DNA of 64,000 nucleotides from Candidatus Planktophila sp. (lineage in GTDB: Bacteria > Actinomycetota > Actinomycetes > Nanopelagicales > Nanopelagicaceae), in assembly GCA_030681675.1 (NCBI GenBank), contig JAUXRP010000015.1, forward strand, positions 186,001 through 250,000, in the 5' to 3' direction. The stretch's first letter is position 1, and every line of letters begins with the position of its first letter. The translations under genes and the position numbers were made by a program. Under the pieces are notes generated by a model that ran no database searches, had not been told where the DNA came from, and saw only the letters and a list, made by a program, of their open reading frames with translations. Below, piece after piece: positions 1 through 64,000 of this stretch.

Positions 1-756
1 TAAAAAATCTGAGAGATTGATAAGTGTGGCCGCAGTGGCATAAGCAGAGAAGGAGTTAACAAAGAGTAAAAGTCCCGCTCCAGCAAATGATGGCGTCAAA
101 ATAGGAATACCCACACGTAGCCAGTACTCATAAGTTTTTCCACCCAATGCATCGGATGCCTCACGCCATTGAGTTTTCATGTTCTCTAAAGTTGGTAAAA
201 AGACGAGAACCATAAGCGGGATCTGAAAAAACGTATAGAGCACAGCGATGCCCGCTTTTCCATAAAGCCAGGATGACTCCGCTAAAAAACTACCTGGAGC
301 AAACTTAATGGCGAATGTTGATACCAGACCGTTGAAGCCAAAAGTTGCTAAAAATGCGAACGTAAGCATCACTCCACCAAATTGTGCAAGTACTGAGCTT
401 AAAGCAACTGAGAAGCGATAAAAAAAACCCCCCTGTTTGCCCGAGACCATCGCCCATGCAAATAACCCACCTAGTATCGAACCAGCAATGGCTGTTTGAG
501 CAGAGATCTCAAGTGAATTCCTAAATCCAGCTCGGGCAGATGAAGAGTTAAAAACCTCTACGAGAACTCTTGTTCCAAATTTTCCAGACTCATCTTGGAA
601 AGCGCCAGAGATGACATTCCATGTTGGATAGATAAGGAAAAGACCTGAGAAAAGTATAAAAGGAAGGACGCCAAGGTAAGCAGACTTGCTGCGCCAATAC
701 CTAGAACTGGTCCTACCAACGGTAGGACCAGTTCCTTGGATAGGTATCTGAGTCAA
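1..756 (-). CDS. ABC transporter permease (partial, runs off the left edge)
   Basis: The reverse strand is open from position 756 to the window edge (252 codons) and encodes a hydrophobic protein. The permease coupling loop is visible as EASDALGGKTYEYW followed by RVGIPILTP, the EAA motif of binding-protein-dependent inner-membrane permeases of the iron/thiamine/polyamine type. It starts 24 nt after the stop of the binding-protein gene, so the two are cotranscribed. The start is uncertain: the only in-frame candidate near the neighbour is TTG at 756, with no good ribosome site, and no ATG follows early in the frame. An early membrane segment (YLGVLPFILFSGLFLIYP) is visible. The C-terminus and the ATPase gene would lie to the left. 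The substrate cannot be read from this fragment. Confidence 0.85.
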   Translation of the reverse strand, partial: MTQIPIQGTGPTVGRTSSRYWRSKSAYLGVLPFILFSGLFLIYPTWNVISGAFQDESGKFGTRVLVEVFNSSSARAGFRNSLEISAQTAIAGSILGGLFAWAMVSGKQGGFFYRFSVALSSVLAQFGGVMLTFAFLATFGFNGLVSTFAIKFAPGSFLAESSWLYGKAGIAVLYTFFQIPLMVLVFLPTLENMKTQWREASDALGGKTYEYWLRVGIPILTPSFAGAGLLLFVNSFSAYATAATLINLSDFL

Positions 757-780
757 TTGTTTAACTCGCGATCGCTTTAG

Positions 781-1911
781 TTAGCCTCCAACTGCGGCAG
801 GCCAAGCGGTTTTGAGATAAACACGTGCTGCAGCAGCCTGTGCAGCTGTTGGTGCCTCTGCACTAACTTTGCTTCTGCCGATTGAGGCAATTCCATCAGC
901 CGGGGCACGTCGAGTCTTTACAAGCCACACCCAGAGCGTTGGTGTTGCTCCACCGATTGCAAAGACTCTTGCACCAGTTTCACCAAGTGTGTACTCCAAC
1001 CAGAGACGGGCACAGGCTGGATGTGGAGCCCAAGCAGAGACTGCACTGTTGTATGTCGATCCAACTGATGCAGGAGTGAACATTTTCCATACCTGACCAG
1101 CCGCTGCGAACTGCTTGACAACTCCAGCTTGAACATAACCATTGTCGATTACAACTGGTGTTTGACCTGAGGCGATTGTTGAGGCAGTTGGATTCACATT
1201 AATGAAGTTTCCAGCATCCTTTAACTTCTTAAAAAAGGCGACTCCCTTAGAGACATCGTCAAAAGTTCCACCGACTGCTTTGTTAACCATGAAGACTCCG
1301 TTAAGGCCAGTACTAGAACCTAGTGGATCTCCATTAAGTGCGACTTTACCTTTGAACTTTGGATCAAGAAGATCTTCGATCTTGGTGATCGTTCCTAGCG
1401 CCCCGCTGTAACCAATTGTCAGAGTCCCAGTGTAATTAGGAGTAAATTCACCCGTAGGTGATGTAGTTGCGGCATTTAACAAGTAGTTCCATGTCTTTAC
1501 CTTGTATGGCGCAAAAGTACCGGTACCTGCGTACTTAACGGCAATTGCTAAGCCGATGTCAAAAACATCTGGAGAGCGATTTGTACCTTTAAGTTGAATC
1601 GCAGAATCAATCTCCTCTTGAGAAGAACCTTCTGGGTTAGCTTCATCAATCTTTACTCCATAAGTCTTTTTAAAACCATCAATCATTTCCCCGTAGTTTG
1701 CCCAATAGTGTGGAAGTGCGATGACATTTAGTTGGCCCTCTTTTTGGCAAGCGGCAATTAAAGCTGCCATACCACCACCGGCAGAGGCGTTTTTGATTTT
1801 ACTGTAATCACGTCCGGCTGCCGATGCAGTTGAAATACTTAGTACAGGGATTGAAATTGCAACTGCGAGTGCAACTGCAAGAGATCCGCTTGTAAACTTT
1901 GAAAACTTCAC
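781..1911 (-). CDS. Extracellular solute-binding protein of an ABC importer (family 1)
   Basis: This 376-residue secreted protein should capture a small solute outside the membrane and deliver it to the permease encoded just downstream. A Sec signal is clear: MKFSKFTSGS, a hydrophobic stretch, and a likely cleavage near ASAAG at residue 33. The body shows features of family 1 binding proteins of the iron/thiamine/polyamine group, such as SPDVFDIGLA and LLDPKFKGKVALNGD. A good ribosome site (AGGAGG) precedes the ATG. The neighbouring PLP decarboxylase and GABA-type aminotransferase make a polyamine or amino-acid ligand attractive, but this is inference from context only. The promoter region carries a 9-bp inverted repeat at 1962-1993. 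Confidence 0.85.
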   Translation of the reverse strand: MKFSKFTSGSLAVALAVAISIPVLSISTASAAGRDYSKIKNASAGGGMAALIAACQKEGQLNVIALPHYWANYGEMIDGFKKTYGVKIDEANPEGSSQEEIDSAIQLKGTNRSPDVFDIGLAIAVKYAGTGTFAPYKVKTWNYLLNAATTSPTGEFTPNYTGTLTIGYSGALGTITKIEDLLDPKFKGKVALNGDPLGSSTGLNGVFMVNKAVGGTFDDVSKGVAFFKKLKDAGNFINVNPTASTIASGQTPVVIDNGYVQAGVVKQFAAAGQVWKMFTPASVGSTYNSAVSAWAPHPACARLWLEYTLGETGARVFAIGGATPTLWVWLVKTRRAPADGIASIGRSKVSAEAPTAAQAAAARVYLKTAWPAAVGG

Positions 1912-1961
1912 TCAGTTCCTCCTATAAATGTAAGGGGTTTTTGTTAGCTCATTTATCTTTC

Positions 1962-1993
1962 TCTCTTGCAATACACGTGTTGACTGCAAGAGA
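1962..1993. promoter_or_regulatory. Inverted repeat in the leader of the binding-protein gene
   Basis: TCTCTTGCA (1962-1970) and TGCAAGAGA (1985-1993) are exact inverted arms around 14 bases that contain the palindrome ACACGTGT. It lies about 50 bases before the start codon of the reverse-strand binding-protein gene. It may be an operator or an mRNA hairpin. The 163-base gap 1912-2074 holds nothing else recognisable. Confidence 0.45.
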
Positions 1994-2074
1994 TCTGGAG
2001 ATGAGATTGACATAACCTATCCGCAAAGGATGAGTTCGTCTACAACTCAATGCATAGTTCGTGTGGCTATTTGG

Positions 2075-3508
2075 TTAACTTTTCGTGACCCGGTAAGTAG
2101 TCAAAGTTGGATCGCTGGCGTAGGCAATTCGCACTCCAGCGGCGTTTGTAGCCGCTAAACCTTCAATTATAACTTTAGTTAATAATTCACCTGGCGCTAC
2201 CACAGCAACACCTGGGGGATATGGCGCAATTAAGTCGGCAGATATTCGGCCAATGGCCCGCGTAGCAGCCACCATTTCAGTGTCGGCAAAGTATGCATCG
2301 CGCATTGACAGTGCAACGGTGGGAACGACTGACCAGCTAAGAGATGTAGCTGAAGTGCGAGGGGCTTTTTGCTCTGCTTTTAAGATTGGGATCAGCGCTT
2401 TGGCTAGTTCATCGAATTCCAGCATTGAATCGGCAAGGGTGGCTAAAAAGACAATGGTGTCGTTGTCTGCCATTTCTACTCGAATGTTGTGCAGCTGAAG
2501 TGCTTTTTCTATCTCAACTCCTGAGGCACCTAATTGATTAGCGCGTAAGACAACTTTTGTGGGATCAAAGCGGCCAATCGGAAAGTCACTAGGGTTGAGA
2601 AAGATAGGAAGGTCAAAGTGCGACTGAACTTCGTTTTTGAAAGCTTTAACATCTGCAACAAGTTGTGCAATTAACTCCTGACCACGAGTTTGCAAGAGCG
2701 CTCGGCAGCCATCAATGGATGCCAAAGGAGCACCGGCTGGGGAAGTTGTGTGGGTTGTTTCGAAACTTTGCTCGATTCGATCAAGATTTAAATATTTTCC
2801 TTGTGCGATTAGAAGCGCCGATGCACTATAGCCGGGTAGTGCTTTATGTGTGCTTGTAATTAACGCATCGGCCCCCATAGCTAAACAGTGTGCAGGAACG
2901 GAGGTAGAAAAACCAAAGTGGCCGCCCCATGCTGCATCGACTATGACTGGGATTGAATGGGAGTGTGCCACAGTAATTAGTGATGGAAGATCTGACAAGG
3001 TACCTAAGTAGCCAGGTTCGGTTAATAAAAGTGCGATTGGTTTTTGTTCAATTACTCTTTCAAACTCGGCAACTCGAATCCCAATGGGTATGCCAGTTGC
3101 CACATCGATTTCAGGTGATAACCAGATGGGCTCTAGTCCAGCTAACACAAGTGCGCTTAAGACTGAGCGGTGGGCGGTGCGAGATAAAGCGACTTTATCT
3201 CCAGGTTTTCCAAGGGCCAAAATAATCGCTTGATTTGCATGAGTGGATCCACCCGTTGAAAATCGAGCGTAGTTAGCGCCCCACAGTGCGGCAGCTAATG
3301 TTTCTGCTCGTCGTAATACCTGATTGGTCAACTTAATTTCATCAAGACCACCATATAAAGGAGTATCGCCATCAACTACTAAACCAAACCCCTCATCTAA
3401 GCGTGCCGCCCGCTGCTTGTGTCCCGGAATTGTGAAAGGAAGGCGCTTGTGTTCGAAATATGAAAGATAGGCATCTAATAACGGTGCCGAAACTCTCAGT
3501 GAACTCAT
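2075..3508 (-). CDS. Orn/Lys/Arg decarboxylase family protein (PLP, fold type I)
   Basis: The 477-residue protein matches the short bacterial arginine/lysine/ornithine decarboxylase family, which removes the alpha-carboxyl of a basic amino acid to give a di- or polyamine. The N-terminal signature FTIPGHK (25-31) is present. The PLP site reads STHKALPGYSAS with the Schiff-base lysine at 222, and the phosphate/ring contacts GGSTH (86-90), TAHRS (111-115) and DAAWGGH (191-197) are all there. Length fits the short B. subtilis SpeA/YaaO type. The exact substrate cannot be decided. The start is a leaderless ATG with TAGGCT six bases upstream. It is divergent from a GABA-type aminotransferase gene, which suggests a shared catabolic role for polyamines or basic amino acids. 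Confidence 0.85.
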   Translation of the reverse strand: MSSLRVSAPLLDAYLSYFEHKRLPFTIPGHKQRAARLDEGFGLVVDGDTPLYGGLDEIKLTNQVLRRAETLAAALWGANYARFSTGGSTHANQAIILALGKPGDKVALSRTAHRSVLSALVLAGLEPIWLSPEIDVATGIPIGIRVAEFERVIEQKPIALLLTEPGYLGTLSDLPSLITVAHSHSIPVIVDAAWGGHFGFSTSVPAHCLAMGADALITSTHKALPGYSASALLIAQGKYLNLDRIEQSFETTHTTSPAGAPLASIDGCRALLQTRGQELIAQLVADVKAFKNEVQSHFDLPIFLNPSDFPIGRFDPTKVVLRANQLGASGVEIEKALQLHNIRVEMADNDTIVFLATLADSMLEFDELAKALIPILKAEQKAPRTSATSLSWSVVPTVALSMRDAYFADTEMVAATRAIGRISADLIAPYPPGVAVVAPGELLTKVIIEGLAATNAAGVRIAYASDPTLTTYRVTKS

Positions 3509-3514
3509 GGCACT

Positions 3515-3558
3515 AGCCTAACTTTTAGGGCGATGCATGGGAAATATGGCCTTAGACT
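3515..3558. promoter_or_regulatory. Divergent leaderless promoters, decarboxylase / aminotransferase
   Basis: On the reverse strand TAGGCT (3515-3520) ends six bases before the decarboxylase ATG. On the forward strand TAGACT (3553-3558) ends six bases before the aminotransferase ATG at 3565. Both spacings place transcription start at or next to the start codon. Confidence 0.6.
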
Positions 3559-3564
3559 TTGACC

Positions 3565-4905
3565 ATGAACACATTGACTAATCTGACCCAAGAACGTCGT
3601 CTGGTTACTGCAATACCGGGACCAAAATCTATTGAGGCGCTTAAGCGTCGCAGTGAGGCGACTTCTGGAGGATTGGGAATGGCTATTCCTGTCATCATCG
3701 AGCGGGCTAGTGATGCGATCCTGCTCGACATTGATGGCAATCAAATTATCGATCTGGGCTCAGGTATCGGTGTTGTAAATGTCGGCAACTCAGCTAGCCG
3801 CGTAGTGGATAGAGTTATAGAACAGGTGCAGGCATTTACGCATACATGTTTCACCGTTGCTCCTTACATGAACTACATAGAAGTCTGCGAAAAATTAAAT
3901 GCAATTACACCGGGAACTCATAAGAAGAAGTCGCTTCTCGTTAACTCAGGTGCTGAAGCCGTCGAAAATGCCGTCAAAATTGCGCGTCATTACACTAGGC
4001 GTCCGGCCATTGTCGTTTTCGAACACAGCTATCACGGACGAACAAATTTAACGATGGCATTGACTGCCAAGAACATGCCTTACAAAGAGGGCTTCGGTCC
4101 ATTTGCCCCTGAAATTTATCGCGTGCCTATGCCGTATTCATTTCACTGGGTTGGCGATTCCGCAACGATTGCCCACGATGCGATCGAAATGGTTACACAT
4201 AAAATTGATAAAGAGATTGGTGCACACAATGTTGCCGCAATTTTAATTGAACCAATTCAGGGCGAAGGTGGGTTCATAGTTCCACCTAAGGGTTTTATGC
4301 CCGCGCTCGCCAAGTACTCGGCGGAAAATGGAATCGTATTTATCGCCGATGAGGTGCAAACAGGATTTGCCCGTACTGGTCATATGTTTGCCGTCGAAGA
4401 TGAAAACGTCGTACCCGACATTATGGTGACCGCTAAAGGAATTGCCGGCGGACTTCCGCTGGCTGGCATCACTGGTCGGGCCGAAATAATGGATTCAGTA
4501 CATGCCGCAGGACTCGGTGGAACTTTTGGTGGAAATCCAATCTCATGCGCCGCAGCCCTCGGGGCACTTGAAACGATGGAGGAAGATAACCTCGTCGCTC
4601 GTGCCCAACACATTGGGAAAATCTTGGGTGATTCATTGCGGGCTCTGCAAAAGAAATATCCAATTATTGGCGAAGTTCGCGGACGTGGTGCGATGCAGGC
4701 AATTGAATTAGTCGAGGCTGGGACAAAGAATCCAAATACTGCAGCTATGAACTCAGTTGTTAAATACTGCCAGAGTAAAGGCGTTTTAGTTTTAACCGCT
4801 GGAACGTATTCAAATGTGATTCGATTCTTACCACCGCTTGTCATTACCGACGAACTACTAAAAGATGCGCTCAACGTCCTTGAAGAGGGCTTTGCCTCAC
4901 TCTAA
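3565..4905 (+). CDS. gabT: 4-aminobutyrate aminotransferase-like (class III, PLP)
   Basis: The 446-residue class III aminotransferase probably moves the terminal amino group of 4-aminobutyrate (or a related omega-amine) to 2-oxoglutarate in the cytosol. Visible signatures are the PLP-phosphate region NSGAEAVENA (127-136), HSYHGRT (154-160), IEPIQGEGG (228-236), the cofactor aspartate in IADEVQTGFARTG (around 260-272), and the Schiff-base lysine 291 in VTAKGIAGG. I chose ATG 3565 over an in-frame TTG two codons earlier because TAGACT lies six bases upstream of it, the leaderless pattern common in this window. It faces a PLP decarboxylase, so decarboxylation followed by transamination is plausible. 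Class III substrate specificity is not certain from sequence alone. Confidence 0.88.
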   Translation: MNTLTNLTQERRLVTAIPGPKSIEALKRRSEATSGGLGMAIPVIIERASDAILLDIDGNQIIDLGSGIGVVNVGNSASRVVDRVIEQVQAFTHTCFTVAPYMNYIEVCEKLNAITPGTHKKKSLLVNSGAEAVENAVKIARHYTRRPAIVVFEHSYHGRTNLTMALTAKNMPYKEGFGPFAPEIYRVPMPYSFHWVGDSATIAHDAIEMVTHKIDKEIGAHNVAAILIEPIQGEGGFIVPPKGFMPALAKYSAENGIVFIADEVQTGFARTGHMFAVEDENVVPDIMVTAKGIAGGLPLAGITGRAEIMDSVHAAGLGGTFGGNPISCAAALGALETMEEDNLVARAQHIGKILGDSLRALQKKYPIIGEVRGRGAMQAIELVEAGTKNPNTAAMNSVVKYCQSKGVLVLTAGTYSNVIRFLPPLVITDELLKDALNVLEEGFASL

Positions 4906-5012
4906 TCATTAGTTCTGTGCTTGATATCTCTTGATCATCCTCTAGCGCTTTCAACCGGTGAGAGGAGAATTTAACTGTGCAGAAACTATACACATATTGA
5001 AGGGGGTTTGAA

Positions 5013-5798
5013 ATGACCAGAAAATATATTGTGACTGGTGCAGCTTCAGGAATCGGTGCAGCGACCGTTGCTTTATTAAAAGAGCGAAACGAAATCGTTT
5101 TTGGCATAGATATTCATAACGCCGATATTAATGCTGATTTAAGTACCAAAAAAGGCCGCTTGGATGCTGCGGCAAAATCAATTGAAATTTGTGGTGGAAC
5201 AATCGATGCGGTTATCGCATGTGCTGGATTGGTGCATCCAATTGCAAAGACCGTATCGGTTAACTTCTTCGGCGTAAGCGAATATCTGACAGAAATATTA
5301 CCAGCGTTAACTAAGAGCTCCTCGCCTAGAGTAGCAATTACATCTTCAATGGCATCGCTGATGCCTAACTCATCTGAACTAGTTGATGCCATGTTGACAC
5401 TCGATGAGAACAAAGCAGTTGCCATTGCTCAGGGCTTAGTTGATAAAGGCCATTCTGAGGCATCCCTGATTTACGTATCTACAAAGCGAGCCGTGAGTCG
5501 CTGGGTTCGTCGAGAATCTATTAAGCCAGAGTGGGCAGGAGCAGGAATTCCACTAAATGCTGTCGGCCCTGGAATCGTAGAGACTCCAATGGTTGCCAAC
5601 ATGATTGCAACGGCGCAGGCGCGCGCAGCAATCGACACCATGGTGCCTATGCCATTGAATCACTACTTAAAGCCACGCCAAGTTGCATATCTCTTGGTCT
5701 GGCTTACAAGTTTAGAGAATACACATACAACCGGACAGACAATTTATATCGATGGTGGCTCAGATGTCACCTTACGCGGGGACGATATTTGGAGTTAA
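5013..5798 (+). CDS. Short-chain dehydrogenase, 3-alpha-hydroxysteroid dehydrogenase-like
   Basis: The 261-residue NAD(P)-dependent oxidoreductase has the dinucleotide motif TGAASGIG (8-15), a CAG segment (70-72), serine in the TSS strand near 111 and the catalytic pair Y154/K158 in YVSTK. The form GID near residue 31-33 followed by ADLST, the VSVNFFG segment (81-87) and the long insert before YxxxK resemble the 3-alpha-hydroxysteroid dehydrogenase/carbonyl reductase subgroup. I would not assign a steroid substrate from that alone. The start is ATG with a purine-rich site (AAGGGGG) upstream. It follows the aminotransferase by 107 bases on the same strand. Its stop overlaps the convergent radical-SAM gene by four bases. 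Confidence 0.85.
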   Translation: MTRKYIVTGAASGIGAATVALLKERNEIVFGIDIHNADINADLSTKKGRLDAAAKSIEICGGTIDAVIACAGLVHPIAKTVSVNFFGVSEYLTEILPALTKSSSPRVAITSSMASLMPNSSELVDAMLTLDENKAVAIAQGLVDKGHSEASLIYVSTKRAVSRWVRRESIKPEWAGAGIPLNAVGPGIVETPMVANMIATAQARAAIDTMVPMPLNHYLKPRQVAYLLVWLTSLENTHTTGQTIYIDGGSDVTLRGDDIWS

Positions 5799-6493
5799 TC
5801 CAAGTGTGAGTGGTATCGGGCTAAATCCTCTTCACTTACTTCGGGCCAATCACGAGCGGCTGCTCGGACTCCGTGGTTTTTGAAAGCGTTTATTTTGATT
5901 TTCATATCAGGATTGATACTTTTAAGCCAGACCGCGGTCTTAATTAACTCTTCATCTGAATCATTGTGGCCTGGCACAAGCAGTAATCTCACTTCAAAAA
6001 GTCTATTGATTGAGTCAAGAAATTTAATTGACTCCAGAACAACTTCATTTGAGTTTCCCGTCAAGGCGATGTGACTAGCATTATCGAGCGCCTTTAAATC
6101 AAGCATGACACCATCGGTAAAAGGTGCGAGTGTCTCCCAAATAGATTCTGGTGCATTGCCATTACTGTCAATAAAAGTTGTTAGGTGGGCAAACTCCGGT
6201 GAACTCTTAATCTCTGTAAAGAGTTCGAGAACAAACTCATGTTGGACTGTTGCCTCACCACCTGAAACTGTTATCCCTGAGATATATGGCATCGCTACTC
6301 GAATATCATCGAGGACTTCGGACACGCCCATCACTCGTGCCTGTGGCGTGTGAAGTGGAATTGTTTGTGGATTATGGCAGGGTAAACAGTTGAAGTTGCA
6401 CCCCTGCAGAAAGAGAACGAATCGATTTCCAGGACCATCTACCCAGGAAAAAGGGATGATGCTAGCTACTTGTGCTTGGTGAGCTCTCAGCAC
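5795..6493 (-). CDS. yjjW: YjjW-like glycyl radical enzyme activase (radical SAM)
   Basis: The 232-residue radical-SAM protein has the cluster motif CNFNCLPC (C32, C36, C39; CX3CX2C), the opening FSWVDGPGNRFVLFLQG typical of pyruvate-formate-lyase-activase relatives, and a GGE-type segment SGGEAT near residue 98. It should use S-adenosylmethionine to place the glycyl radical on the YjjI-like protein encoded directly upstream, overlapping by 32 bases. Related YjjW proteins are longer because they carry an extra ferredoxin-like cysteine insert after the radical-SAM motif. No such cysteine cluster is present here, so this is a minimal activase. A start later than 6493 cannot be excluded but would cut the conserved opening. 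Confidence 0.85.
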   Translation of the reverse strand: MLRAHQAQVASIIPFSWVDGPGNRFVLFLQGCNFNCLPCHNPQTIPLHTPQARVMGVSEVLDDIRVAMPYISGITVSGGEATVQHEFVLELFTEIKSSPEFAHLTTFIDSNGNAPESIWETLAPFTDGVMLDLKALDNASHIALTGNSNEVVLESIKFLDSINRLFEVRLLLVPGHNDSDEELIKTAVWLKSINPDMKIKINAFKNHGVRAAARDWPEVSEEDLARYHSHLD

Positions 6494-7997
6494 TCGTCAC
6501 CCTTTTCACTATGCGTTGATCAACATGTGAATCTGCAACCGAACCAGCGCCTAAATACGTACTTGAATGGCGCGCACTCGGCATTTTCGCAAGATCTGAT
6601 TTGCGTACTAAATAGCCTGTTATACGTATGAAGTCGTTGCTATCTAAATTGAAAGTGAAATCACGCATCCCGCTTTTGAATGCCCCACGAATAACATCGA
6701 CGACGGCCTGTGGATTTTTAACAGCAGTCTCATCGAAGGATAGAACATCACTGATTCCCGATTGGAATAAGTGATGGTGGCGAGCGACGGTTTTTAAGTG
6801 GGAGATTAGCGAAGGCTCAGTGCCGATAGGAATACGTGTTCCTGCCGTAACACCAATATCTAAATCAATACCCGATTGTGAATGCAAGAAGGCGAAACCG
6901 TTGTTGCCCTTGCAATAAGGCATTTTGCGCTCGGCGACCCAAGCAGATATAAAGGATGTAATTCGATAGCCCAAGTCATCGGCGAGCAGACTATGTCCAT
7001 ACGTACCCTCCTTGCCATCGCGCACCATTAACGCATTAACTGCTTCAGCTAAGCCGAAGATCCCAAACATTGCAGAAAACTTATCTAATTCAAGTAAACC
7101 CTCTGCAACGAGCCAGTTAGATTCAAAGAAGTGCGACTCTTCAACGAGAAAGAGAATTCGTGATTCCATCAATTCGGCCGTCAAATCTAGGTAGTAAGGA
7201 AGAGTTGTGGCAAAAAAAGATTCAACTCCGCCCTCTCCGGCGTCGACCGTCGCTTTTAGATTTATTCGGACAAGAGTGTGCGAACCGCCTCCGATTTTAA
7301 GTGAGTTATAGCAACTCACCGCAGCGTAATCGGGGCCTAAATCAGATTGCATCATGGGGTCATTGATGAAGTGAGGTTTTCCACATGCAAAGACGGTTTT
7401 AACCGCATCCAGAATGTATTCATTACTTGTAAGAACAGGATCAACTTTAAGAGAAATATTTGGAACAACTTGTAAGAGCTCTCTTTCCAGAGTAAGTATC
7501 ATCTTTGAAACACGGTTATAAACGGGGCTCAAATTCGTGTGCGCAAATGCATCGGGGAACATGCGATCAAGGCTGATCCAGAAGCGCTTCAATTTTGAAT
7601 ACAAATCTTCATCAACAACACCTTCAACATAGGGCAGCAATAACGTGTCTAAATCGCCAAAGTAAACTGGATATCCAGTAATTGAAGGTGTAGCCGAGTA
7701 CATAATAAGTAAAAAAGCCAACGCATCATCTAAATCTTTAGCTGGTGGAAGCTCTAAAAACTCCGAGCCACTGACTAACACTTTTTTGTAGTCTGGCAGT
7801 AAATAACGTGGCCTGTACGGCGCGCTTCCCTCATACATATCGCAGATAATTCGACTCGAAAGTGCATCACTACACTGTTTTCGAACCGCGGGTGGATCCA
7901 AGAGATTCTCAGCTAAGTTTGCAAGTCCTGCAACACGTTGGCGATATGTAAATTTTGGATTTGTCACCATTGAACGAATATCTTCTAGCGATGTCAT
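6462..7997 (-). CDS. yjjI: YjjI-like glycyl radical enzyme
   Basis: The 511-residue protein matches the YjjI family of glycyl radical enzymes, whose reaction is not established to my knowledge. The C-terminal glycyl radical loop is visible as FIRITGYLVRK with the radical-bearing glycine at about 461. A candidate thiyl cysteine is C229 in AVSCYNSLKIGGGSH. The adjacent activase gene gives strong support. Leaderless start: TAAAAT lies six bases before ATG 7997 on the reverse strand. Glycyl radical enzymes are normally destroyed by oxygen, so this pair is unexpected if the host is an aerobic surface-water bacterium. The C-terminal tail after the radical loop (about 50 residues, Ser-rich) looks poorly conserved. 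Confidence 0.88.
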   Translation of the reverse strand: MTSLEDIRSMVTNPKFTYRQRVAGLANLAENLLDPPAVRKQCSDALSSRIICDMYEGSAPYRPRYLLPDYKKVLVSGSEFLELPPAKDLDDALAFLLIMYSATPSITGYPVYFGDLDTLLLPYVEGVVDEDLYSKLKRFWISLDRMFPDAFAHTNLSPVYNRVSKMILTLERELLQVVPNISLKVDPVLTSNEYILDAVKTVFACGKPHFINDPMMQSDLGPDYAAVSCYNSLKIGGGSHTLVRINLKATVDAGEGGVESFFATTLPYYLDLTAELMESRILFLVEESHFFESNWLVAEGLLELDKFSAMFGIFGLAEAVNALMVRDGKEGTYGHSLLADDLGYRITSFISAWVAERKMPYCKGNNGFAFLHSQSGIDLDIGVTAGTRIPIGTEPSLISHLKTVARHHHLFQSGISDVLSFDETAVKNPQAVVDVIRGAFKSGMRDFTFNLDSNDFIRITGYLVRKSDLAKMPSARHSSTYLGAGSVADSHVDQRIVKRVTSAESSPSTSS

Positions 7998-8003
7998 GCT
8001 TTT

Positions 8004-8009
8004 ATTTTA
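8004..8009 (-). promoter_or_regulatory. -10 element of the glycyl radical operon
   Basis: TAAAAT on the reverse strand is separated by six bases (AAAAGC) from the ATG at 7997, predicting a leaderless transcript. Confidence 0.5.
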
Positions 8010-8088
8010 AGTTCAAATCAATGATAAAACGCTAGAAATAGCACTCATTCACGATGCGAAGCGCTTCAGAGAGTGTTGGCGCTCAACA

Positions 8089-8775
8089 TCAACTCTCTAA
8101 TTTGTACCCTAGTCCTCGAATTGTCTGAATCAATACTGGATTGGCAGGGTCAACTTCTAACTTCGAGCGCAAACGTTTAATGTGGACATCTAGAGTCTTG
8201 GTATCTCCAAAGTAATCTCCACCCCACACGCGATCAATTAACTGCGAACGCGTTAAAACGCGTCCAGAGTTACGCATCAGGAACTCGAGAAGCTCAAACT
8301 CCTTTAACGGAAGCGCGATAGGTATGCCATGATTAAAAGCCTGGTGGCGAGCGGTGTCCAACTTAATCGCTCCAACAGTAATTACTTCCAGATCACCATT
8401 TAAATCAGCATCTGAAATCCCGCGGCGAAGTACGGCTTTGATACGTGCTATTAACTCGCGTGAAGAGTATGGCTTAGTTACATAATCATCGGCACCAAGC
8501 TCGAGCCCAACCACCTTGTCTATTTCAGCATCTTTGGCCGTCAACATAATTATTGGCACTTGTGAGGTTGTCCGGATAGTACGGCATACGTCGACCCCTG
8601 AGATTTCAGGAATCATGAGATCAAGGAGAATTAAATCAGCGCCCTCTTTGGCGAAGGTATTGAGTGCGGCGCGTCCATCTTCGGCAACGCTGACTTCAAA
8701 GCCTTCTTTACCAAGTAGAAAAGCCAACGCCTCCGAAAACGAACTCTCATCTTCAACGATCAGTATTTTTGTCAT
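8089..8775 (-). CDS. regX3: Phosphate response regulator RegX3 (OmpR family)
   Basis: The 228-residue two-component regulator has a receiver domain (about 1-120) with acidic residues ED at 8-9, phospho-acceptor D52 in LILLDLMIPEISG, a TAK segment and K in DDYVTKPYS. It is followed by an OmpR/PhoB winged-helix domain (about 130-228, ending IQTIRGLGYKLES). It should bind PHO boxes and control phosphate uptake. It overlaps the kinase gene by four bases (ATGA), so translation is coupled. The phoU-pst genes start on the other side of the kinase gene, which fixes the assignment. Two PHO-box arrays in this window are its probable targets. Confidence 0.92.
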   Translation of the reverse strand: MTKILIVEDESSFSEALAFLLGKEGFEVSVAEDGRAALNTFAKEGADLILLDLMIPEISGVDVCRTIRTTSQVPIIMLTAKDAEIDKVVGLELGADDYVTKPYSSRELIARIKAVLRRGISDADLNGDLEVITVGAIKLDTARHQAFNHGIPIALPLKEFELLEFLMRNSGRVLTRSQLIDRVWGGDYFGDTKTLDVHIKRLRSKLEVDPANPVLIQTIRGLGYKLES

Positions 8776-9836
8776 TGTGTACCTTCTGCTTGTGAATCAT
8801 AAATTGGTAATCGAAGTGAAAAAGTGCTTCCCACATTTTCAACACTCCACAGTGTTACCTCGCCACCATGCTTAGAGGCGACATGTTTTACGATCGAAAG
8901 CCCTAACCCTGTTCCACCAGTTTGTCGTGAGCGTGCCGGATCAACTCGATAAAAACGCTCAAAGATTCGATCTTGCTCAGACTCCGAAATTCCAATTCCC
9001 TGATCAGTAACTGAAATATCAATTATTCCATTTTCAATATTTGTAGATATTGAGACTTTAGTTCCCTCAGGGGAGTAGTTAATTGCATTTTCAATCAGGT
9101 TATGAACCGCCATGATCAATTGATCTCGGTCTCCGAGAACTACTGCCGATGTAGACTCTAAATAAGTGACTGTTATACTCCGATTATCAGCAGATATTTG
9201 ACATTGATCTATTGCTTCGCGAATCAAGTACTCCACGCCAACTTCTTGAGCGAGTTGTAATGGGTCAGAGTCTTGTACGCGTGATAAGTTAATTATCTCT
9301 TGAACCAGATCTGTTAAGCGTCTAGCTTCAGACTGCATTCGTGTAGCGAATTTAGCAACTGCATCAGGGTCATCTTTGGCCCCTAAGACTGCCTCACTCA
9401 AAAGCGATAATGCTCCAATGGGGGTTTTTAACTCATGAGAAATATTTGCAACGAAGTCACGTCGCACATCGTGCACACGTTGGGCTTCACTTTCATCACT
9501 AACTAAAACTAAAACTAAGTCATCTTTTGTTAGAGGTAAAACCTTTACAGTCAATTCGTGCTTACCTTCACCAATTGGGCCGCGGGGAAAATCAATCTTT
9601 CCAACTTGTTGGCTATGAGTGCGACGAACTACACGGATAGTGGCCAATAGTTCAGAGCTCTGAATCCGCTCATCCTTGAGTACCCCAAGAAGTTCTATAC
9701 CTGGGGTGGTGAAGATTGGGATTTCGCCAGGGGCTAAAATCATTGAGTCGCCGTCGAGCAGATTAAGTGTTTCCAGAAGCATCTCTGGTAAGGCGCGCGG
9801 GTCAAAATCAACTGAGTCCCTACGCAAGAACTTCAT
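8772..9836 (-). CDS. senX3: Phosphate sensor histidine kinase SenX3, without membrane segments
   Basis: This 354-residue kinase has the H-box NISHELKTPIGAL with phospho-acceptor H134, an N-box region (NLIENAINYSPEG), and G-boxes DQGIGIS and GGTGLGLSIV. It pairs with RegX3 and sits opposite phoU. SenX3/PhoR proteins normally start with two membrane helices. Here the N-terminus (MKFLRRDSVDF onward) is polar and reads directly into a degenerate PAS-like region, so the protein should be soluble. No upstream extension is possible because an in-frame TAG lies four codons before the ATG. TAGAGT sits six bases before the start (leaderless). A PHO box lies over the expected -35 position. Confidence 0.92.
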   Translation of the reverse strand: MKFLRRDSVDFDPRALPEMLLETLNLLDGDSMILAPGEIPIFTTPGIELLGVLKDERIQSSELLATIRVVRRTHSQQVGKIDFPRGPIGEGKHELTVKVLPLTKDDLVLVLVSDESEAQRVHDVRRDFVANISHELKTPIGALSLLSEAVLGAKDDPDAVAKFATRMQSEARRLTDLVQEIINLSRVQDSDPLQLAQEVGVEYLIREAIDQCQISADNRSITVTYLESTSAVVLGDRDQLIMAVHNLIENAINYSPEGTKVSISTNIENGIIDISVTDQGIGISESEQDRIFERFYRVDPARSRQTGGTGLGLSIVKHVASKHGGEVTLWSVENVGSTFSLRLPIYDSQAEGTQ

Positions 9837-9842
9837 GCCGCA

Positions 9843-9926
9843 ACTCTATAGGCTAAAAACGCCAGTTTACCTTCCGTTCACCGAAGCGTGGCCCGCTATT
9901 CACTATCTACACATAGGTTTTGCTCT
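9843..9926. promoter_or_regulatory. Divergent senX3 / phoU promoters with PHO box
   Basis: The PHO box is GTTTACC (9865-9871), four bases, then GTTCACC (9876-9882): an 11-bp direct repeat matching the actinobacterial GTTCACC unit. Leftward -10 TAGAGT (complement of 9843-9848) ends six bases before the senX3 ATG. Rightward -10 TAGGTT (9914-9919) ends seven bases before the phoU ATG. Both transcripts look leaderless and both are within reach of the box. Confidence 0.75.
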
Positions 9927-10580
9927 ATGGCACTTATTAGATCGGTTTTCCAAGACGAACTCGACAATGTTTCCCAATCACTTGTAGATCTTACCGAAAT
10001 GGTATCAACTGCAATGTCAAAGGCAACTTCGGCAATATTGAACTGCGATTTAAAACTAGCTGAAGAAGTAATTGCAAATGATGAAAAAATAGATAATTAC
10101 CAGCATGAAATAGATTCACGAATCATTGATATTATCGCGCGCCAGCAGCCTGTTGCCTCAGATTTACGTGCACTTGTCACCGCCCTGCGTATGGGTTCGG
10201 ATTTAGAGCGAATGGGAGATCTTGCCCATCATGTTGCTAAGCTCGCAAGACTTCGCCATCCAGAATGTGCTATTCCGTCTGAGTTAATTCAGTTAGTTAC
10301 TGAAAAAGGTAAGGTTGCAGTTGCGCTTACTAATAAGACAGGCGTGGTAATTGCAACGAGAAATACTGACATGGCTCTTGAAGTTGAACGCGATGATGAC
10401 GAGATGGATGACCTTCATCGTAAACTCATTAGCTATTTGATCGAACCTAATTGGAAGCACAGTATAGAAAGCGCTATCGATTTAACTTTGTTGGGTCGGT
10501 ATTACGAACGATATGCAGATCATGCAGTATCGATCTCTCGCCGAGTGTACTTCCTTGTGACTGGAAAGTACGCCTCATAA
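9927..10580 (+). CDS. phoU: Phosphate transport regulator PhoU
   Basis: The 217-residue, two-fold repeated helical PhoU protein links the Pst transporter to the SenX3/RegX3 kinase pair and damps the regulon when phosphate is plentiful. Typical features are MALIRSVFQDELDNVSQ at the start, DLRALVTALRMGSDLERMGDLAHHVA in the first repeat and LLGRYYERYADHAVSISRRVYFLVTG in the second. A longer reading frame exists from 9888, but ATG 9927 fits the family N-terminus and has TAGGTT seven bases upstream. The stop codon TAA abuts the pstC ATG directly, so phoU heads the pst operon. Confidence 0.93.
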   Translation: MALIRSVFQDELDNVSQSLVDLTEMVSTAMSKATSAILNCDLKLAEEVIANDEKIDNYQHEIDSRIIDIIARQQPVASDLRALVTALRMGSDLERMGDLAHHVAKLARLRHPECAIPSELIQLVTEKGKVAVALTNKTGVVIATRNTDMALEVERDDDEMDDLHRKLISYLIEPNWKHSIESAIDLTLLGRYYERYADHAVSISRRVYFLVTGKYAS

Positions 10581-11564
10581 ATGTCAATTCGAGAGTTAGT
10601 CAATCCGACTCCAAGAGAGTTAACAACAAAACCCCGGCGCTCGGATCAGATTTTCCGTGGAATTGTAACTGTTGGGGGAATGGCTTCCTTAGTAATTCTT
10701 GGCTTGATTGCGCTATTTCTTTCACTCAAAGGAATTCACATTCTCCGTGAGGAGAAATTTAATTTCATCACTAGCTCTAAGTGGGAAGTCATCACTGATG
10801 ACACGGGTTCCATTGCAGAGTCCTCATTTGGGATTGGTGCGATGTTGGTTGGTACATTCCTTTGTGCACTCATTGCAATAATCGTTGGCGTCCCAATTGC
10901 AGTATTGAGTGCGCTCTACCTTACTTTTTATGCAAAAGGGGCTGCCAAGAAAATTCTGGTCTCACTTATCGACCTGATGGCTGCCTTCCCATCCTTGCTA
11001 TATGGCTTTTGGGGCTTTTTTATCTTTATGTCAAGTGCTGAATATTGGGCAAAACTTTTAAATAAATACTTTGATTTCATACCTTTTTTCAAAGTGCCGG
11101 CACCAATCTTTGAGCGGTCACCCTTTATTGCAGGCTTAGTTCTGGCAATCATGATCATTCCAATCGTGACATCGATATCACGAGAGATTTTTGATCAAAC
11201 ACCTCTTGATCGGATTCAGGCGGCATACGCACTCGGTGCATCAAAATTGGCGATGATTCGTGCAGTTGTGATTCCTTATGGTCGGGGTGGAGTTATCGGT
11301 GGTGCGATGCTTGGTCTGGGTCGAGCGATGGGTGAGACTGTGGCTGTATATACAGTCCTCAATGTTGTCTATCAAATCAACTGGCAGGTGCTCTTTGGCG
11401 CTGGAGGAAATGTAGCTTCACTTATCTTGCTTAAATTTGGTGAGGCCGGTCCATATGAGGTAGACGCTCTCATGGCGGCCGGACTGATTCTCTTTGTTCT
11501 CACATTATTTGTTAATGCCTCCGCGGACCTGTTGATAACCCGTTTTGGAGGTAAGGGACGATGA
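10581..11564 (+). CDS. pstC: Phosphate ABC transporter permease PstC
   Basis: The 327-residue membrane permease of the high-affinity phosphate importer has a first helix around residues 30-55, a periplasmic segment, then five more helices. The coupling loop IQAAYALGASKLAMIRAVVIPYG and the helix GGAMLGLGRAMGETVAV are the PstC signatures. The start ATG immediately follows the phoU stop and the 3' end overlaps pstA by four bases (ATGA), so the operon is translationally coupled. Confidence 0.94.
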   Translation: MSIRELVNPTPRELTTKPRRSDQIFRGIVTVGGMASLVILGLIALFLSLKGIHILREEKFNFITSSKWEVITDDTGSIAESSFGIGAMLVGTFLCALIAIIVGVPIAVLSALYLTFYAKGAAKKILVSLIDLMAAFPSLLYGFWGFFIFMSSAEYWAKLLNKYFDFIPFFKVPAPIFERSPFIAGLVLAIMIIPIVTSISREIFDQTPLDRIQAAYALGASKLAMIRAVVIPYGRGGVIGGAMLGLGRAMGETVAVYTVLNVVYQINWQVLFGAGGNVASLILLKFGEAGPYEVDALMAAGLILFVLTLFVNASADLLITRFGGKGR

Positions 11565-12610
11565 GTGTAAATGTTGAACCCCAACCACAAAAACCTTGGG
11601 AAACAACCAACAAACAACGTGCTTCTACCGCATCGCTTCTTGCTATTGCTGCGGCGTTGAGTTGGTTACTAATTGCTGTAACGGGTTTAAACGGAAAGGC
11701 GGGATATTTTTCTGCATTTTTCGTCACTGCAGCCACACTAGTTTTTATTCAGCAACTGAGATTACGCAATTTAGCAGCGGCGAAAGACTCACTACTTAGC
11801 AGTTTTGCACTCCTCGGTATGGTGATTACCGTAATTCCAATTGTGAGTATCGTCGCGACAGTCATCGTGAAAGGTTACAAAGGAATTCACTTCGGTCTAT
11901 TTTTTAATGATATGTCTTTGAACTCAGTTAACGATCCAATAAATCAAGGTGGATTGCTTCACGCTTTGGTTGGAACAATCATTATGGTCGGCGGTGCTCT
12001 AATAATTAGTTTCCCAATTGGAGTCTTAACCGCATTGTATTTAACTGAAATCCAAGGCAAGTTATCTAAGCCGATTAAGTTTTTAGTTCAAGCAATGAGT
12101 GGAGTTCCCTCCATTGTGGCAGGGTTATTTATTCTCTCGAGTCTTGTATATCCGGTAACAAAATCTCTCTCTGGATTGATGGGCTCATTTGCGCTGTCGA
12201 TTTTAATGATTCCAACAATTGCGCGCACCGCAGAAGAGATGCTGCGTTTGATTCCCCATGAACTTCGTGAGGCAGGTGTAGCACTTGGCGGAACTCAGTG
12301 GCGAACAGTTGCAGGAGTTGTGCTGCCTGCTGCAAAAAGTGGGCTAGTAACGGCAGTTATTTTGGGCATGGCGAGAATTATTGGTGAGACTGCGCCTCTT
12401 CTCCTGGTCTCTGGTGGTGGAGACTCACTTAACTTGAATCCGACCTCCGGAGCAATGGGATCTCTTCCATATTACATCTGGAAGGCATTTCTAACTGGTG
12501 GCACCGACGAGGCCTTCGCTCGAGCATGGGGAGGACTTTTAGTTCTCCTTGCCTTCATCTTTATTTTATTTGGCTCAGCGCGCTTAATAAGTGGAAGAAA
12601 GGTTATGTGA
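11561..12610 (+). CDS. pstA: Phosphate ABC transporter permease PstA
   Basis: The 349-residue second permease of the Pst importer is clear from the coupling loop [24 protein letters not shown] and the following helix [19 protein letters not shown]. The sequence has extra N-terminal hydrophobic segments (residues about 28-100) before the core PstA permease domain, as in other actinobacterial PstA proteins. It overlaps pstC by four bases. Its stop lies one base before the ATG chosen for pstB. Confidence 0.94.
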
Positions 12611-12611
12611 C

Positions 12612-13529
12612 ATGGGTATTGAGAGTACTGATGAGAATGCAATTCAAGAGGAACACAACAATGACAAGGCAGTGGAGAAAAATATGCAAACTCAAGTAAC
12701 TCCCAGCTCCCTTGCAACGGTTGCTGGAAATCGTGAAGCGAGAATTCCAGGCAGTGAAATGCTTGGAATAGGGCTTGAGACCCGGGGAGTACATGCCTGG
12801 TTTGGGAAAAAGCACGTTCTAGCAGATGTATCTCTAGATTTTGCCGCTGGAACTGTCACTGCATTAATTGGACCTTCAGGCTGTGGAAAATCAACTTTTT
12901 TACGGACTCTCAATCGAATGCACGAGTTTATTCCGACAGCCGCCCTTGCAGGACAGGTATTACTTGATGGTCGAGATATTTATGCACCTGGCACCGATGT
13001 GACGAAGATTCGCCTTAACGTTGGAATGGTTTTCCAGAAGCCCAATCCATTTCCATCAATGACAATTGGTCAAAACGTTTTATCAGGCCTCAAACTTGCC
13101 CAGATAAAGCGAAGCAACACAGATGATTTGATGGAGTCTTGTTTGGAGCGGGCAGGATTGTGGAGTGAGGTTAAGGATCGACTCCACGAGCATGGCGGAT
13201 CTCTCTCAGGCGGTCAACAGCAACGCTTATGTATTGCTCGTTCACTGGCAGTTGAACCACAAGTTCTATTGATGGATGAGCCTTGCTCGGCTCTTGATCC
13301 AGGATCTACTTTTAGAATCGAGCAGACGATTTCTGAACTAGCAAAAACGATGACGATTATCATCGTAACCCACAACATGCAACAAGCCGCCCGAGTCTCT
13401 GACTACACAGCATTCTTCCTCTCAGATGGCGGCCCGGGGGTCATGGTTGAAGTGGCACCGACCAGCAAAATTTTCTCGGCACCTGTTGATAAACGTACTG
13501 AGGACTATGTCACTGGTCGTTTTGGTTAA
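12612..13529 (+). CDS. pstB: Phosphate ABC transporter ATPase PstB
   Basis: The 305-residue ATPase of the Pst importer has Walker A GPSGCGKS at 87-94, the PstB-typical NRMHEFIP, Q-loop [13 protein letters not shown], signature [15 protein letters not shown], Walker [14 protein letters not shown] and the H-loop [20 protein letters not shown] 12612 is preferred because AGAAAGG sits upstream within the pstA end. The ORF also opens seven codons earlier. Residues 1-55 form a polar, poorly conserved extension rich in Glu/Asn that ordinary PstB proteins (about 255 residues) lack. A later start at the internal Met near residue 25 is possible. Confidence 0.93.
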
Positions 13530-13537
13530 CTCTAATT

Positions 13538-13588
13538 GTTCACTTAAGGCATACTCAGATTTAACCTGCTTCTCACTCTTTGGTCACC
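13538..13588 (+). promoter_or_regulatory. Five-unit PHO box upstream of pstS
   Basis: Heptamers start every 11 bp: GTTCACT (13538), GCATACT (13549), TTTAACC (13560), TCTCACT (13571), GGTCACC (13582). They match the GTTCACC direct-repeat unit of actinobacterial PHO boxes with decreasing fidelity in the middle. A possible -10 TATAGA follows at 13604-13609. Confidence 0.75.
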
Positions 13589-13643
13589 AGCGCTCAATAC
13601 CTTTATAGAGGTAAATGATCTACCCTCCAACGAAAGGTTCACT

Positions 13644-14792
13644 ATGAAGTTTTCTACAAAAGCAAAAGCGTTTGCTCTTGCCGCTTTAATTGCAGTCGCA
13701 ACTGCTCAGCCTGCACATGCAATTGATCTAACTGGATCCGGTGCATCATTTGTGGATCCGCTTTTGCAAGCATGTAAGGCAGATTTTGCCAAGGCAACTG
13801 GCCATTCATATGTTTACTCATCAACTGGTTCGGGCACTGGTAAGAAAAATGCAGACTCTAAAATAGGAGATTTTTGGTTTTCTGACTCAGCTCACACTGC
13901 ATCAACAAAGCGTTCAACAGTCTTCCATGCGCCTATCATCGCTGCACCTATTGCAGTACTGGTTAATCTTCCAAGAAAGAAAGATATCTATTTGAGTTCT
14001 ACAACAGTTGCAAAGATTTTTGCGGGTGAAATTACAAAGTGGAATGATCAAGAAATTGCTGCCGATAATAACCGTTCCGTTACAACTACTATTTATCGCA
14101 AAGACTCAACTGGAAACGTCAAAAAAGACAGCAAAGGAAATCCAATAGTTCTCCGAACTGGTAAAAAGACTATTTATTACACACTTCCTAACAAGCCAAT
14201 CAAGGTGGTCTTTCGTGCCGATGGCTCTGGAACTTCAAATAACTTCACGACTTGGTTAAATGGTGTGGCACCTACTGTTTGGACTAAAAAGGGTAATGAT
14301 GCGTTTACCACTGCATTCCCTGGCGACATTAATGCTCCTTCAAATATCGGTCGAATAGTCGGGGCAAATGCTTCTCAGGGTATTGCAACTCTCGCAGCAA
14401 AGACACCTTATTCAATAACCTATGCAGAGAAGAACTGGGGCGATGCTTATGGTCTTCGAGCAGCATATGTAAGTAACTCAACAGGTCAGTTCGTTTTCCC
14501 AGATTCTGCCGCTGTCTCTGCATTTTTAGGTGAAGCCAATCAAGATGAAAACGGAATCGTTACATACGATTACTCAACCAAGGTTGCTGGCGCATACACA
14601 CTAGGAATCGTTTCCTATATGTTAATTGAAACCTCTTATGCAGATAAAGCAAGAGGGGCGGCAGTTAAGGAGTTGGCTGAATTTATTCTTTCTCCTGCAT
14701 GTTCAGCTAGTGATCCAAAGCTTGGCTATGTTGTTATCCAAGGTACTTTCCTTGCTAAGGCGAAGTCACTCATTGCAAAGATGAATAAGTAA
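13644..14792 (+). CDS. pstS: Phosphate-binding protein PstS
   Basis: The 382-residue secreted phosphate receptor has a signal peptide (MKFSTKAKAF, hydrophobic core, cleavage near AHA at about 27). It is followed by the PstS opening LTGSGASFVDPLLQACKADF and the phosphate-contact segments SGTGKKN and RADGSGTSNNFTTWL. It is placed last in the pst block after its own promoter region, with an array of five PHO-box units, and has a GAAAGG ribosome site before the ATG. A Lys/Asp-rich insert around residues 145-180 (IYRKDSTGNVKKDSKG) is not part of the usual PstS core. In Gram-positive bacteria PstS is usually a lipoprotein, but no lipobox cysteine is visible here. Confidence 0.93.
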   Translation: MKFSTKAKAFALAALIAVATAQPAHAIDLTGSGASFVDPLLQACKADFAKATGHSYVYSSTGSGTGKKNADSKIGDFWFSDSAHTASTKRSTVFHAPIIAAPIAVLVNLPRKKDIYLSSTTVAKIFAGEITKWNDQEIAADNNRSVTTTIYRKDSTGNVKKDSKGNPIVLRTGKKTIYYTLPNKPIKVVFRADGSGTSNNFTTWLNGVAPTVWTKKGNDAFTTAFPGDINAPSNIGRIVGANASQGIATLAAKTPYSITYAEKNWGDAYGLRAAYVSNSTGQFVFPDSAAVSAFLGEANQDENGIVTYDYSTKVAGAYTLGIVSYMLIETSYADKARGAAVKELAEFILSPACSASDPKLGYVVIQGTFLAKAKSLIAKMNK

Positions 14793-14825
14793 GAGGTTTA
14801 CACTCTTTAACTTTCGAGGGTTGAT

Positions 14826-14865
14826 AATGAAAGGGCGGCCGCAGCGATGCGGCCGCCCTTTCATT
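14826..14865. terminator. Bidirectional terminator between pstS and the beta-CASP gene
   Basis: A perfect 17-bp inverted repeat (arms 14826-14842 and 14849-14865, core GGGCGGCCGC) surrounds the six-base loop AGCGAT between convergent genes. Outer A/T bases give short U runs in both directions. Confidence 0.9.
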
Positions 14866-14867
14866 GA

Positions 14868-16256
14868 CTAGACTGTAAAAACCTGTGAGCTTTTGGGAAT
14901 TGTTGCCTTCCACCCAAGTTCTTTTTCTATCCGCGACTTCATTGTCGCCTGCGAATCCGCCTCACCGTGGACTATAAAAGTATTAGTAGGTTTGGAAATC
15001 TGACCCAACCATAAGATTAGTTCGTCAGAATCGGCATGGACTGAAAAACTCTCAACTTTACAGATGTGGGCATTGACTGGAATCCATCCACCATGAATCT
15101 TGACCGCTTTTTGACCATCCTCTAATTGGCGTCCCCGTGTTCCTGAAGCTTGAAATCCAACTAAAATGACGGTGTTCTTTTCATCTGGCAAAAGATTTTT
15201 AAGATGGTGAACTACACGACCGCCAGATGACATGCCACTTGCGGCAATCAAAACTCCTATTCCCTCTTGATCTTTGAGGGATTTAGAATCCTCGGTAGTG
15301 GCTAACTGTTTTAGCGCACCTGCATCAAATGGATCTTGGTTGCTCCATTGTTGGCTAACACCTGGACGAATCTCTTGGGAATTTTCAGCAATTGCCCGCC
15401 TGTAAAGCTCGAGTGCAGCGATTGCCATTGGTGAATCAACATATATAGGAAGTGATGGAATTTTTTTCTCTTCAATAAGTGCACGAAGGGCCATTAAAAT
15501 TACTTCGGTGCGATCAACGGCAAAGGCAGGGATCAGAATCTTGCCACCGCGTTTTATGCCGGCATTAATCTCATTGGCAAAACTTTCGGCCGTTGTATCG
15601 TGCACTCGATCTCCATACGTTGACTCGGTTACAACCGCGTCGATTCCAGAAGCAGGAGGTTTATCTGGAACAGAGAGAATCGGATGGTTGTCGCGTCCAA
15701 GATCACTTGTGAAGAGGATGGTTTTATCCCCGACTTTCAGAACGATAAAACTAGAGCCGAGAATATGTCCTGACGGGAAAAATGTAACCGTCACATCTTG
15801 AGTAATTTGCACCGAGATTCTAAATTGGTGTTCGCTGAAAAGCTTAAGTGTCGCTTCTACATCTTGGCTACCATATAGCGGTTTTGGATCGAGATATTCG
15901 GAGTATTTTTTTTCAGCAGCAAATTTTGCATCTAACTCCTGAAGATGGGCAGAATCTCGTAAAATTATTGTTGCAAGCTCATTGGTGTAATGTGTCGAGT
16001 GGATTGGATTTCTATACCCTTGTCGCACTAATAAAGGTAGATAGCCACAGTGATCTAAGTGCGCATGAGTGAGCACAACTGCATCGATCGTTTTCACATC
16101 AACTGGAAATGCCTCCCAGTTTTTCTTTCTGATCTCTTTAGTTCCCTGAAACATTCCACAGTCCACAAGTATTTTACTTAACGACGTAGTAACTAAGAAG
16201 CGACTACCTGTGACTGTTTCAGTGGCTCCTAAAAATGTGATTGTTACATCACTCAT
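14868..16256 (-). CDS. Metallo-beta-lactamase/beta-CASP RNA-processing nuclease
   Basis: The 462-residue protein has the MBL zinc motif HAHLDHCG (HxHxDH at 64-69), later metal residues in FFPSGHILGSSF and FTSDLGRD, a beta-CASP region with IPAFAVDRTEVIL, and C-terminal VHGEADS. This is the bacterial YsiA/TTHA0252-like family described as exonuclease of the beta-lactamase fold in RNA processing. It is distinct from RNase J, being shorter and lacking its C-terminal domain. TAGGCT lies seven bases before the ATG on the reverse strand, so the transcript is probably leaderless. It is divergent from the P-type ATPase gene with only 42 bases between starts. Confidence 0.87.
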   Translation of the reverse strand: MSDVTITFLGATETVTGSRFLVTTSLSKILVDCGMFQGTKEIRKKNWEAFPVDVKTIDAVVLTHAHLDHCGYLPLLVRQGYRNPIHSTHYTNELATIILRDSAHLQELDAKFAAEKKYSEYLDPKPLYGSQDVEATLKLFSEHQFRISVQITQDVTVTFFPSGHILGSSFIVLKVGDKTILFTSDLGRDNHPILSVPDKPPASGIDAVVTESTYGDRVHDTTAESFANEINAGIKRGGKILIPAFAVDRTEVILMALRALIEEKKIPSLPIYVDSPMAIAALELYRRAIAENSQEIRPGVSQQWSNQDPFDAGALKQLATTEDSKSLKDQEGIGVLIAASGMSSGGRVVHHLKNLLPDEKNTVILVGFQASGTRGRQLEDGQKAVKIHGGWIPVNAHICKVESFSVHADSDELILWLGQISKPTNTFIVHGEADSQATMKSRIEKELGWKATIPKSSQVFTV

Positions 16257-16263
16257 GGTTTTA

Positions 16264-16292
16264 AGCCTATCCCTTGACCTAGGAAGTAGTCT
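16264..16292. promoter_or_regulatory. Divergent leaderless promoters, beta-CASP / P-type ATPase
   Basis: Reverse -10 TAGGCT (complement of 16264-16269) ends seven bases before ATG 16256. Forward -10 TAGTCT (16287-16292) ends six bases before ATG 16299. Confidence 0.55.
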
Positions 16293-16298
16293 GTAGTT

Positions 16299-18077
16299 AT
16301 GAGGGCGGGAGTTCTAAATAGAGGGCTATTACTCATAGCATTGACCTTGTTATCACTTGGTTTTTTCAATGAAGTGTTGTGGGGGATAGCTGCCATTCTT
16401 GGGTTAGTTCCCGCATTTGCGTGGGTATTAATAGATTTACGTAGAAAAACTTTTGGCTCTGATTTGCTTGCAGTTCTTTCTCTGTGGGCAACGCTGTTAA
16501 CTCAAGAGTTTTTCGCAGGCGCAGTGATTTCACTAATGTTAGCCACTGGTCGCGTTTTGGAAAGTTGGGCAGAAGGCCAGGCTGAACGACAACTCAAATC
16601 GTTGCTCGCAAGAGTTCCACAACTTTCTCGCAGATTTACATTAACTGGTGCAATTGAAGAGATTGATATCCGTGAGATTAAAGTTGATGACCACTTATTA
16701 GTGCGTGCAGGTGAAATCACACCAGTTGATGGCACGTTGCTTACTTCCGCCACTCTTGATGAGGCGGCTTTAACTGGCGAACCACTGCCAGTGGTTCGAC
16801 ACGTGGATGCACATATTCTCAGTGGAGTTGTAAATGCAGGAGATGTTTTCGAGTACCTTGCAACAAATACGGCGGAAGAAAGTACTTATGCGGGAATAAT
16901 CAAAATGGTGCAGTCGGCCGAAGCTCGAACATCTCCCGGTGTAAGGATTGCAAGTAAGTGGGCCATGGCATTCATTCCACTTGCACTTATTACTGCAGGT
17001 TTGGCGTGGGCGATAACTGGTGAGGTAAGCCGAGCAGTTGCAGTGCTGGTTGCCGCAACGCCATGTCCGTTAATTTTGGCAGTGCCAATCGCAGTTGTTT
17101 CAGGGTTATCTAAGGCGGCCAAGCACGGCGCGATAATAAAGGGAGGTGGAACTCTTGAAGCCCTTGCCCGCGCTGAAGTTGTTTTACTTGATAAGACTGG
17201 AACCATCACCCACGGTGGTCCAATTATCGATGAGATCGTTGTTCCAGCTGGATCACGCAGTCAAGAGGTTTTGCAGTTAGCTGCCTCAGTGGATCAGTAC
17301 AGTCAAAATATTGTTGCTAAGGCACTGGTGCTTTCTGCACAAGAGATGAAGTTAGAACTTTTAGTGGTCAGCGAGGTTAAGGAGGTTCCGGGTCACCATA
17401 TTTCTGGAGTTATCGATGGATCTGAAATCACTGTTGGTCAATTAACCGTGGTTGCACCCGACTGGCTGACTCTGACACATCCTTTAGTGGTAGCAGTCAG
17501 ACGTGACGGCGTATTAATTGGTGCAATCGGACTAAACGATCCGCTTCGTCCAGAATCTAAATCTGTGATTGAACATCTTCGGCGCATGGGAGTGCAGCGA
17601 ATCGCACTTGTGACTGGGGATAAAGATTCGACCGCCAAGGAAGTTGCGACCTCGGTGGGTATTACAGAGGTGTATTCACATGTGAGCGCACGGGGCAAGT
17701 TAGATTTAACTGAAAAATTGATGGAGAACTCTCGTGGAAGTGTGATTGTTGTGGGCGATGGAATCAATGATGCACCTGCATTAGCGATGGCTCATGTTGG
17801 GGTTGCAATGGGGGCACGTGGTGCAACGGCAGCAAGTGAAGCCGCTGATGTGGTCATTGTTGATGATTCAATTGAAAATCTTGCTCAGGCAGTTGAGATT
17901 GCTCAACGTTCGAGAAGTAAAGCCATTGAAGCCGCGTCGATAGGTATGTCACTTTCCTTTCTGGTCATGCTTGCGGGAGCTTTTGGCTTTGCAACAGCTA
18001 GCGAAGGTGCACTTGCTCAAGAGCTCATTGATGTAGTCGCCATTCTCTGGGCACTCACGGTTTTGAAGGACAAATAA
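16299..18077 (+). CDS. CPx-type heavy-metal P-type ATPase (short form)
   Basis: The 592-residue metal-exporting ATPase has actuator motif LTGEP (158-162), membrane metal motif TPCPL (254-258), phosphorylation site DKTGT (298-302), and the hinge GDGINDAPAL near residue 487. Conserved SKAAKHGAIIKGGGTLE follows the CPC-type helix. There is no N-terminal metal-binding (HMA, CxxC) domain and the N-terminal helix set is short, so the protein is near the lower size limit for P1B pumps (usually 650-750 residues). The ion is not determinable: CPx motifs occur in Cu, Ag, Zn, Cd and Co pumps. Leaderless start with TAGTCT six bases upstream. Confidence 0.88.
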   Translation: MRAGVLNRGLLLIALTLLSLGFFNEVLWGIAAILGLVPAFAWVLIDLRRKTFGSDLLAVLSLWATLLTQEFFAGAVISLMLATGRVLESWAEGQAERQLKSLLARVPQLSRRFTLTGAIEEIDIREIKVDDHLLVRAGEITPVDGTLLTSATLDEAALTGEPLPVVRHVDAHILSGVVNAGDVFEYLATNTAEESTYAGIIKMVQSAEARTSPGVRIASKWAMAFIPLALITAGLAWAITGEVSRAVAVLVAATPCPLILAVPIAVVSGLSKAAKHGAIIKGGGTLEALARAEVVLLDKTGTITHGGPIIDEIVVPAGSRSQEVLQLAASVDQYSQNIVAKALVLSAQEMKLELLVVSEVKEVPGHHISGVIDGSEITVGQLTVVAPDWLTLTHPLVVAVRRDGVLIGAIGLNDPLRPESKSVIEHLRRMGVQRIALVTGDKDSTAKEVATSVGITEVYSHVSARGKLDLTEKLMENSRGSVIVVGDGINDAPALAMAHVGVAMGARGATAASEAADVVIVDDSIENLAQAVEIAQRSRSKAIEAASIGMSLSFLVMLAGAFGFATASEGALAQELIDVVAILWALTVLKDK

Positions 18078-18124
18078 CTCCGAAACCTTTTAAATCCCTA
18101 CTTATATTTTTACTTGCGTGGCCT

Positions 18125-18130
18125 TAAAAT
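18125..18130 (+). promoter_or_regulatory. -10 element of the MFS gene
   Basis: TAAAAT is followed by six bases and the ATG at 18137, consistent with a leaderless transcript. Confidence 0.45.
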
Positions 18131-18136
18131 CCGAGG

Positions 18137-19447
18137 ATGTCTAAACCTCTCGGAGCTTCGTACTGGAAGTTGTGGATCGCCACTGCAGTGTCAAACCTGG
18201 GTGATGGCGTGTCTATGGTGGCCTACCCCTGGCTCGCATCCGCCGTTACGCGCTCGCCATTATTAATTGCCGCCGCCGGTTTTGCCTCCCGTTTACCGTG
18301 GCTGATATTTACTTTGCATGCAGGTGTACTCACCGATCGCTTTGATAGGCGCAAACTCATTGTCGGTATGGATTTCATGCGGGGGATTCTCACGGTTTTT
18401 GTTGGTGTAATTGTGTGGAGTAATAAAGACACACTTCCCTCACTCAATGACTTAACGACGATTACCGATCTGGAAACTAACTGGTCTCTCTATTTAACGC
18501 TTGTGTTTACTGCATTTCTATTTGGCCTTGCCGAAGTTTTGAGAGATAACAGCGCACAGACATTGATGCCAGCAGTGGTTGATAAAGAGAATTTAGAACA
18601 AGCTAATAGTCGAATGTGGTCGGCTGAAGCTCTGACCAATAGTTTTATCGGTCCACCATTGGGCTCACTCTTAATTGGTGTAGCGATATTCCTGCCCTTC
18701 TTCTTTGATGCAATCTCTTTCTTTATTGCAGTGGCCTTAGTCGCATCTCTTGCTGGAAGCTTTAGACCAATTGAAAGCGATGAGCCTCGGGAAAAAATTA
18801 ATTTTAAAGCTGAAATTAAGGAGGGTTTTGCATGGTTATGGGCACATCCACTTCTGCGTCCCATGGCAATTATTCTGGGCTGCTTAAATGGACTAGGAAC
18901 TATGGTCGGTGCCGTCTTTATTCTTTATGCTCAAGAGGTTTTACATACCACCGTATTCATTTTCGCAATTCTTGGAACAGGTGCTGCTATTGGCGGAATC
19001 CTTGGTGGAATTTTTGCTCCTAAAATCTCTGCTGCATTAGGTAGTGGCCCTTCGTTATCTCTCGCTCTTGCATCGGGGCCAATTGGTAATCTCATTATCG
19101 GCATGACTACTTCTTGGCAGGTTGTTTGGGTAGTGACCGCCTTTGAAACTCTCATAGCTGTTCTCTGGAATACAATCACCGTTTCGCTTCGCCAAAGCAT
19201 CATTCCAACGCATTTACTGGGGAGGGTGAACTCCGTCTATCGTTTTTTTGCATGGGGATCGATTCCAATTGGAATGCTTCTTGGTGGTGGAATGGTCACG
19301 GTTTTAGCTCACTACTTTTCTCGCGAGAGCGCCTTACGAGCGCCCTTTTTCGCCTCAGCCATATTGGGTTTGGTCTTACTTGTCATAGCCTCCCCCCGTC
19401 TGACCACGGCGAAAATTGATGCATCCAGGGTCAATTCTGAGAATTAA
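18137..19447 (+). CDS. Major facilitator superfamily transporter
   Basis: The 436-residue membrane protein has about 12 hydrophobic helices. The MFS loop-2 motif appears as AGVLTDRFDRRKLIVG, and the N-terminus WKLWIATAVSNLGDGVSMVAYPWLA resembles the DHA3 (drug or siderophore exporter, MefA/EntS-like) branch. The central cytoplasmic loop (SFRPIESDEPREKINFKAEIKEG) is typical of that branch. Nothing in the neighbourhood indicates a substrate. It follows the P-type ATPase by 59 bases and has its own candidate -10. Confidence 0.82.
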   Translation: MSKPLGASYWKLWIATAVSNLGDGVSMVAYPWLASAVTRSPLLIAAAGFASRLPWLIFTLHAGVLTDRFDRRKLIVGMDFMRGILTVFVGVIVWSNKDTLPSLNDLTTITDLETNWSLYLTLVFTAFLFGLAEVLRDNSAQTLMPAVVDKENLEQANSRMWSAEALTNSFIGPPLGSLLIGVAIFLPFFFDAISFFIAVALVASLAGSFRPIESDEPREKINFKAEIKEGFAWLWAHPLLRPMAIILGCLNGLGTMVGAVFILYAQEVLHTTVFIFAILGTGAAIGGILGGIFAPKISAALGSGPSLSLALASGPIGNLIIGMTTSWQVVWVVTAFETLIAVLWNTITVSLRQSIIPTHLLGRVNSVYRFFAWGSIPIGMLLGGGMVTVLAHYFSRESALRAPFFASAILGLVLLVIASPRLTTAKIDASRVNSEN

Positions 19448-19468
19448 TTAAGTAAGGAGTAACTACTT

Positions 19469-19512
19469 GCGAAATCGTTATAGAACTGTAGCGAAATCGT
19501 TACAGAACTGTA
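19469..19512 (+). repeat. Tandem 22-bp direct repeat upstream of the peptide-binding gene
   Basis: Two head-to-tail copies (19469-19490 and 19491-19512) begin GCGAAATCGTTA and end AGAACTGTA, differing at a single base (T/C at unit position 13). The pair lies about 130 bases before the start of the binding-protein gene. A two-turn phased repeat would suit a regulator binding site. No matching consensus was recognised. Confidence 0.8.
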
Positions 19513-19639
19513 GCCTCATAACAGGCTCGTATATCTTGCAAAACACGCTTAACCTAGGGCAGACTCATTCCACCAAAGGCAAAGGTGTGGGGTGGGTCGA
19601 CTCTCCACATCAAGCCTCAATTACCCTCGAGGAGATCAA

Positions 19640-21478
19640 ATGAAACTAACACGCAGTGCAAAGTTTGCACTCGCTGTTGCTGCTTCAAGTGCGTTGGCGT
19701 TATCACTGTTAACTCCAGCACATGCGGCAACTCGTTCAACCGTAGTTGTTCATGATACAAACTCATTAACTGGATTTAACTCAAGCACTCCTGATACCAA
19801 CCTCACAATCAATGCGGCTGTTGGTTATCTTTCAGGAATAGGTTTCAATTACTATAATGATCAGAAGAATGTGGTTCAGAATAAGGTCTTCGGTTCGTAC
19901 AAGATAGTCAAGAATAAGTCCGATGATTTCCGTGTCCAGTACACAGTTGCGCCTGGACGTGTCTGGTCAGATGGAACACCAATTACAGCTGTGGATCTTC
20001 TACTATCACATGTACTAAGTAGTAACGCCTATTCAAAGGCTGCTGGATTAGGCGATCCTGACGGTGATGCAGTTCCAGCATTTAACTCAAATGGTTATGG
20101 TGGAACATATAGCGACAATATCGTTGGAGAGCCAGTTCTCTCTTCCGATAAAATGTCAGTGACACTGCAATACAAGAAGAGAATTGCAAACTGGGATCTA
20201 TTTGGTCCTGGACCATCACCAGTTCACACACTGGTCTTGATCTCTGAAGGAAAGAAAGCTCTTGGATCAGTTGCTGAAAACAATGCAGCACGTGATCGCT
20301 TCCTGACAGCGTACAACACAAAGAACACTGCAACCTTGAAGGCAATCGGCAAGGTCTGGTCAGAGGCTTACAACATCACTGAGGTAAATGCTTCTACTAA
20401 CCCACTTCTTTTTGTCGGTAACGGTGGATTTTTAGTTGAAAGCGCAGTGACAAAGTCTTCGGTTACCTTGAAGGTCAACCCTAAGTACAACTCAGGTCCT
20501 GCGTTAAGCGGAGGAATAGATACAGTTATCTTTAAGTTCATCTCAGATGGAACTGCGGCAGCACAAGCGCTAGCCAACGGTGAGATTGATATCTATCAAG
20601 GCCAAGCAACGGCCGATGCTGTTGCTGCGCTAAAGAAGCTAACGAACGTCACCATTAAGGGTGGAATTCAATCCTGCTACGAGCACTGGGACACTCGCGT
20701 AAATGCAGCCCCAGGGCAGCCTGATTACAACGGAATCTTCAAGGGACACGGAGGAAAGGGTGCAGATCTTCGTAAAGCATTCCTTCTTGCTATTCCTCGT
20801 GAAGAGATCACTGAGAAGTTAATCCGTCCAATCAACTCTGATGCAGTCGTCCTTGGATCAACTTTCCTTGCACCAGGTCAAGAGGGATACGATCGCCTTA
20901 AGGCGACAAATGGATCTAATTTCTATGATGGAGATCAGGACCGAAAGAATGCCAAGGCACTTCGTTTAATTAAGAGGCACTTCCCAACGGCAAGTCCAAG
21001 TAATCCTATAAAGGTGAAGGTACTTGTTCCTGGAAACAACGCTCGCCGTGCTGCAGAGTTTGCTCTTGCTAAGGCAAATGCAATTAAGGCAGGCATAGAT
21101 CTTCAAGGAGATGTTCAAGCAGCGTGGAGCCCAAGAATTCAGCTTTCTGAGTACGATGCAATGTTCTTTGCATACTGCCAGACAGCTGTTTCACAGGCAG
21201 GCACAAATGCTAACTTCATCATCGGTGGAGGAAATAACCGTACCGGAGTGGCATTGCCAGAGTTGGATGCAATTCTCAACAAATTGCAATTTCCTCTGGA
21301 GAACCGCCAAATGGTCTCTTTGATGATTCAAGCAGAGCGCATTATTCACCGTGAGGGACTGACAGTTGGAGTCTTCCAGTTCCCAGCAGTGACCGCCTAT
21401 AACAAGGAACTCAAGGGAGTAAAGCCAGCACCACTAAGCCCAACTCTCGTGTGGAACTATTGGGATTGGGCCTACTAA
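19640..21478 (+). CDS. Peptide-type ABC transporter substrate-binding protein (family 5)
   Basis: The 612-residue secreted receptor is of the OppA/DppA type. The signal peptide runs from MKLTRSAKFAL to a cleavage near AHAATR at about 29. Family 5 features include VAPGRVWSDGTPITAVDLLLSH and LIQAERIIHREGLTVGVFQFP. ATG 19640 is chosen because GAGGAGATCAA gives a strong ribosome site; the frame opens 16 codons earlier without support. Two permease genes and a fused ATPase gene follow, completing an importer likely for oligopeptides or another family 5 ligand. The 192-base leader contains a tandem repeat and a small hairpin (TGTGG/CCACA near 19590-19610). Confidence 0.9.
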   Translation: MKLTRSAKFALAVAASSALALSLLTPAHAATRSTVVVHDTNSLTGFNSSTPDTNLTINAAVGYLSGIGFNYYNDQKNVVQNKVFGSYKIVKNKSDDFRVQYTVAPGRVWSDGTPITAVDLLLSHVLSSNAYSKAAGLGDPDGDAVPAFNSNGYGGTYSDNIVGEPVLSSDKMSVTLQYKKRIANWDLFGPGPSPVHTLVLISEGKKALGSVAENNAARDRFLTAYNTKNTATLKAIGKVWSEAYNITEVNASTNPLLFVGNGGFLVESAVTKSSVTLKVNPKYNSGPALSGGIDTVIFKFISDGTAAAQALANGEIDIYQGQATADAVAALKKLTNVTIKGGIQSCYEHWDTRVNAAPGQPDYNGIFKGHGGKGADLRKAFLLAIPREEITEKLIRPINSDAVVLGSTFLAPGQEGYDRLKATNGSNFYDGDQDRKNAKALRLIKRHFPTASPSNPIKVKVLVPGNNARRAAEFALAKANAIKAGIDLQGDVQAAWSPRIQLSEYDAMFFAYCQTAVSQAGTNANFIIGGGNNRTGVALPELDAILNKLQFPLENRQMVSLMIQAERIIHREGLTVGVFQFPAVTAYNKELKGVKPAPLSPTLVWNYWDWAY

Positions 21479-21541
21479 TAACTATTCAATAGTTATTATC
21501 CGAGCATAGAGATTATGTAAGGACCAGATTCGTAAAAGTGG

Positions 21542-21575
21542 AGTGGCACTCGTTAAGTTAAATACGGGTGCCACT
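21542..21575 (+). other. Intercistronic hairpin between binding protein and permease genes
   Basis: AGTGGCACTCG (21542-21552) pairs with CGGGTGCCACT (21565-21575), 11 bp with one G-U pair and a 12-base loop. No U tract follows, so it looks more like an mRNA-stabilising or partial-termination element than a full terminator. Just upstream, AATAACTATT/AATAGTTATT (21477-21497) forms a second AT-rich repeat at the stop codon. Confidence 0.55.
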
Positions 21576-21641
21576 TCCGCTACGATTGGATGAAATAATG
21601 AGTTTGATTACTCCAAGAAAAGATGATTTGAAGGAGAAGTG

Positions 21642-23183
21642 ATGCTGGGCTACATCATGCGCCGAATTGGTGTTTCCATAATGATTTTATTTGGATCTAG
21701 TTTTTTAGTTTACAATTTAGCCGCTTACGCTAGTGATCCACTTGCTGAGCTTCGCCTGAGCGTCGACGATGGCGCTCGACAGCAGATAATCGCATTAACT
21801 CGTGACCTACAACTCAATGTTCCACCCCCGCTTCGCTACTTTCTCTGGCTAAAAGGCATTCTTGGTCTCTTTGTTGGAAAATTAAATATGGGTATGACTC
21901 GTGATGCCTCATCAGTTCAAGAAGAGCTGGCATTTGCTATCCCAGTCACCCTGCGATTGGTCCTAGTCGCCTCAATTACCGCACTTCTGCTGGGACTCGC
22001 ACTTGGAATAATCTCTGCTCTGCGTCAATACAGTCGCTTTGATTATGGAATGACTTTTTTAGCCTTTCTTTTGTTCTCCCTCCCAATTTTTTGGGTTGCA
22101 GTGCTTTTAAAAGAGTTTATGGCGATTCAATTTAACAATTTTTTGAGTGAACCAAATATCCCTCTCAAGTGGATGTTAATTTTCTCCTGCTTTACTGGAG
22201 TTTTTTGGAGCTCCCTCTTTGGCGGTGAACGCAAGCGGTTTTGGAGCGTCTTTGCTGGCGCCTTTGCAACGAGTTTTGTGATTTTATGGGCAATTGATTT
22301 AACGGATTGGTATCTACATCCGGGACTTGGTCCAATACTTATCGGGTTTCTATCCGTTGGAATTGCCATGGGTGTTGCGTCGATTTCAACTGGCCTTACA
22401 AATATTCCCGCTCGAAACGCTGCACTTACCATGGCGGGGTTAGCTGTGCTCTGGTACTACCCTGCGCAATGGGTATTTAATAACTACGGCTCTTATCTTG
22501 TTACTCTTCTAATGCTGGTATTAATTGTCGGGACAGGATTTATCTGTGCATCGATCTTTAGTAAAGTTGACCGTGGCCCAATAGCCCGGACAGCGATAAT
22601 AACAGGGGTAATCTCGGGTTTTCTTATTTTCATCGACCGAGTAATGCAGAGTTGGCAGCCATATTTTCTAACCGATGCTGTCAATGGGCGTCCCGTACCA
22701 ACGTATGGCCAACGCAAGGATCAATTAGTCACAGATGATTTCTGGCTAAATAATCTCGACATTATTATGCACTTAATCTTGCCTACCTTAGCCCTAATCC
22801 TCATCTCTCTTGCTGGATGGATTAGATACTCACGCGGAGCGCTTTTAGAGGTTCTCAACCAAGATTACATTCGTACGGCAAGAGCTAAAGGTTTAAATGA
22901 ACGTACAGTTATTACTCGCCACGCACTTAGAAATATGATGCTCCCGCTATCAAGCTTATTCGTTGGCGAGTTTGTCGGTCTCATTGGCGGGGCGGTCATT
23001 ACCGAACGGGTATTCGGATGGCAAGGTATGGGAACTCTAGGAATTAGGGCGATTAATAGTTACGACTTGAATCTATTGATGGGCGTTAACTTACTTTTGT
23101 CCATATTAGTTGTATTAGGGAATTTGTTAGCAGATTTGGTCTATTCAGCATTGGATCCTCGCATTAGATTGGTCAAAGAATAA
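21642..23183 (+). CDS. Peptide-type ABC transporter permease 1, enlarged
   Basis: This 513-residue OppB/DppB-like permease has the usual N-terminus (YIMRRIGVSIMILFGSSFLVYNLA) and C-terminal coupling loop (EVLNQDYIRTARAKGLNERTVITRHALRNMMLP). Typical family members have about 310-340 residues. Here roughly 170 extra residues (about 165-340) holding five or so hydrophobic segments are inserted between the early helices and the coupling-loop region. ATG 21642 is chosen over GTG 21639 because AAGGAG lies five bases upstream of it. The stop overlaps the next gene by one base. The insert carries no recognisable domain. Confidence 0.88.
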   Translation: MLGYIMRRIGVSIMILFGSSFLVYNLAAYASDPLAELRLSVDDGARQQIIALTRDLQLNVPPPLRYFLWLKGILGLFVGKLNMGMTRDASSVQEELAFAIPVTLRLVLVASITALLLGLALGIISALRQYSRFDYGMTFLAFLLFSLPIFWVAVLLKEFMAIQFNNFLSEPNIPLKWMLIFSCFTGVFWSSLFGGERKRFWSVFAGAFATSFVILWAIDLTDWYLHPGLGPILIGFLSVGIAMGVASISTGLTNIPARNAALTMAGLAVLWYYPAQWVFNNYGSYLVTLLMLVLIVGTGFICASIFSKVDRGPIARTAIITGVISGFLIFIDRVMQSWQPYFLTDAVNGRPVPTYGQRKDQLVTDDFWLNNLDIIMHLILPTLALILISLAGWIRYSRGALLEVLNQDYIRTARAKGLNERTVITRHALRNMMLPLSSLFVGEFVGLIGGAVITERVFGWQGMGTLGIRAINSYDLNLLMGVNLLLSILVVLGNLLADLVYSALDPRIRLVKE

Positions 23184-24250
23184 TGAAGCTATTTAGTCGC
23201 AGAGAGAAGCCAATGGGCGAAATTCTCAGTGGTGGTGAAAGCGCCATTGCAAATAAAGAGGTAGAGGGATTAAGTCTGGGTCAGATTGTTCGACGCCGCT
23301 TCTTTCGACATCGAGCTGCAGTTATTGCACTTTTCCTTCTTTCCAGCGTCATTGTTTTTGTTATGTCGGCCCTTGATACCAAGATCGGTCCGCTAAGGAT
23401 TCCGGGCTGGTGGAGATGGACGGTCGAGGATATTCCCGATCTACGTTTTGAAGACTGCCCTGGGGGAACAACTGGATGCCCGACTCTGTCGATAAATCCT
23501 CTCTCAAATTTTGGAATGGGAACTCACCCATTTGGCCAAGATGACATTGGCCGCGATTATTTTGCACTAGTGATGAATGGCGCACGGCGCTCACTCATGA
23601 TTATGTTTATTATTGGAATTCTCGCAGGCTTCATTGGAGTCGTTGTTGGATCTATCTCCGGCTTTTACGGTAAAGGTGTCGATTCAGTACTTATGCGCTT
23701 AGTTGACTTCATCCAAACCGTCCCAATCATTATCATGGCGGCAGTTATCGGCAAGGCCTCTGGTCGGGTTGGTCCAGTTTTTTTAGCGCTCTTCCTAGGG
23801 TTACTCGTGTGGACTGGACTGGCTCGTTTGGTTCGCGCGCAGTTCTTGTCTCTGCGTGAAATGGAGTTTGTCGATGCCGCTCGTGTTGCTGGTGCATCAA
23901 ATGCTCGAATTGCCTTTAAACATATCCTACCTAACGCAGTTGGTCAGATAATCGTTTCTGTGACCTTATTGATGGCTGGTGCTATTTTGACAGAGACTGC
24001 GCTCTCTTACCTTGGCTTCGGAGTAGTTGCTCCAGATGTGTCATTAGGTTTACTGATTAGCCAATACGAGTCCTCATTTACTACGCGACCTTGGCTTTTC
24101 TGGTGGCCAGGATTCTTCATTATTACAATTGCCTTATGCGTTAACTTTATTGGGGACGGACTGCGAGATGCATTTGATCCACGTCAGCGACGCCGAATTA
24201 CTAAAAAGGATCGCCTTAAAGCTAAGTTCGAAGTAAAGGCAGGTTCATAA
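23183..24250 (+). CDS. Peptide-type ABC transporter permease 2
   Basis: The 355-residue OppC/DppC-like permease has a cytoplasmic N-terminus (about 45 residues), a first helix (AVIALFLLSSVIVFVMSA), an extracellular segment with a CPGGTTGCP loop, and the coupling sequence EMEFVDAARVAGASNARIAFKHILPN. It is placed between the enlarged permease (one-base overlap, TAATG-type junction) and the ATPase gene two bases downstream, so it belongs to the same operon. Confidence 0.92.
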   Translation: MKLFSRREKPMGEILSGGESAIANKEVEGLSLGQIVRRRFFRHRAAVIALFLLSSVIVFVMSALDTKIGPLRIPGWWRWTVEDIPDLRFEDCPGGTTGCPTLSINPLSNFGMGTHPFGQDDIGRDYFALVMNGARRSLMIMFIIGILAGFIGVVVGSISGFYGKGVDSVLMRLVDFIQTVPIIIMAAVIGKASGRVGPVFLALFLGLLVWTGLARLVRAQFLSLREMEFVDAARVAGASNARIAFKHILPNAVGQIIVSVTLLMAGAILTETALSYLGFGVVAPDVSLGLLISQYESSFTTRPWLFWWPGFFIITIALCVNFIGDGLRDAFDPRQRRRITKKDRLKAKFEVKAGS

Positions 24251-24252
24251 AT

Positions 24253-25905
24253 ATGAGTACTGAAAATGTTCTTGAGATATCGGATTTTAATGTTGATTTT
24301 TGGGTAGATGGTGTTTGGTATCCAGCTGTAATCGATATGAATCTTGGATTAGCCGCCGGCAAGGTAACTGCAATTGTGGGTGAATCAGGCTCTGGAAAAT
24401 CCACAACTGCACTTGGTTTAATGTCTTTACTAGCCTCCAATGCACGGACTAATGGCAGTGTAAAGGTAAAGGGCGAAGAGATGGTCGATGCAAAATCCGC
24501 TATCCTACATAGGTTTCGTGGGCGTGAAGTAGCATATATTTTTCAGGAGCCAATGACCGCGCTCAACCCGCTGTACACGATAGGTTTTCAAATAATTGAG
24601 ACCCTAAGGAATCACTTTGATATGGGACCAAAAGAAGCTCAAAAACGAGCTCTAGAGTTAATAGAAATGGTTGATATTCCAGAACCAGAGAAATCAATAA
24701 ATAAATATCCCCATCAACTATCTGGTGGGCAACGGCAGCGGGCAATGATTGCACAGGCACTCGCATGCGATCCTGCATTGCTCATTGCCGATGAACCGAC
24801 TACCGCCCTTGATGTAACGGTTCAAGCTGAAATTCTCGATTTAATGCGGGGGCTCAAAGATAAACTCAACTCCGCAATCTTGCTCATCACTCACGACATG
24901 GGAGTTGTGGCCGATATGGCCGATGAGATTCTTGTTATGAAGGATGGAATTACCGTCGAACATGGAACCGCCGATCAAATCTTTAATAAGCCACGACACC
25001 CATACACGCAGCAGCTATTAAGCGCAGTACCAAAATTAGGTTCTAGTGTAAAACGCGTTCTTGCCTATAGGGAGGATGCAAAGCCAGCTCCTGTTTTAAA
25101 ACTTACCGATGTCACAATTGAGTACCCAAAACGCGGACGTGTTCCAGCATTTACTGCGGTCAAGAACTTCAATCTAGAGATTTATCCTGGTGAAATCGTT
25201 GGCCTGGTTGGCGAATCGGGCTCTGGTAAGACAACTGTCGGCCGCGCAGCGATTGGTTTATTGCCGGTAAAAACGGGAAGTATTGAAATCGTCGGAAATG
25301 AAATCGCTGGCGCTAACCAAGCTCAATTATCTGCCATTCGCCGCCACACAGGAATTGTCTTTCAGGATCCAGCATCTTCTCTCAATCCACGATTACCTAT
25401 TGGGGAATCCATTGGTGAACCAATCTATTTAGCAAAAATAGCAAAAGGCGCCGACCTCGCACGAATGGTTGAGGAGCTACTTGATCAAGTAGAGCTTCCT
25501 CGTAGCTACCGAAACCGCTACCCGCATGAACTCTCTGGAGGCCAGCGCCAGCGCGTGGGAATTGCCCGTGCACTTGCCTTGACACCAGATCTTTTGATTG
25601 CAGATGAACCTACCTCGGCCCTTGATGTATCGGTGCAGTCGCGCTTTTTAGATCTTCTTACAGAGCTTCAGGAAAAATTAAAGTTTGCCTGTCTCTTCAT
25701 TAGCCATGATTTAGCCGTTGTCGATATTTTAGCTCACCGCATTGCGGTGATGCAGAACGGCCTACTTGTAGAAGAGGGCGATCGCGATGATATTTTGCTG
25801 CGTCCACAAAATGATTACACACGTCGATTAATTTCAGCCGTTCCGGTACCTGATCCTGCCGAACAGCGCATTCGTCGTGAGGCTCGTTTAGCTGCTAAAA
25901 ATTAG
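24253..25905 (+). CDS. Peptide-type ABC transporter ATPase, fused DppD-DppF
   Basis: The 550-residue protein holds two complete nucleotide-binding domains in tandem. Domain 1 has Walker A GESGSGKS, signature [15 protein letters not shown] and [14 protein letters not shown]. Domain 2 starts near residue 275 and has [23 protein letters not shown] and [14 protein letters not shown]. Both domains have the C-terminal peptide-transporter tail ([24 protein letters not shown]). It energises the two permeases encoded upstream. Fused forms are common among actinobacterial family 5 importers. The pgl gene follows after eight bases, so the transcript may continue into the pentose phosphate genes. Confidence 0.93.
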
Positions 25906-25913
25906 TTCAGCTT

Positions 25914-26609
25914 GTGCGCAAAAACTTTGAGCTCACTCTGTATGAGGATTCTGCTGAATTAGTTGTTGGCGCAACCAATGAAGCAATAGAAGTGATTGCG
26001 AGCCGGCTTGCAGAAAAAAGAGTTTTTCATATCGCTCTAACTGGAGGTCCACTTGGAACTGAGTTTGCCCAAAAATTAGTTAAATTAATAAACCACGCAG
26101 GCGACTTAACGGGTTTAAATATTTGGTTTAGCGATGAGCGTTTCGATACCTCAGATAGCCCATTGCGTAATTCACGGCCAGTTCGGGATGGTTTAATTAA
26201 CTTCTCAGTTACGGTTCATGAAGTGATGTCATCTGATGAAGGCGTGAGCGTTTATGAAGCTGCTAACTCGTATGAAGCTCAACTTCGAGATGTCACGATG
26301 GATTTGTGCATATTAGGCCTCGGCTTCGATGGCCACGTAGCCTCTCTTTTCCCCATGCACTGGAATTCGCAAGAAACAGAAGCGGCTATTGCAGTTGCTG
26401 ATTCACCGAAGCCGCCCCCTGAACGCGTTTCATTCTCAATGGCATTCATTAACTCATCAGACCAGGTTTGGATAATTGCCAGCGGAAAAATCAAAGCCGT
26501 TGCAGCTAAAGCGGTTTTAGAGGCCGATACATCCGTACCAGCTGGACACGTACAAGCCGCTGGATTAACTCGCCTATTCCTTGATTCTGAAGCCTTTTCC
26601 AACGGGTGA
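25914..26609 (+). CDS. pgl: 6-phosphogluconolactonase
   Basis: The 231-residue cytosolic hydrolase converts 6-phosphogluconolactone to 6-phosphogluconate. Family segments are visible: ALTGGPLG (usually TGGSTP), WFSDERFDTSDSPLRNSR, and LGLGFDGHVASLFP with the conserved GxDGHxASLFP. It starts with GTG, eight bases after the ABC ATPase stop. The partners gnd and zwf follow in the same direction, so the oxidative pentose phosphate steps are grouped in the order pgl-gnd-zwf. Confidence 0.92.
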   Translation: MRKNFELTLYEDSAELVVGATNEAIEVIASRLAEKRVFHIALTGGPLGTEFAQKLVKLINHAGDLTGLNIWFSDERFDTSDSPLRNSRPVRDGLINFSVTVHEVMSSDEGVSVYEAANSYEAQLRDVTMDLCILGLGFDGHVASLFPMHWNSQETEAAIAVADSPKPPPERVSFSMAFINSSDQVWIIASGKIKAVAAKAVLEADTSVPAGHVQAAGLTRLFLDSEAFSNG

Positions 26610-26627
26610 GTTGAAAATCTAAGCAGG

Positions 26628-26633
26628 TAGACT
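26628..26633 (+). promoter_or_regulatory. -10 element of gnd
   Basis: TAGACT followed by seven bases (GTGCCAC) and the gnd ATG indicates an internal leaderless promoter in the 31-base pgl-gnd gap. Confidence 0.55.
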
Positions 26634-26640
26634 GTGCCAC

Positions 26641-27600
26641 ATGCAGCGCGACATTAACTTTGGAATGGTCGGCCTAGGGCGAATGGGGGCCAATATTGTT
26701 CGTCGCTTGGCCCATTCTGGGATTACTTGCGTCGTACATGATGTAAACCCTGATGCGGTTAAATCGTTGGCCGATGAGGGTTTTACGCCCGCCAATACTC
26801 TTGCTGAGTTGGTTGGAGCCCTTTCGACCCCACGTACGGTCTGGATAATGGTGCCATCAGGGGTAACTGATTCAACTATTGCAGATATTGCCAGCTATTT
26901 ATCGCCAGGTGACACGGTCATCGACGGCGGCAACTCTTTTTACAAGAATGACATTGTCAATGCGGCCTTGCTCGCAGAAAAGGGAATTAATTTTGTTGAT
27001 GTCGGAACGAGTGGAGGAATTTACGGATTAGAGCGCGGGTATTGCTTGATGATTGGCGGGAAGGAGGCCGTAGTTAAGGATTTGGAGCCTATCTTTAAAG
27101 CACTTGCACCGGGCTTTGATGCTGTGGAGCGAAGCGTTGGGCGATCAGGTGAACCAACACCAAGTGAATGTGGATATTTGCACTGTGGTTCAGCAGGCAG
27201 TGGTCACTTTGTAAAGATGGTTCACAATGGAATTGAGTACGGGATGATGGCGGCGTATGCCGAAGGTTTAGCAATCTTTGATGCCGCGCACACACTGGAT
27301 CCGGCCTACACATTAAATCTGCCAGAAATCACCGAAGTGTGGCGTCGTGGAAGTGTTATTTCATCGTGGCTTCTAGATTTAACTGCTCAAGCTTTGCATG
27401 AAAGTAAAGATCTCAATGCTTACTCAACAGAAGTTAGCGATAGCGGCGAAGGTCGATGGACAGTTCAAGCCGCAGTTGAAGCAGGGGTACCAGCACATGT
27501 ATTAAGTGCCTCTCTATTTTCCCGCTTTGCTTCTCGAAATAACGGAGATTTTTCAAACCGAGTATTAAGTGCGATGCGTCGCAAATTTGGTGGACATTAA
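26641..27600 (+). CDS. gnd: 6-phosphogluconate dehydrogenase, short decarboxylating form
   Basis: The 319-residue enzyme oxidises and decarboxylates 6-phosphogluconate to ribulose 5-phosphate. It has the dinucleotide site GMVGLGRMGANIVRRL (8-23) and the active-site block GTSGGIYGLERGYCLMIGG followed by HCGSAGSGHFVKMVHNGIEYGMM, with the catalytic lysine in FVKMVHNG. Its length matches the short (about 300-residue) class often linked to NAD preference, rather than the 470-residue class. It has its own leaderless promoter. Its TAA is directly followed by the TTG start of zwf. Confidence 0.93.
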   Translation: MQRDINFGMVGLGRMGANIVRRLAHSGITCVVHDVNPDAVKSLADEGFTPANTLAELVGALSTPRTVWIMVPSGVTDSTIADIASYLSPGDTVIDGGNSFYKNDIVNAALLAEKGINFVDVGTSGGIYGLERGYCLMIGGKEAVVKDLEPIFKALAPGFDAVERSVGRSGEPTPSECGYLHCGSAGSGHFVKMVHNGIEYGMMAAYAEGLAIFDAAHTLDPAYTLNLPEITEVWRRGSVISSWLLDLTAQALHESKDLNAYSTEVSDSGEGRWTVQAAVEAGVPAHVLSASLFSRFASRNNGDFSNRVLSAMRRKFGGH

Positions 27601-29007
27601 TTGTCACGCGCCGATGTTTTAGTTCTATTTGGAGCTACCGGTGATTTAGCTAAGAAGAAGTTATTTCCAGCTCTGTACGAAATGGAAGCGACTGGTGAGT
27701 TAGAAATTCCCGTCTTTGCAGTAGCTTCCTCAAAGTGGACGCAGGAAGAGTTTAAAATGCGCGCCAGTTCCTCTATTCGTGAGCGAAAAGAGGCCCTAGA
27801 GGAACCTGTCGATGAAGATGTTTTAAGTAAGCTATTAGTCAAGCTGTTTTTAGTTGTAGGAGATTACAAAGATCCACTGACATTCACAAAGCTGAGCCAG
27901 GCTCTCACTGGATATAAACTTCCCGTGATCTATTTAGCTATTGCTCCTGGGCTGTTTACGGATGTGACTCAAGGTTTGGCCAATGTTAGCCTAACTGCCA
28001 GTGCACGTGTGGTGGTCGAAAAGCCTTTCGGACGGGATTTATCAAGTGCCATCGATTTAGATGAATCACTTAAAAAACTATTGCCGGAAGATCAAATTTA
28101 CCGTATCGATCACTACTTAGGTAAAGAGTCCGTAGAAGACCTTCTGGCTTTTCGTTTTGCTAACACGTTATTCGAACCTGTATGGAATCGTAATTATATT
28201 TCAAATATTCAAATAACTATGTCTGAGGAATTTGGAATTGAAGGTAGGGGCAATTTTTACGATGAGGTTGGTGCACTTCGCGATGTTGTGCAAAATCACT
28301 TATTGCAAGTTCTGTCAATGTTAACTATGGAGCCACCTATTGACATGAGCTCTCGAGCTCTGCAAGATGAAAAGTTAAAAACTTTATCTTCCGTGCGAAA
28401 ACAAATTCCAGATGATGTAATTCGCGGTCAGTACGTCGGCTACTTGGAAGAAACCGGTGTCGCAAAAAATTCACAGACAGAAACTTTTATTGCAATGAAA
28501 TTATATATCGATAATTGGCGTTGGGCTGGAGTTCCTATCTACTTACGTACTGGCAAAAAAATGTCTGAAACTACAATGGAGGCAGTTGTCGAATTTAAAC
28601 AACCCCCACGTCAATTATTTTCACTCAATAGTTCGAAACTGCCTGAGCCAAATATTGTCCGATTTCGAATGGGTCGCCATGATGGAGTAGATCTCTCACT
28701 TCAAGCAAAGTCTCCAGGCTCTGCTTTGATTACAAACACGATTGACTTAACAGTTGAATTTGCCGCAGCTTTGGGAGAGCGCAAAGAGGCCTATGAACGC
28801 CTGCTCGATGCAGCAATACTCGGAGACCACTTCCGATTTACTCGAATTGATGCCGTACTGCAATCATGGGCAATCTTTGATGATGTCTTAAAATCTCCAT
28901 CAAAGTTGCAGCCCTATTTTGAAGGCAGTTGGGGTCCGGACGAAGCCCTGGATTTAGTGCCAGGGGGTTGGGCTATCTGCGGTAAAGCTGCAGATAAAAA
29001 CCCATAA
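27601..29007 (+). CDS. zwf: Glucose-6-phosphate 1-dehydrogenase
   Basis: The 468-residue enzyme opens the oxidative pentose phosphate pathway by oxidising glucose 6-phosphate to the lactone. It has nucleotide motif FGATGDLAKKKLFPALY (9-25), the conserved EKPFGRDL and the substrate site RIDHYLGKESVEDLLAFRFAN, with the glucose-phosphate lysine in GKE. It begins with TTG immediately after the gnd stop codon, so translation is probably coupled. It is convergent with tgt, seven bases apart. Confidence 0.94.
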   Translation: MSRADVLVLFGATGDLAKKKLFPALYEMEATGELEIPVFAVASSKWTQEEFKMRASSSIRERKEALEEPVDEDVLSKLLVKLFLVVGDYKDPLTFTKLSQALTGYKLPVIYLAIAPGLFTDVTQGLANVSLTASARVVVEKPFGRDLSSAIDLDESLKKLLPEDQIYRIDHYLGKESVEDLLAFRFANTLFEPVWNRNYISNIQITMSEEFGIEGRGNFYDEVGALRDVVQNHLLQVLSMLTMEPPIDMSSRALQDEKLKTLSSVRKQIPDDVIRGQYVGYLEETGVAKNSQTETFIAMKLYIDNWRWAGVPIYLRTGKKMSETTMEAVVEFKQPPRQLFSLNSSKLPEPNIVRFRMGRHDGVDLSLQAKSPGSALITNTIDLTVEFAAALGERKEAYERLLDAAILGDHFRFTRIDAVLQSWAIFDDVLKSPSKLQPYFEGSWGPDEALDLVPGGWAICGKAADKNP

Positions 29008-29014
29008 CCGCGTA

Positions 29015-30250
29015 TTAGTCGCTTGCTTGGCCGCTTCGATGCGTGTAGCGGCCAAGGAAGTCGGCTTTCATATCGACGAAGTTTCCATCTATTAGCGCCT
29101 GGCGCATCTGATCGACTAAGCGCACAATGAATCTTTCGTTATGGATCGTTGCAAGTGTTGCGGCAATAATCTCTTTTCCTCTAAATACATGGTGCATATA
29201 CGCCCGTGTGTAGTGCGTACAGGTATAACAGTCACATTCATCATCTATCGCCGTGAAATCGCGCTTAAAACGGCTGTTAGATAGGTTAATACGCCCCTCC
29301 ATCGTGTACACGGCGCTGGTGCGGGCGATTCGAGATGCTAAAACGCAGTCAAAAGTATCGACACCATTTTCAACACTGACGAATAAATCTTCGGGGGCAC
29401 CGATGCCCAATAGATGTTTAGGTTTATTTTCAGGCAAGTTCTGATTGACCCAAGAAACGATGGTGCCGAGAGCGCTCTTATCCAAGGCCCCGCCAATCCC
29501 GAAGCCATCAAAGGACTGACCTGATGATTTCATCGACCCTAAATCGCATGCCGCTTTCTTGCGCAGATCTTCGTATTGAGCGCCTTGGATTACTCCGAAT
29601 AAGGCTTGATACTGCTTACCAATTCGCTCATCGGTCAAGCGTTTGTGTTCATCCAAACAACGCATCGCCCATGCAAAAGTACGATCTACAGCCGACTCTT
29701 GATATTTGCGAGTATTGTGCAAAGTCGTGCACTCATCGAAGGCAAAGATGATGTCGGCACCGATCTGATGTTGAACCTGCATTGATACCTCGGGGGTAAA
29801 GCGATGCATCGAACCATCGAGGTGAGATTTAAAAGTTACACCCTCGTCATCGACATGAGCTAAGCGCTCTTTATTATCTGCGATGACATCATCTCGGCGA
29901 AATGTTTTAGTATCCATCGCTATGACTTTTTTAAATCCAACGCCGAGAGATAAGACCTGAAAGCCACCGGAATCGGTAATCGTTGGCCCGGGCCAGTTCA
30001 TGAATTCGCCAAGCCCGCCAGCTTCATCGAGAATATCTGAACCTGGCTGTAAATAAAGATGATAAGCATTTGCAAGTAGAGCCTGCGCACCGAGATCGGC
30101 CATTGCTTCAGGCAGAACTGATTTAACGGTGGCTTTAGTGCCTACTGGAATAAACGCCGGCGTTTGAATCTGCCCATGCGGTGTTGTAATTGTTCCAACG
30201 CGCGCTAAAGAATTACTTACGGCATGTGTGATTTCAAATGAAAAACTCAC
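29015..30250 (-). CDS. tgt: tRNA-guanine transglycosylase
   Basis: The 411-residue enzyme swaps guanine 34 for a queuine precursor in GUN-anticodon tRNAs, such as the tRNA-Asn(GTT) seen at 51822. It has TDSGGFQVLSLG (nucleophile/substrate loop), FDECTTLHNTRKY, GIGGALDKSALGTIV, and the zinc site CDCYTCTHYTRAYMHH. It lies three bases after the M13 peptidase gene on the same strand. The last codons contain a 10-bp inverted repeat that could act as terminator for the facing zwf transcript. Confidence 0.94.
   Translation of the reverse strand: MSFSFEITHAVSNSLARVGTITTPHGQIQTPAFIPVGTKATVKSVLPEAMADLGAQALLANAYHLYLQPGSDILDEAGGLGEFMNWPGPTITDSGGFQVLSLGVGFKKVIAMDTKTFRRDDVIADNKERLAHVDDEGVTFKSHLDGSMHRFTPEVSMQVQHQIGADIIFAFDECTTLHNTRKYQESAVDRTFAWAMRCLDEHKRLTDERIGKQYQALFGVIQGAQYEDLRKKAACDLGSMKSSGQSFDGFGIGGALDKSALGTIVSWVNQNLPENKPKHLLGIGAPEDLFVSVENGVDTFDCVLASRIARTSAVYTMEGRINLSNSRFKRDFTAIDDECDCYTCTHYTRAYMHHVFRGKEIIAATLATIHNERFIVRLVDQMRQALIDGNFVDMKADFLGRYTHRSGQASD
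29026..29056. terminator. Hairpin in the 3' end of tgt, possible zwf terminator
   Basis: CTTGGCCGCT (29026-29035) and AGCGGCCAAG (29047-29056) are exact inverted arms. They start 19 bases after the zwf stop and lie inside tgt coding sequence. No U tract follows on the zwf side, so function is uncertain. Confidence 0.4.
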
Positions 30251-30253
30251 TAG

Positions 30254-32203
30254 CTACCAGATTTGAACGCGGAGTTTTTCATCCAACCAGAGCGCATCGC
30301 TTGGTGTGAGGCCAAAGGCCTCATAAAATGGAGTGAAGTTACTCACGATAGTATTGCAGCGAAACTCATTAGGGGAGTGCGGATCAGTTGCGATACGGCG
30401 ACGCTGCTCTTCAACTCGAACCTTTCCTCGCCAAACCTGTGCCCATCCAAGAAATAATCGTTGCTCACCGGTTAACCCATCAATTACTGGCGAAGCCTTG
30501 CCGGCCAATGAAATTTGGTAAGCCTTATAGGCAATTGCTAATCCGCCTAAATCACCAATATTTTCACCCACAGTGAGGGCACCATTAACTGTGATGTCAG
30601 GCGTTTCTTCAGGCCGTAGTTCGTTGTACTGAGCGATCAGCGCATTAGATCGAAGTTCAAAGGCGGCGCGATCGGCATCACTCCACCAATTATTGAGTGC
30701 GCCATCTCCGTCGTACTTTGAGCCCTGATCATCAAAGCCATGGCCGATTTCATGGCCAATTACCGCACCGATTCCACCATAGTTGACGGCATCATCGGCG
30801 TTAAGTCCGAAAAATGGAGGCTGTAAAATCGCGGCAGGAAAGACAATCTCATTCATGACCGGGTTGTAATAAGCATTGACCGTTTGAGGAGTCATATGCC
30901 ATTCCTCACGATCTACCGGCTTTCCAATCTTGGCTAACTCAAAATCGCGCTGGAACTTAGTTACATGGCCAATATTTGCAAAGAGATCACTAGGGTCAGT
31001 GTGTAACGCCGAATAATCGCGCCACTTATCTGGGTAACCAATTTTTGGCGTGAACTTGCCGAGTTTTTCTAAGGCTTTCTGCTTTGTCTCATCACTCATC
31101 CAGTCGATGGCGTTGATGCTGATGCGATAGGCCTCAATCAGATTTGCTACAAGTTGCTCCATGCGCACTTTTGCCTCTGCCGGGAAGTGCTTCTCGACAT
31201 AGACCTTACCTACCGCCTCGCCGAGGCTGCCTTCAACGAGTGAGACGGCACGCTTCCAGCGCTCGCGAAGCTCGGGAGTACCTGAGAGAGTTTTGCCGTA
31301 AAACCCAAAGTTTTGATTAACTAAATCGCTAGATAGGTAAGGGGCTGATCCACTAATAATCTTCCACTTGAGCCAGGCAACCCACGAATCGCGATCAAAG
31401 TTTGAAAGAATTGTGGAAAGACCTGCAAAGAATGGCGGCTGTTGAACAATCAGTGAATCTAAAACTATAGATGGAATTTCTCCGGCTGTTAAATAAAGCT
31501 CAAAATCAAAGGCGGGCATCAGTGCAAACACCTCTGCTCGGCTCATCTTGTTATATGTCAGCGTCGCATCTCGATTTTTTACCGCATCAAAGTGATAGCG
31601 TGCAATGGTGGTTTCAAGTGCCAGAATTTTCGCCGCTAAATCTGCGGCCTCTTTTATACCAACCAATAAAAACATATCTTCAACATGGGCTAAGAAGGCA
31701 GTACGAATGTGTGCATGCTGGTCCTCCCGATAATACGACTCATCTGGCAGGGATATACCGCCCTGAGCTAGATACAAAATATTCGTTGAGGCATCCATTT
31801 GGTCGGCATAAATGAAAGAGCCGAAGATGCCTCCGAGACCCCGAGCCTCAAGCCACGACATCGTTGAAATAAAATCCGACACATTATTAATCGAATCACA
31901 CAAGGCTAAATCTTCTAAAATAGGTGAGTAACCTTTTTTCTCAATAACCTCCTCTGCCATAAATGATGAGTAGAGGTCGTTGATCTTTGTAGCTTCAGCC
32001 GATCCAGTGGCGCTTTCGATTATGGCGCGGACCTGCTCTTCAGATAAGTCACGAAGCTTCATGAAGGCACCATCGCTGGCGCGATCTGCGGGGATGACCG
32101 CGGTTCTAAGCCAACCCCCATTGAAGTAGCGGTAGAGATCATCTTGAATACGTATTGTTGGGTCGATGTGGCTCACATCTAGGCCGCTGGTACCTATGCT
32201 CAT
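30254..32203 (-). CDS. pepO: M13 (neprilysin/PepO) family metalloendopeptidase
   Basis: The 649-residue zinc peptidase has HEIGHGFDDQG (HExxH in VIGHEIGH), the third-ligand region GENIGDLGGLAIAYKAY, and the substrate motif VNAYYNPVMNEIVFPAAILQPPFF. The N-terminus (IDPTIRIQDDLYRYFNGGWL) has no signal or membrane helix, so it should act in the cytosol on peptides, perhaps including those brought in by the peptide importer. An AAGGAG site precedes the ATG. A divergent MarR-type gene begins 58 bases away, and its palindromic candidate operator lies between the two starts. tgt follows three bases downstream. Confidence 0.92.
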   Translation of the reverse strand: MSIGTSGLDVSHIDPTIRIQDDLYRYFNGGWLRTAVIPADRASDGAFMKLRDLSEEQVRAIIESATGSAEATKINDLYSSFMAEEVIEKKGYSPILEDLALCDSINNVSDFISTMSWLEARGLGGIFGSFIYADQMDASTNILYLAQGGISLPDESYYREDQHAHIRTAFLAHVEDMFLLVGIKEAADLAAKILALETTIARYHFDAVKNRDATLTYNKMSRAEVFALMPAFDFELYLTAGEIPSIVLDSLIVQQPPFFAGLSTILSNFDRDSWVAWLKWKIISGSAPYLSSDLVNQNFGFYGKTLSGTPELRERWKRAVSLVEGSLGEAVGKVYVEKHFPAEAKVRMEQLVANLIEAYRISINAIDWMSDETKQKALEKLGKFTPKIGYPDKWRDYSALHTDPSDLFANIGHVTKFQRDFELAKIGKPVDREEWHMTPQTVNAYYNPVMNEIVFPAAILQPPFFGLNADDAVNYGGIGAVIGHEIGHGFDDQGSKYDGDGALNNWWSDADRAAFELRSNALIAQYNELRPEETPDITVNGALTVGENIGDLGGLAIAYKAYQISLAGKASPVIDGLTGEQRLFLGWAQVWRGKVRVEEQRRRIATDPHSPNEFRCNTIVSNFTPFYEAFGLTPSDALWLDEKLRVQIW

Positions 32204-32226
32204 ATGCGCAACTCCTTAATAAATGT

Positions 32227-32255
32227 AGTTGAAAGTTCAACTGTTAGCGTACAAT
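32227..32255. promoter_or_regulatory. Palindromic candidate operator and marR promoter
   Basis: AGTTGAA-AG-TTCAACT (32227-32242) is a perfect 7-bp-arm palindrome. TACAAT (32250-32255) follows as a -10, ending six bases before the marR ATG at 32262. The palindrome covers the -35 zone of marR and lies just upstream of the peptidase gene on the other strand. Confidence 0.6.
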
Positions 32256-32261
32256 CTCCTT

Positions 32262-32744
32262 ATGCCAGACCAAAACGCTACCGCACCGAAGTGGCTTAGC
32301 CCAGCCGAGATGAAGGCTTGGCGAAGCTACATAATTGCTAGTCGCCATCTGCTTGAAGCTTTAGATAATGATTTAGTTGGCCACGATTTATCTATGCCAG
32401 ATTATGAGATTTTGGCACAGTTGAGTGATGCCCCTGAGCGGCGTTTGCGAATGAGTGAACTCGCAGAAATCACACTCTTGTCTCGCTCTCGTCTTTCTCA
32501 TCGAATGAAGGTTATGGAAAAGGCTGGTTGGGTAAAGCGCGAAGCCTGTCCTTCAGATAAACGCGGATTCTTTGCGGTGATGACACCTAAGGGATGGAAG
32601 GCAATTGTCGCCGCCGCTCCAGATCACGTTGCAAGTGTGCGCTCTCGCTTTGTTGATCACTTATCAACTCAGGAGCAAGTAGTTTTAGCAGGAATCTTTT
32701 CTCGAATTGAAGAGTCATTTCGTTCTGAGGTAAGTGAAGAGTAG
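32262..32744 (+). CDS. MarR family transcriptional regulator
   Basis: The 160-residue winged-helix regulator has the recognition region LRMSELAEITLLSRSRLSHRMKVMEKAGWVKR and wing EACPSDKRGFFAVMTPKGW, classic for MarR. The frame opens 11 codons earlier, but ATG 32262 is chosen because TACAAT sits six bases upstream. It is divergent from the M13 peptidase gene with a perfect palindrome between them, so it probably autoregulates and may control the peptidase-tgt pair. The ligand is unknown. Confidence 0.88.
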   Translation: MPDQNATAPKWLSPAEMKAWRSYIIASRHLLEALDNDLVGHDLSMPDYEILAQLSDAPERRLRMSELAEITLLSRSRLSHRMKVMEKAGWVKREACPSDKRGFFAVMTPKGWKAIVAAAPDHVASVRSRFVDHLSTQEQVVLAGIFSRIEESFRSEVSEE

Positions 32745-32756
32745 AAAAACTTCATA

Positions 32757-32789
32757 AAAAAACCCGCCACATAAAGTGGCGGGTTTTTT
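32757..32789. terminator. Bidirectional terminator between marR and the H1-like gene
   Basis: CCCGCCAC-ATAAA-GTGGCGGG flanked by A7 on the left and T6 on the right is a perfect intrinsic terminator in both directions, between convergent genes. Confidence 0.95.
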
Positions 32790-32798
32790 AATTGCTAA

Positions 32799-33185
32799 TT
32801 ACTTAGCTACTGCCTTCTTGCGGCGCTTCTTTGGTGCAGCTGCTGGAGCTACGACCTTCTTAGCTGCTGCCTTCTTGCGCTTCTTTGGAGCAGCTTTCTT
32901 AGCTGCTGCCTTCTTGCGCTTCTTTGGAGCAGCTTTCTTAGCTGCTGCCTTCTTGCGCTTCTTTGGAGCAGCTTTCTTAGCTGCTGCCTTCTTGCGCTTC
33001 TTTGGTGCTGCTGCCTTAACGGCTGCCTTCTTGCGCTTCTTTGGAGCAGCTTTCTTAGCTGCTGCCTTCTTGCGCTTCTTTGGTGCTGCTGCTTTCACAG
33101 CTGCCTTCTTGCGCTTCTTTGGTGCTGCTGCTTTCACAGCTGCCTTCTTGCGCTTCTTAGGTGCTGCTTTCTTTGCTGCGGCCAC
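32799..33185 (-). CDS. Histone H1-like lysine/alanine-rich repeat protein
   Basis: The 128-residue basic protein is made of eight consecutive 13-residue units of the form KKAAPKKRKKAAA (variants KAAAPKKRKKAAV) after a four-residue start, ending in a degenerate unit with PKKRRKK. It has no hydrophobic core and should be disordered and DNA- or RNA-binding, like bacterial H1-like proteins and the basic tails of actinobacterial HupB/Lsr2-type nucleoid proteins. There is no globular domain. The GTG start at 33185 follows a strong TAGGAG site. The opposite strand is also open across the repeats but is only a shadow. Function as a nucleoid protein is inferred from composition. Confidence 0.8.
   Translation of the reverse strand: MAAAKKAAPKKRKKAAVKAAAPKKRKKAAVKAAAPKKRKKAAAKKAAPKKRKKAAVKAAAPKKRKKAAAKKAAPKKRKKAAAKKAAPKKRKKAAAKKAAPKKRKKAAAKKVVAPAAAPKKRRKKAVAK
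32862..33173 (-). repeat. 39-bp coding tandem repeats (eight units)
   Basis: Each 39-bp unit encodes one 13-residue KKAAPKKRKKAAA-type block. Several neighbouring units are nearly identical at the DNA level, so copy number may vary between strains by slippage or recombination. Confidence 0.9.
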
Positions 33186-33350
33186 GTACTTCTCCTATCG
33201 GAATGGTTCGGATCCGTCACCCAAACCTTTTCGTGGATAAGCGTGACACTATTTGAGGGAAAATGCCACATTGTGCGAAAAATAATTTAGTGCGTGTCGC
33301 AAATTCTTTTTTTCTTTTTTTATGCATTCATGGAAAATCGTAAAGTAAAA

Positions 33351-34622
33351 CTATTGAGTATTTTCTCGCAATTCATTTTCCCGAATCTTCGCCAGAGCAA
33401 ATTCACTGGTTTTAGCATCATATCGACGAAATTTAGGCAAAATTAAGGCAAGAAATCCGACGGCAATTACACAGGCAATCCCGCCAAATGTTACGGAGAA
33501 GGTCAAACTTGTGGCAGCGGCCATGGTGGCCGCGCGCATCTGCCCTGCTAGAGGTCCAATCGAGTAAGAAAGCAGTTCAATTCCAGCCAAACGACCTCTT
33601 AAATTATCTGGGATTGTTTGATTCCACATTGTTGATCGAAATATTGCACTGACCATATCAAATGCACCGGCAAGGGTCAGAAAGAGCAGAACTAAGATGA
33701 GAGAGTTCCATATACCAGACAGGGCGATGGCAGTGCCCCACCCCATAGCTGCCCACATGATTGCTCGACCATGGTGTGAATAGTTTTTAGTCCAACCAGA
33801 TGTCAATGTCACGATGACAGAACCCACCGTAACTGAGGCGTAGAGCAGACCTAAGGCCCATGGGGTACCGAGTTGATCGGCCCAAAAAGGAATCAAGGCA
33901 GTTGGCATCGCAAAAAACATCGCAGCTAGATCTATGAGATAAGTACCTAATAAATCCTGTCGCCTAAATGCATATCGGATTCCTTCTAATAACGCAGCCA
34001 GAGATGGCTTTTCTCCTTCTTTAGATGCAGGAATTGAACGTACTCGAGAGAGAAAAATTAATGAGATTAAAAACGTAAAAACATCGGCGGCATAACCTAC
34101 TGAAATCGAAAAAGTTGAGATGAGAATCCCACCAATAGTCGGACCCACTATTACACCTAACTGCCAACGCAGGCTCATTAATGCACTGGCTGCAGGCAAA
34201 TCTTCATGTTCCACCAATCGAGGAAGGGCTGCATCCATGCTAGGTCGCTGCAGTCCATTTACTGCGGCAAATAATCCAGAGACCACATAAATCAAAACAA
34301 GATTCGGCTCAGGAAGGAGAGCATTAATTAAAAGTATTGAGGTCAAGATGAGAGATGCGGCTTCGGTTGCCCAGACCATCTTTTTGCGATCCACATAATC
34401 GGCCAAAGTTCCGCCATAAAGCCCGAAAATAATTAGGGGGATAATCTCTACAGTAGCGCTCAGTGCTACCGCCACATAGGAGTTGGTCATCTCCTTAATC
34501 TGAAATGGTACAGCGACATAAGTAATCATCGAGCCCATGTAGGTAATGAGCCCTGCAGCCCACAGATATCTGAAATCTGCCGACTTTTTAAGAGGCGAAA
34601 TATCTATCGCAATTCGAGCCAC
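33351..34622 (-). CDS. Major facilitator superfamily transporter
   Basis: The 423-residue protein has about 12 hydrophobic helices. The loop-2 MFS motif reads YGGTLADYVDRKKMVWATE. The layout (KSADFRYLWAAGLITYMGSMITYVAVPFQIKEMT) is of the DHA3/EntS-like type, similar in class to the transporter at 18137 but not a close copy. It begins with GTG ten bases after the panB stop, so the two share a transcript. A link to pantothenate metabolism is not supported by anything but position. The 165-base stretch 33186-33350 on its 3' side holds a pyrimidine-rich run and the upstream region of the H1-like gene. Confidence 0.82.
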   Translation of the reverse strand: MARIAIDISPLKKSADFRYLWAAGLITYMGSMITYVAVPFQIKEMTNSYVAVALSATVEIIPLIIFGLYGGTLADYVDRKKMVWATEAASLILTSILLINALLPEPNLVLIYVVSGLFAAVNGLQRPSMDAALPRLVEHEDLPAASALMSLRWQLGVIVGPTIGGILISTFSISVGYAADVFTFLISLIFLSRVRSIPASKEGEKPSLAALLEGIRYAFRRQDLLGTYLIDLAAMFFAMPTALIPFWADQLGTPWALGLLYASVTVGSVIVTLTSGWTKNYSHHGRAIMWAAMGWGTAIALSGIWNSLILVLLFLTLAGAFDMVSAIFRSTMWNQTIPDNLRGRLAGIELLSYSIGPLAGQMRAATMAAATSLTFSVTFGGIACVIAVGFLALILPKFRRYDAKTSEFALAKIRENELRENTQ

Positions 34623-34632
34623 AACGGGAAGA

Positions 34633-35445
34633 TTAGTTGAAAATCTGCTCTGGACCCGGGAAATTTCCGTTTTTTACATCTTGGGAAAACTCAATTGTCG
34701 CTGCCAACATTTCTGCCCGCAAATTGCGATATGCCTTTGCCAGTTTTGGTGGATTCTTCGTAATTCCCATCAGATCTGTCCACACCAATACTTGAGCATC
34801 GCAGTTTATTCCGGCACCGATTCCAATGGTTGGAATCGTTAACTCCGCAGTTATTCTCGCTGCGAGCTCCGCAGTCATGAGCTCTAAAACTATGGCAAAT
34901 GCTCCAGCTTTTTCAATGGCATGTGCCGCCTCTACAATCGCATCACCATCGCTGCGGCCCTGAACTCTATAGCCGCCGAGTTGATGTAGGGCTTGAGGAG
35001 TAAGTCCAACGTGACCCATAACTGGAATTCCTGAACTAACCAGTTTTTCAATAGTTTTAATATGCGCGCCCTCTAGTTTTACTCCCATGGCCCCGGCCTC
35101 TTTGAAGAATCTAGTGCTGGTCGCTAACGCCTGTTCGGGTGAAGTTTCATACGAACCAAAGGGAAGGTCGGCAATCACCAATGCTTGGTGTGATGCGCGC
35201 ACTACTGCGCGGGTCAATGGGATTAGCTCGTCCACCGTTACAGGAATTGTGTTTTCGAAACCAAGAAAGTTATTTCCAGCACTGTCGCCGACGAGCAAGA
35301 CTGGCGTACCGGCCTCATCAAAAATCTCAGCGCTCATCTGTTCATATGAGGTGAGCATTATCCACTTTTCGCCGCGTTTTTTCGCCGCAGCTAAATCCAG
35401 AATTGTCACGCGTCGATGCATCGCACCGCCATATAAGGCTTCCAT
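34633..35445 (-). CDS. panB: 3-methyl-2-oxobutanoate hydroxymethyltransferase
   Basis: The 270-residue enzyme transfers a hydroxymethyl group from methylene-tetrahydrofolate to 2-oxoisovalerate, the first step of pantothenate synthesis. Conserved segments are LTSYEQMSAEIFDEAG, LLVGDSAGNNFLGFENT, DLPFGSYETSPEQAL, GVKLEGA, VMGHVGLTPQ and TIGIGAGINCDAQVLVWTDLMG. ATG 35445 has a strong GAGGAGAGG site. An internal Met nine codons in is less likely. panC and panD are not in this window. Confidence 0.94.
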   Translation of the reverse strand: MEALYGGAMHRRVTILDLAAAKKRGEKWIMLTSYEQMSAEIFDEAGTPVLLVGDSAGNNFLGFENTIPVTVDELIPLTRAVVRASHQALVIADLPFGSYETSPEQALATSTRFFKEAGAMGVKLEGAHIKTIEKLVSSGIPVMGHVGLTPQALHQLGGYRVQGRSDGDAIVEAAHAIEKAGAFAIVLELMTAELAARITAELTIPTIGIGAGINCDAQVLVWTDLMGITKNPPKLAKAYRNLRAEMLAATIEFSQDVKNGNFPGPEQIFN

Positions 35446-35546
35446 CTGATTTCCTCTCCTCGGTGCCGCACAATGCTGGTCCCCGGGCCATTTAGATTGA
35501 CCGGCTCGTAAACTCGCCGATTAACTTGAGATAAGGATACTCCTGT

Positions 35547-35552
35547 TACTCT
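35547..35552 (+). promoter_or_regulatory. -10 element of nadE
   Basis: TACTCT is followed by six bases and the ATG at 35559. TTGAGA at 35526-35531 is a possible -35 with a short 15-base spacer. The transcript is predicted leaderless. Confidence 0.5.
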
Positions 35553-35558
35553 TGAAAA

Positions 35559-37220
35559 ATGAAGCTGCGTGTGGCTCTTGCTCAGATAAACCCAACCGTT
35601 GGAGATCTTGCAGGTAATAGCGCCTTGATAGCAGCATCAATTTCTTTCGCCCAAAAATCCGGGGCCGATATTGTGGTTTTTCCGGAGATGGTAGTTACGG
35701 GATATCCAGTTGAGGATTTAGCGCTACGTCGCTCATTTCAACTCGCCAGCCAGGAGGCGATTGCCGAGATTGCACTGGGCATAGATGGCGATCTCGTTGC
35801 ATTTATTGGCTATCTAGATACCTCACGCGAGGGTGCACCTGAAAACGCCGTTGCAGTAATTCATCAGGGCCGCATACTGTCCCGATATGTCAAAAGAGAT
35901 CTACCTAATTACGGTGTCTTTGATGAGTTCAGAAACTTTAAAGCCGGCACCCAGAGCCTTGTGGTGCGAATTCATGGCGTCGATGTCGCGGTTGCAATCT
36001 GTGAAGACATCTGGCACTCAGTTGCCGATATCGCCGCCCGCACTCCAGGTTTACTTGTCGTTCCTAATGGTTCGCCGTACGAGCGAAACAAGGACGATGT
36101 GCGTTTGGCCCTTGTACAGAAGCGGGCGCAAGAAATCGCTGCGCCTCTTGCCTATGTCAATATGACTGGTGGGCAGGATGATTTAGTTTTTGATGGTGAC
36201 TCTATTGTGGTCGATCGCAATGGTGCCCTTCTTGCTCGTGCACCACAGTTCGATGATTTAATCGTGATTGTAGATGTTGACTGCGCAGTTGGTACCTCCA
36301 ATCCGGATGTGATTATTTCAAGTGAAGCAGCAATCTATACAAAGGAAATTTCTGGCACGGTGGCTGAACGATTGAGCGATGAGGCCGAAATCTGGCAGGC
36401 ACTCGTTGTTGGTCTACGTGACTACATTGCTAAGAATAGTTTTACATCAGTTGTACTAGGTTTATCTGGCGGAATCGATTCAGCGCTGGTTGCCACCATC
36501 GCTATCGATGCTCTCGGTGCTCAGAATGTTTATGGAGTTGCTATGCCAAGTAAGTATTCGTCACACCACTCAGTTGAAGATGCACAGGCTTTAGCCGATG
36601 CGACAGGGATTAACTTTCGTACAGTCCCTATAGCTCCTATGGTCGATTCCTATATGGCGAATTTAAATTTGCGCGGAGTTGCTGAAGAGAATCTACAGGC
36701 GCGTGTACGGGGCACAACCTTGATGGGCATCTCTAACTCTGAGGGACACATTGTTTTAGCCACTGGAAATAAGAGTGAACTCGCAGTTGGATATTCAACC
36801 TTGTATGGCGATGCCGTGGGCGGCTTTGCACCAATTAAAGATATTTATAAAATTGATGTCTGGAGATTAGCTATGTGGCGCAATTCGAAGGCTCATAGTG
36901 AGGGCCTCACGCCTCCAATCCCAGAGCGCTCCATCACTAAAGAGCCCAGCGCTGAGCTACGACCGGGTCAAAAAGATAGCGACTCTCTGCCTGATTACAC
37001 TCTTCTGGATCAACTTTTGCGCCTATACGTCGATGAAGATCATGGCTATGAAGTACTAATAAAAGATGGATTTGATCCAGCGCTCGTCGCCCGCGTCATT
37101 GCGCTTGTAGATAGAGCCGAATATAAGCGTCGCCAATATCCACCCGGCACCAAAACCTCAGCACGCGCCTTTGGAAAAGATCGAAGATTGCCGATGACTT
37201 CTCGTTGGTCCCAGTCCTAA
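35559..37220 (+). CDS. nadE: Glutamine-dependent NAD+ synthetase
   Basis: The 553-residue two-domain enzyme makes NAD+ from deamido-NAD. The N-terminal nitrilase-type glutaminase domain (about 1-260) shows the E-K-C triad regions VFPEMVVTGYPVED, RYVKRDLPNYGVFDE and VAICEDIW. The C-terminal synthetase domain has the P-loop GLSGGIDSALVATIA, AMPSKYSSHHSVEDA and ATGNKSELAVGYSTLYGD. Length matches the bacterial long form, shorter than the mycobacterial form. It is divergent from panB. Confidence 0.94.
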   Translation: MKLRVALAQINPTVGDLAGNSALIAASISFAQKSGADIVVFPEMVVTGYPVEDLALRRSFQLASQEAIAEIALGIDGDLVAFIGYLDTSREGAPENAVAVIHQGRILSRYVKRDLPNYGVFDEFRNFKAGTQSLVVRIHGVDVAVAICEDIWHSVADIAARTPGLLVVPNGSPYERNKDDVRLALVQKRAQEIAAPLAYVNMTGGQDDLVFDGDSIVVDRNGALLARAPQFDDLIVIVDVDCAVGTSNPDVIISSEAAIYTKEISGTVAERLSDEAEIWQALVVGLRDYIAKNSFTSVVLGLSGGIDSALVATIAIDALGAQNVYGVAMPSKYSSHHSVEDAQALADATGINFRTVPIAPMVDSYMANLNLRGVAEENLQARVRGTTLMGISNSEGHIVLATGNKSELAVGYSTLYGDAVGGFAPIKDIYKIDVWRLAMWRNSKAHSEGLTPPIPERSITKEPSAELRPGQKDSDSLPDYTLLDQLLRLYVDEDHGYEVLIKDGFDPALVARVIALVDRAEYKRRQYPPGTKTSARAFGKDRRLPMTSRWSQS

Positions 37221-37262
37221 CTTTGCAAACCATTTGCAACTGGCTTTAATCGGCATTCTCGC

Positions 37263-37353
37263 TAAACTTGGGATCATGCAATCGATTATCACCTGGTTTT
37301 TTACACGCAACCGGATAGTTGATTTTTGCTTGTCTACTTCTTGCAGCTGCTGA
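37263..37353 (+). promoter_or_regulatory. Leaderless Cys-containing leader peptide upstream of cysK
   Basis: A -10 TAAACT (37263-37268) lies seven bases before ATG 37276, which opens a 25-codon frame ending TGA at 37351-37353. Its last nine residues are F-C-L-S-T-S-C-S-C, giving three Cys codons in the last eight positions. cysK starts 66 bases later with its own GGGAG site. This resembles the leaderless cysteine-codon leaders reported as cysteine-responsive attenuators in mycobacteria, although those have runs of Cys. The rest of the 199-base gap shows a TTTGCAA direct repeat at 37222-37240 and no strong hairpin. Confidence 0.65.
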
Positions 37354-37419
37354 CATTTATTGCACCTTCGCCCGCTTTAAATTTCAATCGACCATTTCAC
37401 TTTATTTCTAGGGAGATTT

Positions 37420-38346
37420 ATGAAGATTTATAACAACATTACTGAGGTTTTCGGCAACACCCCACTCGTGCGCATCAATAAGATCATGGATGGCGCACCA
37501 GCCAATGTCTTTGCAAAGCTTGAGTTTTACAATCCGACATCCACGGTTAAAGACCGACTTGGCATTGCTATGGTCGATGCCGCCGAAAAAAGCGGTGCAT
37601 TAAAGCCTGGCGGAACAATTGTTGAAGCTACATCTGGAAATACTGGAATTGCACTAGCAATGGTCGCAGCTGCACGCGGATATAAAGCGATATTAACGAT
37701 GCCTGAATCAGTATCCAAAGAGCGTCGCAAGTTAATTAAGGCCTTTGGTGCAGAACTCGTTTTAACACCTGCCGCGCTTGGAATGAAAGGTGCAGTTGCA
37801 GCATCTGAAGAGCTAGCCGCATCTGGTGCCGTAATGGTTCGCCAGTTTGAAAATGAAGCAGGCCCAGCGATTCACCGTGCTACAACTGGTGAGGAAATTT
37901 GGCGTGACACCGATGGCACAGTTGATGTTTTAATCGCAGGTATCGGCACGGGTGGCACAATTACAGGTACAGGTCAGTTGCTAAAGGAGCGCAACCCTGC
38001 AATAAAAGTATTCGGTGTCGAACCCGCAGCATCTCCGATTTTAAATGGTGGAGAACCGGGTCCTCACCCTATCCAGGGCATCGGAGCTAACTTCATTCCA
38101 GAGATTTTGGATCGAACCGTATACGATGAAATTTTGGATGCGACTGCCGCCGATGCAATTAAATATGCTCGCCGCTCAGGGGTCGAAGAGGGAATATTGG
38201 TTGGTATTTCTTCGGGGGCGGCGCTGTGGGCAGCATCTGTTGTTGCACACCGCCCAGAGTTTGCTGGAAAAAATATCGTGGTAATTATTCCATCCTTTGG
38301 TGAGCGCTATTTATCAACGATTCTCTACGAAGATATTACAGAGTAG
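37420..38346 (+). CDS. cysK: Cysteine synthase A (O-acetylserine sulfhydrylase)
   Basis: The 308-residue PLP enzyme makes cysteine from O-acetylserine and sulfide. The PLP lysine is K44 in [10 protein letters not shown]. The asparagine loop [10 protein letters not shown] (around 70-79), phosphate loop [12 protein letters not shown] and C-terminal SSGAALWA are all present. The start has GGGAG seven bases upstream. It is followed by cysE eight bases later, so the last two steps of cysteine synthesis are cotranscribed behind the Cys-codon leader. Confidence 0.95.
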
Positions 38347-38353
38347 GCATGTG

Positions 38354-38860
38354 ATGATTTCCAGATTAATAGAGGACCTCGATAACGCGTTGGTGAAGGA
38401 TCCCGCGGCACGAAATCGTCTTGAGGTATTACTCGCATACCCTGGTCTACATGCCGTGTGGGGTTATCGCGCAGCTAATTTTCTGTGGAGACATAACTTA
38501 AAACTTATCGCGAGGATTTTTTCGAACTGGATTCGTGCTGCAACAGGGATCGAGATTCACCCAGCCGCGACAATCGGGAGGCGATTCTTTATTGATCACG
38601 GAATGGGAGTTGTCATTGGGGCAACTGCAATTGTCGGTGATGATGTCATGATGTACCACGATGTAACGTTAGGAGCCCGAACATATGTGCTGGGTAAACG
38701 CCATCCAACAATTGAAAACAACGTTGTTATTGGTGCTGGAGCTCGAGTAATCGGAGATATCACAATTGGGCACGGTGCGCGTATAAGCGCAAATGTTGTC
38801 ATTACAAAGGACATACCGGCGCAAAGTATGCTTGAAAGTAGCGAGTTTTTCGTTATTTAA
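38354..38860 (+). CDS. cysE: Serine O-acetyltransferase, short form
   Basis: The 168-residue left-handed beta-helix acyltransferase makes O-acetylserine for cysK. The catalytic His/Asp region reads [29 protein letters not shown], followed by hexapeptide repeats ([32 protein letters not shown]). The N-terminal helical domain is short compared with the enterobacterial enzyme (about 273 residues), as in many Gram-positive CysE proteins. The frame is open further upstream into cysK, but ATG 38354 (or GTG 38351) just after the cysK stop is the sensible start. Confidence 0.93.
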
Positions 38861-38903
38861 TCAGTTAACACAGCCGTAACCTGCATTTGGAATAATATCC
38901 TGC

Positions 38904-40208
38904 ATGTCCATAGACACAGATAAGCAGAAGGAGTTCGTTCTACGTACGATTGAAGAACGCAATATCCGTTTCGTACGTTTATGGTTCACCGACGTCTTGG
39001 GTTTTCTTAAATCTGTAGCCATAGCGCCGGCCGAACTCGAGAACGCCTTCGATGAGGGAATCGGTTTTGATGGTTCGGCGATTGAAGGCTTTGCCCGTGT
39101 CACTGAGTCCGATATGTTAGCTAAGCCTGACCCAACAACTTTTTCTGTTCTGCCATGGCGCACCGAATCCCCTGGGGCAGCGAGGATGTTTTGTGATATT
39201 ACGATGCCAGATGGACGCCCATCGCCGGCCGATCCTCGCAATGTTTTGCGTCGAATTTTAGATAAAGCGGCCGAAATGGGTTACACGTGTTACACCCATC
39301 CAGAGATTGAGTTTTTCTTATTTAAATCAATGCCAGAAGTTGGTATTGCACCGATACCAGTTGATCAAGGTGGTTACTTCGATCATACTCCAGCCGTTGT
39401 CGGACACGACTTTAGACGTCAGGCGATCACTCTGCTCGAAGCGATGGGAATCTCCGTCGAATTTTCACATCATGAGGGTGGCCCAGGTCAGCAAGAGATT
39501 GACCTGCGCGATGCAGATGCGCTAACAACTGCCGATAACATCATGACTTTTCGACATGTCATCAAAGAGGTCGCAATGGATCAAGGTTTCCATGCATCCT
39601 TTATGCCTAAACCCTTTACCGATCATCCGGGTAGTGGAATGCATACGCACGTCTCACTATTTAAGGGCGAAGAAAATGCCTTTTATGATGCCAACGCTCA
39701 GTACAACTTATCTAACGTCGGCCGATCTTTTATAGCAGGTATTCTTAAACATGCACCAGAGATCACTGCAATTACTAATCAGTGGGTGAACTCGTATAAG
39801 CGCCTCCATGGCGGGGGAGAGGCACCTGCAGTTATCAACTGGGGCCCAAGTAATCGTGGCGCACTCGTTCGTCTGCCCATGTATAAGCCAGGCAAAGAAA
39901 ACTCAACGCGTATTGAATTTAGATCACCCGATACTGCATGTAATCCCTATCTTGCCTATGCCGTTATGGTGGCGGCAGGATTGAAAGGTGTTGAAGAAAA
40001 CTATGTATTGAGTGATTCCAATGACCCAATCTCACTTCCTACTGATCTTAATGAGGCAATAATTCAGATGGAAAAGAGTGAATTGGTACGTGAAACTTTA
40101 GGCGAACATGTCTTTGAATATGTGCTTCGAAATAAGCGCGCCGAATGGCAGGATTACAGTCGTCAGGTGAGTGCTTACGAACTCGATAGATATTTACCAG
40201 TACTTTAA
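38904..40208 (+). CDS. glnA: Glutamine synthetase type I
   Basis: The 434-residue enzyme condenses glutamate and ammonia. Conserved parts are GFDGSAIEGFARVTESDM (latch region), HPEIEFFLF (metal ligands), SHHEGGPGQQEIDLRDADAL, FMPKPFTDHPGSGMHTHVSL, NSYKRLHGGGEAP and RIEFRSPDTACNPYLAYAVM. The adenylylation motif NLYDLP of the beta subtype is absent, and length and pattern match the actinobacterial GlnA2-like alpha form, so control by adenylyltransferase is not expected. A candidate -10 (TAATAT) lies five bases before the ATG, and GTTAAC/GTAAC half-sites lie at 38864-38880. Confidence 0.94.
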   Translation: MSIDTDKQKEFVLRTIEERNIRFVRLWFTDVLGFLKSVAIAPAELENAFDEGIGFDGSAIEGFARVTESDMLAKPDPTTFSVLPWRTESPGAARMFCDITMPDGRPSPADPRNVLRRILDKAAEMGYTCYTHPEIEFFLFKSMPEVGIAPIPVDQGGYFDHTPAVVGHDFRRQAITLLEAMGISVEFSHHEGGPGQQEIDLRDADALTTADNIMTFRHVIKEVAMDQGFHASFMPKPFTDHPGSGMHTHVSLFKGEENAFYDANAQYNLSNVGRSFIAGILKHAPEITAITNQWVNSYKRLHGGGEAPAVINWGPSNRGALVRLPMYKPGKENSTRIEFRSPDTACNPYLAYAVMVAAGLKGVEENYVLSDSNDPISLPTDLNEAIIQMEKSELVRETLGEHVFEYVLRNKRAEWQDYSRQVSAYELDRYLPVL

Positions 40209-40209
40209 T

Positions 40210-40653
40210 TTAATTGAAAGTGGCGCGATGTTCCTCGTCGTGATTCAAAATAATTTGTAGCATTGATTCAATAGTTATTGTGCCGAAGGTTTTATGAATA
40301 GCAGGGGCGTTACGTTCGGCTTCAGTGAGAGATTTCAAAAAAACTACCATCGATGTACGGCTTTTATGCAGAAGAGCTAATGATTCATCTAATGTAAAAT
40401 CTGCATATGTAGCCGCGGTTTTCTCTCCATCTGGCTCCCACCACGCTAAGGCAGGAGGTGTCTGTCCAGTAAGTTGAGCATTCACCATCAACTCAAATCG
40501 AGCCATCCACACTTCGGTATCCACATCAGAAATATGACCAATGGTGATTGCAGGAGCCCAACCCTCTCCGTTGAATGTGCACTCCTTGGCAGATCTGGTT
40601 AAGCGATCGGTCGACTCAGTCAGGGCGATAATTTGGGATTCGTAGTCATTCAT
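40210..40653 (-). CDS. DinB-like four-helix protein
   Basis: This 147-residue protein fits the DinB/mycothiol-dependent isomerase-like superfamily. Histidines are placed for metal binding in ITIGHISDVD (around 38) and near the C-terminus in ILNHDEEHRATFN. Members include thiol-dependent S-transferases and uncharacterised damage-inducible proteins. The substrate is unknown. TAAACT six bases before ATG 40653 indicates a leaderless transcript, divergent from the leuA leader. It ends one base from the glnA stop. Confidence 0.72.
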   Translation of the reverse strand: MNDYESQIIALTESTDRLTRSAKECTFNGEGWAPAITIGHISDVDTEVWMARFELMVNAQLTGQTPPALAWWEPDGEKTAATYADFTLDESLALLHKSRTSMVVFLKSLTEAERNAPAIHKTFGTITIESMLQIILNHDEEHRATFN

Positions 40654-40659
40654 ATCGTA

Positions 40660-40705
40660 AGTTTAATGCGCAAGTTTGCTCAATAAAAGGTTTACGCGTT
40701 ACCCT
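40660..40705. promoter_or_regulatory. Divergent leaderless promoters, DinB-like / leu leader
   Basis: Reverse -10 TAAACT (complement of 40660-40665) ends six bases before ATG 40653. Forward -10 TACCCT (40700-40705) ends six bases before the leader-peptide ATG at 40712. Confidence 0.55.
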
Positions 40706-40711
40706 AGAGCC

Positions 40712-40756
40712 ATGTTGCGCAGTCTTCTCCTAAGCTGCCGTGGCGGGGTCAATTAA
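40712..40756 (+). CDS. Leucine leader peptide upstream of leuA
   Basis: A 14-codon frame encodes M-L-R-S-L-L-L-S-C-R-G-G-V-N with five bases of Leu interest: TTG at codon 2 and consecutive CTT-CTC-CTA at codons 5-7. It starts six bases after TACCCT (leaderless) and ends 72 bases before leuA. Consecutive leucine codons in front of a leucine-biosynthesis gene, plus competing hairpins just downstream, are the hallmarks of ribosome-mediated attenuation. Leader-peptide control of leuA has been described for other actinobacteria. It is too short for routine gene finders. Confidence 0.82.
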   Translation: MLRSLLLSCRGGVN

Positions 40757-40822
40757 CCGATCTCCTCGCCGCGGGGTTTGTCGTATCGGTACATAGATGA
40801 CAATCCCCGAGTACATAAGGAG
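40738..40822 (+). promoter_or_regulatory. leuA attenuator: two mutually exclusive hairpins
   Basis: Hairpin 1 pairs 40738-40748 (CCGTGGCGGGG) with 40764-40774 (CCTCGCCGCGG), 11 bp with two G-U pairs. Hairpin 2 pairs 40772-40782 (CGGGGTTTGTC) with 40799-40809 (GACAATCCCCG), 11 bp with one T-T mismatch. They share 40772-40774, so they compete. The leuA ribosome site AAGGAG is at 40817-40822, and CTCCT occurs both in the Leu codons (40727-40731) and at 40762-40766, either of which could mask it. Confidence 0.75.
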
Positions 40823-40828
40823 CAGTAA

Positions 40829-42544
<1,716 letters not shown>

Positions 42545-42568
42545 GCTAAGTTTTCGACGTCTTGGCAC

Positions 42569-42574
42569 TACCTT
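42569..42574 (+). promoter_or_regulatory. -10 element of recO
   Basis: TACCTT followed by seven bases and ATG 42582 predicts a leaderless transcript starting in the 37-base gap after leuA. Confidence 0.45.
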
Positions 42575-42581
42575 TACCTGT

Positions 42582-43313
42582 ATGAGTTTATATAGGGATG
42601 AAGCCATTGTTCTGCGTACCCAAAAACTCGGAGAAGCCGATCGCATCATCACACTTTTAACGCGCGATCACGGAAGAATTCGCGGGGTTGCTAAGGGCGT
42701 ACGACGCACAATGTCTAAGTTTGGTGCCCGCCTTGAACCTGGAAGTCATATCGATATTCAACTCTACGTTGGAAAAACATTTGACACCATCACGCAAGTA
42801 GAAGCGATGATGAACTACGGAGAAGCTTTGACAAATGATTATCAGCGCTGGACGGTGGCCTCAGCGATTTTGGAAGCAGCCGAACGATTTAGTCCCAATG
42901 AACACGAACCTGCAGTAAAAGAGTTCGGATTAGTTGTCGGAGCAATGAAAGTTTTGGCCGAAAATCGCTACGAACCTTTGCTCATTCTGGATGCTTTCTT
43001 GTTACGTTCATTAGATGTCGCAGGGTATGCACCATCTATGACTGCATGTTCAAATTGCGGAAAGCCTGGACCGCATCGCTACTTTTCATTGATCGGCGGC
43101 GGATCGGTCTGTGCAGATTGCAGACCTTCAGCCTGCGCAACTCCTGCAGCTGAAACTCTGCTGCACATGGATGCATTGCTTAGAAGTGATTGGGAGATTG
43201 CCTCTGCAACTGCTGGAAAGTTTCGCAGAGAGGCTAGTGGTTTAATCGCGGCATATTTACAATGGCATCTTGAGCGGGGTTTAAGGAGTTTGCCGATGGT
43301 GGAACGCGCATGA
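42582..43313 (+). CDS. recO: DNA repair protein RecO
   Basis: The 243-residue recombination mediator loads RecA with RecR at gaps. It has the N-terminal OB fold starting [41 protein letters not shown] and a C-terminal zinc ribbon CSNCGKPG followed by VCADC. The frame is open upstream from 42513, overlapping leuA, but the family N-terminus and a -10 seven bases upstream support ATG 42582. It overlaps uppS by four bases (ATGA), a usual actinobacterial neighbour. Confidence 0.93.
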
Positions 43314-44014
43314 GCCTACATATTCCACATCACGTAGCGATAGTTATGGATGGAAATGGTCGTTGGGCTAAACAACGGGGATTGGCTCGCACTGCAGGTC
43401 ATGAGGCAGGGGAGGCGGCACTCTTTGACGTGGTGGCCGGTGCAATTGAATACGGAGTAAAAGAGATTAGCGCATACGCATTTTCAACTGAAAATTGGCG
43501 CAGATCACCCGAGGAAGTTAAATTTTTAATGGGTTTTAACCGTGATGTTATTCGACGTCGTCGCGATGAGATGAACGAGATGGACGTGCGAGTGCGCTGG
43601 GTCGGGCGGCCAAAGCGGCTATGGAGCAGCGTTATTAATGAACTTGAAGCGGCAGAAGAGTTAACTAAGAGGAACAAAGCTCTGACGTTAAATATGTGCG
43701 TTAATTATGGCGGCCGTTCAGAGATTGTTGATGCTGCAACAGAACTTGCTCGTGATGTAAAGCGTGGAAAAGTGATGGCTGATTCAATAACCGAAAAAAC
43801 TTTTGCAAAGTATTTAGATTCACCAACCATGAGCGATGTGGATCTATTTTTGCGCTCCTCAGGCGAACAACGCACCAGTAATTTTTTGCCATGGCAATCG
43901 GTCTACGCCGAGTTAGTTTTCATGGATGTTTTGTGGCCCGATGTCACACGTAAAACTCTGTGGAAAGCTATCGAAGAGTATTCAAAACGCGAACGTAGAT
44001 TCGGAAAAGCGTAG
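43310..44014 (+). CDS. uppS: Isoprenyl transferase (undecaprenyl diphosphate synthase family)
   Basis: The 234-residue cis-prenyltransferase should build the polyprenyl carrier lipid for cell-wall synthesis. It has [21 protein letters not shown] (substrate aspartate in MDGNGRW), [27 protein letters not shown] and the C-terminal [22 protein letters not shown]. Product chain length cannot be told from sequence alone. It is coupled to recO by overlapping start and stop, and is convergent with zur three bases away. Confidence 0.93.
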
Positions 44015-44017
44015 AAT

Positions 44018-44407
44018 TTAGCACTTAGGGCAGAGACCAAAAATCTCTGCAGAGTGCCCTACATCTCTATAACCATGTTCTGCCGCCAGTGACTGTGCCC
44101 ATTTTTCAACTGCTCCGCCCTCAATTTCGATGGTATCTCCGCAGCCTTTACACACAATATGGTGGTGATGGGTATCTCCGCATAATCGGTAGATCGCTTC
44201 TCCATCTTCACGTCGCAAGATGTCTACGATTTTTTCATTAACAAGTGATTGAAGGGTACGATAAACAGTTGTGAGTCCAATGCTTTGACCTTCACGTTGC
44301 ATGAGCTGATATACCTCTTGAGCGCTTGCAAATCCGCCTGCGTTTTCAAGAGTATGTAGAACTCGAGGATTAGATCGACTCAACCAATATTCCCAACAAT
44401 GAGCCAC
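44018..44407 (-). CDS. zur: Zinc uptake regulator, Fur family
   Basis: This 129-residue Fur-family repressor has a winged helix (about 15-85, with HTLENAGGFASAQEVYQLMQ and GLTTVYRTLQSLV), a histidine-rich metal site HHHHIVCKGCGD and a C-terminal CPKC pair forming the structural zinc site. The Zur assignment rests on its position directly after a ZIP transporter gene and on the perfect Zur-type box before that operon. The ATG at 44407 overlaps the transporter gene by 28 bases. An alternative TTG at 44383, in a TTGA stop overlap, would give a 121-residue protein starting SRSNPRVLHTLE and may be the true start. Confidence 0.88.
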   Translation of the reverse strand: MAHCWEYWLSRSNPRVLHTLENAGGFASAQEVYQLMQREGQSIGLTTVYRTLQSLVNEKIVDILRREDGEAIYRLCGDTHHHHIVCKGCGDTIEIEGGAVEKWAQSLAAEHGYRDVGHSAEIFGLCPKC

Positions 44408-45120
44408 ATAAATACCACTCCAATTACCGTTGCTAACATCGTCATCTTGGAAGGGTGACGCGAGTGAGCTTCGGGCAGAATGTGTGATGTTGCCAGATAG
44501 ATAACAAAGCCTGAAAACATTGCTAAGTAGAGGGCTAATGAGGCTTCGCTAATTACAAGATATGTTCCGAGGGCGGCACCGCTAACTCGCATGATGGCAT
44601 CGAGGGCTAATAATGCAATTGCCCTCTTGGTCCAGTGCCGGCTCCTAATTAAAAGAGAGACGGTGTTGAGGCCGTCGGAAAATGCGTGGGACAAAATTGC
44701 GATAAATACGGCCAGCCCTAGCGAATTGCTAATCTTGAAAGATAGTCCCAATGCAACGCCATCCAAAAAGACATGTCCACCCATCGCCAATGCCCCGAGA
44801 GTTCCGGCGATATTTACAGAGTGATTGTGTTCATGCCCGTAATCAGACTCTGCAGGTTCGTGGGAACCAAAAATCTGCTCAGCAAAGTGAAGGGCGAGAA
44901 AACCAAGAACAAATGCAATTGCAACGACACGAACATTGCCAAAGGTGCTGGTGTTGAGTTCGAAAACTTCAGGTAAGAGATCGAAGGCGACTAGTCCAAG
45001 GAGTAATCCAGCTGAAAGACCGAGAACTAGATGGAGTCGATCTCGTGAACGTATAGCTAGGAATCCACCAGCAGCGGTAGCGATAGCCGTCAGGGCGGCC
45101 AGTCCGATTGCAATATTCAT
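44380..45120 (-). CDS. zupT: ZIP family zinc transporter
   Basis: The 246-residue membrane protein has about eight hydrophobic helices, a His-rich loop (DYGHEHNHSV) between helices 3 and 4, and the ZIP metal-path helices GGHVFLDGVALGLSF and LSHAFSDGLNTVSLL. It should import zinc (or related divalent ions). It is first gene of an operon with zur. The promoter is a leaderless -10 TAGGGT six bases before the ATG, and the Zur box covers the -35 side. The gene symbol is by family resemblance only. Confidence 0.88.
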   Translation of the reverse strand: MNIAIGLAALTAIATAAGGFLAIRSRDRLHLVLGLSAGLLLGLVAFDLLPEVFELNTSTFGNVRVVAIAFVLGFLALHFAEQIFGSHEPAESDYGHEHNHSVNIAGTLGALAMGGHVFLDGVALGLSFKISNSLGLAVFIAILSHAFSDGLNTVSLLIRSRHWTKRAIALLALDAIMRVSGAALGTYLVISEASLALYLAMFSGFVIYLATSHILPEAHSRHPSKMTMLATVIGVVFMWLIVGNIG

Positions 45121-45126
45121 AGCCTG

Positions 45127-45187
45127 ACCCTAGCACAAATGAAAATGATTATCATTTTCAATTGACCAAATCACCCACCACTAGGCT
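45127..45187. promoter_or_regulatory. Zur box between divergent zupT-zur and ABM promoters
   Basis: TGAAAATGAT-T-ATCATTTTCA (45140-45160) is a perfect 10-1-10 palindrome identical to the classic Zur consensus. Leftward -10 TAGGGT is at 45127-45132 (complement) for zupT. Rightward -10 TAGGCT is at 45182-45187 for the ABM gene. Both genes are leaderless and both promoters are within the repressor footprint. Confidence 0.85.
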
Positions 45188-45193
45188 CACACC

Positions 45194-45463
45194 ATGCATG
45201 CAATCGCCCGTTTCTCTATTCCACTTGGCCAAGCACGAGAGTTTCGCTCTGAATTGGAAGGGCTCAAAAGTGTTTTAGCCCAAGCACCTGGATTTATCGA
45301 TGGAGTAATCGGCCAAAACCTTGATGACCCAACGCTCTGGCACTTATTAACTAAGTGGGAAAATGTCGGATCATATCGAAGAGCGCTTAATTCAACCCGT
45401 GCCAAGCTAGAGGCAATTCCAATTTTAGCCCGTGCAATCGATGAACCTGGCGCGTACGAGTAA
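45194..45463 (+). CDS. Antibiotic biosynthesis monooxygenase (ABM)-like small protein
   Basis: The 89-residue ferredoxin-like-fold protein of the ABM superfamily has HAIARFSIPLGQAREFRSELEGLKSVLAQAPGFIDGVIGQNLDDPTLWHLLTKWENVGSYRRAL. Members are heme-degrading enzymes, quinol monooxygenases or uncharacterised. No function is assigned here. Leaderless: TAGGCT six bases upstream. It shares the intergenic Zur box with the zinc transporter, so it may be repressed by zinc-loaded Zur. Confidence 0.7.
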   Translation: MHAIARFSIPLGQAREFRSELEGLKSVLAQAPGFIDGVIGQNLDDPTLWHLLTKWENVGSYRRALNSTRAKLEAIPILARAIDEPGAYE

Positions 45464-45529
45464 ACTTTGAGCTACGCAAAGTAACGCTCGTTGCTTTTCG
45501 CCGACATCCAGCCGGACGGAGCAGAATTC

Positions 45530-46909
45530 ATGGCAACGGATCGCTTAGAAAATATCGTAGCCCTCGCAAAACGTAGAGGCTTTGTCTATCCATCATCTGA
45601 AATTTATGGCGGACTTCGAGCATCATGGGATTATGGCCCTTTAGGTGTTGAGCTAAAAAATAATGTTAAGCGTCAGTGGTGGAAAGCCATGGTTACTGGG
45701 CGAGCAGATGTAGTTGGAATTGATTCATGCATAATTTTAGCTAAAGAAGTGTGGGAAGCGTCTGGTCACATTGCAACCTTTAGCGATCCTCTGACCGAAT
45801 GCACCGCATGCCATAAACGTTATCGCGCAGATCATTTAATGGAGGCCTTTGAGGCCAAGCATAAAAAAGAGGCCAGCTCGTTGGCGGAGATTAACTGTCC
45901 AGCATGTGGCAATAAAGGCCAGTTCACTGAGCCAAAACAATTCAGCGGAATGTTAAAAACCTACCTTGGACCAGTTGAAGATGAATCAGGGCTGGCTTAC
46001 TTGCGTCCAGAAACTGCGCAAGGTATTTTTATTAACTTTGATCAGGTAATGACAACATCGCGCAAGAAACCACCATTTGGAATTGGCCAGATTGGTAAAT
46101 CATTCCGCAATGAAATTACTCCAGGAAACTTTATTTTTCGTACTCGTGAATTTGAGCAGATGGAGATGGAGTTTTTTGTGGTGCCAGGTACCGATGAGGA
46201 TTGGCATCAATACTGGATCGATACCCGTTTGGCCTGGTATGTAGATCTTGGAATTAATCCGGAGCGCTTACGCATCTATGATCACCCACAAGAAAAACTT
46301 TCGCACTACTCAAAGCGCACTTCTGATATTGAATACAAATTTGAATTCACAGGTACCGAATGGGGCGAGCTTGAGGGTATCGCTAACCGCACGGACTTTG
46401 ATTTAAAGGCGCATTCTGCTGCCTCAGGCAAAGAGCTCTCATATTTTGATCAAGAAAAGGGTGAACGTTGGACACCATTTGTCATCGAACCCGCAGCCGG
46501 CGTAGATCGCTGCACGCTTACCTTCTTGATGGATGCCTTCACTGAAGATGAGGCACCAAATAGCAAAGGTGAGATGGAAAAGCGAGCCGTTTTAAAGCTC
46601 GACTATCGTTTAGCGCCAATCAAAGTCGCAGTTTTACCGCTTTCTCGTAACGCCGATTTATCACCTAAAGCCCGTGATTTGGCGGCCGCGTTGCGCAAGA
46701 ACTGGAACATCGACTTTGATGATGCCGGTGCAATCGGTCGTCGCTACCGCCGACAAGATGAAATCGGAACGCCGTACTGCATTACCATCGACTTTGAAAG
46801 TTTAGAAGATAATGCAGTCACAATTCGCGAACGCGACACGATGGCACAAGAGCGTATCGGCATAGACCATGTCGAGGCTTGGCTTGCAGCACGTTTACTA
46901 GGTTGCTAA
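45530..46909 (+). CDS. glyS: Glycine--tRNA ligase (single-chain class II)
   Basis: The 459-residue homodimer-type glycyl-tRNA synthetase is the actinobacterial/eukaryotic form, not alpha2beta2. It has N-terminal [20 protein letters not shown], a zinc-like insert [12 protein letters not shown] and CPACGNKG, motif 2 [25 protein letters not shown], motif 3 [16 protein letters not shown], and a C-terminal anticodon-binding domain from about 360. The frame opens 13 codons earlier; ATG 45530 matches the family start, with a GGACGGAG site. No T-box-like leader fits in the 66-base gap upstream. The stop overlaps the dus start. Confidence 0.95.
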
Positions 46910-48045
46910 AACCACTTCTACTGCCTCTGGCAAGCGGAGATCATTACATTGATCCACCGGTTGTTCTTGCACCTATGGCTGGAATAACAAATGCACCATT
47001 TCGTACACTCTGTCGTGAACAAGGTGCCGGGTTATTTGTTTCTGAAATGGTTACGGCACGCGCGCTAGTAGAGCGTCGCCCTGAAACTTTGCGAATGATT
47101 GTGCCAGGTAAAGGTGAGTGGCCCCGTTCTGTTCAGTTATACAGCGTTGATCCAACGACGATGCGAGCGGCGGTAACAATAATAGGTAAAGAGAACCTTG
47201 CCGATCACATCGATATGAACTTTGGATGCCCTGTTCCAAAAGTTACGCGCAAAGGTGGCGGCGCAGCACTTCCATATAAAAGAAGACTATTTTCACATAT
47301 AGTTCAAGCCGCAGTTGAGGCGGCTAAGCCATTTGGAATCCCAGTTACGGTAAAAATGCGTATCGGAATCGATAGCGATCACCATACTTATTTAGAGGCG
47401 GCGCAATCGGCGGCAGATTTAGGTGTGGCTTGGGTCGCACTTCATGCACGGACCGCCGCTCAAATGTATGAGGGTAAATCTGATTGGTCGGCGATAACTC
47501 GCCTCGTAGAGCACTTAAAGCCAAGTGGAACACCAGTTTTAGGCAATGGCGATATCTGGTCCGGCCGAGATGCCGTGCATATGGTGGCCGAAACAGGATG
47601 TGCTGGCGTAGTAGTTGGGCGAGGATGCTTAGGACGACCATGGTTATTTGCCGATTTAGTATCGGCTTTGCAAGGCAGCGATAAAGAGATGACGCCCACA
47701 CTTCATCAAGTTCGAGAAGTAATGTTTCGCCATGCAAATTTAATTGTTGAGTATTTAGAGTCGCAGGATCGAGGAATGCGCGACATGCGTAAACATATGG
47801 CTTGGTACTTAAAGGGCTTTCGAGTTCCACGCGAAATTCGTCACGATTTAGGGATGGTAAGTTCATTAGAGGAAATGCGTGGCTTGCTCGATCAATTAGA
47901 AGATCAGCCATATCCAACTGAAGTTGGAGATAAGCCACGGGGGCGAACAACCCATTCTCGCCCACCAACATTGCCAGATGGATGGCTCAATGATCCCGAT
48001 GAGCTAGTTCATGTCGAACTCGAAGATGCGTTTTCAGGGGGATAG
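46903..48045 (+). CDS. dus: tRNA-dihydrouridine synthase
   Basis: The flavoprotein of about 380 residues reduces uridines in tRNA. It has [22 protein letters not shown], the catalytic cysteine in [43 protein letters not shown] and [12 protein letters not shown], with FMN phosphate site [13 protein letters not shown]. It is DusB-like by pattern. The start is uncertain: TTG 46903, overlapping the glyS stop, gives the usual N-terminus; TTG 46879 is the longer alternative. Confidence 0.92.
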
Positions 48046-48699
48046 ATGTTTTTATTTCGCTGGATCGGCCGCTTATTGACTCTGATAATTATCATCGCTC
48101 TAATCGCACCTGGCTACGCCGTTAATAAAGTCTGGCGAGCTGCACACAATCCAATTGTCCGAAGCGCCGATGTCATCGTTGTTTTAGGGGCTGCACAGTT
48201 GAATGGAAGACCTGGGGATGCTTTAGAGGCACGTTTAATTGAAGCTAAGCGAATCTTTGATTTAGGTCTTGCACCAAGAATAATTACCGTTGGTGCGGGT
48301 GCCCCAGGAGATCGCACGACTGAGGCGGCATCAGGTAAAGCATGGCTACGAACACATGGAGTTCCATCATCGAAAATTATTGCGATTGAAGTGGGACGTG
48401 ACACTTTAGTGAGTACTAAGGCCTACGCAGCGCAAATGAAAAAAGAAATGGTTAGCGATGTCATTATCGTGACCGATCCATTTCACTGCCAACGCGCAAT
48501 GACAATGGCAAATGATCAAGGGATAGTTAGTACTTGCTCGCCGGTGCAGACCGGTCCTAATACGATTTCAAACTCAGGATACAAGTATTTACTTCGTGAA
48601 GCTGGGGCATATTTGGTATATATAACCTTTGGGCGTCGAGGCATACAAGTGAGTGATCATTTACCGGGCGTAGATATCCTCACTAAGGTTAAGCCGTGA
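48046..48699 (+). CDS. DUF218/YdcF-SanA-like membrane-anchored protein
   Basis: The 217-residue protein has an N-terminal membrane anchor (IGRLLTLIIIIALIAPGYAV, about 5-25) and a DUF218 domain with VIVVLGAAQLNGRPGDALEARL, GAGAPGDRTTEAASGKAWLRTHGVP and VIIVTDPFHCQRAMTMA. SanA/ElyC relatives act in envelope integrity or lipid-carrier metabolism. The precise role here is unknown. It begins at the base after the dus stop and overlaps dgt by four bases, inside a tightly coupled housekeeping string. Confidence 0.82.
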   Translation: MFLFRWIGRLLTLIIIIALIAPGYAVNKVWRAAHNPIVRSADVIVVLGAAQLNGRPGDALEARLIEAKRIFDLGLAPRIITVGAGAPGDRTTEAASGKAWLRTHGVPSSKIIAIEVGRDTLVSTKAYAAQMKKEMVSDVIIVTDPFHCQRAMTMANDQGIVSTCSPVQTGPNTISNSGYKYLLREAGAYLVYITFGRRGIQVSDHLPGVDILTKVKP

Positions 48700-49913
48700 C
48701 GTATAGAGAAGAGGATAAGGAACGCTTTTTAAATGAACCGGCAAAACGTCCAGGACGCACTGAGTTCATGCGAGATCGCGCGCGCGTTATTCACTCGGCT
48801 TCGCTACGAAGATTAGCGGCCAAGACCCAAGTTGCAGTGCCTTGGGAAAATGATTTTCAACGTACACGCCTATCTCATTCACTAGAGTGCGCACAGATTG
48901 GACGCGAATTAGGTGAGTCACTTGGGGCCGATCCGGATTTACAGGACACTGCTTGTTTATCCCATGATTTAGGACATCCACCTTTCGGCCACAATGGGGA
49001 AGAAGCTCTCGCGCACATATCTAAAGAGTTCGGTGGATTCGAGGGAAATGCACAGAGCTTTAGATTATTAGTCCGCCTCGAGGCAAAGACCGTTGATGGA
49101 GATGGTAAAAGTATTGGTTTAAATCTAACTCGAGCCTCACTAGATGGTGCCACAAAATACCCATGGCCACGTTCGCACAACCCGCGAAAATTCGGTGTCT
49201 ATGAAGATGATATTGAAGTCTTTAACTGGATGCGCACTGGCGCACCGGTAGGTAAGAAGTGTATTGAAGCTCAGATTATGGATTGGTCGGATGATTGCGC
49301 TTATTCTGTCCATGATTTAGAGGATGCGATCTTTGTCGACCAAATTTCGGTCAAAAACTTTGAAGGAGATTTGGCGCAAATTTACGACGTGATGATAAAA
49401 GATTACGGAAGTGATGCAACCGAGCAAGAGGCCGCCGATGCACATAAACGTCTAGCGGCACTTTCTGCCTGGCCACATTACTACGATGGAACTCTTCGCT
49501 CTTTAGCAAGGTTAAAGGACTCCACTTCACAGTTAATTGGTCGATTCGTACTTGCCGCCGAAGTTGAAACACGTAGAGTTTATGGTGATGGCCCCCTCTC
49601 GCGATACTCAGCTAATCTTGAAATCCCACGTGATCAAGTTGTGGAGGTTGATTTCCTCAAAGCTATAGCTGGGCATTACTTAATTAACGCCGCGCATTCA
49701 CAAGATCGATATGCAAAACAACAAATCATCATCGCGCAATTAGTGGAGATGCTTACAGAATGTGCTCCGCGCGAACTTGATTCGATTTTCATAAAAGCAT
49801 GGAATGAGGCCGCTGATGAAACCTCACGCATGCGTGTAATAATCGACCAAGTCGCCGCCTTAACCGACCCTGGGGCGTATGTCTTACATGCACGCCTATT
49901 GGCAAATTGCTAA
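48696..49913 (+). CDS. dgt: dGTP triphosphohydrolase family protein
   Basis: The 405-residue HD-domain enzyme is expected to cleave dGTP (or other dNTPs) to the nucleoside and triphosphate. HD-site residues are H61 (RTRLSHSLECAQIGR) and H90-D91 (LSHDLGHPPFGHNGEEAL), and later WSDDCAYSVHDLEDAI supplies the remaining ligand. It starts with GTG in a GTGA overlap with the upstream gene. In actinobacteria this gene commonly lies before dnaG, as here. Its stop codon is also the first three bases of the dnaG -10. Confidence 0.92.
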   Translation: MTYREEDKERFLNEPAKRPGRTEFMRDRARVIHSASLRRLAAKTQVAVPWENDFQRTRLSHSLECAQIGRELGESLGADPDLQDTACLSHDLGHPPFGHNGEEALAHISKEFGGFEGNAQSFRLLVRLEAKTVDGDGKSIGLNLTRASLDGATKYPWPRSHNPRKFGVYEDDIEVFNWMRTGAPVGKKCIEAQIMDWSDDCAYSVHDLEDAIFVDQISVKNFEGDLAQIYDVMIKDYGSDATEQEAADAHKRLAALSAWPHYYDGTLRSLARLKDSTSQLIGRFVLAAEVETRRVYGDGPLSRYSANLEIPRDQVVEVDFLKAIAGHYLINAAHSQDRYAKQQIIIAQLVEMLTECAPRELDSIFIKAWNEAADETSRMRVIIDQVAALTDPGAYVLHARLLANC

Positions 49914-49916
49914 AGT
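49911..49916 (+). promoter_or_regulatory. -10 element of dnaG, overlapping the dgt stop
   Basis: TAAAGT (its TAA is the dgt stop) followed by six bases and ATG 49923 predicts a leaderless dnaG transcript. Confidence 0.5.
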
Positions 49917-49922
49917 GAGCTT

Positions 49923-51761
49923 ATGAGCGGGCGTATTCGAGACGAAGATGTTGCATATATCCGAGATCGCGCACCCATAGATGAGATTGTTGGAGATTAT
50001 GTTCAGTTAAAAAGCGCCGGCGGCGGACAGAAGAAAGGTCTGTGCCCTTTTCATGACGAGAAATCACCCTCTTTTCATGTAACCCCAAGTAAGGGATATT
50101 TTCACTGCTTTGGTTGCCAGAGCGGTGGTGATGTCATCGCCTTCTTAATGAAAATAGATCACTTAACATTTACGGAGACAATTGAACGCTTGGCCGATCG
50201 TTTGGGTTACACGCTTCGATATGAAGAAGGAAGCGGCCATTCTCCAACTTATTCAGCCGGAGCTCGCTCACGCTTGATCGCCGTTAATACCGAGGCCGCT
50301 AAGTTTTACCAAACACAACTCAATAGCCCTAACGCCCAACACGGTCGCGACTTATTAACCAAGCGCGGCTTCGATAAAGCCGCCTGCATACAGTTCGGTG
50401 TTGGTTTTGCCCCAGATGAATGGGATGCGCTCACTAAGCATTTGCGAGCAATGGACTACACAACTGACGAGTTAGAGGTCGCTGGATTATCAAAGATGGG
50501 TCAACGCGGCCCCATTGATAGATTTCGAAATCGCTTAACGTGGCCGATACGTGATATTTCAGGTGATGTTGTTGGATTCGGTGCACGCAAATTAGCAAGT
50601 GATACCGAAGACCAAGGGCCTAAATATTTAAATACTCCAGAGACGCCTGTCTATAAAAAAAGTCAGGTTTTGTATGGTTTAGATGTTGCTAAAAAAGAGA
50701 TTGCAAAGAAGCGCCAAGCCGTCATAGTGGAGGGCTACACCGATGTTATGGCTGCCCATCTTGCTGGGATAACCACGGCAGTTGCGACGTGCGGGACAGC
50801 ATTTGGCGCCGACCATATAAGAATTTTACGTAGATTGTTAATGGATGATGATTCATTTAGAGGCGAAGTTATCTTTACCTTTGATGGTGATACAGCTGGG
50901 CAAAAAGCGGCGCTTCGTGCTTTTACCGAAGATCAGAAGTTTGTCACTCAAACTTTTGTTGCTATCGAACCCGATGGTTTAGATCCGTGTGATCTACGCC
51001 AGCAAAAAGGTGATTTAGCACTAAGGGATTTAATTGCCAGGCGCGTCCCATTATTTGAGTTTGCGATTCGCAGCGAACTAGCACATCACAAGTTAGATTC
51101 AGCGGAAGGCCGCATCAATGCACTCAACGCCGCTGCGCCTTTAGTGGCTCAAATCCGCGATAAATCTCTTCGTCCCGAATACACACGTTTGCTGGCCGGA
51201 TGGTTAGGTGTGGAAGTCGAAATAGTTTCAGCTGCGGTTTCTCAAGGAGTAAAATTACCTCTTCGCGCTGAAGCCGCATCTGGGAATTCTCATGAAGATA
51301 ATAATTGGCGGCCAGATGCTAATGATGCTCGATTAATTTTAGAGCGCGAGGTTCTCAAAGCCCGTTTGCAAGAGCCCCAGCTTTTCACCGAGAGCCTTTG
51401 GAGCGATATTGAGCAAGATGCTTTTACTCACCCGGCATACCGCGAGATGAGAAAAACAATCGATAAGAAACCAACTCTTTCAATGGATTCAATCTCCGAT
51501 GAAAAAATTAAAACGCTTTTCACTGAATTAACAGTTGAGCCGATTCGCGCCGATGGCAAACCAACGGCCATGTATGTTGCAAGTATTATTGCTCGCTTAC
51601 GTGAAGTTGCGATCTCTCGATCTATCGCTGAACTAAAATCGAGCCTCCAACGGCTTAATCCAGTTGAGAATGAAATCGAATATAGCGCAGCATTTGGCGC
51701 TCTAGTTGCCCTTGAGAGTAAACGCCGTTCGTTGCATGATTTAGCCCTTGGAAGCCTTTAA
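49923..51761 (+). CDS. dnaG: DNA primase
   Basis: The 612-residue primase makes RNA primers for replication. It has a CHC2 zinc domain with C41, H44, C62, C65 (CPFHDEKSPSFH and YFHCFGC), the RNA polymerase basic region (PIRDISGDVVGFGARKL), TOPRIM core VIVEGYTDVMAAH and FTFDGDTAGQKAA, and a C-terminal helicase-binding region from about 450. Length is normal. It is followed by tRNA-Asn, as in many actinobacteria. Confidence 0.96.
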   Translation: MSGRIRDEDVAYIRDRAPIDEIVGDYVQLKSAGGGQKKGLCPFHDEKSPSFHVTPSKGYFHCFGCQSGGDVIAFLMKIDHLTFTETIERLADRLGYTLRYEEGSGHSPTYSAGARSRLIAVNTEAAKFYQTQLNSPNAQHGRDLLTKRGFDKAACIQFGVGFAPDEWDALTKHLRAMDYTTDELEVAGLSKMGQRGPIDRFRNRLTWPIRDISGDVVGFGARKLASDTEDQGPKYLNTPETPVYKKSQVLYGLDVAKKEIAKKRQAVIVEGYTDVMAAHLAGITTAVATCGTAFGADHIRILRRLLMDDDSFRGEVIFTFDGDTAGQKAALRAFTEDQKFVTQTFVAIEPDGLDPCDLRQQKGDLALRDLIARRVPLFEFAIRSELAHHKLDSAEGRINALNAAAPLVAQIRDKSLRPEYTRLLAGWLGVEVEIVSAAVSQGVKLPLRAEAASGNSHEDNNWRPDANDARLILEREVLKARLQEPQLFTESLWSDIEQDAFTHPAYREMRKTIDKKPTLSMDSISDEKIKTLFTELTVEPIRADGKPTAMYVASIIARLREVAISRSIAELKSSLQRLNPVENEIEYSAAFGALVALESKRRSLHDLALGSL

Positions 51762-51821
51762 TTACTCTCAATTTTCGAAGAACGCCCCCCGTGCGCTAGA
51801 GTTTGCGCTCGTACTCATTGA

Positions 51822-51893
51822 TCCCTGATAGCTCAATGGCAGAGCAGCCGGCTGTTAACCGGCAGGTTCTTGGTTCGAATCCAAGTCAGGGAG
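51822..51893 (+). tRNA. tRNA-Asn (anticodon GTT)
   Basis: The cloverleaf folds completely: acceptor TCCCTGA (51822-51828) with TCAGGGA (51886-51892), discriminator G, anticodon stem GCCGG/CCGGC around loop CTGTTAA (anticodon GTT), and T arm with GGTTCGAATCC. CCA is not encoded. It is a substrate for queuosine modification if the Tgt encoded at 29015 makes the hypermodified base. Confidence 0.97.
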
Positions 51894-51925
51894 CGCAATT
51901 TATCGCGGGACCGTCCCCTTGCCCT

Positions 51926-51931
51926 TACTAT
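51926..51931 (+). promoter_or_regulatory. -10 element of the DoxX-Rieske gene
   Basis: TACTAT followed by seven bases and ATG 51939, starting 33 bases after the tRNA end, predicts a leaderless transcript separate from the tRNA. Confidence 0.5.
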
Positions 51932-51938
51932 TTCCTCC

Positions 51939-52820
51939 ATGAATCTTAGATTCTTTAGGGCGGCTGCGGCTTCATGGCAATCTCAATTATGGCCTACTCG
52001 AATAATACGTTTCTGGCTTGGATTTACCTGGTTATTTGCCGCGTGGAATAAGGCCACAGATCCTGGCTTTTTAAAGGCTGGCTCCACGACTTTCATAGGC
52101 ACTCAACTCACTGGCTATTCAACTCAATCACCCATTGGATTTGTACTTGAAAGGCTCATTGAAAACTCAGTTCAGGTCGGCATTTTCGTGATGATATCCG
52201 AGTTCGCAATTGGATTGGCGACGATTTTTTGGGTAGTTCCAACCATGGCCGCTTTTGGAGGCTTTTCAATGTCAGTTGGATTGTGGCTAGCCAGTAGTTT
52301 CTATGTGGATCCGTATTTTTTGGCTAGTGATACCGCATATGCAGTTCTCTGGTTGTCCTACTTACTTCTCATTAAAAATAATCGAAAGGGTTTTGCTATG
52401 TCGCTTGAGCGTAGAGGCGTTATGCGCGTTGGAATCATCGGAACTCTAGCTATTGCTTTTGCTGGTGTTGGAAAGTTCTTTACTCCAAATTCCAATCAAG
52501 ATAACGCCTCGGCGGCAACTAAGGTAAGAATTGTGAAACTGACTGCACTTAAAGTAGGGGCCACCAAAAACTTCGCGTTGGCAAATGGCGCACCCGCAAT
52601 TCTATTTAGAACCAAGACCGGTGTCTTTGCATACTCTGCCATATGTACACACCAAGGTTGCACTGTTTCCTACTTTCCTTCGAGTAAAACACTCAAGTGT
52701 CCATGTCATGGCTCTAAATTTGACCCCTTTAAATCTGCCAATGTAATTGCTGGTCCTGCTACTTCTAAGCTGCCCTCTGTTAAAGTGGTAATCGAAGGAG
52801 CCTGGGTAGTACTCGTTTAA
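51939..52820 (+). CDS. DoxX-like membrane domain fused to a Rieske [2Fe-2S] domain
   Basis: The 293-residue protein has an N-terminal DoxX/DoxD-type four-helix domain (about 20-150, WPTRIIRFWLGFTWLFAAWNKATDP) and then a positively charged ERR segment and another helix (about 160-180). The C-terminus is a Rieske domain (about 195-293): CTHQGC (ligands C236, H238) and CPCHGS (ligands C254, H257), with C241/C256 placed for the stabilising disulfide. It may pass electrons between quinones and an extracytoplasmic acceptor, but the partner is unknown. The frame is open upstream into the tRNA; ATG 51939 is supported by the -10. Confidence 0.83.
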   Translation: MNLRFFRAAAASWQSQLWPTRIIRFWLGFTWLFAAWNKATDPGFLKAGSTTFIGTQLTGYSTQSPIGFVLERLIENSVQVGIFVMISEFAIGLATIFWVVPTMAAFGGFSMSVGLWLASSFYVDPYFLASDTAYAVLWLSYLLLIKNNRKGFAMSLERRGVMRVGIIGTLAIAFAGVGKFFTPNSNQDNASAATKVRIVKLTALKVGATKNFALANGAPAILFRTKTGVFAYSAICTHQGCTVSYFPSSKTLKCPCHGSKFDPFKSANVIAGPATSKLPSVKVVIEGAWVVLV

Positions 52821-52904
52821 TTTTTTACCCTAAGTCTCAGTAAACTTTAAAGCGCTTCTCACAATCTCTTTATACAATCGGTGGCAAAGAAATGAGGATA
52901 AATC

Positions 52905-54011
52905 ATGAAGTCAAGTATGGCCAAACTAGGGGTTGGTTTCTTATTAGGTGCAACCGTAGTTGGCGGGGTTGCAACGGCGGCTACAAGTGAGCCACTTGGA
53001 ACCAAGGCCTGTGTCGATAAAAGGACTCAAGTTTTGTATTTATCAAGCAATGGAACTTGCCCCGCATCTCGCACTCTAGTTACTTTAGGTGGGTCGACCA
53101 TTGATGTTAAGTCAATTGCAGCTCTTGTAACTCCATCGGTTGTATCAATAAAAGTCACATCGATTAATGGTTCAGGCACGGGCTCTGGCTCTATTTATCA
53201 GAGCAACTCAACAACTTCTTACATTATTACCAATAGTCATGTGATAGAAAATGCGGCAACGACTGGAACAATCTTAGTTGAACTTTCAAATGGAGATACA
53301 TCTCCGGCAACAATTGTAGGTCGCGATTCAACATACGATATAGCCGTCCTAAAAGTAGACAAAGGAAATCTTCCCATTATTAGCATTGGTGATTCCTCTA
53401 AAATTAGTGTGGGTGAGGCGGTCGTTGCCATCGGTTCTCCACTTGGGTTAGCTAGCACCGTTACCAGCGGAATCGTTTCAGCGCTCAATCGCCCTGTAAC
53501 AGCAGGAACTTTAGGCGCTGAGTCTTACGTTAATGCGATTCAAACCGATGCCGCGATTAATCCAGGTAACTCAGGTGGCGCACTTCTTGACTCTTCGGGT
53601 CGAATCATTGGAGTTAACTCCGCGATTGCATCTCTATCGAACGATGGTACTGCCGGAAATATTGGACTCGGATTTTCTATACCCATTAACGAGGCCAAAC
53701 GTGTTGTTGATGAGTTAATCCAGACAGGTAAATCAACGAGACCGGTTTTGGGAATCTTTTTTGATGCAACCTTCACAGGCACTGGTGCAAGAATTCTAAG
53801 ATTGAGTCCTGGGGAGGGCGCTGAAAAGGCGGGCATTCCAGCAGGTTCGGTAATTAGGTCGATTGATGGTGTAAAGATCGCCGATCCCGTTGGAGCTATC
53901 GTTCGAATACGTTCATATGCACCTGGAACTACCGTCACCGTCGTTGTTGATTTACCGACTGGGGGAGCGAAGAGCTTCAAAGTTCTTCTCGGCTCAGCTC
54001 CATCAAACTAA
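52905..54011 (+). CDS. HtrA/DegP-like S1C serine protease with PDZ domain
   Basis: The 368-residue exported protease has an N-terminal hydrophobic signal/anchor (KLGVGFLLGATVVGGVATAA, 7-26). After a short region with two Cys (C36, C52) comes the trypsin-like domain with catalytic H112 (TNSHVIE), D145 (TYDIAVLK) and S223 (PGNSGGALL), then a PDZ domain (about 280-365, with GEGAEKAGIPAGSVIRSIDG). It probably degrades or refolds misfolded exported proteins. A GAGGA site lies six bases before the ATG, and TACAAT (52873-52878) is a plausible -10. Confidence 0.92.
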   Translation: MKSSMAKLGVGFLLGATVVGGVATAATSEPLGTKACVDKRTQVLYLSSNGTCPASRTLVTLGGSTIDVKSIAALVTPSVVSIKVTSINGSGTGSGSIYQSNSTTSYIITNSHVIENAATTGTILVELSNGDTSPATIVGRDSTYDIAVLKVDKGNLPIISIGDSSKISVGEAVVAIGSPLGLASTVTSGIVSALNRPVTAGTLGAESYVNAIQTDAAINPGNSGGALLDSSGRIIGVNSAIASLSNDGTAGNIGLGFSIPINEAKRVVDELIQTGKSTRPVLGIFFDATFTGTGARILRLSPGEGAEKAGIPAGSVIRSIDGVKIADPVGAIVRIRSYAPGTTVTVVVDLPTGGAKSFKVLLGSAPSN

Positions 54012-54064
54012 GGTGGAAACTCCAGTTGTAAGAAATCTGTAACGTAGACGAAATAGGGTCAGGA

Positions 54065-54070
54065 TAGTAT
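54065..54070 (+). promoter_or_regulatory. -10 element of the ACT-domain gene
   Basis: TAGTAT followed by six bases and ATG 54077 predicts a leaderless transcript. Confidence 0.5.
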
Positions 54071-54076
54071 CTATCC

Positions 54077-54316
54077 ATGGCTCTATTTCGTCTTAACGTA
54101 GCTCTTCCGGATCGCCCTGGATCTTTAGGTCTACTTGCATCTGCCATTGGTGCTGCAGGTGGAGATATAAGAGAGCTCGTTGTTCTTAAGTCCGAAGGGG
54201 GACGTGGCTTTGATGATATTACTGTTGCTGTTCCTGGCAGTGATCCAACTGACTTAATTGAGCTACTTAACTCAATCGGTGGCGTTGAAGTTATCTCTAT
54301 TAACCCCGTTGAATAA
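54077..54316 (+). CDS. Stand-alone ACT-domain protein
   Basis: The 79-residue protein consists of one ACT domain: FRLNVALPDRPGSLGLLASAIGAAGGDIREL has the ligand-binding turn DRPGSLG typical of amino-acid-sensing domains. Single ACT proteins usually sense amino acids or regulate partner enzymes. No partner is evident. It is convergent with galK and overlaps its 3' end by 17 bases. Confidence 0.82.
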   Translation: MALFRLNVALPDRPGSLGLLASAIGAAGGDIRELVVLKSEGGRGFDDITVAVPGSDPTDLIELLNSIGGVEVISINPVE

Positions 54317-55442
54317 TCTCTGCACCTTGGCTTGGAAGTGAAGTAAAAAAACGTGGGGCTTTAAATTTCTTACTGGCAAAGCCGCTCTCAACGGCTTGAA
54401 TCGTTGCTTGGGTTTTTTTTGCTTCAATCAATGCGATTGCACTCCCACCAAAACCCCCGCCTACCATTCGAGCACCAAGTGCACCGGCAGACAGAGATGC
54501 ATCAACGGCTGTGTTAAGTTCTGGACAAGAAACTGCATAATCATCGCGTAAAGATGCGTGCGATGCATTGAGAAGTTCTCCGAGTCGCTTAAAATTCTTG
54601 GCCTCCAGAGCGAAAACTGCATCTAAAACACGCGCAATTTCAGTTACTGCATGACGTGCCCGGATGAATTCAACCTCAGTCAGTACATCTTTGGCTTCTT
54701 CAAGTTTTTCTAAAGTTAATTCACGCATAGACCTAATGGATAGTTTGGTAACAACTCGCTCACATGATGCGCGACGCTCTGCATACCCACCATCGGTTAA
54801 GGAGTGGTGGGCTTGAGTATCGATAATAAGAAGTTCAAGTCCGTGCGATGCGACATCGAATGCAACGTTTCGCGATGTTAAGTCGCGGCAATCTAACAAG
54901 AGCGCTGAACCACTTTTGGCCATTAAGGAGACGGATTGATCCATAATTCCGCATGGAACGCCTACATATTCATTCTCGCCCCTTTGGGTCAGTCTTGCTA
55001 AAGATTCTAAATCAAAGCCGCACGAAAATAAATCGTTGAGGGCAGTTGCAACGCTGCACTCCAGTGCCGCTGAAGAAGATAGACCGGCACCGAGAGGCAC
55101 ATGTCCATCGATCATGACATCGACCCCATGTCTTATCTCCATCGCCCACATAACGCTTAAAACATAACGTTCCCACGAGCCTTTACGTTCAGGTTGAATC
55201 TCATCAACTTTAATAGTGATGGTTGAATTTCTACGTTGGACAGATGCAATCCGCACTAAGTTATCTGAGCGTTTACCGATAGCTGCGTACGTTCGATCTG
55301 CAATCGCAAAGGGAAGGACATAGCCATCGCTGTAATCAATATGTTCGCCAATTAAATTAACTCGGCCTGGCGCTGCCGCAATAACCTCCGGTGCCTTACC
55401 GAAAGTACGAACAAACTCCCTTTCAATTTTTGAATTCGACAT
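54300..55442 (-). CDS. galK: Galactokinase
   Basis: The 380-residue GHMP kinase phosphorylates galactose at C1, the first Leloir step. It has APGRVNLIGEHIDYSDGYVLPFAI (galactokinase signature), phosphate loop PLGAGLSSSAALE, and C-terminal GARMVGGGFGGSAIAL. The frame opens 32 codons upstream, overlapping galE, but ATG 55442, one base after the galE stop, matches the family N-terminus. It is last gene of the galT-galE-galK operon. Confidence 0.94.
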   Translation of the reverse strand: MSNSKIEREFVRTFGKAPEVIAAAPGRVNLIGEHIDYSDGYVLPFAIADRTYAAIGKRSDNLVRIASVQRRNSTITIKVDEIQPERKGSWERYVLSVMWAMEIRHGVDVMIDGHVPLGAGLSSSAALECSVATALNDLFSCGFDLESLARLTQRGENEYVGVPCGIMDQSVSLMAKSGSALLLDCRDLTSRNVAFDVASHGLELLIIDTQAHHSLTDGGYAERRASCERVVTKLSIRSMRELTLEKLEEAKDVLTEVEFIRARHAVTEIARVLDAVFALEAKNFKRLGELLNASHASLRDDYAVSCPELNTAVDASLSAGALGARMVGGGFGGSAIALIEAKKTQATIQAVESGFASKKFKAPRFFTSLPSQGAEIIQRG

Positions 55443-55443
55443 A

Positions 55444-56397
55444 CTAGTCAAATGAAGCCAAAGTGTCAGAAACCATCTCATTAATTCCCCTCGATGGGCT
55501 CCACCCAAGAATTTTTCTAGCCTTACTAATATCTGCAATTAAAACCGCTGGATCTCCGGCACGCCGAGGTGAATCAATAGTTGGTATCTCTTGCCCCTTG
55601 GCTTTTGCTGCCGCAGCGATAACCTGTCGAACTGAATATCCATCACCACTTCCTAGATTATAAATCTCGTGTACGCCATTTTCGAGGGAGTTGAGCGCTT
55701 TAATATGGGCATCGATTAAGTCAATTACATGAACGTAATCACGAATGCAGGTGCCATCTGGTGTAGGCCAATCGCCTCCAAAGATTCTTACCGGATTATC
55801 ACTTGAACTTCGAAGTACATTTGGAATCAAGTGAGTTTCAGGATTATGGCGCTCTGCTAACCATCCTCTATCACATTTGAGCGCGCCTGCGACATTAAAA
55901 TAACGAAGCGAAACCGCGGCGATGTTGTGTTGTTCTGCCTCAGTATGGATCATGTGATCGATCTCTAATTTAGTTGCACCGTAGGGATTAGTTGGTGAAG
56001 TCTGCGCACTTTCCTTTATTGGAATTACTGCAGGTTCTCCATATGTTGCCGCCGAAGATGAAAATACTATTTTCTTAACGCCCGCCGTGTGCATTCCATC
56101 AAGTAGATTTCGTGTTCCACCGACATTTACACTTTGATACAAATCAGGTTTCTCTACAGACTCGCCAACGAGCGACTTACCAGCAAAGTGAATTACGGCA
56201 TCTACACCCATCAGCGCCTCGGCAATCTCGTTTTCATGCAAGAGTGATCCCTGAACAAAGCGCACGCCTGAAGGTACGGAGTCGGCATGGCCCGTGCTGC
56301 AATCATCCAAGACGCTGATTTCAAATCCTTGGTGGCGCATAATTTCAACGGCCGTCGAACCAATATAGCCAGCTCCTCCAGTTACAAGTACGCGCAT
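55444..56397 (-). CDS. galE: UDP-glucose 4-epimerase
   Basis: The 317-residue extended SDR interconverts UDP-galactose and UDP-glucose. It has GGAGYIGSTAVEIM (NAD site, 7-20), HFAGKSLVGESVEKP, catalytic SSAATYG and YxxxK in NPYGATKLEI, and YFNVAGA. It starts two bases after the galT stop and is followed by galK, completing the Leloir set. Confidence 0.95.
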   Translation of the reverse strand: MRVLVTGGAGYIGSTAVEIMRHQGFEISVLDDCSTGHADSVPSGVRFVQGSLLHENEIAEALMGVDAVIHFAGKSLVGESVEKPDLYQSVNVGGTRNLLDGMHTAGVKKIVFSSSAATYGEPAVIPIKESAQTSPTNPYGATKLEIDHMIHTEAEQHNIAAVSLRYFNVAGALKCDRGWLAERHNPETHLIPNVLRSSSDNPVRIFGGDWPTPDGTCIRDYVHVIDLIDAHIKALNSLENGVHEIYNLGSGDGYSVRQVIAAAAKAKGQEIPTIDSPRRAGDPAVLIADISKARKILGWSPSRGINEMVSDTLASFD

Positions 56398-56399
56398 AA

Positions 56400-57512
56400 T
56401 TAGAGCTCCACTTCGCGAAGCTGAGTTGCAGATTTTTCGGGACGCAGGTCCATAATAAATGCTCCCATCGCAGACTCTGAACCGGCCAGATATTTAAGTT
56501 TTCCCGGTGCCCGATGCACACTTGTTATCTGCCAATGTAGGCGCAAGACATCGCGCCCAATGTGTACAGGAGCTTGATGCCACGCTGCTATGTAGGCCAT
56601 CTCGATTCCAAATACGCCATCGAGTCGCTTCATGATTTCTATCGCTAATTCAGGAAAGGCGGTTCGGTCCTCTTGCGTTAGACCGGTCAAGTCGGCCACT
56701 GGATTGAGAGGCGCCACATGAATTTCGAATGGGTAGCGTGCTGCATACGGAACAAATGCAATCCAGCGATCGTTCTGAGCAACAATGCGTTCTTTCTCTC
56801 GAATTTCGCGGGCTATAACTTCGTCAAATAAGATTTTGCCGGTTGAATTCTTATACGCAACTGCAGCGGCCAACATTTTTTCAACTCGGGGTGGAAGATA
56901 AGAGTATGCATAAATCTGCCCATGCGGGTGGGAGAGAGTGACACCAATCTCTTCGCCTCGGTTTTCAAAAGGTGCGATATGTGCAATATAGGGTACTTGT
57001 GATAGCTCTTCGTTTCGATCAATCCATGCTTCGAGTAAGACCCGTACTCGTGCAGGCGTCAAATCTTTAAATGATTTTCCATGATCTGCCGTGAAACAAA
57101 TTACTTCACATTTGCCAGCAGCTGTTCCTGTATCGGTATCGGGTCCTACTAGATCAGGCAATGCCCAATCGCCAAAGGGTGGTCGAAGCGAAGGAGAGCG
57201 GTTATCAAAGACGACAACTTCAAAATCTTGTTCCGGTACTTCAGTTAAAAGCTCGCCAGTTGATGGACACAGTGGGCAGAGTTCTTTGGGGGGTAAAAAG
57301 ATTCGCCCTTGACGGTGAGCAGCCATTGCAATCCACTCATTAACTAAAGCGTCAAGTCGAAGTTCACCAATAGCGGGCTGTTCTTCGACGGGGCGTCGAT
57401 CAACTGCTACACGTGATTGACCTGCGGTGTCGTAGTAGCGAATTGTTCGGCCATCGGCCATCTCTCGGTTATTGCGCGTGATGCCTGCAGTGAGTCTTTT
57501 ACTCTGTGCCAT
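56400..57512 (-). CDS. galT: Galactose-1-phosphate uridylyltransferase
   Basis: The 370-residue HIT-fold transferase exchanges UMP between UDP-glucose and galactose 1-phosphate. The nucleophile histidine lies in LSHPHGQIYAY (HPH). An LCPLCP segment at about 77-82 and the later FEIHVAPLNP region supply metal-site residues. It heads the galT-galE-galK operon. The start ATG is only 20 bases from the GTG of the divergent alpha-galactosidase gene. Confidence 0.94.
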   Translation of the reverse strand: MAQSKRLTAGITRNNREMADGRTIRYYDTAGQSRVAVDRRPVEEQPAIGELRLDALVNEWIAMAAHRQGRIFLPPKELCPLCPSTGELLTEVPEQDFEVVVFDNRSPSLRPPFGDWALPDLVGPDTDTGTAAGKCEVICFTADHGKSFKDLTPARVRVLLEAWIDRNEELSQVPYIAHIAPFENRGEEIGVTLSHPHGQIYAYSYLPPRVEKMLAAAVAYKNSTGKILFDEVIAREIREKERIVAQNDRWIAFVPYAARYPFEIHVAPLNPVADLTGLTQEDRTAFPELAIEIMKRLDGVFGIEMAYIAAWHQAPVHIGRDVLRLHWQITSVHRAPGKLKYLAGSESAMGAFIMDLRPEKSATQLREVEL

Positions 57513-57532
57513 AGTGTCGTTACTCTACCTGT
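57513..57532. promoter_or_regulatory. Compact bidirectional gal promoter with overlapping -10 elements
   Basis: Forward -10 TACTCT (57521-57526) ends six bases before the GTG of the alpha-galactosidase gene. On the reverse strand TAGAGT (complement of 57522-57527) ends nine bases before the galT ATG. The two hexamers overlap by five bases, so the polymerase can face only one way at a time. Confidence 0.6.
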
Positions 57533-59635
57533 GTGACTAAGCAATCGGCACTTCTGAGCGCAGATACCAGTTCGTTGCTTCTTGAAGTGCGAGATGGCGC
57601 ATTAGTTATTGCCCATTGGGGTCACTCTCTCATTGGCAATATATCCGATATCGGAGTTGCCCAGAAGCATTCAATTGCCAATAGCTCGTGGGATCAATCG
57701 CCGAATTCAGGGATTATGCGTGAGAGCGCACGCGGATTCCTAGGTCGGCCAACACTCAGTGGTCATCGAAGCGGGAGCGCATGGTCAACCAAGTTTGAGG
57801 TCACGGATTTCCACCATATTGACAATCATTGCTCAGTAACCTTTCGCGATTTTTTCGCTGAACTTGAAGTTATTATTATCTTCGATTTAGATATATTCGG
57901 TGTTTTGACCCAAAGTGCGACAGTAAAAAATATCGGTGAAAACGATTACTGCCTTAATGAATATATTCATTGGCTTCCATTGCCGCAAGAGGCAGATCAA
58001 AGTTTAGATTTTGCTGGTCGATGGTCAAATGAACGTCAACCCCAACGTCGCGATATCTCTATTGGCACGTGGATACGCGAATCGCGAGAAGGTAGAAGCG
58101 GTCACAATTTTTCAATTGCCGAAATCGCCTTAACTAAGCAAACTAACTTCAACAATGGCTCAGCTTGGGCAACAAGCATTGCTTGGAGTGGGAATTCTCA
58201 ATACTTAATCGAACGCGGATTCGATGGGCAGCAATCTATTGGTGCCGGCGAACTTTTGCTGCCCGGCGAAGTTGTTTTAGCGTCTGGACAAACATATAAA
58301 GCACCGTCCATAGTTTCAGTATTTTCAGATGCTGGCCTGGATGGAATTAGTGCCGCTTTCCACTCGCACATTCGTGCTCGGACTATGCACCCTAAACGTC
58401 CTCGCCCACTCACTCTCAATATGTGGGAAGCCCTCTATTTTAATCATGAAGAGAAGGCTATAAGAGAGTTAGTTGATGTGGCCGCTCAAATCGGAGTTGA
58501 ACGTGTTGTTTTAGATGATGGGTGGTTTCATTCTCGACGTAACGATCGAGCCGGTTTAGGCGATTGGGTTATTGATTCGCAAGTTTGGCCCAACGGATTA
58601 AACCCGATAATTGAATACATAAACTCGAAGGGAGTTGAATTTGGTTTGTGGTTTGAAGGTGAAATGGTCAATCAAGACTCTGATTTGTATCGTGCTCACC
58701 CGGATTGGATTTTGCATGAAGGCGATCGCATTCCACCTTTATGGCGCCACCAACTTGTTTTAGATTTAGCTCATGAGGGTGCTTATAACCATGTACTAGA
58801 ACAAACATCGCAGATTTTAAAAAATCATAATATCGAATATATTAAATGGGATCACAATCGAGTTTTAGTTGATGCTGGGCACGTAGGTCATGCTGGTGTG
58901 CGAACTCAAACTCAAGCAATTTACCGCTTATTTGCTGAGTTAAAATCGCGCCATCCAGGATTAGAAATAGAGTCTTGTGCATCCGGAGGAGCACGCATTG
59001 ATTTAGGTGTTATAGATTTAGTTGATCGCTTTTGGACAAGTGATAATAATGATGCGCTCGAACGTCAAACAATTCAACGATGGACTGCTCAGGTTATTCC
59101 CCCTGAAATGCTAGGAACACATATTGGTCCCACACATGGCCATCAAACTGGTCGAACTCTCGAATTATCAATGCGGGCGACGACTGCACTTTTTGGCCAT
59201 GCTGGAATTGAATGGAACATTACTGAGGCCACGGATGAAGAACTCCAACATCTAGCGACGTGGGCGACCTATTACAAAACTAAACGAGGACTCTTACATA
59301 GTGGTCGAATGGTTCGTGTCGATTATCCAGATGTCCACGGTAATTTGTATGGTGTAATCGCACGCGATCAATCCCAAGGGATTTTTGCATTTGTTCAGTT
59401 AACGCCAACGGTTGCCATTCACCCTTCGCCATTGAAATTTCCCGGATTAAATCAGAGCGCTACATATTCAATCAAGGCGGTTTATCCGGCAGGAAAGCCT
59501 CGCTTTATGCTCATCTCTCCGCCGCTTTGGATGGAGGGTATAAAACTTTCAGGATCTGCATTGGCACACATTGGCGTCAGTGCACCTATTCTTGCTCCGG
59601 CAAATGCATTTCTCATAGAGATTACAGAGATTTAA
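57533..59635 (+). CDS. Alpha-galactosidase, GH36 family
   Basis: The 700-residue cytosolic glycosidase (no signal peptide) should release galactose from alpha-galactosides such as melibiose or raffinose. The catalytic barrel begins near residue 290: [44 protein letters not shown], nucleophile D440 in IKWDHNR, and acid/base D504 in [12 protein letters not shown]. The N-terminal beta domain (about 1-280) and a C-terminal beta domain are of normal size. It starts with GTG six bases after TACTCT. Divergence from galT-galE-galK makes a complete alpha-galactoside to UDP-glucose route, though no dedicated sugar importer is in the window. Confidence 0.92.
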
Positions 59636-61119
59636 TCGCTCCAATTAAGCGTGCGTTCGACGGCTTTTTTCCACTGAGAATAACCAATTTCACGCGTTTC
59701 AAAAGTGCTAGTTGGAGACCAACGACGAGATTCTTGCCATTGTCGGCGAACTTCATCCTTTGATTCCCAAAAACCTACTGCTAAACCAGCGGCATATGCA
59801 GCTCCAAGCGCAGTTGTCTCTGAAATTAATGGTTTAGAAATCTCTACGCCCATAATATCGGCCTGCATCTGCATGCAGAGAGAGTTTGCTGTTATTCCAC
59901 CGTCTACTCGCATCGTACTCATAGGCGTGCCACTGTCGGCAACCATCGCATCCATGACATCACGAGTCTGATAACAGATGGCCTCGAGAGCAGCACGTGC
60001 AAGGTGTGCCCTTGTTGCCGCACGTGTGAGACCCACAATGACTCCGCGAGCATCGCTGCGCCAGTACGGAGCAAATAATCCTGAGAAAGCGGGGACGAAA
60101 TAAACCCCTGCAGTGTCGGCAACGGAGGAGGCTAAAGTCTCAGTCTCTGCTGCATTAGATATAACGCCTAATTGATCTCTAAGCCACTGGATGGCAGATC
60201 CGGTAACTGCAACCGATCCTTCAAGAGCATAACGTGCCGGCTCATCGCCAAATTTAAAACAAACCGTGGTTAATAATCCATTTTTGGATCGCACAACTTC
60301 AGTACCAGTATTGAGCAATGCAAAGTTGCCTGTGCCATAGGTAGTCTTTGATTCACCGCGCTCGAAACAAACTTGGCCAACCATTGCCGCCTGCTGATCA
60401 CCTAAAATTCCAGCGATTGGGATTGCTGTACCAAAGGCTCCGTGGGGATCGGTGAACCCATACGTCTCCGATGAAGATTTAATAACTGGTAGTGACTTTC
60501 GTGTAACGCCAAAAATTGAAAGTAGCTCATCATCCCAGTCCAGAGTTTCAAGGTTCATGAGCAAAGTACGGCTTGCATTCGTGACATCAGTAGCGTGAAC
60601 ACCACCGTGCACTCCTCCGGTTAAGTTCCAGAGTAGCCAGGAATCTATAGTTCCAAAGCGAGCGCTGGCACCGCGAGCTTCCGGAACATTTTCTAACAGC
60701 CAGTTCATTTTACTTCCAGCAAAATATGGCGCAATAGTTAAGCCCGTCTTGAAAACGATGAGTTTTCGCTCACCCTCACTCAGGGACTCTAAAAAATTAG
60801 TAGTTCGTGTGTCCTGCCACACGATGGCATTGGATAAGGGCCGCCCAGTGTCGGCATCCCAAACGACCGTTGTTTCACGCTGATTTGTGATTCCTATCGC
60901 CACTAAATCCGAGCCCAAAACATCGGCCTGTCTCAATGCGGCAGATATTACTTCCTGGGTACGCTCCCAAATTTCGGCGGCATTATGCTCGACCCAGCCG
61001 GCTTGGGGAAGAATTTGACGATGCTCCACTTGGTGCTGTCCGACAACTTTTCCAGAATGGTCAAAGATCATAAATCGTGTACTACTTGTGCCTTGATCCA
61101 AACTGCCGATGTATCTCAC
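59632..61119 (-). CDS. glpK: Glycerol kinase
   Basis: The 495-residue FGGY-family kinase phosphorylates glycerol. It has [16 protein letters not shown] (5-20), [49 protein letters not shown] and [20 protein letters not shown]. It starts with GTG at 61119. No strong ribosome site is visible. It is convergent with the alpha-galactosidase gene (4-base overlap of ends) and divergent from glpD. No glpF is present in the window. Confidence 0.95.
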
Positions 61120-61188
61120 AATAAGGCAAACCCGTCTCTATTCGGTTAGGCTTAACTCTACAAAGGCTGCAATGGAGATGCAACGCAT

Positions 61189-62862
61189 ATGTTTTTATTT
61201 GATTTAAACCCAATACAACGCGAAAACGCCATCGCTGCATTAGGCAGCGAGAGATTTGATGTTTTGGTAATCGGCGGGGGAGTAAATGGCGTTGGTGCTG
61301 CTCTAGATGCCGCCTCTCGAGGATTGAAAGTTGCATTAATCGAGTCCCAAGATATTGCCGCAGGAACATCCAGCCGCTCGAGTAAATTAATTCATGGTGG
61401 CCTTCGCTATCTCGAGCAGTATGACTTCAAATTAGTTCGAGAGGCGCTACATGAGCGAGAACTTCTCGTCTCGACACTCTGCCCACATTTAGTAAAACCC
61501 GTTGGCTTTCTTTTTCCGCTCACCGAAAAGTTTAAAGAACGCACCTACGTTGGGGCAGGATTAGCGCTATACGACGCGCTCCGTGGATTTGCACGCACTT
61601 TGCCATGGCACAAACACTTGAGCCAGAAACAGATTAATGAGATCGCACCTTCGTTACGGCCAGATATTATTTTGGGAGCAATAAAATACTTTGATGCACA
61701 AGTAGATGATGCCCGCCACACACTCAGTGTTGCTCGCACTGCAGCGCGCCATGGAGCAATTATTGCAACTCGCATGAGCGCCGAATCACTCATTCGAGAA
61801 GGAAAGCAGATTATTGGCGTAAATGCTAAGGATCTAGTGAGTGGGAAAAGCATTGCAATTAAAGCAACAGTGACGGTTATGTGCGCTGGAATTTGGAGCG
61901 ACTCGCTTCACGAAAAATTTGATTTAAAAGCTGGATATAACGTCACAATGAGCAAAGGTGTCCATATCGTTTTACCTGGTTCGGCGATTAAATCCGACGC
62001 CGGTATTATTCTTAAAACCCCAGTTTCAGTTCTCTTCATTATTCCTTGGGGTGATAAATGGATTGTTGGAACAACCGACACTCCGTATACAGGAGATCGC
62101 GCTGAGCCTTTCGCTAATCGTGAAGATGTCCAATACATCGTGGATCAAGCCAATCGCGTTCTTACTCCACAAATTAAATTTGACGAGATAATTGGAGTTT
62201 ATGCTGGACTTCGACCGTTAGTAGCAAATAACAAGGGTTCTGTTACCACTAAACTCTCGCGTGAACATACGGTAGATAGACCTGCACCAGGCTTCGTCAG
62301 TATTGCTGGAGGAAAATACACCACATATCGCATTATGAGTAAGGATGTAATTGACCTTGCAGCAATTGAGCTTCGCAAACTGATCCCAGAGTCGGTTACA
62401 GATAAACTTCCACTCGTTGGCGCTGATGGTTACTTTGCTTTAGTGCAACAAGTTGATCGCCTTGCTGAAGAAAGCGGTTTATTGGCTGAATCGATTATTC
62501 ATCTTCTCAACCGTTATGGTTCAATGATTAGCGAAGTTTTAGAGTTAATTAGGGGAAATCCAGCCTTAGGCAAGAGACTCTCACCCGAATTGCCTTATAT
62601 AAGAGCTGAGATTTACTACGCAGCTAGCCACGAGGGAGCTCAAAGTATTGACGATGTGATTTCTCGTCGTACTCGTATCGCCTTCGAAGCCCACAATCAT
62701 GGATTAAACCTTGCCGAGGCTATCTCTGAAATAATTGCTCCGGTTTTGGGTTGGTCTACAAAAGAGCGCAAGAGTTCAGTTGCAGCCTACGAATCACTCG
62801 TTGAGCGCGAGCTAACTGCGATGGATGAAATCTTAAAAGTTAACGAAAAAGTTAATTCTTAA
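61189..62862 (+). CDS. glpD: Glycerol-3-phosphate dehydrogenase, aerobic FAD type
   Basis: The 557-residue membrane-associated flavoenzyme oxidises glycerol 3-phosphate to dihydroxyacetone phosphate and passes electrons to quinone. It has the FAD site VIGGGVNGVGAALDAASRGLKVALIE (27-52), GTSSRSSKLIHGGLRYLEQYDF, IIPWGDKWIVGTTDTPY, GVYAGLRPL and SIAGGKYTTYR. The C-terminal DAO-C domain runs from about 400. It is divergent from glpK with 69 bases between starts. Its end overlaps the facing lysozyme gene by 11 bases. Confidence 0.95.
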   Translation: MFLFDLNPIQRENAIAALGSERFDVLVIGGGVNGVGAALDAASRGLKVALIESQDIAAGTSSRSSKLIHGGLRYLEQYDFKLVREALHERELLVSTLCPHLVKPVGFLFPLTEKFKERTYVGAGLALYDALRGFARTLPWHKHLSQKQINEIAPSLRPDIILGAIKYFDAQVDDARHTLSVARTAARHGAIIATRMSAESLIREGKQIIGVNAKDLVSGKSIAIKATVTVMCAGIWSDSLHEKFDLKAGYNVTMSKGVHIVLPGSAIKSDAGIILKTPVSVLFIIPWGDKWIVGTTDTPYTGDRAEPFANREDVQYIVDQANRVLTPQIKFDEIIGVYAGLRPLVANNKGSVTTKLSREHTVDRPAPGFVSIAGGKYTTYRIMSKDVIDLAAIELRKLIPESVTDKLPLVGADGYFALVQQVDRLAEESGLLAESIIHLLNRYGSMISEVLELIRGNPALGKRLSPELPYIRAEIYYAASHEGAQSIDDVISRRTRIAFEAHNHGLNLAEAISEIIAPVLGWSTKERKSSVAAYESLVERELTAMDEILKVNEKVNS

Positions 62863-64000
62863 TCTGGTTTCTGCATCCATCAACTGAAGGCTTAGGAGTT
62901 GGTTTCACAGTTGGAGTTGGAGTAATTGTCGGTATCGCTCCTTGTTCAAGAGTGAAAGTTACTGGTAGCCAACTTTGTGCATGTGTTTTAGATACATCAT
63001 TAAAGAGAATATTTCCTACATATGTGCCTGCAGCCAGACCCTTAACCGAGAGTGTCCAAAGCCCGCTAGTGGCACGCACAAGGTTTTGTTTTGGTCTCTC
63101 AAGGGGTGCAATCAGTGGATCAAAGACTAACTTTACGCCTCCTGTCACAACTGGAGTTAAATCTGGGCGCACAACGCTGACATTGAAGCTCACCGGTTTA
63201 TTAGTGGTTGTAGCCGACTGTCCTAATAGAGTTATGAAAGTTGGCTCATACATGGGCATTAAATCAACTTGCGTTGGCGTCCAACTACCTTGAATGAGAT
63301 CCAAGAATGCCTGCGCAGTACCTCTAAATACATTTAGATCAAGACGTGACCCGGGTACTCCATATTTAGGTGCAATGCCACATGATGAGTACTGCCACAT
63401 GGTCCACTGCGAATCACAGTTTGCACTTGTCCATGAATGTACGTAACAACCATTGGATTTAAGTCCCGGTTGGTTCACGGGATTTGCTGGATCAATTGCA
63501 TAGTGGGCTAACCACAATGGATACTGTGCGAGTTCAACACTTCGAATCATGGAACCCTCAAGGAAATTGGCGTATGAGTACATGATTGGGGTTTTTCCAG
63601 TCTTCTCTTTAAGAAGAGCTAGAAAGGTAGTCGCCCAGAGAGTTACGGCGCTACGTGAGGCGTATTTTTGGCAAGCCCCAGTAGAAGATAGTCGAACACA
63701 CTTATTTTCAAGATCTAAGGCGTACGGTAAATCGCGCTCGGTATATCCGCCGATAGATGCTAAACGCCAGATAACCTTTTGCGCTTGTGCGGTGGCATCT
63801 CGAATAATCGCATCGGCATCTTCAACATCGGGCAGAGTTGTGTAGTGATAAAAACCTGTGTAAATTCCGGCAGCTTGCGCAGCGCTATGGTCCATCACCA
63901 AATACTTTAAAGCAAGGGCATCGGCTTCATCTCGCGTATCTGAGGCCTTAATCATGACAAATCGAATACCAGCGCTATACATCTTCTCGAAGTCAATAGC
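62852..64000 (-). CDS. GH25 lysozyme-like muramidase (partial, N-terminus cut by window edge)
   Basis: The reverse-strand frame is open to the right edge and reads in as AIDFEKMYSAGIRFVMIKASD, so the annotated Met is internal and the true start is beyond 64000. The GH25 barrel shows FVMIKASDTRDEADA, GIYTGFYHYTT, the catalytic DxE in YALDLENK, PIMYSYANFLEGS, LWLAHYAIDPANP and MWQYSSCG. This fold cleaves the beta-1,4 bond of peptidoglycan. After it come a beta-sandwich-like region (about 240-345) and a Pro/Thr linker ending PKPSVDGCRNQIKN. It is probably secreted, but the signal would lie outside the window. Confidence 0.88.
   Translation of the reverse strand, partial: AIDFEKMYSAGIRFVMIKASDTRDEADALALKYLVMDHSAAQAAGIYTGFYHYTTLPDVEDADAIIRDATAQAQKVIWRLASIGGYTERDLPYALDLENKCVRLSSTGACQKYASRSAVTLWATTFLALLKEKTGKTPIMYSYANFLEGSMIRSVELAQYPLWLAHYAIDPANPVNQPGLKSNGCYVHSWTSANCDSQWTMWQYSSCGIAPKYGVPGSRLDLNVFRGTAQAFLDLIQGSWTPTQVDLMPMYEPTFITLLGQSATTTNKPVSFNVSVVRPDLTPVVTGGVKLVFDPLIAPLERPKQNLVRATSGLWTLSVKGLAAGTYVGNILFNDVSKTHAQSWLPVTFTLEQGAIPTITPTPTVKPTPKPSVDGCRNQIKN

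Follow-up and report, generated by a model that had tools for sequence, protein, structure and literature searches.

Upstream of leuA in most Actinobacteria, an RNA structure named the LEU element was described in 2005 (Seliverstov et al., PMC1262725). As presented there, it has three parts: a leader open reading frame (ORF) containing consecutive Leu codons, a pseudoknot, and a base stem formed between those codons and the Shine-Dalgarno sequence (SD) of leuA. Its authors preferred protein binding, proposing ML1624 orthologues, because mutating the leuA leader of S. coelicolor gave some effect, but one inconsistent with classical attenuation; the conclusion of the same paper has the Leu-codon mutations without influence on regulation (PMC1262725).

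Leu-rich leader peptides before leuA are reported in the transcriptomes of S. lividans, C. glutamicum and C. diphtheriae (PMC8079986, PMC4046766, PMC5784534), whose descriptions are of leader peptides and attenuation and, in the portions concerned with leuA, do not extend to SD masking or a pseudoknot. The S. lividans peptide, LeuL1 (MRFGLLLLSCRGEGL), is leaderless by RNA-seq, as we propose for the locus below, and is described as lacking a typical terminator (PMC8079986). The sequence upstream of one of our own loci (L047) encodes the same peptide. For ribosome-sensing leaders in general, the tested precedent is given by the mycobacterial cysteine leaders, which are likewise leaderless with consecutive end-product codons, and in which ribosome speed controls downstream translation, there of cysteine genes (PMC9031893, PMC13236596). 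The upstream ORFs (uORFs) of ilvB also use codons for branched-chain amino acids (BCAAs) to sense charged tRNA, but are described with an intrinsic terminator and antiterminator, that is, as transcription attenuation (PMC10272879, PMC13236596).

The locus studied here lies in a window of 64,000 nt from Candidatus Planktophila sp. (contig JAUXRP010000015.1, positions 186,001 to 250,000), and all of its features are on the forward strand. The leuA gene (40829..42544, ATG at 40829) encodes a 2-isopropylmalate synthase of the yeast type (TIGR00970) with a C-terminal LeuA_dimer domain, and its SD, AAGGAG, is at 40817..40822. Upstream is a leader ORF of 14 codons, MLRSLLLSCRGGVN followed by TAA (40712..40756; ATG at 40712, TAA at 40754-40756), with three consecutive Leu codons, CTT CTC CTA, at 40724..40732. 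The motif CTCCT occurs twice in the region before leuA, at 40727-40731 within the Leu codons and at 40762-40766. An earlier note, made from the letters of the window, had listed the frame, the Leu codons, both CTCCT sites and the SD, and all of these are confirmed in the sequence. By sequence, the locus also has the leaderless short ORF with consecutive end-product codons that marks the cysteine type of leader. Polycysteine leaderless short ORFs of mycobacteria were reportedly treated by Canestrari et al. in 2020, and we know of no LEU-type pseudoknot in them.

The feature is a genuine LEU element (Seliverstov et al. 2005), ordinary for its class, and shares with the published one the Leu-run leader, the Leu:SD base stem enclosing a pseudoknot, and the gene leuA (PMC1262725). 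A search of 40600-40900 with E-values allowed up to 5 found no Rfam family, so an Rfam-based annotation would overlook the element. The window's own genome holds a single sequence match to the leader region and a single match to the covariance model described below, in which the element scores 77.7 bits (E 3.2e-13), with the window itself among the sequences used to train that model. The RNA from 40713 to 40850 (138 nt) folds at -45 kcal/mol, which was equalled by 4 of 200 shuffles.

For comparison, LeuA was searched for in 60 genomes (50 matches at E <= 1e-100) and in 256 genomes of the class (248 matches at E <= 1e-150). The automatic search left 12 of 138 leuA upstream loci without an element, of which L010, L017 and L031 had no upstream sequence; L006, L012, L054, L070, L071 and L050 (the last a second LeuA) showed no element, L019, L020 and L062, with an inserted hairpin, were restored by hand, and L001 was removed as the same place as L002. 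From the resulting 128 elements we subtracted five exact duplicates and six without an SD and start codon at most 75 nt from hairpin 1 (P1), leaving 117 distinct elements in 36 families, 41 of them in the window's family (f1) and 76 in the others. The element finder gave a bonus to Leu runs. Two alignments were made, one of 38 of the 41 f1 elements, the other of 63 rows (10 of the 41 f1 elements and 53 of the 76 others) chosen by eye for alignability, a choice that favours structure. The covariance model was built from these 63 sequences.

The predicted hairpin P1 and the predicted pseudoknot are strongly supported by compensatory changes across the class. P1 pairs 40738..40747 with 40765..40774, and 99.4% of its cells are paired in the 63 selected sequences, with double changes at 5 of 10 pairs. 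The pseudoknot would join ACCGAU at 40756..40761, inside the P1 loop, to AUCGGU at 40785..40790, inside the loop of hairpin 2 (P2); in the same sequences 85.2% of its cells are paired and double changes occur at 5 of 6 pairs. The structure as a whole has 73 two-sided changed cells where 17.7 are expected, a value reached by none of 500 shuffles, which ignore the relatedness of the 63 sequences. Shifting the partner columns by 1-3 lowered the paired cells from 91.5% to 38-64%, a control that leans toward structure, since it uses the same rows that were chosen for alignability and that yielded the structure. Pairing of the P1 loop with downstream sequence was also scored free of any alignment, and gave 17.8 for own partners, a mean of 15.3 for partners from other families (top of 60: 16.3) and 13.8 for shuffled partners (top of 40: 14.7). 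The earlier note missed this putative contact between the hairpin loops. Three elements (L019, L020, L062) carry an additional hairpin of some 33 nt in the P1 loop, immediately 3' of the leader stop codon, and keep the P1 and pseudoknot sequences.

P2 is a predicted lineage feature of the window's family. Its arms are 40773..40784 (pairing segments 40773-40776 and 40778-40784) and 40797..40808 (segments 40797-40803 and 40805-40808). In the window it folds at -17.7 kcal/mol, matched by none of 200 shuffles, and it reaches the 5% level in 20 of the 41 f1 elements; here the locus differs from the LEU element as described in 2005, its second pseudoknot strand lying inside an additional hairpin loop. 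Since that strand sits in the P2 loop, the pseudoknot of the window would be a loop-loop contact. As a class-wide feature P2 was rejected (own -10.1, shuffled -9.9, 63 of 200 shuffles as good; exchanged linkers were as good in 3 of 200). The earlier note had described two hairpins that share three bases and exclude each other. Both hairpins are there and their arms can share 40772-40774, but mutual exclusion does not hold, because the shared bases are end pairs only and the two hairpins coexist, side by side, in the minimum-energy fold.

A leader with start, frame and stop is present in all 117 elements (ATG in 83, GTG in 34). At least three consecutive Leu codons are found in 116 of them, and in 116 the leader stop codon lies within the P1 loop. 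The last Leu codon ends exactly 5 nt before P1 in 111 leaders, 2 nt before it in five and 6 nt in one. Across the 38 aligned f1 sequences, bases 1 and 2 of all three Leu codons are invariant and third bases vary in the first two codons, while the third codon ends in T in at least 90% (the window has A); this pattern is the mark expected of coding constraint. In 106 of 117 leaders the Leu run ends in CTT, a codon that is otherwise scarce: in leuA genes of other families it accounts for 1.9% of 978 Leu codons. The commonest Leu run is CTC-CTC-CTT, and CTCCTT is found in 33 of the 41 f1 leaders and 51 of the 76 others. Because the 3' end of 16S rRNA is CCUCCUU, the Leu run looks like a mimic of the anti-SD. 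CTT is kept as the last codon even where CTC would pair better with the SD.

Six nucleotides 5' of the leader ATG in the window is a -10 box, TACCCT (40700..40705), the candidate promoter of a leaderless transcript. A TANNNT box lies 4-9 nt 5' of the leader start in 113 of 117 leaders, a figure that is partly selected since the choice of leader start codon gave weight to this box; at a spacing of 5-8 nt it is found in 79% of leaders, against a background of 1.4%. A sigma-70 consensus scan of 40600-40900 gave no promoter. Three loci from the same genus as the window (L006, L012 and L054, in genomes G023, G029 and G269) have no LEU element upstream of leuA, and there a box of the same type, TACCCT or TACCGT, lies 6 nt before the GTG of leuA itself, which supports the leaderless promoter. 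G269, the one of these three genomes scanned with the covariance model, gave no match. Such loci show that these lineages manage without the element; in most close relatives the frame and the stems are kept, as the earlier note had expected of a functional leader. Its leaderless Leu leader peptide likewise agrees with the boxes seen here, and we infer that transcription of the window leader starts at its ATG.

The base stem (P0) pairs CUCCU of the Leu codons (40727-40731) with AGGAG of the leuA SD (40818-40822), and in the window has five contiguous pairs plus two. SD masking by the Leu codons, which the earlier note put forward, was already proposed in 2005 as the LEU base stem (PMC1262725); what is new here is comparative support. 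Compensatory changes back the proposed Leu:SD stem more modestly than they back P1 and the pseudoknot: in the 63 selected sequences 83.2% of P0 cells are paired, and double changes occur at one of five pairs. Mean pairing of the Leu triplets with the SD is -7.67 in the 41 f1 elements (-5.16 with shuffled triplets) and -7.24 in the 76 others (-5.70 with shuffled triplets), with none of 200 shuffles as good in either set. Exchange of SDs between families is the harder test, and gives P0 modest support: exchanges were as good in 29 of 300 trials when every family was included, in 6 of 300 when f1 was left out, and in 8 of 300 when both f1 and f35 were.

Some of this support can be followed base by base. 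Among elements with an exact AGGAG, the leader sequence CTCCTG goes with CAGGAG in five of five cases (four families) and CTCCTA with TAGGAG in five of six (families f1 and f5, with two of the five being close relatives), the exception being the window. In L052, the closest relative of the window in this set (99% identical LeuA), each of the three Leu codons differs from that of the window at its third base, and the run forms nine pairs in a row (one a G-U) with an SD identical to that of the window. The second CTCCT of the window (40762-40766), which the earlier note had also taken to be complementary to the SD, has a counterpart in only 14 of the 41 f1 elements and 13 of the 76 others, and is explained by P1.

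The effect of a ribosome on the Leu run was modelled by nested folding, with the pseudoknot left out. Blocking the Leu run raised the mean openness of the SD from 0.24 to 0.40 in f1 (up in 30 of 41) and from 0.23 to 0.29 in other families (up in 21 of 35); changing the Leu codons to CTG in silico opened the SD only to 0.32 and 0.31. In the window the unpaired probability of the SD is 0.35 both with and without a stalled ribosome, and the calculation was rejected as proof of a switch.

The covariance model matches 248 of the 256 class genomes at E <= 0.01, at most 63 of these 248 being training genomes; those without a match are G269, G236, G285, G046, G070, G085, G086 and G096. In a draw of 158 genomes from the phylum, whose unmatched members may include some of the class, 16 match, namely the window's own, 13 others of the class and two from outside it. 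One of the outside genomes has a full element before leuA (G389:C191:4052-4173, L272), by transfer or on a contaminating contig, and the other (G368) has a partial match at E 0.0055. Among leuA loci from titled records, 72 of 80 match the model, some of them being training genomes under another label. G042, without a match to yeast-type LeuA, has an element (L149) before a LeuA of the bacterial type (TIGR00973); G045, G047 and G123 are also without a yeast-type LeuA match, yet have a model match.

At least two model matches were counted, by eye, in 76 of the 256 class genomes. From genomes with several matches, and from G042, 53 loci were fetched, the majority being extra copies. The downstream gene is leuB in 19 (including the doubtful L178, with leuB 1.5 kb away), a second leuA in 13, an ordinary leuA in seven (L144, L148, L150, L151, L158, L166, L179), leuC in six (including L190, at 29% identity judged false), a gene like the LeuA regulatory domain in four, a bacterial leuA in one, and none in three. 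L145 has a leader of the leuB type, and no leuB was found in its stretch. The copies described in 2005 were at leuA, with one in a Bifidobacterium transposase, and the account does not place any at leuC or leuB (PMC1262725). Our literature survey, which reached abstracts and few subscription journals, found no published leaders of this kind at leuB or leuC.

Codons at the three places ending 5 nt before P1 were counted in the leuA leaders of the 117 elements and at 41 of the 53 loci (L145, L161, L175, L178 and L190 were among those omitted). Leucine fills 347 of 351 places in the leuA leaders, a figure that comes partly from selection because the finder favoured Leu runs, 15 of 15 in the leuC leaders (five sites, one family), 35 of 39 in those of the second leuA and three of three in that of the bacterial leuA. 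The leuB leaders, by comparison, have 19 Leu, 30 Val or Ile and 5 other codons at 54 places (18 sites, seven families), and those of the regulatory-domain genes 5 Leu, 4 Val or Ile and 3 other at 12 (four sites, one out of register). Both the leuB and the leuC copies came from the covariance model rather than from the Leu-favouring finder. A Fisher value for the codon difference overstates the case, as sites within one family are not independent. By these counts the sensing codons change with the gene downstream, and the spacing, P1 and the pseudoknot remain as they are. At leuB, P0 shows no excess of pairing (own -6.93, shuffled -7.15, 136 of 200 as good; 17 sites, 60 nt downstream), and so P0 does not account for the mechanism in full at every site.

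Two further observations concern the genes beyond these copies. At eight loci (L142, L146, L160, L162, L163, L168, L181, L185) an ORF of about 30-60 codons lies between the element and leuB, with a conserved motif, (A/S)(M/L)DRRD(N/Q)GG, near its end; the two copies tested (L162, L163) gave no NCBIfam or Pfam match. In family f4 the element stands before a small protein like a lone LeuA allosteric domain (PF08502) at L159, L180, L183 and L191; of the two tested against PF08502, L159 is above the cut-off and L183 below it, and Leu or Val codons are in register in three of the four.

We consider the LEU element to be quite probably a translational attenuator, in which ribosomes stalled on the Leu codons would keep the leuA SD open. 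Transcription would start at the leader ATG, so that a ribosome loads directly. With leucine ample, this ribosome would cross the Leu codons, stop in the P1 loop and leave; P1 and the pseudoknot could then fold, bringing the Leu codons beside the leuA SD, and pairing of the two in P0 would shut leuA. With charged tRNA-Leu scarce, the ribosome would wait on the Leu codons, P0 would be blocked, and the SD would be open for leuA to be made. One stretch would thus serve as both sensor and anti-SD. The stalled ribosome of the earlier note masked the CTCCT of the Leu codons, as here, but was also thought to block hairpin 1, most of which should instead be left standing, given the 5 nt that separate it from the last Leu codon in 111 of 117 elements (by reasoning from a ribosome footprint). 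Leader control of leuA, another of its proposals, is likewise supported; the element lies directly upstream of the gene. Counting against translational attenuation are the weak P0 of the window, the unchanged nested folding there, and the S. coelicolor mutants, although the paradox of these mutants may dissolve because they would also alter P0.

The protein-binding model of 2005, by which the element is the site of a regulatory protein (ML1624 orthologues) and the Leu codons matter only as the strand that pairs with the SD, was preferred from the S. coelicolor mutants and a phylogenetic profile (PMC1262725), and the strong conservation of P1 and the pseudoknot would suit it. Several things seen in the leaders speak against it: start, frame and stop in 117 of 117; first and second Leu-codon bases that are invariant over third bases that vary in the first two codons (38 f1 sequences); and, at leuB, Val, Ile and Leu codons held at the same position with no detectable SD pairing, a pattern for which a protein site has no need. 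We regard this model as unlikely, and the comparison favours probable codon sensing by a translating ribosome over it, because the leuB leaders carry their mixed codons without detectable SD pairing. Transcription attenuation, with translation of the leader choosing between P1 with the pseudoknot and a terminator-like hairpin, has a parallel in the ilvB uORFs with their terminators (PMC13236596, PMC10272879), and one terminator-like match does overlap P1 (40764-40776). That match has a stem of five pairs and a broken tail (TTTGTCGT), and is one found against a mean of 0.3 in shuffles. The Leu codons covary with the SD at leuA, and the S. lividans leader, for its part, is said to have no typical terminator (PMC8079986); such attenuation seems to us improbable.

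A different role for the pseudoknot deserves some weight. Frameshift signals place a pseudoknot at a similar fixed gap, and by that resemblance the 5-nt gap suggests a possible second role as a brake. In its full form, this explanation makes the pseudoknot chiefly a mechanical brake 5 nt past the last Leu codon, slowing the ribosome and sharpening the sensing, with SD masking secondary. The gap is kept in 111 of 117 elements and the sensing codons keep their place at leuB, where P0 is undetected, whereas the covariation of P0 suggests that pairing with the SD has been selected at leuA; we hold the full form to be rather doubtful.

Codon sensing by stalled ribosomes, taken across the copies, leads to a wider proposal, toward which we lean by a little. 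The element may be a retunable ribosome-sensing module distributed across the leucine pathway of the class, made of a leaderless ORF with three or four sensing codons at a fixed 5 nt from a pseudoknot and working with no regulator protein. At leuA and leuC the codons would be Leu, which at leuA would double as an anti-SD mimic masking the SD; at leuB they would be Val, Ile and Leu, without SD pairing and with another output; and the window's genus would have gained a further hairpin, making the pseudoknot a contact between two loops. The interest of the element rests on these retuned copies and on the geometry, not on the window alone. Where the 2005 description, on its own terms, left the mechanism open and leaned to an unknown protein, ribosome sensing is now the better bet. 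If the module reading is true, one ribosome-read code would coordinate genes of the leucine pathway. The comparison also points to leuA, leuC and leuB in a number of actinobacteria as parts of one candidate leucine/BCAA response.
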